Shown: piece by piece, positions 1 to 39,645 of the stretch
Layout: each line of letters starts with the position of its first letter
Numbering within the stretch: position 1 is the stretch's first letter
The notes under the pieces: generated by a model
Seen by the model: the letters and a program-made list of their open reading frames with translations, nothing else
Databases searched by the model: none
What the model was told of the DNA's origin: nothing
Position numbers and translations under genes: made by a program
Assembly: GCA_903893625.1 (NCBI GenBank)
Contig: CAITND010000223.1
Location: 1 to 39,645, forward strand
Reading direction: 5' to 3'
Source: an uncultured Oscillatoriales cyanobacterium
GTDB lineage: Bacteria; Cyanobacteriota; Cyanobacteriia; Cyanobacteriales; Microcoleaceae
DNA length: 39,645 bases

Positions 1-230
1 ACTTCGACGGGGATAGCATCTGATAGAACAGAAGTTTTACCAGACGACTTACATCCCCTCAGATTGGCAGTGTCGCTAGCTCCTAACGACAGTATCCGCA
101 AGGCTTCATTCTTGATATTGATTGAAGCATTTATATCTCGATCATGGATAGTTTGGCAATGTTCGATCGGCCAACTTCTAATATCAAGCGGTAAGCTACC
201 CACTTGAGTTAAATCAAGATTAGACGGTTG
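1..230 (-). pseudogene. TnpB (IS200/IS605/IS607-type) C-terminal remnant, cut by window edge
   Basis: Read on the minus strand, an open frame runs from a stop at 231-233 to the window edge and contains HDRDINASINIKNEALRIL. This matches the last RuvC block of TnpB/OrfB proteins (HDRD.NA..NI), including the final catalytic Asp, followed by LSLGASDTANLRGCKSSGKT. In intact TnpB a zinc-ribbon pair CPxCG/CPSCG comes just before HDRD; here only one Cys remains (EHCQTIHDRD). There is no start codon and no upstream TnpB sequence, because rpe begins directly next to it. I read this as a decayed fragment left by an old insertion. Any omega-RNA and the element's right end would lie outside the window. 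Confidence 0.75.
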
Positions 231-921
231 CTAACTCAGGGCTAGGGCGTTTGCTATTACGAATTCCTTCAATTGCGGTCGCATAATCCGGTGCATTGAA
301 AACCGCAGAACCTGCAACAATCGCGTTAGCACCCGCTTCTAACACTTGCCAAGTATTATCGCCTTTCAAACCGCCATCAACTTCAATCCAGGGATTTAAA
401 CCCCGTTCATCGCACATTTGGCGTAAGGTGCGAATTTTGGGCAGAATTCCAGGGATAAACTTCTGACCGCCAAAACCGGGGTTAACACTCATAATTAACA
501 CCAAGTCACAAAGCTCTAACACATATTCAATTAATTCTAAGGGAGTAGAAGGATTCAAAACCACACCCGCTTGTTTACCCAGTTCCCGAATTTGGCCAAG
601 AGTTCGATGTAAGTGGGGAGAAGCGTTGTGTTCAGCGTGAACTGAAATAATATCAGCACCCGCTTTCGCAAAACCTTCGACATATTTTTCCGGTTCCACA
701 ATCATTAAGTGGACATCCAGAGGTTTTTGCGTCACCGGACGAATAGCTTCCACAATTAATGGCCCAATCGTAATATTGGGAACGAAGCGACCATCCATCA
801 CATCAACATGAATCCAATCAGCCCCAGCTTCATCCACGGCTCGAATTTCTTCACCCAGACGACTAAAATCGGCTGATAATATAGAAGGGGCAATAACAAT
901 CGGTTTTTGGGTTGTGGTCAT
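220..921 (-). CDS. rpe: Ribulose-phosphate 3-epimerase
   Basis: This enzyme interconverts ribulose-5-phosphate and xylulose-5-phosphate in the Calvin cycle and the pentose phosphate pathway, in the cytoplasm. The 233-residue TIM-barrel protein has the family signatures: [10 protein letters not shown] near the N-terminus, [15 protein letters not shown] (metal-binding His/Asp region), [30 protein letters not shown] and the phosphate-binding [13 protein letters not shown]. The length is normal for the family. The frame is open nine codons further upstream, but I place the start at the ATG at 921 because homologs begin just before [10 protein letters not shown] and AGGAGA lies about 10-15 bases upstream. 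The gene is monocistronic as far as visible, and its 3' end abuts a TnpB remnant. Confidence 0.97.
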
Positions 922-1060
922 GGGGGAATCTGTTCTCCTGCATCTCAAGTTGTAACCAGTGTATCAGAATCGGGGTGTCGGGTGTTGGGTATTGGTTTAG
1001 GGTATTGAGTCTCTCGGAAATATTTTCTTTTTTCCTTCTTACTTTCTTTTATCTTCTTTT

Positions 1061-1435
1061 ATGAAAACGCATGACCTCTACGAGAATCCTGAGCAAGAAC
1101 GTTTACAGTTGTTTGTGTATTTGATTCCCATCTTGGGTTTTTTCCCCGCATTGTGGACATTGTATCGACACCAAGGAACACGACAACAACAAGCGGTAAG
1201 TCGATTAGTGATTGTATTAGCGTTCAGTTGGTTAACAGGACTGCTATTGTTAGAAGTTGGCTATCAAAGTGCGGAATCCTTAACCTTACCGATGTTATTA
1301 ACCAGTAGTCTGTTGACAACCAGTTATTTTATTGTCAGTTTAGGTTTAATGATTCGGGTCTGGAAACGTCAACCGATTTGGCTGCCGGGACTAAGCCGAA
1401 TCGCTGAACAAGGGTTAGGCAAACATCTGCCATAA
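1061..1435 (+). CDS. Small integral membrane protein, function unknown
   Basis: I do not recognise a named family. The 124-residue product is mostly hydrophobic, with three likely membrane segments (about residues 16-36, 47-68 and 77-100), a charged loop containing RHQGTRQQQAVSR, and a basic, amphipathic tail. It lies 73 bases upstream of an LCP-family envelope gene on the same strand, so the two may be cotranscribed. That would suggest an envelope role, but nothing in the sequence assigns a reaction. The start ATG is preceded by a T/C-rich stretch with no clear Shine-Dalgarno. Confidence 0.75.
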   Translation: MKTHDLYENPEQERLQLFVYLIPILGFFPALWTLYRHQGTRQQQAVSRLVIVLAFSWLTGLLLLEVGYQSAESLTLPMLLTSSLLTTSYFIVSLGLMIRVWKRQPIWLPGLSRIAEQGLGKHLP

Positions 1436-1508
1436 TAGGTTGGTTCTAAAAGAATTCTCTCTTTTGCTGGAAGTCTGTTATTTCTAATTTAGATCATTTA
1501 GTGAGTGT

Positions 1509-2963
1509 GTGAGGAAGTCCGTGTCAGCACCAAGATATCAGAGTCAAAAGCCATTGCCAAAACTGTCACAACCCAGTCTGAGGAAATTAGCTCAATCTAG
1601 TCCGGGTCGTTGGTTAGGACTGGGTTTAGGTTTAGCTGGAGTCGCCATGATTTCAGCCACCGCCGGAGCTTTATTAGCGGTGTCTCTATCCACAACACCC
1701 CTATTACAGCAAAAGTTAACCCCGGAAGAAGCGGCGGTTTTTTCTAAAAGTCAAATGGCAACAACTAATATGAGATTGCCAGAATTAACCCGTCCGGTGA
1801 ATATTCTGGTGATGGGGGTAAAGGTTTTAACCTCAGATTTGGAAGATGATTCCCATCCCGATGTCGGATATCATGCGTTGGTCGATTCCTTTAAAGGGTT
1901 ATCGGATACAATGGTATTAATCCGTTTTGATCCGGCTAACAAAAAAGTAAAAGTTTTATCCATTCCCCGTGATACTCGCACCTATGTAGAAGGTCGGGGA
2001 ATGACTAAAATTAATGATGCCAACTATTATGGCGGCCCCGCTTTAAGTGCCAAAGCCACCAGTGAATTATTAGGTGGTGTGGGAATAGACCGTTATGTAC
2101 GAGTCAATGTTCAAGGGGTAGAAAAATTAATTGATGCTATGGGAGGCGTTAACATTTACGTTCCCAAAGATATGCACTATCAAGATGATAGCCAACATCT
2201 CTATATTAACTTAAAACAAGGGGAACAACACCTGAATGGAGCGAAAGCCTTAGAGTTTTTACGTTTCCGTTATGATGCTTTAGGAGATATCGGACGGGTA
2301 CAACGTCAACAACTGCTAATTCGGGAGTTCATGGAACAGTCATTAAATGTGAGTACCATTTCCAAACTGCCTCAAGTTATGTCAATTGTTCAATCTCATA
2401 TTGATACTAATTTAAGCTTGGAAGAATTAGTAGCATTAGTAAATTTTGCGTCGGGTATTCAGCGCGAAAATGTTGAAATGCTCATGGTTCCCGGTGAATT
2501 TAGTGACCCGAAAGAATATCGAGCCAGCTATTGGTTGCCGGATGCAACCCGCTTAGAAAATCTAGTTTCTCAACATTTTGATTTTGGTCAGGATGTTTGG
2601 AAATTTGATAATATTGACCCGAAAGATTTAAGAATTGCAATTCAAGATAGTAATGATAATTCGGACGCAATTGATCGATTAGTTGGGAATTTGAATAATG
2701 GAGGATTCTGGAATGTAAAAATTTCTAAACCTTGGACAGAACCCTTGAAAGAAACTAAAATTGTGGCTCAGGATGGGGATATTAAAAGCGCTGAAGCGTT
2801 ACAAAAATCCTTGGGGTTTGGTAAAGTTGTTGTGGAAAGTACGGGTTATTTAGAATCTGATATTACCATTCAAGTCGGGAAAGATTGGTTGGAAAAATAC
2901 AATCAACCCACTCCTTCTAACGTCCCCGTTACTGAATCAACGCCTAATTCCAACAAACCATAA
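1509..2963 (+). CDS. LytR-CpsA-Psr (LCP) family envelope glycopolymer transferase
   Basis: LCP proteins are membrane-anchored phosphotransferases that attach lipid-linked glycans to peptidoglycan or other envelope acceptors. The 484-residue protein has a cytoplasmic basic N-terminus, one membrane segment (about 37-60) and an LCP domain (about 131-275) with the conserved SDTM, SIPRDTR (Arg154, Asp155), VNVQGVEKLIDAMGG and LEFLRFRYD..GDIGRVQRQQ blocks. The Asp and Arg residues that bind the polyprenyl phosphate head group are all present. A LytR_C-type domain follows (about 370-465), ending in a Pro/Ser/Thr-rich tail. I took the GTG at 1509; a GTG four codons later (1521) is an equally possible start. 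What polymer it attaches in this cyanobacterium is unknown. Confidence 0.92.
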   Translation: MRKSVSAPRYQSQKPLPKLSQPSLRKLAQSSPGRWLGLGLGLAGVAMISATAGALLAVSLSTTPLLQQKLTPEEAAVFSKSQMATTNMRLPELTRPVNILVMGVKVLTSDLEDDSHPDVGYHALVDSFKGLSDTMVLIRFDPANKKVKVLSIPRDTRTYVEGRGMTKINDANYYGGPALSAKATSELLGGVGIDRYVRVNVQGVEKLIDAMGGVNIYVPKDMHYQDDSQHLYINLKQGEQHLNGAKALEFLRFRYDALGDIGRVQRQQLLIREFMEQSLNVSTISKLPQVMSIVQSHIDTNLSLEELVALVNFASGIQRENVEMLMVPGEFSDPKEYRASYWLPDATRLENLVSQHFDFGQDVWKFDNIDPKDLRIAIQDSNDNSDAIDRLVGNLNNGGFWNVKISKPWTEPLKETKIVAQDGDIKSAEALQKSLGFGKVVVESTGYLESDITIQVGKDWLEKYNQPTPSNVPVTESTPNSNKP

Positions 2964-2980
2964 ATTCCCCCAGTAGGGGC

Positions 2981-3009
2981 TTGACAAACTCCTCGGCGAG
3001 AGATATAAT
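2981..3009 (+). promoter_or_regulatory. Perfect sigma-70 consensus promoter, orphan and antisense
   Basis: TTGACA at 2981-2986 and TATAAT at 3004-3009 are separated by exactly 17 bases, the optimal spacing for the major vegetative sigma factor. The predicted start is about 3016. No plus-strand gene follows: the next gene (3041-4318) is on the minus strand, so transcription would run antisense through its 3' end. It begins 18 bases after the LCP stop codon. Confidence 0.6.
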
Positions 3010-3040
3010 ATTCATAGGGGTTGTTCGTCTATACGCTTGA

Positions 3041-4318
3041 CTATTTAATCAATATAAATCCAGTATTGATGAGTATCCCTATAATTGGGCGGATAACAGA
3101 AGTTGGAAATAAATCGTGTAACTTTCTTTGACGTTCTTGTTCCGATTCTTCTGACCATTTCCATAAACTTTCATAAAAAAAGAAAGACACTCCTGCAAAG
3201 TTTCGCTGGCGGATTTCTGCGATTTGTTGTTGTATAATTTCTATTGAAGTTGGACGATTTTTTAACCCGCTTAAAATTCCAATGGCTACGGGAATATGAT
3301 CTTTGGCTAAAGTCACTTCTGAACGTTCTAACTCCGTGATAAATCGATTCAAATCAGGACGATAAATTTGTAAAACCAGTTCTTCTATCCATCCTTTTCG
3401 TTCCCAAGTAAACCAATCCTGTAAATAAGCAGGTAAGGAAAAATGTAAAGGATTTGGGGATAAAGAGACAATACAATTGGGGTTAATTGATTTGATAGTT
3501 TCAAAGGTTTTTTTCATGAATTGATTGATTTTATCGGCTCTCCATCGCACCCAATAGGTATCATAGAAATCCTGAGAAGGAGATTGTCCGTTATTTTCTT
3601 GTTGATATAATTTTACGGTATAATCATCATAGCCAAATTCCGCAGGTAAGCCAAAATGATCATCAAATTGAATTCCATCAATATCATGTTTTTTAACAAT
3701 TTCTGTAATTAAATCTAAAATAAATTGTTGCACTTCTGGGCGAAAAGGATTTAACCAAACCCGGTCTTCAACGCCTTCTTTTTTAATTACACTCCCGTCT
3801 TTTCGCTGAGTTATCCAATCAGGATGTTGTTGTGCTAATTTAGAATTAGCAGGTGCCATAAATCCAAATTCAAACCAAGGAATAACAGCAAAACCCTGTT
3901 GATGTCCTTGAGTGACAATTTCTTGCAAAACATCTCTGTTTTTTAATCCGGGGTTAGAATCAATAGAGACTCCAAAAATCCGTTGAGCAACGGAACTCGG
4001 ATATAGAGTATAACCTCCTTGCCAAATGGTCGGATACAGGGTATTAAAATTCAAGGATTTTAAACGTTGTAATCCAGAGGTTAAATGCTGGGAAGAATAT
4101 AAAACATCGCTATCAATATTAGTTAACCAAACTCCACGAATTTCTGAGAAATTCGGTAAACTCTGACTCCAAGATTGCTGAAAATTAATCAATAAAAAAA
4201 TAGCGATTACCACACCAGAAAAAACAGAAATTTTAATGTTTTTTAGGTCGATTAAAAATTGAATATAACCTTTTAAATTCTTGAAAAATAGGTAAAAACA
4301 GGAATTTTCACGACTCAT
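3041..4318 (-). CDS. Glycoside hydrolase-like protein, GHL10/DUF187 family, exported
   Basis: The 425-residue protein has a basic N-terminus, a hydrophobic segment (about residues 31-52) that is a signal peptide or anchor, then a GHL10-type TIM barrel (PF02638 family). Recognisable blocks are EIRGVWLTNIDSDVL, the NFNTLYPTIWQGGYTLYPS barrel strand, VIPWFEFGFM, WLNPFRPEVQQF, the acidic KHDIDGIQFDDHFG block that carries the likely catalytic carboxylates, and IVSLSPNPLHFS. Members are predicted glycosidases acting on envelope or extracellular polysaccharide; the substrate is not known. The last about 20 residues are hydrophobic (PIIGILINTGFILI) and could be a second membrane contact. It converges on the LCP gene and diverges from the RTX gene across a 206-base region. 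Confidence 0.88.
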   Translation of the reverse strand: MSRENSCFYLFFKNLKGYIQFLIDLKNIKISVFSGVVIAIFLLINFQQSWSQSLPNFSEIRGVWLTNIDSDVLYSSQHLTSGLQRLKSLNFNTLYPTIWQGGYTLYPSSVAQRIFGVSIDSNPGLKNRDVLQEIVTQGHQQGFAVIPWFEFGFMAPANSKLAQQHPDWITQRKDGSVIKKEGVEDRVWLNPFRPEVQQFILDLITEIVKKHDIDGIQFDDHFGLPAEFGYDDYTVKLYQQENNGQSPSQDFYDTYWVRWRADKINQFMKKTFETIKSINPNCIVSLSPNPLHFSLPAYLQDWFTWERKGWIEELVLQIYRPDLNRFITELERSEVTLAKDHIPVAIGILSGLKNRPTSIEIIQQQIAEIRQRNFAGVSFFFYESLWKWSEESEQERQRKLHDLFPTSVIRPIIGILINTGFILIK

Positions 4319-4389
4319 TGAGTTTAGCTAAAAAAATAAAGGATTTTTTATCTCGACGCTATTTTTGAGCAATTGAGTTGAGATTGTCA

Positions 4390-4403
4390 GACCGAATTCG
4401 GTC
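4390..4403. promoter_or_regulatory. Perfect 14-bp palindrome in a divergent intergenic region
   Basis: GACCGAATTCGGTC is a perfect palindrome in the 206-base region between the divergent glycosidase (start 4318) and RTX (start 4525) genes. It is 72 bases from the first start and 122 from the second, a plausible position for an operator acting on both. No binding protein can be named from sequence. Confidence 0.35.
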
Positions 4404-4524
4404 AAAAGTCAGAGGTTCTGGCAGCAAGGACAATAGAAACTTTAGCAAAAAAATTTACAAGCCGTTAAAGTTATGGGATATATAAGGATCAAGTTAATCT
4501 TAAACGAAAACTGAGGCCAATTAT

Positions 4525-5967
4525 ATGAACGAATTCCAAGCCCATCGTATTCGAGAAAATAATAGCACAAATATTGTATTTAACCTGTTTAACTCTAACC
4601 CTGCCTTTAATAACCAACCTGAAATTGCCATCACCTTCAACCCGGGCAGAGAAATTTTCTCTCCCATTCCCCAAGGTAGGGAGGGGGAAACGAATTCCAC
4701 CAACACATCTCTATTATCCACTAGACTACTTCCGAGACCTTTAGAAACGATTGTTGAACCTCCTACCCCGGTCATTCCTCAACCCCAACCTCCTGTAACT
4801 CCCCCCATTCCCACCCTTCCTCCGTCTCCTCCTCCAACGCCAACAACTCCAACGCCAACAACTCCAACTCCTACAACACCAACACCCACAACACCAACAC
4901 CCACAACACCAACACCCACAACACCAACACCCACAACACCAACACCTACAACACCAACACCTACCCCAATAACAGCATCTCTAGTTCAAGGAAGCGAGGG
5001 GAATGATACTTTATCGGGAACCGAGAGACAAGATTTGGTCGCAGGTTTAGGCGGAGATGACAGTATTTTAGGATTTCAAGGGGATGACTCCCTGAATGGT
5101 AATAGTGGGAATGACACTATTTATGGGGGTCAAAATAACGACACCCTGGTTGGAGAAGGAGGAAACGACTTTCTACAAGGGAATAAAGGCGATGATTTCC
5201 TCAATGCAGGCGCGGATAACGATACCCTCTATGGAGGAGTTAATAATGACACTTTATTGGGTGAGGATGGTCGAGATCTGATTTTTGGTGATACCGGGGA
5301 TGACAGTATCGATGGCGGACTCCGCACCGATACCCTATATGGCGGACAAGATAATGACACCATCTCGGCGGGAGATGATGATGATTTTGGCTATGGGGGT
5401 CAAGGTCAAGATTCCATTGAAGGAGGTAAGGGGAATGATTTTCTCCAAGGAGATAAGCAAAATGATATTGTCAATGGAGCGAAAGGCAATGATAGCCTTT
5501 ATGGAGGTCAAGGGGATGATACCCTAACGGGGGGAACAGAAAATGATTTCCTCAGTGGTGATAAAGGCAATGATATTCTGATTGGCGTTGACCCTAATTC
5601 TCTACCTGCTGGATTTGTTGAAATTGATACTTTGAGTGGAGGTATTGGCAATGATACCTTTGTTTTGGGGGATGGCACTCAAACCTATTATGTCAATGGT
5701 GGAGGAAGTGAAATTGGAGTTGTAGATTATGCTCTGATTCTCAATTTTAATCCTAGCGAAGATGTGCTCCTTTTAGGCCCTGGTGATTATTTAGCCACCG
5801 GGGGGCCTGATAATTTACCTGAAGGAACTGCGATCTATTTGTTAACCGGAGAACAAACAGAATTAATTGCTATTCTCGATGGTATTGTTGATTTTAAATT
5901 TGATACCAATATTGGTCAACCGGGTAGTCCGATTCAATTTGCTGGGGGGAATAAAACAGGAATATAA
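4525..5967 (+). CDS. RTX-type (hemolysin-type calcium-binding repeat) secreted protein
   Basis: The 480-residue protein has three parts. Residues 1-102 are Asn/Pro-rich and unrecognised. Residues 103-147 are a TPTPT repeat encoded by nine 15-bp units. From about 150 to 365 there are roughly twenty glycine/aspartate nonapeptides of the GGxGxDxLx type (for example GGQNNDTLVGEGGNDFLQG), which fold into a calcium-loaded parallel beta-roll. The last about 115 residues are a non-repeated domain (FVLGDGTQTYYVNGGG onward) like the C-terminal secretion domain of many cyanobacterial RTX proteins. There is no N-terminal signal peptide, which fits type I (ABC/HlyD/TolC) export, but no exporter gene is in the window. 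No catalytic domain is visible, so a surface or S-layer-like role is more likely than a toxin. Confidence 0.9.
   Translation: MNEFQAHRIRENNSTNIVFNLFNSNPAFNNQPEIAITFNPGREIFSPIPQGREGETNSTNTSLLSTRLLPRPLETIVEPPTPVIPQPQPPVTPPIPTLPPSPPPTPTTPTPTTPTPTTPTPTTPTPTTPTPTTPTPTTPTPTTPTPTPITASLVQGSEGNDTLSGTERQDLVAGLGGDDSILGFQGDDSLNGNSGNDTIYGGQNNDTLVGEGGNDFLQGNKGDDFLNAGADNDTLYGGVNNDTLLGEDGRDLIFGDTGDDSIDGGLRTDTLYGGQDNDTISAGDDDDFGYGGQGQDSIEGGKGNDFLQGDKQNDIVNGAKGNDSLYGGQGDDTLTGGTENDFLSGDKGNDILIGVDPNSLPAGFVEIDTLSGGIGNDTFVLGDGTQTYYVNGGGSEIGVVDYALILNFNPSEDVLLLGPGDYLATGGPDNLPEGTAIYLLTGEQTELIAILDGIVDFKFDTNIGQPGSPIQFAGGNKTGI
4831..4965 (+). repeat. 15-bp minisatellite, nine units, coding for TPTPT
   Basis: Units run in register at 4831, 4846, 4861, 4876, 4891, 4906, 4921, 4936 and 4951. 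The four at 4876-4935 are identical (ACACCAACACCCACA); the outer units carry third-position changes. Because the unit is a multiple of three, gain or loss of copies changes linker length without breaking the frame. Confidence 0.95.
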
Positions 5968-5972
5968 AAAAG

Positions 5973-6455
5973 ATGAAATTCACGCCCGTTGCGATCGCAT
6001 TAGGGAGTAATTTAGGAGACTCTAAAACGATAGTTAAAACGGCATTAGATCTTCTGAATAAGACTCCCTATATTCAACTAAAAACCTGTTCCAGTTGGTA
6101 TCAAACCGCCCCTATTGGCCCCCCGCAACCCGATTATATTAATGGTTGTGCTATTCTGGATGTTCAACTCAAACCGGATCATCTGTTAGAGACCCTGTTA
6201 GCCGTTGAAGCCCAACTGGGACGAGTTCGACGAGAACGTTGGGGGCCAAGAACCCTTGACCTAGATCTACTTTTGTTTGATGATTTAATCTGGGAAACAT
6301 CAACCCTAGAAATTCCTCATCCTCGGATGAGAGAACGAGCGTTTGTATTAGTTCCTCTAGCAGAAATTGCCCCGAATTGGGTTGATCCTGTCACCGGAAA
6401 AACCATCAATCAACTGTTGGAAACCATCGATTGTTCTGGGATTCAAAAACTTTGA
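5973..6455 (+). CDS. folK: 2-amino-4-hydroxy-6-hydroxymethyldihydropteridine pyrophosphokinase
   Basis: HPPK transfers pyrophosphate from ATP to 6-hydroxymethyl-7,8-dihydropterin in folate synthesis. The 160-residue protein matches a stand-alone HPPK: IALGSNLGD at the N-terminus, SSWYQTAPIGPPQPDYINGCA, and the HPPK signature RERWGPRTLDLDLLLFDD whose Asp pair binds magnesium, followed by IPHPRMRERAFVLVPLAEIAP. The start lies 5 bases after the RTX stop codon without an obvious Shine-Dalgarno, so the gene may be partly dependent on transcription through the RTX gene. It is followed closely by the Nudix gene. Confidence 0.97.
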   Translation: MKFTPVAIALGSNLGDSKTIVKTALDLLNKTPYIQLKTCSSWYQTAPIGPPQPDYINGCAILDVQLKPDHLLETLLAVEAQLGRVRRERWGPRTLDLDLLLFDDLIWETSTLEIPHPRMRERAFVLVPLAEIAPNWVDPVTGKTINQLLETIDCSGIQKL

Positions 6456-6471
6456 TTTTTCATTAAAAATT

Positions 6472-7026
6472 ATGACAAAACCAGGATCTGAACCGCCAAT
6501 TATTTTACAAAATCGCCTGTTTTATCGAGGACGAAAATTCAATTTTGATGTCAATACTTTACGTCTTCCCAATGGAGTAGAAGGAGACTGGGAATGTATT
6601 CGTCATCCGGGTGGAGCCTTAGTTGTTCCCGTGACTTCAGAAGGAAAATTAGTCTTAGTTAAACAATATCGGTTTGCGGTCGAAGGACGTACCTTAGAAT
6701 TTCCTGCTGGAACTGTTGAACCAAATGAAGATCCCGCCGAAACTATTAAGCGAGAAATCGAAGAAGAAACCGGATATCGTGCCCATCGGTGGCAAAAATT
6801 AGGACAATTTATATTAGCACCCGGTTATTCCGATGAAATCATTTATGCGTTTTTAGCCCAAGATTTAGAGAAATTAGAAACACCCCCCGAACAGGATGAT
6901 GATGAAGATATTGATACCATTTTAATGACTCCTAAAGAACTAGAACAAGCAATTTTAGACGGTGAACCAGTGGATGCGAAAACGATTTCTAGTTTTCTAT
7001 TAGCTAAACCTCATTTGTCATTTTAA
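6472..7026 (+). CDS. Nudix hydrolase, ADP-ribose pyrophosphatase type
   Basis: The 184-residue protein contains a complete Nudix box: G-TVEPN-E-DPAETIK-REIEEETGY fits GX5EX7REUXEEXGU exactly. Upstream are GGALVVPVTSEGKLVLVKQYR and EFPAGTVE, and downstream APGYSDEIIYAFLAQDL, all typical of the ADP-ribose pyrophosphatase (NudF-like) branch that splits ADP-ribose into AMP and ribose-5-phosphate. Substrate identity is inferred from this resemblance. A longer open frame overlaps the folK end, but I start at the ATG at 6472, 16 bases after folK, because the extra residues are the out-of-frame shadow of folK. It sits between folK and the photolyase on the same strand, likely one transcript. Confidence 0.93.
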   Translation: MTKPGSEPPIILQNRLFYRGRKFNFDVNTLRLPNGVEGDWECIRHPGGALVVPVTSEGKLVLVKQYRFAVEGRTLEFPAGTVEPNEDPAETIKREIEEETGYRAHRWQKLGQFILAPGYSDEIIYAFLAQDLEKLETPPEQDDDEDIDTILMTPKELEQAILDGEPVDAKTISSFLLAKPHLSF

Positions 7027-7077
7027 AACTTCTTTGTGTCTTTGTGGTTAAATTAGGCTTTACCGTTATCTAATCTT

Positions 7078-8511
7078 ATGTCTGAAGATTTAATTTTATT
7101 TTGGCATCGACGGGATTTAAGAATTGATGATAATTTAGGACTGACAAACACTTTTCAATCTAGTTCTAAAGTTGTCGGTCTATTCTGTTTAGATCCCAAT
7201 ATTTTAAACCGAGATGATATTGCCCCGGTAAGGGTTACTTACATGATCGGCTGTTTGCAATATCTCCAAGAACAATATCAAAAACTGGGGAGTCAATTAT
7301 TAATATTAGAGGGAAAACCTCAAGAAAATATTCCTAAATTAGCCAGAGAATTAAATGCTAAAGCCGTTTACTTTAATTTAGATATTGAACCCTTTGCTAG
7401 ACAACGTGATCGCACCGTTTCAGAAGCATTAAATTCCGTTGGAATTATCACAAAAACTACTTGGGATCAGTTACTCCATTCTCCTGATCAAATTTTAACC
7501 CAATCTCAAGAACCTTATAAAGTTTATACTCCCTTTTGGCGCAATTGGAATATTAAATCCAAAGCCAAACCTAAACCCGCTTTCTCTCAAACCTTAATCG
7601 GTTTAACAGAAACCGAACAAGAATTAGCCAAAACAATGGGTGTAATTTCTTTACCTTCTGCTCAAGAATTAGGCTTTATTTGGGAAAATCCCTTAATCTT
7701 AGAACCCGGAGAAATAGCCGCCCAAGAACGCCTAGATGAATTTTGCGATCGCGCCCTCTATGAATATGATGAACAACGAAATTTTCCGGCTATTGATGGC
7801 ACCTCTCAACTCAGTGCAGCCTTAAAATTTGGGGTAATTAGTATTAGAAAGGTTTGGGAAAAAACCGTTGAAGCAATGGAAAATTCTCGCAGCGATGAAA
7901 GCAGAAAGCAAATTCAATCTTGGCAACAGGAACTCGCATGGCGGGAATTTTATCAACACGCTTTATATCATTTTCCTGAATTAGAATTAGGGCCGTATCG
8001 AGAACCCTTTAAAAGCTTTCCTTGGAACAATAATGAACAACATTTTCAAGCCTGGTGTGAAGGCAAAACAGGTTATCCTATTGTTGATGCAGCAATGCGA
8101 CAATTAAACGAAAGTGGATGGATGCACAACCGATGTCGGATGATTGTTGCTAATTTTTTAACTAAGGATTTAATTATTAATTGGCAGTGGGGAGAAAAAT
8201 ATTTTATGCAAACCTTAATAGATGGAGATTTAGCCGCTAATAATGGGGGATGGCAATGGACTGCTTCGAGTGGGATGGATACGAAACCTTTAAGGATTTT
8301 TAACCCCGCCAGTCAAGCTCAAAAATTCGATCCAGAAGCCGAATATATTCGCCAATGGTTGCCGGAATTAAGAAGTTTAGAAATAGAACAATTAGTCACT
8401 GGAAAAATATCATCCCGCGATCGCAAATTCTGCGGTTATCCCGAACCTCTTGTTGATCATAATCAACAACAACGCTACTTTAAACAACTCTATCAAGCCC
8501 AAAAACTTTAA
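7078..8511 (+). CDS. phrA: Class I CPD deoxyribodipyrimidine photolyase, probably 8-HDF type
   Basis: This flavoprotein uses blue/UV-A light to split cyclobutane pyrimidine dimers. The 477-residue protein starts with the antenna-domain signature [16 protein letters not shown] and ends with the FAD-binding helical domain: [64 protein letters not shown]. These are the class I photolyase signatures and include the Trp and Asn residues around the flavin. The antenna chromophore is probably 8-HDF, as in other cyanobacterial enzymes; this is inferred from phylogeny. It follows the Nudix gene by 51 bases. Confidence 0.95.
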
Positions 8512-8850
8512 CACCCCCTAGAGACGGGAGAAATTAATAATCAATTTAATTTGATTATTAGACAAAACTAAGGCTTTAATACTTTTGATTCTTTACGAGA
8601 AAAACTATTAGCTTGATGATTTTAATCAGCCGTGCTTATAATAACAGGTACGTGAGAACCAACAATATCAGCATTTGTTGACCTAAATTTGCAAAACTTG
8701 TGTAATATTAACCAATGTTACATTAGTTTCTGTCCTCCTGAATTCTGATTTCTCATGGAACTGACTAATCTCAGTTTAAATGATAATCTGTATCACGGGT
8801 GACAGAAGTTTTCTCTAAAGTAGATACTGAAGTTAATGAGGTACAGAACG
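8512..8850. other. 339-base intergenic region
   Basis: Apart from the inverted repeat at 8535-8560 I see no gene here in any frame and no tRNA-like cloverleaf. The region should hold the promoter of the small gene at 8851, but no convincing -35/-10 pair stands out. A TGTAA...TTACA arrangement at 8701-8722 has spacing unlike a known NtcA or CRP site. Confidence 0.6.
8535..8560. terminator. AT-rich inverted repeat downstream of photolyase
   Basis: TAATAATCAA (8535-8544) and TTGATTATTA (8551-8560) form a perfect 10-bp stem with a 6-base loop, 24 bases after the photolyase stop. The stem has only two G/C pairs and lacks a T-tract, so termination is possible but not certain; it may instead protect the mRNA 3' end. 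Confidence 0.4.
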
Positions 8851-9069
8851 ATGGCAAATTCAACCCTTCACGATAACACCGCTTTCGCTTCAAATCAGTG
8901 GGGTGAAGATTCTCAAATCTGGCAAAGTTTGAAAATAGCGATCGCATCGAGTTCTGGTTTTCAACGCTGGCAATTAGAAAGCCATTTAAACCTTATTGAA
9001 CCTACAACTAATTTAGATCAATTAGTGAGTTTGTACTTACGCGAAACCCTGGAAACCTTAGCATATTAG
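8851..9069 (+). CDS. Small conserved-looking cyanobacterial protein, function unknown
   Basis: The product is 72 residues from the ATG at 8851; the frame is open five codons further upstream (8836). It is soluble, with a polar N-terminus (MANSTLHDNTAFASNQWGED), a central SGFQRWQLE block and a C-terminal amphipathic end LYLRETLETLAY. I have an impression of similar short proteins in other filamentous cyanobacteria, but no function is known to me. It is followed by a strong hairpin at 9204-9237. A HIP1 octamer lies inside the gene (8938-8945). Confidence 0.7.
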   Translation: MANSTLHDNTAFASNQWGEDSQIWQSLKIAIASSSGFQRWQLESHLNLIEPTTNLDQLVSLYLRETLETLAY

Positions 9070-9203
9070 AACTTCGGGGATATTTCATTCTCCCTTCTAA
9101 ATTCTAAGGGACACAACCCCTTGGCTCAGAAAAAATCGCTTGATAGGTTGTTTTGCGGACAGCCAGATACAACAAACAATCCGGTTGTACTTCATCAATA
9201 CTA

Positions 9204-9237
9204 AAAACTTTAGTCAGTTTTAACCGACTAAAGTTTT
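9204..9237. terminator. Hairpin between convergent genes, probable bidirectional terminator
   Basis: AAAACTTTAGTC (9204-9215) pairs perfectly with GACTAAAGTTTT (9226-9237) around a 10-base loop. The arms begin with A4 and end with T4, so the structure reads as a short terminator from either strand. It lies between the small plus-strand gene (ends 9069) and the minus-strand gene ending at 9321. Confidence 0.65.
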
Positions 9238-9320
9238 GAATTGACTAAGCTTTTAACCTGTTTTAATAGGTTTGAGCTTTGAGCCTTAATTTTAATTCAA
9301 GGTGGTTTTTCCTTGATTAA

Positions 9321-10067
9321 TTATCGATTGTAACGCTGATTAGAATTAGGTTGGGGATAGGTTTGATTGGTGTTGCGATCATAACGATCATAGCGATCGC
9401 TCCCATTATAGTTTCCCGAATCATACCGACCATTATAATTGCCATTGGTATCACCCCGTTTCCATGCTTCATATTCCCGATCTAAACTTTGATCCAGAGC
9501 ATTATGAGAATCTCGAATCATTTGGGCTTTTTGCGCTGAGGATAAGTTGTTATGCTGGGGTTTTTTCACCTCTTGTCGCATTTGTTGTTCTAATTCGGCA
9601 TGACGACGTTGACGATATTGATCAAATGATTGTTGACTATTGCGATCATTGCGATTATTGTTATTATAACGATCATTGTTATTATAACGACCGTTGTTAT
9701 TATAACGATCATTGTTATTATAACGACCGTTGTTATTCGATTGCCGTTGTTTCAAGCTGTCATATTCCCGATCTAAACTTTGATCGAGGGTATTATGAGC
9801 ATCTCGAATCATTTGGGCTTTTTGCGCTGAGGATAAATTGTTATATTGAGGTTTTTTCACCTCTTGTCGCATTTGCTGCTCTAACTCCGCATGACGACGT
9901 TGACGATATTGATCAAAATTATTGAGATTATTTTGAGCCAGAATTAAATCTTGAGAAGGCTGTCTTGGAGAAGTTGTGTTAATTTGGTTATTCGGAATCA
10001 CAGCCTGGACTGGAAGCATGGAACTGGCTGCTAATACCAATGTCGCTAAGGTTAATGTAGGTTTCAT
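9321..10067 (-). CDS. Secreted Asn-rich protein with two internal 52-residue repeats, function unknown
   Basis: The 248-residue protein has a classic signal peptide (MKPTLTLATLVLAASSMLPVQA, cleavage probably after VQA). The mature part contains two nearly identical 52-residue units, residues 51-102 and 148-199 (FDQYRQRRHAELEQQMRQEV ... LDQSLDREYE). They are charged and probably helical or coiled coil. They are separated by a low-complexity RYNNND/RYNNNG linker and followed by a Tyr/Asn/Arg/Gly-rich tail. I do not recognise the family. The duplicated unit, export signal and disordered linkers fit a structural or adhesive periplasmic or extracellular protein, but this is inference. Confidence 0.85.
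   Translation of the reverse strand: MKPTLTLATLVLAASSMLPVQAVIPNNQINTTSPRQPSQDLILAQNNLNNFDQYRQRRHAELEQQMRQEVKKPQYNNLSSAQKAQMIRDAHNTLDQSLDREYDSLKQRQSNNNGRYNNNDRYNNNGRYNNNDRYNNNNRNDRNSQQSFDQYRQRRHAELEQQMRQEVKKPQHNNLSSAQKAQMIRDSHNALDQSLDREYEAWKRGDTNGNYNGRYDSGNYNGSDRYDRYDRNTNQTYPQPNSNQRYNR
9471..9626 (-). repeat. 156-bp coding repeat, copy 2
   Basis: Encodes residues 148-199 of the secreted protein. It differs from copy 1 at only a few residues (for example H for Y after KKPQ, S for A before HN). Confidence 0.9.
9660..9731 (-). repeat. 18-bp minisatellite, four units in an alternating pattern
   Basis: On the plus strand, GTTATTATAACGATCATT and GTTATTATAACGACCGTT alternate exactly (9660, 9678, 9696, 9714), giving a 36-bp higher-order period. 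It encodes the alternating RYNNND/RYNNNG linker between the two protein repeats and can change copy number in frame. Confidence 0.95.
9762..9917 (-). repeat. 156-bp coding repeat, copy 1
   Basis: Encodes residues 51-102 of the secreted protein; it is the partner of 9471-9626. Confidence 0.9.
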
Positions 10068-10374
10068 AGGTCAACTCAACTTAATAAAATTGTGAATTTC
10101 TGTGTTTATTTTACGTTTTTTTAGAGAATTCGCATCATCCTGGGAGATGATTTTAAAGGTCTTGATAATAATTCTTAGGCTGTTTGGGGTAGATTGGAGT
10201 TAGACGTTTTTCCAACTCCTGACTTACTTTAATTGTCGAGGAAAATCCCAAAAGGTTCCCTACTGACTTTGACAATTTTAAAATTGAGGTATTTCATCAT
10301 ATTCCCCATTGCCTCTTGCCTTTTACAGAGAAATTGGGATGATGATTAACTCCCAATTCCTCATGATCGATTCC
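10068..10374. other. 307-base intergenic region between two minus-strand genes
   Basis: No gene is visible. It holds a perfect 14-bp AT-rich palindrome CAATTTTAAAATTG (10273-10286), upstream of the 10067 start. A hairpin AATTGGGA / TCCCAATT (10332-10339 and 10351-10358) lies 17 bases past the stop of the next gene and may terminate it. Promoter elements for the secreted protein must lie here but are not obvious. Confidence 0.55.
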
Positions 10375-11325
10375 CTATTGAGCAGGTTTGATATCTAACG
10401 TTCCTAGTGGAGTAAATGTTACCTCAAATTGCGTATAGGGCGTTTGGGTCACATCCGACTTGACTAACTTCGGCAGAGGGGTATTGTTCAGGTTCTGAGT
10501 TGCATCGGCAGATTTGGCTTCATAACTCAAAATATCCCCAGTTCGACTCACCTTGACCAGATAAACGGATATAGCCGTAACTGGCGTGTTTGTCCAAGCT
10601 TCATTAATATTGGCAAAAACCTCTTGATTTAACTGTTCCACATCCGCCGCACTAGGAGTTGTTGCCGTTGGGCTACTGGGGGATGTTACCACAGAAGAAG
10701 GCGAGGACGTTGGCGAAGAGGTTGGCAAGGACGTTTCCACCGGGGAAGGAGAAGCCGTTGCCGAGGCTAAACTTTCAGGGGTTGGGGATGCCGTAGCAAC
10801 CGCAGACGGAGAAACCGTTGGAGATGCCGTTGTTGTTGGTGCGATCGCCGTTGTTGAACTGGGGGAGGAGGTTGTTGTTGGGGTAGATGCAAGGCTATTG
10901 GGACTGGGTGAAGTCGTTGCCATGGCATTAGGAGTGGCGGTTGGGGTTGAACCCAAGGATGGAGAGGGACTGACCGAGGGGACTGTATCGGGTGATAAGG
11001 TCGCCGTCGGGGTAGGGGATAGGGTGGGAGAAGGCGTTGTGATCGGAGTAACGGTTTCAGCGACGGGGGTGCTTTCCGTCTCGATCGTCGTAGGCGATGA
11101 TTCTGGTGTTTTTGCCTCTTGATTCGTGGTGCTGGGTGTGGAGTTAAAGATTAATGATCCCACTAAGGTTGCGAGAATCACTCCCCACAGGGCAAATAAT
11201 ATCCCTGTTTTCATTTCAGGTGACATTTCTTCTGGGGGAGTTGCGGGATCGGTCGAAGGGGTTAACTCAGGTTCGGGCGTTTTCGCATAAGGATTTTCAT
11301 CCGGGTCAGGTCTATTGGGTTGCAT
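10375..11325 (-). CDS. Membrane-anchored Pro/Ser/Thr-rich protein with a small C-terminal domain
   Basis: The 316-residue protein has a short acidic, proline-rich cytoplasmic region, one membrane segment (about ILFALWGVILATLVGSLIF), and a long low-complexity stretch of Thr, Ser, Pro and Ala (about residues 65-225). It ends in a folded-looking domain of about 90 residues (VEQLNQEVFANINEAWTNTP onward). That last part weakly resembles TonB/TolA C-terminal domains in its AW..P......V. .DG.I pattern; this is from memory and unsure. An energy-transducing or wall-spanning role is possible. I chose the ATG at 11325 over a GTG three codons upstream because AGAGGTG gives a good Shine-Dalgarno for it. 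It diverges from the deaminase gene. Confidence 0.75.
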   Translation of the reverse strand: MQPNRPDPDENPYAKTPEPELTPSTDPATPPEEMSPEMKTGILFALWGVILATLVGSLIFNSTPSTTNQEAKTPESSPTTIETESTPVAETVTPITTPSPTLSPTPTATLSPDTVPSVSPSPSLGSTPTATPNAMATTSPSPNSLASTPTTTSSPSSTTAIAPTTTASPTVSPSAVATASPTPESLASATASPSPVETSLPTSSPTSSPSSVVTSPSSPTATTPSAADVEQLNQEVFANINEAWTNTPVTAISVYLVKVSRTGDILSYEAKSADATQNLNNTPLPKLVKSDVTQTPYTQFEVTFTPLGTLDIKPAQ

Positions 11326-11455
11326 ATTCAGCACCTCTGTTGCTATATGACTAGAACTGGGTGCTATTGTAGTGCTTTGTGCTAATCCCGTGTCATGGGT
11401 TGTATCTTCCGTTGTTTCTGGGCTGATCTCTTCGGTGGTCTCTTCCTCAATAATT

Positions 11456-12784
11456 ATGATTCCAAATCGATCTTGTTACTGGCTGAAAAATGCTCGTGTT
11501 CCAGTTTGTGTGATCAGGGATAGGTCGGAGGCGATCGCAGCTTCAGCAAATTCCGATGGGATGGCGTTAGTTGACATTTATATTGCGTTGGGAATTATTG
11601 ATCAGATCGTTATTTCGGGAAGTGTTAAGTTTGGTGACACCACAACGGTAGATTTACAGGGAAGACAGATTTGGCCCTGTTTTGTGGATGTTCATACTCA
11701 TTTAGATAAAGGTCATATTTGGGAACGTTCACCGAATCTAAACGGAACCTTTGACGATGCGTTAACGGCGACTTTTAAGGATGAAGAAATCTGGACAACG
11801 GAAGATGTTTATCGTCGGATAAAATTTGGTTTAAACTGTAGTTATGTGCATGGAACAAAAGCCATTCGGACTCATTTAGATTCAGCCGGACGGTTAACTG
11901 ATTTGAGTTGGGATGTGTTTAAAACTCTCAGAAAAGAATGGGAAAATCGCTTAATTTTGCAAGGGGTTGCTTTAGCTTCTTTGGATTATTATTTAACGCC
12001 AGAAGGGGAAATTCTCGTTAATAAAGTGGCAGAATCAGGAGGAATTTTAGGCGGTGTAGCTTATATTAATCCTGATTTAGATCGGCAAATTGCAAGAGTT
12101 TTTGAAATCGCCAAAGATCGGAAATTAAACTTAGATTTTCATGTCGATGAAAATGGAGAAGTAGAATCAATTTGTTTACAAAAAATTGCTGAAGCAGCGT
12201 TAAAATATAATTTTGAGGGTAAAATTGTTTGCGGACATTGTTGCAGTTTAGCCGTACAACCGGATGATGTTGTTCAAAAAACCCTAAAATTAGTCAAATC
12301 AGCCGGAATTGGAATTGTCAGTTTACCGATGTGTAATCTCTATTTACAAGATCGTCAATATCATCAATCTAAATATCCAAAAACCCCACGCTGGCGAGGA
12401 ACAACCTTAGTCCATGAATTAAAACAAACCGGGGTTCCCGTTGCGTTTGCAAGTGATAATTGTCGTGATCCGTTTTATGGATTTGGCGACCATGATGGGT
12501 TAGAAGTGTTTAAAATGGCGGTAAGAATTTGTCACTTAGATCGACCGTTTGAAGATTGGTTATGTACGGTAACAAAAACTCCAGCAGATTTGATGGGTTT
12601 ATCGGATATCGGACGTATTGGTGTTGGACTGGCGGCGGATTTTATTATTTTTAAAGGTCGTTATTTGAGTGAAATCTTATCTCGTCAACAGAGCGATCGC
12701 CTTGTAGTTAGAAATGGTAAAATATTAGAGGATAAATTACCCGATTATGCAGAATTAGATGATCTGATTTTCCATCACCCTTAA
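11456..12784 (+). CDS. Cytosine deaminase-like metal-dependent amidohydrolase
   Basis: The 442-residue protein belongs to the CodA branch of amidohydrolases, which deaminate cytosine or related ring compounds. Metal and catalytic positions are visible: FVDVHTHLDK (His80, His82), DFHVDENGE (His229, Glu232), CGHCCSLA (His261) and FASDNCRDPFYGFG (Asp334). The C-terminal beta-sandwich (LAADFIIFKG, RNGKIL) is normal. The actual substrate cannot be told from sequence. The frame is open upstream to a GTG at 11372, but those residues (VVSSVVSGLISSVVSS) are low complexity, so I start at the ATG at 11456. The last 268 bases are duplicated at 17855-18122. Confidence 0.88.
   Translation: MIPNRSCYWLKNARVPVCVIRDRSEAIAASANSDGMALVDIYIALGIIDQIVISGSVKFGDTTTVDLQGRQIWPCFVDVHTHLDKGHIWERSPNLNGTFDDALTATFKDEEIWTTEDVYRRIKFGLNCSYVHGTKAIRTHLDSAGRLTDLSWDVFKTLRKEWENRLILQGVALASLDYYLTPEGEILVNKVAESGGILGGVAYINPDLDRQIARVFEIAKDRKLNLDFHVDENGEVESICLQKIAEAALKYNFEGKIVCGHCCSLAVQPDDVVQKTLKLVKSAGIGIVSLPMCNLYLQDRQYHQSKYPKTPRWRGTTLVHELKQTGVPVAFASDNCRDPFYGFGDHDGLEVFKMAVRICHLDRPFEDWLCTVTKTPADLMGLSDIGRIGVGLAADFIIFKGRYLSEILSRQQSDRLVVRNGKILEDKLPDYAELDDLIFHHP
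12502..12769 (+). repeat. 268-bp direct repeat, upstream copy (deaminase 3' end)
   Basis: Aligns without gaps to 17855-18122, offset 5353 bases. The two copies bracket the whole kinase pair. Confidence 0.95.
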
Positions 12785-12899
12785 TTAAAGTTGAGATTAT
12801 AGGCTCCTACATTTCAAACTAAATCTTAATTTTTTTTATTTTACTATTTATCAAAAATATACTTTAATTGATCAAACCAGATTATGACTTGCATCCTGT

Positions 12900-15800
12900 A
12901 TGAGTGATAAACCTACCTACACCATTCTAATTGTAGACGATAGCCCAGAAGATAGAGAAAGTTTTTGTCGCTATTTATACGAAGAAAAAAGCTGCTACTA
13001 TCAAATTTTAGAAGCGGAATTGATTAGTCAAGCATTGGAGATTTGTGATCGGACTCTACCGGATCTGATTCTGTTGGATTATCTATTACCCGATGAGGAT
13101 GGATTGGTATTTTTGCAGGAATGGCAAAAACGCTATAGAAATAGCATTGTCCCCGTGATCATGTTAACAGGACAGGGAAACGAAACCATTGCTGTCGAGG
13201 CTATCAAAAGAGGTGCACAGGATTATTGGGTCAAAGGGAAATTGAGCAGTTCTGTGGTTCGCCAGAGAACTCAGTCCGTATTACAACAGTTACAATTAAA
13301 ACGGCAAATCGCCCGTCAACAAGAACAGCAGTATTTAGTTAATAGTATTGCCCTGCGAATTCGTGAATCTCTGCGACTAGAACAGGTATTACAAAGGACT
13401 GTGGAGGAAGTGCGGGAGTTTCTCCAGACTGATCGGGTTTTAATCTATAAATTTTTGCCTGATTTCAGTGGGGTGATGGTAGCAGAATCCGTATTACCGA
13501 CCTATCGGGTCTGTTTAAACCTGCAAGTCGAAGATGTCTGTTTTGGGGAAAACTATCTGCAACCCTATTGCCAAGGTAGAGTTTTCGTAGCCTCAGATAT
13601 TGACGTAATGGAGCTCACTGAATGCCATCGTGAGATGTTAAAAGACTTTGAGGTTAGGGCTAATTTGGTCGTGCCACTCTTATTAAGTAACAACAAGACT
13701 TCAAAAACCAGTGGTTCAATCTCCAAACCAGAAACTGAGTATAATTTATGGGGGTTGTTAATCGCCCATCAATGTGATCGCCCCCGTCAATGGCAAAATG
13801 ACGAAATCGATTTGTTACAGCAATTAGCGTTACAACTGGTAATCGCCATCCAACAAGCAGAAATGTATGAACGGGTAGAGACAGAACTCTATCAACACAT
13901 AGATGCTGAATTGCAGGAACGCCAACGGGTGGCGGCGGAATTTCGCGCCTTGGTAGAAAACGCTACGGATATTATTTATCGCATTGATCTCGAAATGCAG
14001 TATCTCTACTTTAATCCAGCCATCGAGAAGCTAATGCAACAACCTGCGAATAACTTAATTGGCAAGACCCCGCAGGATTTAGGATTTTGTTCAGAGATTA
14101 TTGCCTTATGGCGTACTACCCTCGATCAAATCATTGAGACAAAAACTCAAGAAACAATTGAACATCCGTTTCCTGATTTGAATAGCCCGAATTGGTTTCA
14201 AATTCGTATTGTCCCCGAATTTAATGAAGCCGGAAAAGTCCTTTCATTTCTATGTATTGCCCGCGATATTAGTAAACAGCAAGCGGCACTCCGTGAACGC
14301 AAAAAAATACAACAACAACTTCAACAACTCAACCAAGAACTCGAAGCCCGAGTTGAACAACGAACCGCCGAATTAAAAGCAAGTCAACGTTTTATTCAAA
14401 GCATTACTGATAATACACCCAATATTATTTATATTTATGATCTTGAGGAACAGCGCAATATTTACTGCAATCGTGGGATACTTGATATTTTGGGGTATTC
14501 CCCTGGGCAGATCCAAGCGATGGGAAATTCATTATTTATCCATCTCACTCATCCCGATGATTTAGACACGATAGGGGCTTATCAGAACAACTTACAAAAT
14601 CTCCAGAATTCTGAAAAGCGAAACTGTGAATATCGGATGCGAAATGTCAACGGAGAATGGCGCTGGTTACTGAGTCGGGATGCTGTCTTCTTACGCAACA
14701 ACGATGGAACGATCAAGCAAATTGTTGGTACGGCTCAAGATATTACTGAACGTAAACAATCTGAAGAACAATTGCGAAATCTTTCCGAGCGATTGTCCTT
14801 GGCGATTAAATCTGGAGGGTTTGGGATTTGGGAGTGGGATATTTTGCCAGACCGACTGATCTGGGATCAGCGAATGTATGAACTCTATGGGTTAGAGAGG
14901 TCAGAGTTGCCAGAAACCATCTATCAAACCTGGGTAAACGCATTGTATCCTCTGGATCGAGAAATGGCTGAAACTGCGATTCAAAAAGCTCTCCGGGGTG
15001 AGGAGGAATACAGCCCAGAATTCCGAGTGGTTCATCCTAATGGTTCAATCCGATACATCAAAGCTTCTGCCTTAATTCAACGGGATAATTATGGAGAACC
15101 GCAACGAATGATAGGGGTTAACTTTGATATTACCAGTGCTAAGGAAGCGGAAAAACAACTGCGGATTCTCTCCGACCGATTAACATTAGCCATCGAATCA
15201 GGAAGGTTTGGGATTTGGGAATGGGATATCCGCCACAATACTCTGATCTGGGATCAGCGAATGCGTGAACTTTATGGGGTCGAAAAGTCTCCATCCTTTC
15301 AAACTTGGCTCAATAGCTTACATCCTGATGATCAAGAGTTTATGAAAGCCGTGATTCAAGCTTTGGATCATCAACGAGAAGTCAATACTGAATTTCGAGT
15401 GATTCATCCTGATGGTTCGATCCAATATATCAAATCCCATGCGTTAATCCAACACAACGAACATGGAGAAGCGCAACGGATGGTCGGTCTTAACTTTGAT
15501 ATTACCAGCACTAAAGAAGCAGAAAAAAAACTGCGACAGATGAACGAACAATTGACCCTAACGAATGCAGAACTGGATCGAGCTACCCGGCTTAAAGATG
15601 AATTTTTGGCGAATATGAGCCACGAATTACGAACCCCCCTGAATGCGATTTTAGGAATGACGGAAGGGTTACAGGATGGAGTCTTTGGGAACCTCTGTGA
15701 ACAACAGAAACAAGCAGTGAATAGTATTGCTCAAAGTGGTCATCATCTGTTATCCCTGATTAACGATGTTCTGGATCTCGCTAAAGTAGAATCTGGTGAA

Positions 15801-16772
15801 TTAGAATTACAGTTAGCTCCAGTATCCATTACTTACCTGTGCAGAAATAGCTTAACGTTTGTTCGACAACAGGCCTTAAAGAAAAATATTCAACTGACAA
15901 CCGACATCCCAGAGTGGTTAGCGGATATTGTGGTAGACGAGCTTCGGATTCGTCAAGTTTTGATTAATCTACTGAATAATGCCGTTAAATTTACTCCTGA
16001 TGGCGGCAGTATCAAATTAGAGGTAAAAGCGATATCGTCAGCCCCGCAGAATTTATTACAATTCTCGGTCATCGATACAGGTATTGGCCTAACCCATGAA
16101 AATGCCAGTAAATTATTCCAACCGTTTATCCAAATTGACAGTAGCCTTAATCGTCAGTATAGTGGTACAGGTTTAGGATTAGCATTGGTGCGTCGTTTAG
16201 TCGAACTTCATCAAGGAACGGTTGAAGTGACCAGTGAGTTAGGCAAAGGTAGTTGTTTTACGGTTTGCTTACCCTACATTCTCAGCCTAGCACACCCGGT
16301 TAAAGCCCCTATATTCTCTCCTGATCCCAGGATTCCTGAAGAATTGCAGCTATCAGAATCTACGACAATTTCTACGGTTTCCCACAAACCAAGCCGTTCC
16401 TCAACTATTTTGTTAGTTGAAGATAATGAGCTAAATATTACTACAATTTCCAGTTATTTAAGTAGTAAAGGTTACAAAATTGAAGTCGCAAAAGATGGGG
16501 AAGAAGGTGTTAGACTTGCTAAGTCTTTATCTCCCGATTTAATTTTGATGGATATTCAACTTCCAAAAGTAGATGGACTAGAAGCCATTCGTCAGATTCG
16601 TACTGAACAACGGTTAACTTCTACTCCGATTATTGCCTTAACTGCATTAGCGATGACAGCAGATCAAGAGAAATGTTTCAATGCCGGAGCGAACGATTAT
16701 CTTTCTAAGCCTGTAAAATTAAAACAACTGGTCAACAAAATTGAACATTTATTGAATCTAAGGAGATCTTAA
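12900..16772 (+). CDS. Hybrid histidine kinase with DXCF-type cyanobacteriochrome GAF: REC-GAF-PASx4-HisKA-HATPase-REC
   Basis: This 1290-residue protein has an N-terminal receiver (phospho-Asp60 in LLDYLLP) and a GAF domain at about 155-325. Four PAS regions follow (about 345-460, 500-620, 630-750, 757-875), then HisKA with His908 (MSHELRTPLN), HATPase (LINLLNNAVKF, DTGIG, GTGLGLAL) and a C-terminal receiver (Asp1218, Lys1270). The GAF is of phytochrome/cyanobacteriochrome type: DRVLIYKFLPDFSGVMVAESV, then DVCF (Asp212, Cys214) and CH (Cys242, His243) before EVRANLVVPLL. The CH pair is the canonical bilin attachment site and DXCF supplies the second cysteine of the dual-cysteine class, usually blue- to green-absorbing. 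Bilin binding and colour are predictions. No DNA-binding domain is present, so output goes through phosphotransfer. The next kinase starts 4 bases later. Confidence 0.93.
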   Translation: MSDKPTYTILIVDDSPEDRESFCRYLYEEKSCYYQILEAELISQALEICDRTLPDLILLDYLLPDEDGLVFLQEWQKRYRNSIVPVIMLTGQGNETIAVEAIKRGAQDYWVKGKLSSSVVRQRTQSVLQQLQLKRQIARQQEQQYLVNSIALRIRESLRLEQVLQRTVEEVREFLQTDRVLIYKFLPDFSGVMVAESVLPTYRVCLNLQVEDVCFGENYLQPYCQGRVFVASDIDVMELTECHREMLKDFEVRANLVVPLLLSNNKTSKTSGSISKPETEYNLWGLLIAHQCDRPRQWQNDEIDLLQQLALQLVIAIQQAEMYERVETELYQHIDAELQERQRVAAEFRALVENATDIIYRIDLEMQYLYFNPAIEKLMQQPANNLIGKTPQDLGFCSEIIALWRTTLDQIIETKTQETIEHPFPDLNSPNWFQIRIVPEFNEAGKVLSFLCIARDISKQQAALRERKKIQQQLQQLNQELEARVEQRTAELKASQRFIQSITDNTPNIIYIYDLEEQRNIYCNRGILDILGYSPGQIQAMGNSLFIHLTHPDDLDTIGAYQNNLQNLQNSEKRNCEYRMRNVNGEWRWLLSRDAVFLRNNDGTIKQIVGTAQDITERKQSEEQLRNLSERLSLAIKSGGFGIWEWDILPDRLIWDQRMYELYGLERSELPETIYQTWVNALYPLDREMAETAIQKALRGEEEYSPEFRVVHPNGSIRYIKASALIQRDNYGEPQRMIGVNFDITSAKEAEKQLRILSDRLTLAIESGRFGIWEWDIRHNTLIWDQRMRELYGVEKSPSFQTWLNSLHPDDQEFMKAVIQALDHQREVNTEFRVIHPDGSIQYIKSHALIQHNEHGEAQRMVGLNFDITSTKEAEKKLRQMNEQLTLTNAELDRATRLKDEFLANMSHELRTPLNAILGMTEGLQDGVFGNLCEQQKQAVNSIAQSGHHLLSLINDVLDLAKVESGELELQLAPVSITYLCRNSLTFVRQQALKKNIQLTTDIPEWLADIVVDELRIRQVLINLLNNAVKFTPDGGSIKLEVKAISSAPQNLLQFSVIDTGIGLTHENASKLFQPFIQIDSSLNRQYSGTGLGLALVRRLVELHQGTVEVTSELGKGSCFTVCLPYILSLAHPVKAPIFSPDPRIPEELQLSESTTISTVSHKPSRSSTILLVEDNELNITTISSYLSSKGYKIEVAKDGEEGVRLAKSLSPDLILMDIQLPKVDGLEAIRQIRTEQRLTSTPIIALTALAMTADQEKCFNAGANDYLSKPVKLKQLVNKIEHLLNLRRS

Positions 16773-16775
16773 CCA

Positions 16776-17852
16776 ATGCAACAAACACCGATTATTCTAA
16801 TTATTGATGATGAACCCGATAATTTCGATGTCATTGATAATTTACTGGCAAACGAAGGCTATGAATTAGGTTATGTTTCTAACGTCAAACAAACTCTGAA
16901 ACTTCTCGAAACTTCTCAACCTGATGTAATTTTGCTGGATGTGATGATGCCAGAAATTAATGGCATAGAATTCTGTAAATTATTTAAAGCCAATCCCCAA
17001 TGGTCACATATTCCAGTGATTATGGTGACAGCCCTTTCAGGTAAAGAAGATTTATCCCAATGTTTAGAGGCGGGTGCTGATGATTTTATTAGTAAACCCG
17101 TCGATGGAACTGAACTGCGAGCTAGAGTACGTTCAATGTTACGCATTAAGCAACAGTATGATCGAATACAAACGCTGCTGCAATTGCGTGAAGACATGGT
17201 GAACATGATAGTACATGATCTTAGAAATCCTCTTACGGGTATTGTTCTTTCAACCGCGTTACTGAAAAAGTCAGGGTTATCACCGGAAAAAAAGGAGAAA
17301 AAAATTCAACAAATTGAGGCAAGTACCGCTAAATTACAACTTATGATTGATAGTTTATTGATGATGGCTAAGTTAGAATCGGGTAAGATGATGCTCAATT
17401 TTACAACAATTGACTTAGGTGAACTTTGTACGTCAGTTATCCAAGATTTTGAGTTGATCGCCCATCAGAAAAACATTACAATTGTTCCAGATTTACCTGC
17501 TCTGGGGGGTAACGTTTCAGTAGATGCTTTTATCTTTCGCCGAGTCATTGATAATTTACTTTCTAATGCGATTAAGTTTTCCCCTAGTGAAACCCCGATC
17601 TTATTACAAGCAAAATATTTAGAAAATGGGGGGGCTACAGTGAAATTGATTGATTCAGGGCCAGGTGTTACTGAAAAAACCCGAAAAACACTTTTTGAAA
17701 AATATGAGATTGGTACAATTCGGGAAGGAGTGAGTCAAATTGGTTTAGGTTTAGCGTTTTGCAAAATCGCAATAGAAGCCCATGGCGGTAGTATTTCCTT
17801 GGAAGATCATCACCCAAAAGGATCTATTTTTACAATTCATATTCCTGGGTAA
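16776..17852 (+). CDS. Response regulator-histidine kinase fusion (REC-HisKA-HATPase)
   Basis: The 358-residue protein has an N-terminal receiver (Asp9/10, phospho-Asp55 in LLDVMMP, Lys107 in SKPVD), then a kinase with His147 in VHDLRNPLTG, an N box VIDNLLSNAIKF, DSGPGV and GLGLAFCK. It has no membrane segment and no DNA-binding output. Receiver-first kinases like this often take phosphate from, or are gated by, another kinase; the gene begins 4 bases after the hybrid kinase with AAGGAG inside the upstream coding end, so they are surely cotranscribed and probably form one relay. Its stop codon is immediately followed, in the same frame, by a fragment of the deaminase gene. Confidence 0.94.
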   Translation: MQQTPIILIIDDEPDNFDVIDNLLANEGYELGYVSNVKQTLKLLETSQPDVILLDVMMPEINGIEFCKLFKANPQWSHIPVIMVTALSGKEDLSQCLEAGADDFISKPVDGTELRARVRSMLRIKQQYDRIQTLLQLREDMVNMIVHDLRNPLTGIVLSTALLKKSGLSPEKKEKKIQQIEASTAKLQLMIDSLLMMAKLESGKMMLNFTTIDLGELCTSVIQDFELIAHQKNITIVPDLPALGGNVSVDAFIFRRVIDNLLSNAIKFSPSETPILLQAKYLENGGATVKLIDSGPGVTEKTRKTLFEKYEIGTIREGVSQIGLGLAFCKIAIEAHGGSISLEDHHPKGSIFTIHIPG

Positions 17853-18125
17853 TCAGAAGTATTTAAAATGGCGGTGAGAATTTGTCACTTAGATCGACCG
17901 TTTCAAGATTGGTTATGTAGTGTAACAAAAACCCCGGCGGATTTGATGGGTTTATCGGATGTTGGACGCATTGGTGTTGGACTGGCGGCGGATTTTATTA
18001 TTTTTAAAGGACGTTATTTGAGTGAAATATTATCTCGTTCTCAGAGCGATCGGATTGTGGTGAGAAATGGTATACTAATAACAGAGTCACTCCCTGATTA
18101 CACGGAGCTAGATTCTTTAATTTGA
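17853..18125 (+). pseudogene. Truncated duplicate of the cytosine deaminase 3' end
   Basis: Codons 2 onward after the kinase stop (SEVFKMAVRICHLDRPF...) reproduce the last about 90 residues of the 11456-12784 deaminase, ending at a TGA at 18123-18125. From the internal ATG at 17868, 72 of 85 residues are identical by my count. All metal-binding residues are missing, so it cannot be an active enzyme. The 268-bp DNA match (17855-18122) is gap-free. Many differences are synonymous or conservative, suggesting some period under selection, either as part of a full second deaminase that later lost its 5' part or by gene conversion. It could still be translated as a short peptide. Confidence 0.92.
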
Positions 18126-18215
18126 GCAGGGTACCCATCTATTCAATTTGAGGATAACTCCATAGAGTCCGTAATCTGATCTTGTACTACGGAAAAGTTT
18201 CGCAGAATCACTAGA

Positions 18216-19688
18216 ATGCTTATGAGAATGTATGATAGTCTATATATTTTTAAAACCTTAATTCTTCGAGTTGTGGCGATCCTAATTTTTACTGAGATCA
18301 TTGCAGGTGATATTCATGCCTCCGATGCTCAATTGCTATTACCAAACCGAAGGTTAACGCCTTCAGACCCTCAAGTTTCACCCGCCAATCTACAGGTTGA
18401 AGCCTATACTTTGGGAGCCGGGGATTTGCTGCGGGTTGATGTTTTAGATGTACCCGAATACAGTGGTGAATATTTAATCTTAAGTGATGGCACAATTGGT
18501 TTACCGTTAATTGGAAATATTTCGGTTACTGGGTTAACGGTTTTACAACTGGCTGAGATTATTGCTAAAAAGTATCAGCCTTATGTTCAAAAACCCATTA
18601 CCACCGTCACAATTATGGCACCTCGACCGATGACTATTGCTGTTTCAGGAGAAGTAAATCACCCTGGAACCTATACCATGAGCTTATCAGTTCCCAGTGG
18701 TGCTACTCGTCAATTTCAGTTTTATAAAGTCACCCAACTGTTACAACAAGCGGGAGGAATTACCCAATCGGCGGATATTAGTCGGGTTAGAATTGAACGA
18801 AATATCCCTCAAAAACAGTCAATTACAGTTAACTTAAAACAGTTAATTGAAACGGGTGATCTCAGTCAAGATCTGGTGTTGCGAGATGGAGATCGGATTT
18901 ATGTTCCTCAAGCCGAAACCATTGATGCTTTAAGTATTCGTCAACTCAATTCTGCCAGTTTTGCACCGCAAAAAATTGATCCCTTTCCCATTATTGTTGT
19001 TGGAGAAGTGTTTAATCCGGGGACTCATATCGTGGGAGAAAAAGCCACTGAAACCAGACAACCCCCAACGGTGACAGAGGCGATTAAGTTAGCGGGAGGA
19101 ATTACTCCCTTGGCAAATATTCGGGAGATTCAACTGCGACGTCTAACGCAAAATGCAGAAGAACAGGTTGTTAATATTAATTTATGGGAATTGTTGCGAA
19201 CTGGAGACGTAAAACAGGATATGACCTTGCAACCGGGAGACTCGATTTTGATCCCCAAAGCAACAGGAATTAATCCCACGGAAGTTGCCGAGTTAGGAAA
19301 AGCAAGTTTTTCTCCTCATACCATTCAAGTATCAGTAGTGGGAGAAGTTAAAAATCCGGGTACTCTGGAAATTCCCCTCGATACCACCTTAAATGAGGCA
19401 ATATTAGGGGCGGGAGGATTTAATTTAATTCGCGCTCGTCAAAATCAAGTTCAATTGCTACGTTTAAATCCTGATGGCACCGTATCACAGCGAGATATAA
19501 AGGTAAATTGGACAGAAGGAGTTAATGAAGCTTTAAATCCAATTTTGCAACAGAATGATGTGATTATTGTCGGGCGATCTACTTTAAGCAGTACAGGGGA
19601 TACTTTGGAAGAAGCCTTTCGACCTTTGCAATCCTTCATAAATCTGTTATCTATTATGAATACGATTACACGACTGTTTATGAATTGA
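18216..19688 (+). CDS. Polysaccharide export protein (Wza/OPX-like) with three SLBB domains
   Basis: OPX proteins form the outer-membrane or periplasmic channel that lets capsular or extracellular polysaccharide out. The 490-residue protein has an N-terminal hydrophobic segment (about 12-35), a poly_export domain (about 63-135: YTLGAGDLLRVDVLDVPEYSGEY ... GTIGLPLIGNI), and three SLBB-type domains, each starting with a near-identical turn: GEVNHPGTY (145), GEVFNPGTH and GEVKNPGTL. There is no lipobox cysteine, unlike enterobacterial Wza. Several in-frame ATGs (18216, 18222, 18228) are possible starts. It heads an operon with a BY-kinase (38-base gap) and a Wzy-like polymerase. Confidence 0.94.
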   Translation: MLMRMYDSLYIFKTLILRVVAILIFTEIIAGDIHASDAQLLLPNRRLTPSDPQVSPANLQVEAYTLGAGDLLRVDVLDVPEYSGEYLILSDGTIGLPLIGNISVTGLTVLQLAEIIAKKYQPYVQKPITTVTIMAPRPMTIAVSGEVNHPGTYTMSLSVPSGATRQFQFYKVTQLLQQAGGITQSADISRVRIERNIPQKQSITVNLKQLIETGDLSQDLVLRDGDRIYVPQAETIDALSIRQLNSASFAPQKIDPFPIIVVGEVFNPGTHIVGEKATETRQPPTVTEAIKLAGGITPLANIREIQLRRLTQNAEEQVVNINLWELLRTGDVKQDMTLQPGDSILIPKATGINPTEVAELGKASFSPHTIQVSVVGEVKNPGTLEIPLDTTLNEAILGAGGFNLIRARQNQVQLLRLNPDGTVSQRDIKVNWTEGVNEALNPILQQNDVIIVGRSTLSSTGDTLEEAFRPLQSFINLLSIMNTITRLFMN

Positions 19689-19726
19689 AATCAATTGTTT
19701 ATGATCAATAGCGATAGGTTAAAACA

Positions 19727-21907
19727 ATGGTAAACCGAGAATCAATCGATTTAGATTTTAGTCGGTATTTACTGACTTTGAAACAGCGATGGTTTATTGT
19801 GATCGGAATTTTTATGTTGTTTGTAGGTTTAGCCTTGTATGGAACTCGGTTTCTCAAGCCAACCTATGAAGCAACAGGAAAGCTATTATTTGAAGTGGAT
19901 CGAACTTCATCCTTAGCCGGAATTGGTAAAGGATTGGGAGAGTTAAAAGCTTTATTATCCGATCAAACGCCTTTGAGTACGCAAATTGAGATTATGCAAT
20001 CGAGTCCTTTATTAGAAAAAACGATTAAAATTCTGAAATTAACGGATTCCCAGGGGAATTTGATTGAACCGGGTTCTCTGAGAAGTCAACTCAAAATTAA
20101 GATTCTGGGTGGGACTGATATTGTTGAAATTTCCTGTAGCAGTAAACAAGCCAAAGAAACCGCCGATGTGATCAATACATTGATGGGGGTTTATATGTCA
20201 GTTGTCGATCAAAATAATCGCAAGGATGCTGCTAAAGCTCGTGATTTTATTGTGGAACAACTTCCTGCGGTTCAGAAAGAAGTGTTTAAAGCTGAACAAG
20301 CTTTAAGAGATTTTAAAGAAAAAAATCAGGTTTTGAATTTAGAGCAAGAGTTTGGATCGGCGGTGAATGGATTATCGGATTTGAATCGACAAATTACAAC
20401 GCTTGAATCTCAACTCAATGGAATCAATAGTTTATCAAAAGCTTTAGGAAATCAAGTCGGTTTAGATTTAGAAGAAGCGATCGCATTGAATACCTTAAGT
20501 CAATCACCTTTGATGAAAAGTACATTAGTGGAATTAGAAAAAGTCGAATCGGATTTAACAAATGAAAGAAAACGGTTTCGGGATCAGAATCCTAGAATTA
20601 TTGCTTTAATTGCTAAAAAAGAGGTTCTAACAGCCACCTTACAAAAGCAAATTGATCAAATTTTAGGAAAAAATATTTCCCTTCTCAGAGGATTATTAAC
20701 TAGTCAAGGGAATAATAACTTACTGCAAGAATATGTAAATACAGAAACCCAACGTCTGGATTTAACTCAGCAGTTAAATTCTCTTTATGAATCTCGTGCG
20801 GCTTATCAAAAACGAGCCAGTATTTTACCCAAATTGGAACAACAACAGAATGAACTAGAACGCAAAGTTCAGGTAGCACGAGTGACCTATGAAACCTTGT
20901 TAAAAAATTTAGAAGAAGTTCAAGTGGCAGAAAATAAAAGAATTGATAATACCAGAATTATTGAAAATGCTGTTGTTCCTGAAAATGGGAAAACTCAAAA
21001 ATCCCAACTCCTTGTACTAGGAGTGATGTTAGGTTTAATTTCTTCAACCGCATCGGTTTTATTATTAGATATTTTAGATAAATCCGTTAGAAGCACTCAA
21101 GAAATTAAAAATGTATTTGATTATAAGCTAATTGGGATTATTCCATTTATTCCCAAAAATCGCTCTTTTAAATTTAGCCGAATCAGAAAAAATCCTTTTG
21201 TACCTGTGATCGAACCATCGAATTCTTTAGTCAGTGAACTCTATCGGATGATGCAGGCAAATTTAAGGTTAATGACTTCAGATAAAACGTTAAAAGTGAT
21301 TGTTGTCACCAGTGCCGTGACCCGGGAAGGAAAATCAACAATTTCCGCGAATTTAGCGGCGAGTATTGCTCAATTAGGATATCGAGTTTTATTAATTGAT
21401 GGGGATATGCGTCAACCGTTTCAGCATCAAATTTGGGGGTTAGTTAATACCCCTGGATTATGTGATATTTTAGCAGAACCCCTAGAATTGAGTTCTGTAA
21501 TTCGTCAAGGCATGGAACGGTTAGATGTGTTAACGGCGGGTCTCATATCTCCCAATCCTTTAGGATTATTAGATTCTCAAAATATGGCTTTATTAATCCA
21601 GAATGTTTCTAAACGGTATGATTTTGTAATTATCGATACGCCGCCCTTAATTGTAGCGGCAGATGCTTTAATTTTAAGCCAAATGGCGCAGGGGATTTTA
21701 TTAGTCAGTCGTCCTGGAGTGATTGATCGAGAAACGGCGATCACAGTCAAAGAAATTTTAGACCATTCTGGTCAACGAGTTTTGGGTTTAGTCGTTAATG
21801 GGATTAATAAAAATGAGTTAAATCAGTATTTTCATCATGCCAAACGTTATGCTTCCCCAGCCTCAAAAAATTCTGATTTTTATCATCATCCTTATAAAAG
21901 AAATTAA
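19727..21907 (+). CDS. Wzc-like polysaccharide co-polymerase / BY-family tyrosine kinase
   Basis: This inner-membrane protein controls chain length and export of polysaccharides through cycles of tyrosine autophosphorylation. The 726-residue protein has a Wzz domain framed by membrane segments at about 23-40 and 428-448, with a long coiled-coil periplasmic part between (about 180-400). A cytoplasmic BY-kinase follows, with Walker A SAVTREGKS (529-537), Walker A' LLIDGD (555-560) and Walker B VIIDTPP (634-640). The C-terminal tail carries four tyrosines (NQYFHH, RYAS, DFYHHPYKRN), the usual autophosphorylation cluster. Kinase and co-polymerase are fused in one chain, as in Proteobacteria and cyanobacteria. 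Confidence 0.95.
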   Translation: MVNRESIDLDFSRYLLTLKQRWFIVIGIFMLFVGLALYGTRFLKPTYEATGKLLFEVDRTSSLAGIGKGLGELKALLSDQTPLSTQIEIMQSSPLLEKTIKILKLTDSQGNLIEPGSLRSQLKIKILGGTDIVEISCSSKQAKETADVINTLMGVYMSVVDQNNRKDAAKARDFIVEQLPAVQKEVFKAEQALRDFKEKNQVLNLEQEFGSAVNGLSDLNRQITTLESQLNGINSLSKALGNQVGLDLEEAIALNTLSQSPLMKSTLVELEKVESDLTNERKRFRDQNPRIIALIAKKEVLTATLQKQIDQILGKNISLLRGLLTSQGNNNLLQEYVNTETQRLDLTQQLNSLYESRAAYQKRASILPKLEQQQNELERKVQVARVTYETLLKNLEEVQVAENKRIDNTRIIENAVVPENGKTQKSQLLVLGVMLGLISSTASVLLLDILDKSVRSTQEIKNVFDYKLIGIIPFIPKNRSFKFSRIRKNPFVPVIEPSNSLVSELYRMMQANLRLMTSDKTLKVIVVTSAVTREGKSTISANLAASIAQLGYRVLLIDGDMRQPFQHQIWGLVNTPGLCDILAEPLELSSVIRQGMERLDVLTAGLISPNPLGLLDSQNMALLIQNVSKRYDFVIIDTPPLIVAADALILSQMAQGILLVSRPGVIDRETAITVKEILDHSGQRVLGLVVNGINKNELNQYFHHAKRYASPASKNSDFYHHPYKRN

Positions 21908-21918
21908 AGAAATTGACA

Positions 21919-23208
21919 ATGAAAGAAAAACCGAAATCATTGCTCGAAAAAATAGAAACCGTTTTTAATATTTTAGCTATTACTCATTATACTGCTGATT
22001 GGGTTCCCTTAATTGTATCAGGGGGAGCTAGTGAAGGAGATGGTTCGGTTTATCCTACCAATTTAGCAATGAATATAGCCCTTTATTTTTTAACTTATTT
22101 GGGAGCTATTTTCTTCTTAATATTACGCTGGAAAAAAGCACTCTATTTTATTAGTAAAGATAGAATTATTATTACAATTGTCGGCATTGCTATTGCTTCT
22201 ATAACCTGGTCTGATGATCCCCCAACAACAATAAAAACTTTAGTCTCTTTAATTGGAACCACCATTTTTGGAATCTATCTTGGATCTCGATATTCGCTGA
22301 AGGAACAAGTTAGAATCTTAGGCTGGACATATTTATTTATCTTGATTTTAAGCCTACTATTTATTGGCGGATTACCTCGATATGGAATTATGGGGGCTAT
22401 TCATAGCGGAGCATTTCGAGGAATTTTTACCCATAAAAATCTTTTTGGAAGATTTCTCGCCCTGAGTATGATTGTGTTCTTAATGTTCAAAACTATTTTG
22501 CCACCAAAAAAGACTTGGATTGCCCAATTCTGTATCGGATTAATTCTGATTCTTTTACCTTTAGTTCGCTCAACAACCAGTATGATTAATACAGGGATTT
22601 TGTTGATGGCGTTATTAGCATATCAGACCTTTCGCTTCCGCTATGTGATCATGGTTCCGGCATTTTTAAGTTTAGCAACGCTCTCCGGTGTTCTCTATTA
22701 TTTATACACCTATTATTCCAGTTTAGTGTTTTCTTCCTTGGGCAAAGATCCCTCTTTTTCGGGTCGGACAGACCTATGGAAGTATGCTTGGGATATGATC
22801 GAAAAACAATTCTGGTTGGGTTATGGTTGGGGTGCATTTTGGAGAGGGTTAGGTGGCCCATCTGGATACATCATTCGGATGGCCCAATGGCAGGTTCCTA
22901 ATTCCCACAACGGTTGGATAGATTTGTGGTTAGATTTAGGTTTTGTGGGAGTATTTGCTTATGCTGTTGGATTTGCAATCAATTTAATCCGTTCCCTTTG
23001 GTTAGCTCGTTACACCACAACATTATATGGTCTTTGGCCTTTAATTTATTTAACCTATACCCTGATATCAACCTTGACTGAAACCGGATTAGTTGCTCGC
23101 AATAGTATTTTTTGGGTATTATATATTGCCATTTCTATTACAATGGCTGAACCCGATTTAGAGGAAAATCATCGGGTTGAGCCGAAAGCATTAGAATCTA
23201 AACCTTAG
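21919..23208 (+). CDS. O-antigen ligase / Wzy-type polysaccharide polymerase
   Basis: The 429-residue protein is a polytopic membrane protein with roughly ten membrane segments and the Wzy_C/O-antigen ligase pattern: FRGIFTHKNLFGRFLAL before the large periplasmic loop, then SGRTDLWKYAWDMI, GYGWGAFWRG and NSHNGWIDLWLDLGFVGVF. Such proteins polymerise lipid-linked repeat units or ligate finished chains. As third gene after OPX and Wzc-like genes it is most likely the polymerase of the same EPS pathway. No flippase or glycosyltransferase genes are adjacent, so those must be elsewhere. I chose the ATG at 21919 over the TTG at 21913. Its 3' end overlaps the convergent 23198-23866 gene by 11 bases. 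Confidence 0.92.
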   Translation: MKEKPKSLLEKIETVFNILAITHYTADWVPLIVSGGASEGDGSVYPTNLAMNIALYFLTYLGAIFFLILRWKKALYFISKDRIIITIVGIAIASITWSDDPPTTIKTLVSLIGTTIFGIYLGSRYSLKEQVRILGWTYLFILILSLLFIGGLPRYGIMGAIHSGAFRGIFTHKNLFGRFLALSMIVFLMFKTILPPKKTWIAQFCIGLILILLPLVRSTTSMINTGILLMALLAYQTFRFRYVIMVPAFLSLATLSGVLYYLYTYYSSLVFSSLGKDPSFSGRTDLWKYAWDMIEKQFWLGYGWGAFWRGLGGPSGYIIRMAQWQVPNSHNGWIDLWLDLGFVGVFAYAVGFAINLIRSLWLARYTTTLYGLWPLIYLTYTLISTLTETGLVARNSIFWVLYIAISITMAEPDLEENHRVEPKALESKP

Positions 23209-23866
23209 CTTTAGTAGAACGTTGAGCGTGAATATAATTAAACACACTTTTATCCCCAATATCCCCTGGAATTCCTTGGAAGACTTTTCGACCTGCAAAA
23301 ATGATAAATTGAATCGCCCAAAATGCTAAGAAAATTCTTTGAGCCGAAACCGACCAAATTCCCGCAATAAATCCCAGTAATAACAGGGGAACTAGAGGCG
23401 TTAATAACTTGGTTTCCATGCGATTAAAACAGAAGGCTTCTTTAAAATAAATTCCTGTTAAAGCCACAAAGGTAAACCCCACCCCAAACAACGTATAAGG
23501 ATGGTGATAAATTGTTAACGCTAAGGGTTCTTCATCGACCCAAGCAAACACCGCCGAAGCAATTCCCCCAATTAACCAAAAGAGTTGGAGGAGTTGGTGT
23601 AACGGAATCAAATAAATATGAATCGTCAATAAACTCACCCCCAACCCCAACCAAAAACAAAAGTAGATGGGGGTTAATACTTGCAGGGCTAATGGGTTAT
23701 TTCCTCGGAACAAAATTAATCCCGTTGCTACCGTAAAGCAGATGGCTGCTATAATTAAGCCAGTTCGGTAAATGATCACGCTCCAACGATCATTCTCGTT
23801 GATGGTGTACTCGCCAAACTGTCCTTGATAAATAACGGGTATAGCGGGTTGTTGTGTTTGTACCAT
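23198..23866 (-). CDS. DUF2301 family integral membrane protein
   Basis: The 222-residue protein has a soluble N-terminus of about 30 residues and about seven hydrophobic segments, with short loops such as WVDEEPLALTIYHHPYTLFGVG and YFKEAFCFNRMETKLLTP. The arrangement and these loops fit the cyanobacterial and plant DUF2301 membrane proteins, whose function is unknown to me. It converges on the Wzy-like gene, with an 11-base tail-to-tail overlap, and is not part of that operon. Confidence 0.8.
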   Translation of the reverse strand: MVQTQQPAIPVIYQGQFGEYTINENDRWSVIIYRTGLIIAAICFTVATGLILFRGNNPLALQVLTPIYFCFWLGLGVSLLTIHIYLIPLHQLLQLFWLIGGIASAVFAWVDEEPLALTIYHHPYTLFGVGFTFVALTGIYFKEAFCFNRMETKLLTPLVPLLLLGFIAGIWSVSAQRIFLAFWAIQFIIFAGRKVFQGIPGDIGDKSVFNYIHAQRSTKAKV

Positions 23867-24064
23867 AATTGTCTCCCCTTGAGAATACTAAAAAGACCTG
23901 TAGCACGATATACTAAATTTTACTCCCTTCCCAATAGAAAAATCTTGAGGTCGAGATTGGTCGAGATGTGACTTAAAACGTCTCTACAACTAAAAACCTT
24001 ACAAAAGATCAATTAGAAATCATCTAGGGTTGAGACGAAGAACTACTGTGCTTGGTGTAACAGA

Positions 24065-24697
24065 ATGTCTAAATTGTATCAGAACAAAAACAAAAAGAAA
24101 TTACAACCACCAGGAGATGATTTGAAACCCCTTCAAATCGATGAAACGATTGTATCGGGTTTATTGAATAAACAAAGAGATAGCTTCAAAGAGGAGTTAA
24201 TGAATTCCATGACGAGTCTCATTGAACAAATGGAGTCAATGGGATTAATTAATGCCGAAAGTTTGTTTGAAGATGAAAACTTTAATGTTGAAGAATTTGA
24301 GGGGAAAATCAAGAAAATATTAGGAAATGGCAACCTAGATGTTACCTCCAAAACTTTAAATCGATATCTCAAGTATTTAAAAGAAAAGATTGAAATGCCT
24401 TGTTATTTAACAGGAGCAGAGGAATTTATTTGGGAAGAAGAATATCTCTATGGTGATGGAAATGCTAAAGATTATGAAAAGCTGAAAAAAACGAATCCTT
24501 CTTACACGGATATTTTTTCATTAGAACAGTTTCAGGGTGGAGTTGATGAAATGGATGGAATTATTGTAGATGTTAAACGGGTCAGTGATCATCGAAAATT
24601 TGCCCTTCCCTTAGCAGAATTAGAAGTATCAGATGAAGATTCTGCAAACTATACTTTGGTAGAAGATTATTTAACGTGGTTTGTGAATTATTTATAA
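24065..24697 (+). CDS. Orphan acidic soluble protein, function unknown
   Basis: I do not recognise this 210-residue protein with confidence. It begins with a basic stretch (SKLYQNKNKKKLQPPGDD), continues with acidic helical segments (FKEELMNSMTSLIEQMESMG), and ends in a compact-looking domain with CYLTGAEEFIWEEEYLYGDG, an inner FSLEQFQGGVDEMDGIIVDV strand, and FALPLAELEVSDEDSANYTL followed by VEDYLTWFVNYL. The end weakly recalls small cyanobacterial calcium-binding (CcbP-like) domains, which also finish with a PLA.LE..D...........W pattern; this is from memory and low confidence. It has no signal peptide or membrane segment and stands alone on this strand, followed directly by a heptamer repeat tract. 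Confidence 0.75.
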   Translation: MSKLYQNKNKKKLQPPGDDLKPLQIDETIVSGLLNKQRDSFKEELMNSMTSLIEQMESMGLINAESLFEDENFNVEEFEGKIKKILGNGNLDVTSKTLNRYLKYLKEKIEMPCYLTGAEEFIWEEEYLYGDGNAKDYEKLKKTNPSYTDIFSLEQFQGGVDEMDGIIVDVKRVSDHRKFALPLAELEVSDEDSANYTLVEDYLTWFVNYL

Positions 24698-24699
24698 CA

Positions 24700-24853
24700 G
24701 GGAATAGGAAATTACGAATTACGAATTACGAATTACGAATTACGAATTACGAATTACGAATTACGAATTACGAATTACGAATTACGAATTACGAATTACG
24801 AATGGGGAACAGGAAATAGAAGATTTCTTCCCCATTAACTCTTTCCTATTCCC
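24700..24853. repeat. Heptamer tandem repeat (AATTACG x13) flanked by 12-bp inverted repeats
   Basis: Positions 24710-24800 are exactly 13 head-to-tail copies of AATTACG without a mismatch. The tract is flanked by GGGAATAGGAAA (24700-24711) and its exact reverse complement TTTCCTATTCCC (24842-24853). It fits the heptameric short tandemly repeated sequences known from filamentous cyanobacteria. It lies between the convergent 24065-24697 and 24871-25614 genes. Confidence 0.95.
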
Positions 24854-24870
24854 TATTTCCTATGGCCTTT

Positions 24871-25614
24871 TTAAGCGTAAATTCGGTTAAATTTAACCGT
24901 TGCTAACGCTTCAACTAAACTACGAACCACCGCCACCATCGCCACTTCGTTATCGAGGCGGTTAATAGCAGAACCCACGCCAACGCCCGCAGCACCCGCA
25001 GCAATGGCCATCGGAGCCGTAATATTAGAAATACCCGAAGCGCATAACACGGGGACGGAAACGGCGCGAGAAATTTCTGAGGCGGCGGCTAAGGTCGGGG
25101 CTGCTTTTTCAATGAGTCCCAATGTCCCGCCATGAACCGGGGAAGCACTGGTTCCACCTTCGGTTTGGATGATATCTGCACCCGCTTTGACGAGTTCGAG
25201 AGCGAGTTCAACTTGTTGGTCGAGTTCGAGGATATGGGGAACGGTGACAGACAGGGTAATATGAGGCAGTAAGGCACGGGTTTCGTGGGTTAGTTGCAGG
25301 ACTTCGGCTGCTTCAAAACGCCGTCCTTGAGCATAGAACGCATCGAAGTTACCAATTTCAATTAGGTCTGCACCCGCTTCTACGCAAGTTACAAATTTCT
25401 GGGGTTCAACCGCAGAAACACAGATGGGGAGATGGGTTAATTGACGCACGATTTGGACTAAATTAGGATCGGCGGCAATATCCACAAAAGTTGCGCCGCC
25501 TTTGGTTGCTGCTTTGACCACAGAAGCAACCCGCCCGACGTTAAAATTGGTTAAACCGCTAATCACTTTTAGGGTGTTACCTTGGTCAAATGCCCGTTGT
25601 AAGGATGAATTCAT
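24871..25614 (-). CDS. ycf23: DUF561 protein, homolog of plastid Ycf23
   Basis: The 247-residue protein is a TIM-barrel-like protein matching Ycf23 of red-algal plastids and cyanobacteria: LKVISGLTNFN near the start, GGATFVDIAADPNLV, LPICVSAVEP, GADLIEIGNFDAFY, GADIIQTEGGTS, PVLCASGISN and the phosphate-site-like AAGAAGVGVGSAIN. Its biochemical role is not established; a regulatory or metabolic function linked to nitrogen or photosynthesis has been suggested. Codon choice here is more GC-rich than in the neighbours. It stands alone with a 165-base upstream region. Confidence 0.92.
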   Translation of the reverse strand: MNSSLQRAFDQGNTLKVISGLTNFNVGRVASVVKAATKGGATFVDIAADPNLVQIVRQLTHLPICVSAVEPQKFVTCVEAGADLIEIGNFDAFYAQGRRFEAAEVLQLTHETRALLPHITLSVTVPHILELDQQVELALELVKAGADIIQTEGGTSASPVHGGTLGLIEKAAPTLAAASEISRAVSVPVLCASGISNITAPMAIAAGAAGVGVGSAINRLDNEVAMVAVVRSLVEALATVKFNRIYA

Positions 25615-25779
25615 GGATAATATTGTTTTTGTCGATTTTTCGTAAACAATATTGTGACATAAATCATGACATTTCGGTGATCATAATAATAAAAATTATT
25701 TGTGATCCCCAATTAGAGTATTTTGATTCGAGTTCAGTGTGCAATTATATAAAGTAAGTAGTGCTATATTAATATTGAA

Positions 25780-26589
25780 TTATTCCCTAAAGCGTTGAGG
25801 TTGACGAAATTGATATAAATCCTCAATAACTTTCACCCAACTATTAACTAAAGATGCCAAAATGCGATCGCCTTTTTCCTTCGTCGCCACCGTTGCATCT
25901 CCTAAAACCCCAGTTTTTGTTAAATCTTTTGTGACCCAAGCAAAGGGTAATTTTCCCTCCATACTTAATAAGCTATTTTCCGGTAAACCGTAAGGATATT
26001 CACAAACGGCTTTTTCCATTTGAACCTGTTCTGGAAGTAAGGATAACATTAAACTGGTTTCAGCATCTCCAGCATGAATTCCTAACTCTAATTCTTGGGG
26101 GGTTAAGAGTTCCGCAGCAACGTTGGAAACCCGCCAAACAAATAAGGGAAATACAGAAAAATCCTCATATTTTTGATGCAAATCTCGCGCTACCATATCT
26201 AAAATTTGCGGTTGTCCACCATGACCATTAATAAAGGCTAATTTTCTAAATCCAGTCCGATAAATACTTTCTCCTAATTCCATTAATACGGCTATTAAGG
26301 TTTGGGAAGTTAACGTTATTGTTCCGGGAAAATGCCAATGTTCGTTAGATTTTCCATAATAAATTGTGGGTAAAGCGTAGGCTGGAATGTTAGAATTAAG
26401 TTGGGCTAAGGCTTGACCTGTTACAGCCGTTGCGATCGCAGCATCAACAATTAAGGGTAAGTGGGGGCCATGTTGTTCAATTGATCCAATCGGTTGTAAA
26501 ATAACCACATTACTTTTATCAGCCATTGATTCAATTTCTGTCCAGGTTAAATAGGGATAAAACCGTTCAGGGGGAATGAAATTGTGCAT
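25780..26589 (-). CDS. Creatininase family amidohydrolase
   Basis: The 269-residue protein has the metal-binding pattern of the creatininase family: LQPIGSIEQHGPHLPLIVDA (Glu, His, Asp), INGHGGQPQILD and GIHAGDAETS (His, Glu). The family includes creatinine amidohydrolase, formamide hydrolases of riboflavin/F420 synthesis in archaea, and mycofactocin maturation enzymes; which reaction applies here cannot be told. The length is normal and all metal ligands are present. A HIP1 octamer lies at each end of the gene (25864 and 26432). Confidence 0.9.
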   Translation of the reverse strand: MHNFIPPERFYPYLTWTEIESMADKSNVVILQPIGSIEQHGPHLPLIVDAAIATAVTGQALAQLNSNIPAYALPTIYYGKSNEHWHFPGTITLTSQTLIAVLMELGESIYRTGFRKLAFINGHGGQPQILDMVARDLHQKYEDFSVFPLFVWRVSNVAAELLTPQELELGIHAGDAETSLMLSLLPEQVQMEKAVCEYPYGLPENSLLSMEGKLPFAWVTKDLTKTGVLGDATVATKEKGDRILASLVNSWVKVIEDLYQFRQPQRFRE

Positions 26590-26825
26590 CAGGGTTTGAA
26601 AATTATGATTCGATTTAAGTCTTAATCTATATTAATTCATTTGTAGGGGTTACGCGATCGCATTGGTGTCAACTTCAGGCTAAAAGTCGGCTATAAAACT
26701 GTGCATTTCCTTTCCTTAACTTTTCTTAAATTTTAGATCCCTGAAGAAGCCTCCCTCCCCAGGAGCAGGGGTTGGAGGAGAGGTAACACAATTTTTTTGA
26801 TCAAAAATGAAACAGCTGTGGGGGG

Positions 26826-28130
26826 CTATTGTTTGGCTACAACCCCTAACTGTTGAAACAATAAACTGGGAACATAAGAACTACTTCCCACCCATTCCGG
26901 TTGATTTCCTAAATCAACTAACTGTTTAAACGCCTCAAAAATATTCCCGGCTACCATTGTATTTTTGACGCGACCGACAATTTTACCCTGTTCAACTTTA
27001 TAACCTAAATCTAGGTTAACCGAAAATTCTCCGGCGAGTTGATTTGATTGACCCGCACCTAAAACTTGATCGACAATTAACCCTTCATCAATACTCGAAA
27101 TCAAGTCTTCTGAGGCTGTTTTTCCGGGTTCAATACATAAATTTACTAAGGATGGACTGGGACGAGATAACCCGCCACGAAATCCATTTCCGGTTGAGGG
27201 AATTTGACCTCGACTTCCCCATTGTCGATCCCAATAAAATTGATTAACTGTCCCGTGATCAATAAATTTTTTTGCGGTTGTTGGGGTTCCTTCATCATCA
27301 AAAGAACAAGCAGAGGGGCCAAAATTTGGATCTTCATATAAACTGAAGCGAGAATCAAATAAGGTTTCTCCAACTTTATCGACTAAGGGGGAGGATTTTT
27401 GAACAATGGTTTGACCGGATAAAACGGTTCTAAATAATCCTCCAAATATTCTAGCAACGGCTTGAGGGGTAAAAAAGACAGGAAAAGACCCACTTTTGAT
27501 AGTTGCTTGTTGTTCAGCAAGACGATATTTTTGGATTACTTCTTGAAGTAAACGTTCTGTTTCTAAAGGGCGATCGCTAGCAACATCATAACAGCCGATT
27601 TCTAAAAAATCTTCTCCTCTGACTAAATTTCCTGATAAAGAAGCACTGAATAACTGACTAGAACGTTCTGCATAAACATCCTGATTGGTAGCAATTTGTA
27701 TCAGTTCACGGGAAAGATTAAACCCCACACTGACTAATATTTCTGGATTGTATTTGAGTACCTGTTCTATCAGATTTTTTCCGGTTTCAACTAATTCTTG
27801 AGTTGACGGAGGAATATAGGAGGAAACATCGGAATACAAATGCAGATTTGATGCTAATTCAAAATCAGCTATTGCACCAATTTCTGCGGTTTGTAAAGCG
27901 GCTTCTACTAAGTCTTCTAAGCGGGTTAAATCCGTTGAACTGGCAAATCCTAATCTTCCTTTGTGAATTAGTCGTAACGCTACCCCTTGTCTGGCTTTTG
28001 TTTGTAAGGACTTGAGGCGATTATTTTCAAACTCAATCGGAGTATTCTGACTTGACAAATAATAAACCTCCACAGTATCTGCTTTCTGAGTAGCGAGTTG
28101 TAAGAGTTGATCGAGGATAGGATTTTTCAT
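26826..28130 (-). CDS. TldD/PmbA family protein, TldE(PmbA)-like subunit
   Basis: TldD and TldE/PmbA form a heterodimeric metalloprotease that trims small peptides; TldD carries the HExxxH zinc motif and TldE does not. This 434-residue protein has the family's fold blocks (VEVYYLSSQNTPIEFENNRLKSL, LRLIHKGRLGFASSTD, FFTPQAVARIFGGL, CSFDDEGTPTTAKKFIDHG, VGRVKNTMVAGNIFEAF) but no HExxxH, so it is the TldE/PmbA-like partner. The catalytic TldD gene is not in the window. It follows mutL on the same strand by 57 bases. Confidence 0.9.
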   Translation of the reverse strand: MKNPILDQLLQLATQKADTVEVYYLSSQNTPIEFENNRLKSLQTKARQGVALRLIHKGRLGFASSTDLTRLEDLVEAALQTAEIGAIADFELASNLHLYSDVSSYIPPSTQELVETGKNLIEQVLKYNPEILVSVGFNLSRELIQIATNQDVYAERSSQLFSASLSGNLVRGEDFLEIGCYDVASDRPLETERLLQEVIQKYRLAEQQATIKSGSFPVFFTPQAVARIFGGLFRTVLSGQTIVQKSSPLVDKVGETLFDSRFSLYEDPNFGPSACSFDDEGTPTTAKKFIDHGTVNQFYWDRQWGSRGQIPSTGNGFRGGLSRPSPSLVNLCIEPGKTASEDLISSIDEGLIVDQVLGAGQSNQLAGEFSVNLDLGYKVEQGKIVGRVKNTMVAGNIFEAFKQLVDLGNQPEWVGSSSYVPSLLFQQLGVVAKQ

Positions 28131-28144
28131 GGGAAATTGCTATC

Positions 28145-28189
28145 AATAGATTATCTTTATTTTATAATAAAATATACCAAGAATCTATT
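28145..28189. repeat. Nested AT-rich inverted repeat between mutL and the TldE-like gene
   Basis: AATAGATT (28145-28152) pairs with AATCTATT (28182-28189), and inside it TATTTTAT pairs with ATAAAATA. The right arm overlaps the mutL stop codon. It may form a hairpin at the end of the mutL message, but the all-A/T inner stem makes termination doubtful. Confidence 0.4.
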
Positions 28190-29903
28190 AAATTCCATGA
28201 CTTTTTCCAATCACCCAATGACGACGAAAAAACCGGGATAGGGCGGATTCTTCTAATTGTAAAACAATTGGGCGGCCATGGGGACAAGTCCGAGGATTTC
28301 GGGTTTTAATCCATTGATCTAATAAGGTTTGCATTTGAGTTAAACTCATGATTGTTCCATTTCTAATCGCACTACGACAGGCGGTTGCGACTTGTGCGGC
28401 TTGTAAATCTCCTCCTAAACTTAATTCTAATAATGCTTCGGGACAATCACTACGTTTAACTAATAATTCCGGTGCATTTCTAACTACCCAAACCCCATCG
28501 CCAAAGGGATCAACTTCTAATCCTAAACGCTGCATTTGTTCTAATTGTGCTGTTGATAAGGATTGTAAAATAATGCCGGGTTCGAGGGGAACTAATCGCC
28601 ATTGATCACAGATTTGTTCATATAATACTCGTTCATGGGCAATATGTTGTTCAATTAACCATAATCCGCTAGAATGTTCGGCGACAATATAAGTATTCAG
28701 GACTTGAGCGATCGCTTTTACTTCTACAATTCCTAACTCGTTTTTCGAGTGGGTTGGAGATGCTTCAGAATCAGGCTGAGTCGAAGAATTAATGTTATAC
28801 TTTCCCTTTTCTTCTGAGACTTTAAGTAGCTGATCAATCCGATTTTGAGGTAAGGAAAGACGCTCAAAATTTAAGCGTAATGCTTGGTCAATACCTTGAC
28901 TAATTTGGTCTTGCCATCCTCTTAAATCCTGTAAATAAATTTCACTTTTATCGGGGTTGCGATTCCAGTCTATGTGTTCAGGACAGAGGTGTAAATGCAC
29001 AAAACAAATGGGATAGCGATCGCGGGGACAAGTTCGCGCCAAGGCGGTTAATAAGGTTTGTTCTAATTCGGGCGATCGCACCATGCGGCCATTAATTGCA
29101 ACTTTCACCCAATCGGGTTTACGACGATGACAGCGATCGGGTAATCCTAATATTAATTCAATTCCCTTTTCATTAATATTATCACAATCTTGCGGAATTT
29201 TCAAATAATATAAATCACTAAACCGAATATTTTTAATAATTTGAGGTAAAATTTGTTGAGCATTCACCCCTGGACTAATTTGAAACCAAGGATTATTGCC
29301 TTGACGCAGTTGCCAAGTGACTTGGGGATGACATAAAGCAATTTGCTGAATAATTAACTGAATTCCCCGCAATTGTTGAGCAGAAGAAGGCAAAGATTGA
29401 CGGCGAGTTTGCCAAGTTTCAAACAAATTAGAAACAGTAATAACGGTTCCCGATGCAACCGCAATGACTTCAGTTTTAATCGCTTCCCCTTGATGATTAT
29501 AACCCACTCGCCAACCTGAACTTGAAAGGGTGGGAGAACTGGGACGACTAATAATTTCTAAATCCGATAATTGCGCTAAACTGTGTAAAGCTTCCCCGCG
29601 AAATCCTAAACTTTTAATTTGAAATAAATCAGTAATCGTGTTAATTTTACTGGTACTGTGGGCGGCTGCTGCTTGTTTTAAATTAGTTAAATCCATTCCC
29701 AAGCCATTATCCGCCACTTGAACACGCCAAGATTCCGGCCATACAGAGATTGTAATCCGGGTTGCTCCGGCATCTAAGGCATTTTCAACTAATTCTCTAA
29801 CCACTGCCGCTAACGAGTCAATAACTTCACTCGCCGCGATTAAATGAACAACATCTTGAGGGAGAGGACGAATGGGATTCAAAGGAAAATAGGTTAAATT
29901 CAA
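28188..29903 (-). CDS. mutL: DNA mismatch repair protein MutL, endonuclease-type
   Basis: MutL links mismatch recognition by MutS to strand incision. The 571-residue protein has the GHKL ATPase domain (Glu37 in VVRELVENALDAGA, Asp65 in ADNGLGM, SLGFRGEAL at 98-106), a linker at about 350-390 and a C-terminal dimerisation/endonuclease domain. The endonuclease motifs are present as EQHIAHERVLYE (418-429, a variant of DQHAx2Ex4E), ACRSAIRNGTIMS (508) and CPHGRP (540-545). It should therefore nick DNA itself, as in organisms without MutH. The two changes in the first motif (D to E, A to I) are notable. Length is typical for cyanobacteria. Confidence 0.96.
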   Translation of the reverse strand: MNLTYFPLNPIRPLPQDVVHLIAASEVIDSLAAVVRELVENALDAGATRITISVWPESWRVQVADNGLGMDLTNLKQAAAAHSTSKINTITDLFQIKSLGFRGEALHSLAQLSDLEIISRPSSPTLSSSGWRVGYNHQGEAIKTEVIAVASGTVITVSNLFETWQTRRQSLPSSAQQLRGIQLIIQQIALCHPQVTWQLRQGNNPWFQISPGVNAQQILPQIIKNIRFSDLYYLKIPQDCDNINEKGIELILGLPDRCHRRKPDWVKVAINGRMVRSPELEQTLLTALARTCPRDRYPICFVHLHLCPEHIDWNRNPDKSEIYLQDLRGWQDQISQGIDQALRLNFERLSLPQNRIDQLLKVSEEKGKYNINSSTQPDSEASPTHSKNELGIVEVKAIAQVLNTYIVAEHSSGLWLIEQHIAHERVLYEQICDQWRLVPLEPGIILQSLSTAQLEQMQRLGLEVDPFGDGVWVVRNAPELLVKRSDCPEALLELSLGGDLQAAQVATACRSAIRNGTIMSLTQMQTLLDQWIKTRNPRTCPHGRPIVLQLEESALSRFFRRHWVIGKSHGI

Positions 29904-29976
29904 CAGTTTAATTCTGTAGAGACGTTATTGATAGCAACTCTACAGTTCCAATCATTTTTAAGGATTAAACTTAATT

Positions 29977-31137
29977 CTAGTTTAATTTGACTTTTTCGGC
30001 AATTTCTGCCTGCATTTCTGACTGTTGAGTTTGAGGAAGTAGGATATAAAAAGTAGTTCCTTCCTGGGGAATTGATTTAAACTCAATTTTACCACCATGA
30101 GCATCAATAATGGATTTGGCGATCGCAGTTCCTAAGCCGGTACCACTACGTTTTCCATAGGTTACAAACGCATCAAATAAATGTTCTCGAATGGCGTCAG
30201 GAATTCCAGGGCCATTATCCGCAATGGCAATTTTAACCCATTCTTCGGTTCCTGTGGCTGTGATTACAATCTTGCCACCGGGTTTTTCAAAGGCTTCTAC
30301 CGCATTCCCGACTAAATTTTGAAAGACTCGAATTAGTTTATTTTCATCCACATAAATAATGCAATCTTCCTCAGCTTTTACGGAAAATTCAACCTGGGTA
30401 GATTGAAAATAAACCCGATTTAATTTCTCAAAATATTGCAGCATTTTGGCTACAGTAACGGGTTTGCGATACAGTACCGTAGTGCCTTTAGCAAATTCTA
30501 AAACTTCCTCTGCCATGCCTAACATTCGTTGAATTTGCATGGAAATTAAATCACACCATTCTTGAGTTTCTTCATCGGGGTGCATTTCCTTGAGCATGGC
30601 ACTGGATAACTGAATTCCGGTAAAGGGACTTCTAAAGTCATGCAAAATCGTATTCACCATTTCGCCGACTAATTCCATTTTTTCTTTACGAACTAATTGA
30701 TTAACATATTGATTGGTGGTAACGCGCAAATGGTGAATAATATAACTGAATAAATTCAGAATCACTTTGCCTTTAGCATTGCTTAAAATTTCCATCAGAT
30801 CCGGTCGGGAAATTTTAGCTAATTTCACCTGTCCGGCTGCCATTGCCCTAGCGCTGCGAGGTTGTCCATCTAAAACCCCAAATTCTCCAAAAAAGTCATT
30901 GGTATTAGCAACAGCAACGGTTTGATATTGATTCAAGGAGGCTTGTTTTTTAAACTCAACTTGACCTTCTAAAACTAAGTATAAAAAACTGGGGTCTTCC
31001 CCTTCTTCAAAAATAATAGATTGGTCTGTAAACTGTTCGACAACTGCCAGATCACAGAGTTGTTGAGCTTCTGGAATATCAAAATAACTAATAAATCGAT
31101 GGGAGGCTAGATCCATTTCAAGATACCAGGTTGTCAT
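29977..31137 (-). CDS. Cyclic-nucleotide-binding domain histidine kinase
   Basis: The 386-residue soluble protein starts with a cNMP-binding domain (about 15-130) whose phosphate-binding cassette is intact: GEFGVLDGQPRSARAMA (Glu85, Arg94), so it probably binds cAMP or cGMP. A linker helix leads to a HisKA-like region with His166 in LHDFRSPFTG and a HATPase domain with N box (FQNLVGNAV), DNGPGIP and GTGLGTAIA. There is no receiver or DNA-binding domain. The H-box pattern HD.R.P.TG is also used by the receiver-kinase at 16776. It starts 5 bases after the stop of the truncated thioesterase on the same strand. Confidence 0.93.
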   Translation of the reverse strand: MTTWYLEMDLASHRFISYFDIPEAQQLCDLAVVEQFTDQSIIFEEGEDPSFLYLVLEGQVEFKKQASLNQYQTVAVANTNDFFGEFGVLDGQPRSARAMAAGQVKLAKISRPDLMEILSNAKGKVILNLFSYIIHHLRVTTNQYVNQLVRKEKMELVGEMVNTILHDFRSPFTGIQLSSAMLKEMHPDEETQEWCDLISMQIQRMLGMAEEVLEFAKGTTVLYRKPVTVAKMLQYFEKLNRVYFQSTQVEFSVKAEEDCIIYVDENKLIRVFQNLVGNAVEAFEKPGGKIVITATGTEEWVKIAIADNGPGIPDAIREHLFDAFVTYGKRSGTGLGTAIAKSIIDAHGGKIEFKSIPQEGTTFYILLPQTQQSEMQAEIAEKVKLN

Positions 31138-31142
31138 GCAGG

Positions 31143-31550
31143 TTAAGGGTGATCCGCTCTTGTGGCATTAAATAGGGGAGGTGAAAGGGTTTGATGGCTG
31201 AGAAAAGAGGGATTTCCAAGCTGGGGATTGCTTTTGGGGATGACAAAACCTGGACTCAATATCACCGCTTGATAATAACGAATATTAAGTTCTACAACAG
31301 GCAATTCGCACCCCATTTCTACTAAAGTATGATACTCCAATCCGGTCAAACGTAACTGTTCTATCCGGGATTCTTCCATCCAAGTGATGTATGTCCCATG
31401 CCAAACAATCCCGCCATAGTCGGTGTGATGGGGAGAAACCCGCACAACATAGTCAAACCAAGGCTTTTCCGAGGAGGTATCCGTTGAGGACGGGGACTGA
31501 GGGCAAGGATTTGTTTCAAACACTTTACAAATAGATTTAGAACGCAACAT
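31143..31550 (-). CDS. Hotdog-fold acyl-CoA thioesterase (YbgC/4HBT-like), C-terminally truncated
   Basis: The first two thirds of this 135-residue frame match 4HBT thioesterases that act on aromatic or acyl-CoA esters: VRVSPHHTDYGGIVWHGTYITWMEESRIEQLR holds the catalytic Asp/His motif, followed by GCELPVVELNIRYYQAV. After that, the expected strand and helix of about 50 residues (LG..V.V.T.......R..W.Y.I) are replaced by an unrelated Pro/Ser/Asn-rich tail (ILSPGFVIPKSNPQ...RADHP). Neither other frame restores the family sequence, so a small deletion, rather than a single frameshift, is likely. It may be a pseudogene or an unstable protein. Confidence 0.6.
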   Translation of the reverse strand: MLRSKSICKVFETNPCPQSPSSTDTSSEKPWFDYVVRVSPHHTDYGGIVWHGTYITWMEESRIEQLRLTGLEYHTLVEMGCELPVVELNIRYYQAVILSPGFVIPKSNPQLGNPSFLSHQTLSPPLFNATRADHP

Positions 31551-31665
31551 TTCTACAAATTATCTGTCAACACTCAGGTTTATCCTAGAGATGGAAGCTT
31601 TTTAACTCGAGTCGGATCAAATCTGACCACTGACAATCATTTATTTTAATCCGAAGGAAATACAG

Positions 31666-32520
31666 ATGATAAAAAAAATCCTAGTTGCTGTCGCAGGTCG
31701 GGGATTATGCGAAGAAATGCTGAATATGCTGCTGGATATCCCCTCCTTCAAACAAGCCTCTGTCACGGTTCTGCACGTTGTTCCCACTCAAGTTAGCTCG
31801 GATACGATGTCAGAAAAGTTAGAGGAAGGGGGAAAAATTCTGGCGGAAGCCGTTAAATCGATTCACCTTGACCCCAGCCAAATTAATCCTCAACTCAAGC
31901 AAGGTGATCCCAAGGATATCGTCTCCCATGTCGCTGATGACGAAAATGCCGATTTAATTATTATGGGGTCACGGGGTTTAGGACGTTTACAAGCGATTCT
32001 GGAAAACTCCGTGAGTCAGTATGTGTTTCAATTAACCAGTCGTCCGATGCTGTTGGTCAAGGACGATGCTTATGTGAAAAAACTGCGCCGAATTATGGTG
32101 GCTGTGGATAAATCAGAGGCGTCTAAAGAGTGTTTACAGTTAGCACTTTCTTTTGCTAAATCTCTCTCTGGTTCCCAAGTAATTTTAGTCCACATTAATA
32201 AAGATTTATCCGGGAAATCGAGCGAGGACTTCAGCAGCAATGCCGACAAAGATCCGATTTTAGCACCTGCGATTGAAGAAGCAAAACGCCTGGGAGTCAG
32301 CTACCGTTGTGTCAGTGGTACAGGTAAACCCGGCCCCGAACTCTGTCGCGTTGCAGAAGAAGTAAATGCTGATTTATTGATGTTAGGTTCCCCAGACCGT
32401 CGGCCTAACGTTGCTAAGAGCTTTATTGACTTAGACCGACTGTTGGGAAGTTCCCTGTCCGACTATGTTCGGGTTTATGCCAACTGTCCTGTTTTATTAA
32501 CACGGACAAAAGCACCCTAG
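31666..32520 (+). CDS. Tandem universal stress protein (two Usp domains)
   Basis: UspA-type proteins are small ATP-binding stress and metabolic regulators. This 284-residue protein carries two Usp domains, about 1-140 and 141-284. The first has the ATP-binding loop MGSRGLGRLQAILENSVSQYV (G-x2-G-x9-NS pattern); the second has a degenerate counterpart LGSPDRRPNVAKSFIDLDRLLGSSLSDYV, so perhaps only one domain binds nucleotide. A strong Shine-Dalgarno (GAAGGA) precedes the ATG. The gene ends at a good terminator and converges on psbM. Confidence 0.93.
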   Translation: MIKKILVAVAGRGLCEEMLNMLLDIPSFKQASVTVLHVVPTQVSSDTMSEKLEEGGKILAEAVKSIHLDPSQINPQLKQGDPKDIVSHVADDENADLIIMGSRGLGRLQAILENSVSQYVFQLTSRPMLLVKDDAYVKKLRRIMVAVDKSEASKECLQLALSFAKSLSGSQVILVHINKDLSGKSSEDFSSNADKDPILAPAIEEAKRLGVSYRCVSGTGKPGPELCRVAEEVNADLLMLGSPDRRPNVAKSFIDLDRLLGSSLSDYVRVYANCPVLLTRTKAP

Positions 32521-32562
32521 TTTACCCGGTTCGTCTATAACCTCAATTAAGAGAATTTTAGG

Positions 32563-32599
32563 AAAAAGCACCTCAAAACTGTTGTTGGGGTGCTTTTTT
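32563..32599. terminator. Bidirectional rho-independent terminator between usp and psbM
   Basis: AAAAAGCACC (32563-32572) pairs with GGTGCTTTTT (32589-32598) around a 16-base loop, followed by a T-tract. On the opposite strand the same hairpin also ends in GGTGCTTTTT, so it can serve both the universal stress gene and psbM. Confidence 0.9.
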
Positions 32600-32635
32600 C
32601 GTCAGGATAAAATCAGAATTAAGGCAAAACTGAAA

Positions 32636-32746
32636 TTAACCTTCTTTTCCCCGACTTTGGGTTTGAATATACAGAATCAACAGAAAAACAGCCGGAACTA
32701 GCACAAACAAAATGCTGGCAACAAAGCCCAGATCATTAACTTGCAT
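32636..32746 (-). CDS. psbM: Photosystem II reaction centre protein M
   Basis: PsbM is a single-helix subunit at the monomer-monomer interface of photosystem II in the thylakoid membrane. On the minus strand an ATG at 32744-32746 opens a 36-residue frame, [20 protein letters not shown] then [16 protein letters not shown], ending in TAA at 32636-32638. The start MQVN, the helix and the IQT.SR end match PsbM across its full length. It sits alone, facing the universal stress gene, and identifies the genome as cyanobacterial. Confidence 0.97.
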
Positions 32747-32826
32747 AATTGCCCTACCTTAACTTAAACAAAAGATTCTAATATGACTAGGATATCATTG
32801 ATTGACGTTTCTGAATAGTGTTGGTT

Positions 32827-32847
32827 GTTGACCGTTGACCGTTGACC
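32827..32847. repeat. Heptamer tandem repeat GTTGACC x3
   Basis: Three perfect copies of GTTGACC (32827, 32834, 32841), followed by a diverging GTTGGCT. It lies upstream of psbM and downstream of the Uma2-type gene. It is a second heptamer repeat of the same kind of length as the 24.7-kb tract but different sequence. Confidence 0.9.
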
Positions 32848-32901
32848 GTTGGCTGTTAGCGGTGGACAAATATAGGCTATATCGTTTAAATCCTTCAGAG
32901 T

Positions 32902-33489
32902 TTACCAAATCAAGGTTAAATCTAATACAAAACCGGGTAAAACGTCCTCGCCTGAAATTTGGTTCGGATGTTCTAAAATTTCTACCGCTTGATGCAAACG
33001 ATAAATTTCAATTTGTTGTTGTTTACGATTAATTAACCATCCTAATTTTGCCCCATTGTCTTGATATTCTTGCATTTTTTGACGAGTTTTTTCTAAACGA
33101 TCACTCGGAGACATTAACTCCACCACAAAATCAGGACACAAGGGTACAAATTTATCCTGTTGTTCAGGTGTTAACGCCTCCCAACGTTCCCGACTCACCC
33201 AGGACGCATCAGGAGAACGGTCAGCACCATTGGGAAGGGTAAAACCCGTATTAGAATCGAAGACTTCACCTAAATGGGTTTGGGAATTCCATAAATCAAG
33301 TTGAGTAATCAGTTTTACATTCCGTTTCCCTGTATTTCCTCCTGTTGGTGGCATAATAATTAATTCTCCTGTAGTCGTCCGTTCAAATTGAAAATCATGA
33401 TTTTCTTGACACAATTGCCAAAATTGTTCCTGAGTTAAATCGAGTTTTAATGTTAAAATGGGGGGTAAAGTCAGAATATTCGTTTCCAT
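32902..33489 (-). CDS. Uma2 family (DUF820) predicted restriction endonuclease-fold protein
   Basis: The 195-residue protein matches the very abundant cyanobacterial Uma2/DUF820 family with a PD-(D/E)XK fold: FQFERTTTGELIIMPPTGGNTG, GADRSPDASWVSRERW (the PD element), CPDFVVELMSPSDRLEKTRQKMQEY (the E.K-like element) and KLGWLINRKQQQIEIY. Function is unknown; nuclease activity is predicted by fold only. Multiple copies per genome are usual. Confidence 0.93.
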   Translation of the reverse strand: METNILTLPPILTLKLDLTQEQFWQLCQENHDFQFERTTTGELIIMPPTGGNTGKRNVKLITQLDLWNSQTHLGEVFDSNTGFTLPNGADRSPDASWVSRERWEALTPEQQDKFVPLCPDFVVELMSPSDRLEKTRQKMQEYQDNGAKLGWLINRKQQQIEIYRLHQAVEILEHPNQISGEDVLPGFVLDLTLIW

Positions 33490-33735
33490 AGCAATTTTGG
33501 AAATAGAATTATAAAATTAATTAGGATATTATAGCATAATATTCTTAACAGACACACCTTCAATTAACAAACTCATCTCTAATTTATGTTAATTTTTGTA
33601 ACATTTTTAATTCATAATCCGGTCACTTTGCACCCCAGAACCCCAAACAGAAACTAAAATTAAATCTTCTGGAATTTTCTGGAATTTTGATTAAAATATC
33701 TGTTATTACAAAAGAAAGTATCATAATTACAGACA

Positions 33736-36700
33736 ATGAGAAATTTTACCCAATTCCGCCAAATTCGGAGACGGTTTATCTTCATTTTTCTCTTTATCTT
33801 AACTCTGGTGGGATGTCGCATCATCAGTCATTCCCCGGTTAGCGAAGTCATCCCAATGGCGGCTGATTTACCCAAACCGCAACTTCCGAACTGGATTGAA
33901 GCCATTAATCCCTTGGGTGAGAGTCCAGAATTGAGCCAAATTCATGTTATTTTTAAACACCCTTTAATTCCGGTTGAAAACTTAGATAGTTCAGGACAAA
34001 AACAACTTTTAAACAACTTTGAGATTACTCCAAGAATACCCGGTGAATTTCGGTTTTTAACCCCAAGAATGGTGGGATTTCAAGCCGATAAAGCTTTACC
34101 CTTAGCTACTCGTTTACAAGTCACAATTAAAAAAGGATTAGCCGATTTAAACCAACACCAATTAGACCAGGATATCGCCTGGACATTTGCCACAGAACCG
34201 ATAAAATTATCCAATTTACCCGGAAGCAAAGATCAACCCGGTTCCTTAGATAATCCCCTGGGGTTAAATCCTCAACTCAAATTTAATTCTAATGTAGAAT
34301 TAGATTTAAACTCTTTAAAACAACACTTACAACTGATTTCTGTAAAAACAAATCAAGGGATTTCGATTGAGGTTAAACAAGCAGAATCAGAAGATAATAA
34401 AACCCCGATTAAACCCGACGCTGAATTTAATCCTGCTGTTCAAACCTGGGAATATATTGTTACTCCCAAACAACAATTACAAACCGCTACCCAATATCAA
34501 TTTAAAATCACACCAGGGTTACGTCCGGCTGCGGGAAATTTAGAGACTCAAGTTGAGATTTCTAGCTTAATTAACACCTATGATACGTTAAAATTAATCA
34601 GTTTAGAACTTCCTGGTAAAGCCAGCGTAGAAGGAACATCAGGACGGTTTGTAACCGGGAACCCACGACTGCAATTTAATAATGGAATCATTGCAGAATC
34701 AGCCCTCAAAAATATTACCATTCAGCCTGCACCCAAACCCGATATTAAAGTCATCCAAGCCTATAATAATAATGACAGTGTAACTCTCAATCCTTGGGCA
34801 TTAGAACCTCAAACCAATTATACCATTACGATTGGTGCAGAACTCAAAGATCAATTTAATCAGAAATTAGGAAAACCCGTTACCCTTACTCATAAAACTG
34901 GAGATTTAACTCCTGATATTTCTGTCCCTTCAGGATTGAATATTTTCCCCTTTCAACAGAATTTAGAACTGAATATTTCTACCTTGAATTTACCCGAATC
35001 TCAATATCGAGCAGCTTATCAAGTTGTGCAACCAACGGATTTAGTTTATACCGATACGGCTTACCCTAGAACCGACGGAAAACATCTGTTACTTCCCCCA
35101 GAAAACTGGACTACTTTTGCCGTTTCTACCCCGAAAAATAACATTCAAGAAACCTCGATTAATTTACGAGAAAAATTAGGGGGAAATACGGGACTGTTAG
35201 CTTATGGAGTCACGGCAAAAACAACCCAATATCAACAAGAAGATCAACAAAAATGGAGTGAACCGCAATTTTATGGACTGGTACAGCTAACGAATTTAGG
35301 AGTCTTTGCTCAATGGTTTCCAGAGTCAGGATTAGTACGGGTTCATCACTTAGATAAGGGTTCTGTTGCTGAAGGCGTAACCCTTGAAATTTATCCCTCT
35401 CAACTCGATGCAAAATCCTATCCTAAACCTCAAGCTTGTGCAACGGGAACTACCGATACTCAGGGAATGTTACTGTTGAATTCTGAACAGTTACAACAAT
35501 GTATGAAGGGGAAAAGGTTTGCCAAAGCACCAGAATTATTAGTAATTGCTAAAGAAGGCAAAGATTGGGCATTTACTCGAACATTTTCCAATAGTGGAGC
35601 TTACGGTTATGGAATTGATACCAATTGGGAAGACCAGCAAATCCTATCACGGGGGGTGATTTTTTCAGACCGTCAACTTTATAAACCCGGAGAAAAAGTT
35701 GCATTAACAGGTGTGGCGTATTCCTTAGAAAATGGTAACTTAAAACCGAATAAAAATGAAAATTATACGGTGACATTAGAAAATCCTAAAGGACAAAAGC
35801 AAGAATTAGGAGACTATCAAACCAATGAATTTGCGACATTTTCAGTGGAATTACCGTTAGCAGAAAATCAACTGTTAGGCAATTATATTGTTCGGGGAAA
35901 AGACAAAAATGGGGTGGAACTTTCGGGTAACTTCCGCGTTGCTGAATTTAAACCCCCCAATTTTAAAGTAGACCTGAATTTAGATCAAAAATTTGCCAAA
36001 ATTGGAGAAACGATTACGGCAAATGCTAAGAGTGAATATCTATTTGGTTCTCCCGTTGCGGAGGGTGCAGCTAAATATTATGTGACTCGGACAGCAACGG
36101 ATTTTATGCCCAAAGGATGGGAAAATTATTCCTTTGGTCGTCAATGGTTTTGGCCCGAAGAAAAACCCAATGTTTCTGATAGTGTATTGCAGGAAAATCA
36201 ACAATTAGATGCACTGGGTCAGGGAAGTAAAACCGTTACTGTTGCTCAAGATTTACCCTATCCAATGACCTATCGAGTGGATGTAGAAGTTACGGATATT
36301 TCTAATTTATCCGTTGCCAATTCTCAATCCTTTATTGCCCTTCCCAGTCAGCGTTTAATTGGGTTAAAAACGCCGTTTATTGGGGAAGCAGGTAAAGCTT
36401 TACCCATTGATGTAATTGTTACTGATTATCAAGGAAAACCCTTAGAAAATGTTGGGGTGAATTTGCAATTGCAAAAAATGGATTATAGCCGCGTTACACG
36501 GGTTGTAGAAGGAGGACAAACCAATAAAAACCAAATTCAATATCAAACGGTTTCTCAAATTGATGTTAAATCGGGTCAAAAGGAACAAACAGTTTATTTG
36601 ACCGCCCCAGAGTCCGGTTCTTATCGAATTCGCGCTAATTTTAGCGATGAAAATAGTGAAATTACAGCGACAGATTTAAAAATTTGGGTGACAGGAAATC

Positions 36701-39477
36701 AATTAGTAAACTGGGGAGGAGTTGATAAAAATCGATTAGAAATTAAACTGAATAAAACCACCTATAAACCCGGAGAAACTGCAACCGCTTTAATTCAATC
36801 TCCTTATGAAGCCGGAGAATTATATTTTGCAGTGGTACGCGATAAACCTCTGTATCAAACGGTGATTCAAGTTAAAGGAGGTGCGCCCGAAATTCAGTTT
36901 CAAGTCACGCCAGAAATGTTACCCAATGCGGCAGTTGAAGCGGTATTAGTCCGACAAGGAAAACCTATTTCTGAACTCGAACCGGGTAGTTTAGAAAATT
37001 TAGCTAAAATTGGGTTAACACCGTTTAAGATTAACCTCGAAGATCAATATCTGCAAGTACAAGTTAATCCTCAACAGGAAAAGCTAGAACCAGGTTCTGA
37101 ACAAACCTTAAATCTGACTTTAACGGATACCAAAAATCAACCCCTTCGCGGACAATTTACCGTGATGGTGGTGAATGATTCCGTTTTACAACTGAATGGT
37201 TATCGTCCTCCAAATTTAATCGAAACGGTCTATGCTGAACAACCCATTCCTACAAGATTTAGTGATAATCGTCCTGCGGTTATTTTAAATCAAATGGCAT
37301 CTCCTTTAGCAAAAGGTTGGGGTTATGGAGGCGGTTTATCGACGGCGACAGCTAATCCTCGAATTCGTAAAGAATTTCAAGCATTAGCCTTTTATAACGG
37401 TTCAATTGTGACGGATAATCAAGGAAAAGCAACGGTTAATTTTAAGCTTCCTGATGATTTAACGACGTGGCGAGTGATGGTAGTTGCAACGGATGGAAAT
37501 CTCAAATTTGGTTCGGCTGAAACCACATTTATGACGACTCAAGCGTTAATTTCTAATCCGATTTTACCCCAATTTGCTCGTCCTGGCGATCGCATTTTAG
37601 CGGGATTATCGATTACCAATTTAACCGGAGAAAAAGGCAACTTAAATATTACGGGAACCGTTAATGGCGGGATTCAATTTTCCCCTGGAAACGCCAATCA
37701 ACAAACCTTAAAAACCAAAGCTGAAGCCGGAACAAACGCCTATCGATTTCCCATTTTAGTTAAACAAGCGGGTAACGCTCAAGTTCAGTTTAAAACGGAA
37801 TTTAATGGCAAATCCGATGGGTTTGAAGTGCCTTTAGAGGTTAAAACATTTAACGTCATAGAACAAGTTGTTGAGTCAGGACGCACCACTAATTCCGTGA
37901 CCATTCCCCTGAATGTTAGTAAAAAAGTTGTTCCCGATTTCGGGGGATTAGATATTAATTTAGCCAGTACCCTAATTCCCCAACTAACCGCTTCCGCTCA
38001 ACAGGTATTTAATCAAGAGAAATGGCCGTTTCTCGAACCTGCTATCAGTGAATTAGTCATTGCTGCTAATATGCAGATTTTGGGTAAAAAATACGGTCAA
38101 AATTTCAGTAATTTGCAGTTACCTGAACGGGCTAAAACGGCTTTAGCCGACATTGAAGAATTGCAACAAGAAGATGGTGGAATTGCAGCCTATCCTGGTT
38201 CAAGATTCTCTAGTCCTTTCCTTTCCGCTTATACGGGAGAAGCCTTAGCTCAAGCTCAAAATGCTGGATTTCCTGTTAATTCTCAGGTGATCAATTCTCT
38301 AAAAACCTATTTAACTCAAGGAGTGAATGACCCTGGAAAATATGATTTTTGTACGAATGATAATTGTAAACATGAAATTCGCTTAAATGCGTTAATTGCG
38401 TTGGATGCACTGGGAGATCAACGTAGTGATTTCTTAGATGATATATTGCAAAATTTCGAGAAATTTGATCCTGTTAACCAGATTAAGTTTGTGCGCTATT
38501 TATCTCAATTTCCGAACTGGAAAGCGGATTATAATCGTCTATTTGAGCAAGTGCAAAAACAGATCTATGTCACAGGAAGAACTGCGACTCTAAATTTACC
38601 TCAAGGATATAGTTGGTTAAATTCTCCGACAACGATTCAATCCCAAGGATTACGTTTAGTGATGAACCAAAATCCCCAGTCTGAAACCGTTGATAAACTG
38701 GTACAAAGTTTATTGAATTTGCGTAAAGATGGAACTTGGGGAAGCAGTTATGATAATGCACAAGCGTTAACTGCTTTAGTCGCTTATGCTGAAACCGAAA
38801 CCACACCCCCTAACTTTAATGCTGTCATTAAATTAGGAAATCAAACGTTAGGAGAAACTCAATTCAAAGGGTATAAAGATTCGAGTTATACTTTAAATGT
38901 ACCCATGTCAGAATTACCGAAAGGTAAAAATGATTTAATTTTACAACAGTCTAATCAGGGTAAATTAAATTATTGGGTTGCTTATCGTTATCGTTTGGAA
39001 GGGAATCAACCTGGACGGTTAAATGGGTTAAGAATTACGCGCACAATTCGCCCTGCTAATCAGGATAAAATCTTACAAAGAATTGACCTCAATTCTCCTA
39101 AACAACTACTGAAAGTTATACCCGGACAAGTGTTTGATATCGGTTTAGATATTATTACCGATCATCCGGTTGATCAGGTGATGATTACTGACCCCCTTCC
39201 CGCCGGATTTGAAGCTATTGATGCTAGTTTTAAAACCAGTAATTTAGCATTACAAGCTCAAAAAAGTAGTTGGGAAATTAACTATCAAACGATTTACAAG
39301 GATCGAATTATTGCCTATAGTAATCGTTTGGAACCGGGGACTTATCAACTCCATTATTTAGTTCGATCTGTCACCCCAGGAGAATATTTATGGCCCGGTG
39401 CAGAGGCTAAATTACAATACATTCCCGAAGAATTTGGTCGTGCTGCATCAACAACTTTATTGGTTTCTAAACCTTAG
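33736..39477 (+). CDS. Bacterial alpha-2-macroglobulin-like lipoprotein without thioester
   Basis: This 1913-residue protein has a basic N-terminus, hydrophobic segment and lipobox LVGC (Cys27), so it is probably a lipoprotein anchored to the inner or outer membrane facing the periplasm. Domain order follows bacterial A2Ms: macroglobulin-like beta domains (about 50-990), a BRD-like part (LEIKLNKTTYKPGETATALI), the A2M core (FYNGSIVTDNQGKATVNFKLPDDLTTWRVMVVATDGNL) and an alpha/alpha toroid thioester domain. A final beta domain follows (VDQVMITDPLPAGFEAIDAS). Where E. coli ECAM has GCLEQ, this protein has WPFLEP (residues 1430-1435): the thioester Cys and Gln are gone. The usual companion penicillin-binding protein 1C gene is not visible in the 168 bases remaining. 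Confidence 0.93.
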   Translation: MRNFTQFRQIRRRFIFIFLFILTLVGCRIISHSPVSEVIPMAADLPKPQLPNWIEAINPLGESPELSQIHVIFKHPLIPVENLDSSGQKQLLNNFEITPRIPGEFRFLTPRMVGFQADKALPLATRLQVTIKKGLADLNQHQLDQDIAWTFATEPIKLSNLPGSKDQPGSLDNPLGLNPQLKFNSNVELDLNSLKQHLQLISVKTNQGISIEVKQAESEDNKTPIKPDAEFNPAVQTWEYIVTPKQQLQTATQYQFKITPGLRPAAGNLETQVEISSLINTYDTLKLISLELPGKASVEGTSGRFVTGNPRLQFNNGIIAESALKNITIQPAPKPDIKVIQAYNNNDSVTLNPWALEPQTNYTITIGAELKDQFNQKLGKPVTLTHKTGDLTPDISVPSGLNIFPFQQNLELNISTLNLPESQYRAAYQVVQPTDLVYTDTAYPRTDGKHLLLPPENWTTFAVSTPKNNIQETSINLREKLGGNTGLLAYGVTAKTTQYQQEDQQKWSEPQFYGLVQLTNLGVFAQWFPESGLVRVHHLDKGSVAEGVTLEIYPSQLDAKSYPKPQACATGTTDTQGMLLLNSEQLQQCMKGKRFAKAPELLVIAKEGKDWAFTRTFSNSGAYGYGIDTNWEDQQILSRGVIFSDRQLYKPGEKVALTGVAYSLENGNLKPNKNENYTVTLENPKGQKQELGDYQTNEFATFSVELPLAENQLLGNYIVRGKDKNGVELSGNFRVAEFKPPNFKVDLNLDQKFAKIGETITANAKSEYLFGSPVAEGAAKYYVTRTATDFMPKGWENYSFGRQWFWPEEKPNVSDSVLQENQQLDALGQGSKTVTVAQDLPYPMTYRVDVEVTDISNLSVANSQSFIALPSQRLIGLKTPFIGEAGKALPIDVIVTDYQGKPLENVGVNLQLQKMDYSRVTRVVEGGQTNKNQIQYQTVSQIDVKSGQKEQTVYLTAPESGSYRIRANFSDENSEITATDLKIWVTGNQLVNWGGVDKNRLEIKLNKTTYKPGETATALIQSPYEAGELYFAVVRDKPLYQTVIQVKGGAPEIQFQVTPEMLPNAAVEAVLVRQGKPISELEPGSLENLAKIGLTPFKINLEDQYLQVQVNPQQEKLEPGSEQTLNLTLTDTKNQPLRGQFTVMVVNDSVLQLNGYRPPNLIETVYAEQPIPTRFSDNRPAVILNQMASPLAKGWGYGGGLSTATANPRIRKEFQALAFYNGSIVTDNQGKATVNFKLPDDLTTWRVMVVATDGNLKFGSAETTFMTTQALISNPILPQFARPGDRILAGLSITNLTGEKGNLNITGTVNGGIQFSPGNANQQTLKTKAEAGTNAYRFPILVKQAGNAQVQFKTEFNGKSDGFEVPLEVKTFNVIEQVVESGRTTNSVTIPLNVSKKVVPDFGGLDINLASTLIPQLTASAQQVFNQEKWPFLEPAISELVIAANMQILGKKYGQNFSNLQLPERAKTALADIEELQQEDGGIAAYPGSRFSSPFLSAYTGEALAQAQNAGFPVNSQVINSLKTYLTQGVNDPGKYDFCTNDNCKHEIRLNALIALDALGDQRSDFLDDILQNFEKFDPVNQIKFVRYLSQFPNWKADYNRLFEQVQKQIYVTGRTATLNLPQGYSWLNSPTTIQSQGLRLVMNQNPQSETVDKLVQSLLNLRKDGTWGSSYDNAQALTALVAYAETETTPPNFNAVIKLGNQTLGETQFKGYKDSSYTLNVPMSELPKGKNDLILQQSNQGKLNYWVAYRYRLEGNQPGRLNGLRITRTIRPANQDKILQRIDLNSPKQLLKVIPGQVFDIGLDIITDHPVDQVMITDPLPAGFEAIDASFKTSNLALQAQKSSWEINYQTIYKDRIIAYSNRLEPGTYQLHYLVRSVTPGEYLWPGAEAKLQYIPEEFGRAASTTLLVSKP

Positions 39478-39645
39478 TTGAGATCCCCCTAAATCCCTCT
39501 TAATAAGCAGGGCGTTTTCATTTTCAAAAATGCGATCGCAATCTTCAAAAAAAATCATCAATTTTTTCCTTCAAATTCCCTCTAATTTTTATCAAATAAG
39601 TTGGAAATATTAAAAACGAACGATTTTGATATTTATTAACAGCAA

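Follow-up and report, generated by a model that had tools for sequence, protein, structure and literature searches.

Does the hybrid histidine kinase encoded in the window (the whole stretch of 39,645 nucleotides that was analysed, contig CAITND010000223.1 of the uncultured Oscillatoriales cyanobacterium assembly GCA_903893625.1) carry a photoreceptor, and what would such a sensor do between a receiver and a kinase? A first-pass annotation of the sequence had predicted that its GAF domain is a dual-cysteine (DXCF) cyanobacteriochrome. The reading frame, which opens with an ATG codon, and its neighbors are listed in Table 1. The domain order obtained with Pfam, REC-GAF-4xPAS-HisKA-HATPase_c-REC, agrees with the description of receivers at both ends and four PAS regions in between. 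The phospho-acceptor and acidic pocket residues of the N-terminal receiver are in place, the kinase histidine is present, and the C-terminal receiver retains E1174, D1175, D1218, T1248, and K1270 in the alignment. The remark that generic annotation would overlook the photoreceptor was fair, as Pfam reports just GAF for that domain; among the 25 NCBIfam matches listed of 165, none scored above its cut-off and none named a photoreceptor. A structural model of residues 1-330 predicted from the single sequence had a mean pLDDT of 39.7, too poor for use.

Table 1. Features of the hybrid kinase gene and of the genes next to it, in window positions.
Feature	Positions	Strand	Basis
Hybrid histidine kinase, REC-GAF(CBCR)-4xPAS-HisKA-HATPase-REC, 1290 aa	12900..16772	+	ORF list, Pfam
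N-terminal receiver, residues 7-125 (Pfam Response_reg 9-112); phospho-acceptor D60 with D13, D14, T90, K112	12918..13274	+	Pfam, PPHK alignment, REC-GAF alignment
Cyanobacteriochrome-type GAF, residues 150-330 (Pfam 160-317)	13347..13889	+	Pfam, alignments
DVCF motif D212-F215, second cysteine Cys214	13533..13544	+	Gap-free TePixJ alignment; kept in the three close same-genus copies found
Predicted canonical bilin-attachment Cys242-His243	13623..13628	+	Alignments
Four PAS regions, residues ~347-460, 497-617, 654-741, 783-864	13938..15491	+	Pfam
HisKA (899-966, H908) and HATPase_c (1013-1125)	15594..16274	+	Pfam, residue check
C-terminal receiver, residues 1170-1282; phospho-acceptor D1218	16407..16745	+	Pfam, residue check
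Adjacent REC-HisKA-HATPase kinase, 358 aa, 3 bp downstream; proposed partner	16776..17852	+	ORF list, Pfam
Upstream amidohydrolase, NCBIfam PRK07583 'cytosine deaminase' above cut-off; no part in the proposed mechanism	11372..12784	+	NCBIfam

The two cysteines were compared with those of characterised proteins by a search of PDB sequences with residues 203-265, 63 residues that include both motifs, as the query. The best four matches (6p58, 2m7u, 4fof/4glq, and 3vv4) have identical TePixJ letters in this stretch and align with the window without a gap, and PPHK was the fifth-best match. Two of these entries, 2m7u and 3vv4, we take to be TePixJ because they match 4fof letter for letter over the two motifs and the residues around them. 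The sequence of 4fof is the same as that of 4glq, named TePixJ in PMC11284453, and the sequence of 6p58 is the same as that of 6upp, named TePixJ in PMC6955287. Over window residues 203-265, the TePixJ motif DPCF lies under DVCF and CH under CH, so that both Cys214 and Cys242 fall in the attachment columns, as predicted from the sequence and as the proposed alignment with a characterised DXCF GAF domain was expected to reveal. The chromophore of TePixJ is bound via C522 and, at C10, via C494 (PMC6955287); the spacing between these two residues, 28, equals that between Cys214 and Cys242 in the window.

The residues named around the bilin of TePixJ are D492, H523, Q526, and N535 (PMC6955287). 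The expectation that the bilin contacts would be in place held for three of them, which correspond to D212, H243, and N255 of the window, and failed for Q526, which is replaced by Met246. Because this site varies among the other DXCF rows compared (Leu, Phe, Val, Ile, or Met), the mismatch was not taken as defining. The window GAF further differs from TePixJ in a longer loop before LWGLL and in its setting, a REC-PAS hybrid kinase, whereas the TePixJ PDB entries are labelled methyl-accepting chemotaxis protein. The alignments with PPHK and with the PDB sequences both indicate a GAF domain of the cyanobacteriochrome type. Judged by sequence, its assignment as a predicted dual-Cys DXCF cyanobacteriochrome is well supported.

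Conservation was assessed in a REC-GAF alignment of 57 rows, consisting of the window, PPHK, and 55 relatives (the best 30 loci at most per search), which were picked by similarity to the window REC-GAF, a choice that favors a shared motif and distance over an unbiased sample. Among these similarity-selected rows, Cys occupies column 214 in 47 and column 242 in 56, Asp occupies column 212 in 46, and the receiver set (D/E14, D60, T/S90, and K112) is complete in 51. A chance occurrence of the two cysteines was considered and is ruled out by these counts together with the TePixJ alignment. The one row in 57 that has lost the canonical Cys demonstrates that the module can lose it, and the window GAF might likewise be a degenerate domain that binds no bilin, the protein being run by its REC and PAS inputs alone. 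We regard this as very improbable, since the domain has both cysteines as well as His243, Asp212, and Asn255, and bilin-pathway families are found in the host genome. The latter contains heme oxygenase in two places, the ferredoxin-dependent bilin reductase family in one, and 12 matches to the phycobilisome family; the host should therefore make phycobilins. Of 38 matches to the GAF query in the same genome, 20 became loci, and these yielded 24 full-length GAF domains. Seven of the 24 have DXCF and the canonical Cys (two of the seven as CY), and the window protein is the only one of those seven for which a REC was detected immediately ahead of the GAF.

The closest described counterpart of the REC-GAF part is PPHK, a multidomain kinase of Leptolyngbya sp. 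JSC-1 whose Pg state absorbs at 562 nm (PMC11480761). Residues 7-325 of the window protein align with it end to end (6oap, E 2.1e-79). In the solved structure of PPHK, as in the window, the REC lies immediately before a cyanobacteriochrome GAF, and the REC-GAF distance is the same. The distance from REC-Lys112 to GAF-Asp178 is identical in 55 of the 57 rows, window and PPHK among them, and the REC-to-GAF distance of PPHK was found in 54 of the 56 REC-GAF modules compared, with the same preference of the sample for shared distance. PPHK has DQYF and lacks the second Cys, in contrast to the DVCF of the window. The existence of such REC-GAF relatives without a second Cys, PPHK included, raises the alternative that the bilin is held via Cys242 alone, that Cys214 forms no bond to C10, and that the domain acts as a single-Cys sensor in the manner of PPHK. 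This is unlikely in view of the Cys found at column 214 in most rows, the DVCF kept in all three close same-genus copies, and the position of the window GAF in a tree of GAF domains, where it did not group with PPHK.

The tree was built from 95 of 98 rows, after removal of two divergent rows and one duplicate domain. On a long branch (0.73), the window GAF clusters with its three close copies (support 99/100). The wider group around them comprises 33 rows, 31 of which are REC-linked and 22 of which have DXCF in the motif table; its support, 86/83, lies under the level starred by the tool and is moderate. PPHK was placed with miRFP670nano (6mgh) and four rows that have Tyr or His for the second Cys, and the window GAF does not belong to this group without a second Cys. 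TePixJ falls outside the window group, beside a very long row. The REC label required seven changes on the tree, whereas shuffling the labels 500 times gave a mean of 30.2 changes and no value as low as seven; REC linkage is therefore clustered on the tree but not of single origin. On these grounds of sequence, the window protein shares the layout of PPHK, and we do not class it as an orthologue of that kinase.

DVCF and CH are both kept in all three close same-genus copies, of which genome G053 has two and genome G051 one. Copies with at least 85% identity over the REC-GAF or its matched part were found in at least two of the nine other same-genus genomes, and this small number was counted against the preferred explanation. 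The G051 copy has no intact N-terminal REC; the REC input is therefore not kept in every relative. The REC-kinase gene that follows the hybrid kinase in the window is found in the same position in G051 and also in G053, where an assembly gap separates the two genes. A similar amidohydrolase gene lies upstream of a G053 copy.

Our preferred reading, to which we give a probability of about 0.75, is a DXCF dual-Cys cyanobacteriochrome in a REC-bearing hybrid kinase that would operate as follows. Cys242 would hold a phycocyanobilin-derived chromophore at ring A, and in the dark Cys214 would add to C10 of the chromophore, giving a blue-absorbing state. Light would break the bond between Cys214 and C10 and generate a longer-wavelength state, for which green is the most likely color judging from the sequence. 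The N-terminal REC would be phosphorylated by some other kinase. Because the REC-GAF distance is the same as in PPHK, phosphate at the REC and light at the GAF probably converge on one signalling helix that would set kinase activity. From the REC-GAF joint the signal would travel along the PAS domains and so reach the kinase. D1218 of the C-terminal REC would receive the phosphate, which might then be handed on to the REC-kinase encoded by the adjacent gene.

The color of the photoproduct is the part of this scheme for which a different outcome is easiest to envisage, and a dual-Cys cyanobacteriochrome that keeps phycocyanobilin or has an orange, yellow, or teal photoproduct in place of a green one is a real possibility, if short of an even chance. 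DXCF photoproducts are described as including green, teal, yellow, and orange (PMC5240096), and the pocket is unlike that of TePixJ at Met193, Met246, and Phe250. Against this stands the description of typical DXCF domains as blue/green sensors with phycoviolobilin (PMC11284453). In teal DXCF sensors, the trapped twist has been associated with Phe at both the beta2 and the helix position (PMC5240096). In the window, the helix position is Phe250 and the beta2 position, a Phe in 6bhn, is Met193; since the beta2 Phe is absent, a teal photoproduct appears less likely. Entry 6bhn is presumably NpR6012g4, and the names of the two Phe positions in it are likewise our assumption.

For the dual input of the preferred scheme, the PPHK study is cited in PMC8584932 for the integration of light and phosphorylation in a dual-sensor kinase with the molecular logic OR. 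This precedent is for a single-Cys sensor, because PPHK lacks the second Cys and groups elsewhere in the tree, as its GAF and that of the window belong to different groups. For the output, LvrA/LvrB of Leptospira provide a case of a kinase activating a REC-DHp-CA kinase (PMC13269768). The likeness to the window is one of gene adjacency, the hybrid kinase gene adjoining a REC-HisKA-HATPase gene, and the window kinase scored 216 bits with the LvrA family NCBIfam NF047465, compared with a cut-off of 1200 bits. Because the gene pair is kept in G051 and G053 and because of the LvrA/LvrB precedent, the neighboring REC-kinase is the obvious candidate for phosphotransfer.

The first-pass annotation regarded this architecture as unusual for a photoreceptor, a view that the comparison overturned. 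In addition to the solved PPHK, at least 51 genomes in a sample of 195 from the order have REC-GAF matches at E <= 1e-55, and at least 18 of 61 genomes from the family have such matches at E <= 1e-50, the window's own genome being included in both; these counts are lower bounds, since the best 36 (family search) or 11 (order search) first-look candidates at most were scored per genome, and some of the order-wide matched places span just part of the REC-GAF. DXCF together with the canonical Cys was present in 27 of the 56 distinct modules, and a further 13 have the canonical Cys and D-X-C followed by another residue. From the 56 REC-GAF proteins, eight with long reading frames and DXCF, all of which also have CH, were selected for a Pfam scan. 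All eight were REC-GAF-...-kinase proteins with PAS domains, the number of which differs; at least one additional REC was detected in four (L083, L056, L094, and L091). The REC-GAF-PAS-kinase layout thus recurs among relatives, and a unique architecture is ruled out by the genome counts, the module motif table, and the Pfam results for the eight relatives. Several other REC-GAF frames, outside the Pfam set, are short (573-712 aa). A scan of genome contigs gave a single locus, on a Verrucomicrobia contig, matching query residues 8-112 only.

Neither the domain class nor the REC-GAF pairing is new. Among the titles and beginnings of abstracts listed, we found no characterised REC-linked DXCF protein. 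A broader proposal, tentative and on balance doubtful, is that REC-coupled dual-Cys cyanobacteriochrome kinases, the window protein among them, form a widespread lineage. Phosphoryl and blue/green signals would meet at a REC-GAF joint of near-constant length, with REC phosphorylation tuning the photocycle or light tuning the phosphate response, and would feed the adjacent REC-kinase, forming a light-phosphate integrator of chained kinases. The comparison adds that DXCF sensors linked to a REC occur frequently in the order and that the REC-to-GAF distance is nearly invariant among the modules compared. The coupling described for PPHK could thus be probed in a dual-Cys sensor.

The gene for the predicted light sensor, a cyanobacteriochrome hybrid kinase, has close copies in two other genomes of the same genus, G051 and G053. 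In G051 (L051 11745-12021, G051:C17), the match to the window begins only at about residue 108, and the DNA between the start of this match and the contig end has no REC match. Judged by eye, the DNA that stands in place of the REC match may be an inserted element. The gene is present twice in G053 (loci L052 and L053), with one copy on a 4285-base contig and extending past both contig ends, and the other interrupted by an assembly gap; the two copies perhaps represent a duplication. The sensor and the downstream kinase gene of the window also adjoin in G051, and likewise in G053, across an assembly gap. Upstream of the G053 sensor copy lies an ORF resembling the window amidohydrolase, and the adjoining ORFs appear unlike the polysaccharide export cluster of the window.

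Among the REC-GAF relatives of the sensor, three loci (L041, L042, and L048) carry DPCL followed by approximately 19 additional residues in the aligned motif region. From the alignment, these relatives possibly represent an insertion variant of the second-Cys loop.

Genes surrounding the predicted light sensor in the window
Feature	Coordinates	Remarks
DNA photolyase-family gene	7078-8511	some 4.4 kb upstream of the sensor gene
Amidohydrolase	11372-12784	scores above the threshold of the NCBIfam family PRK07583 ('cytosine deaminase')
REC-HisKA-HATPase kinase	16776-17852	starts 3 bp downstream of the sensor gene
Polysaccharide export cluster	18216-23208	downstream of the sensor; SLBB/Poly_export, Wzz-GNVR-AAA_31, and Wzy_C genes
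Bacterial alpha-2-macroglobulin family protein	33736-39477	1913 aa

The REC-HisKA-HATPase kinase is a candidate phosphorelay partner of the sensor.
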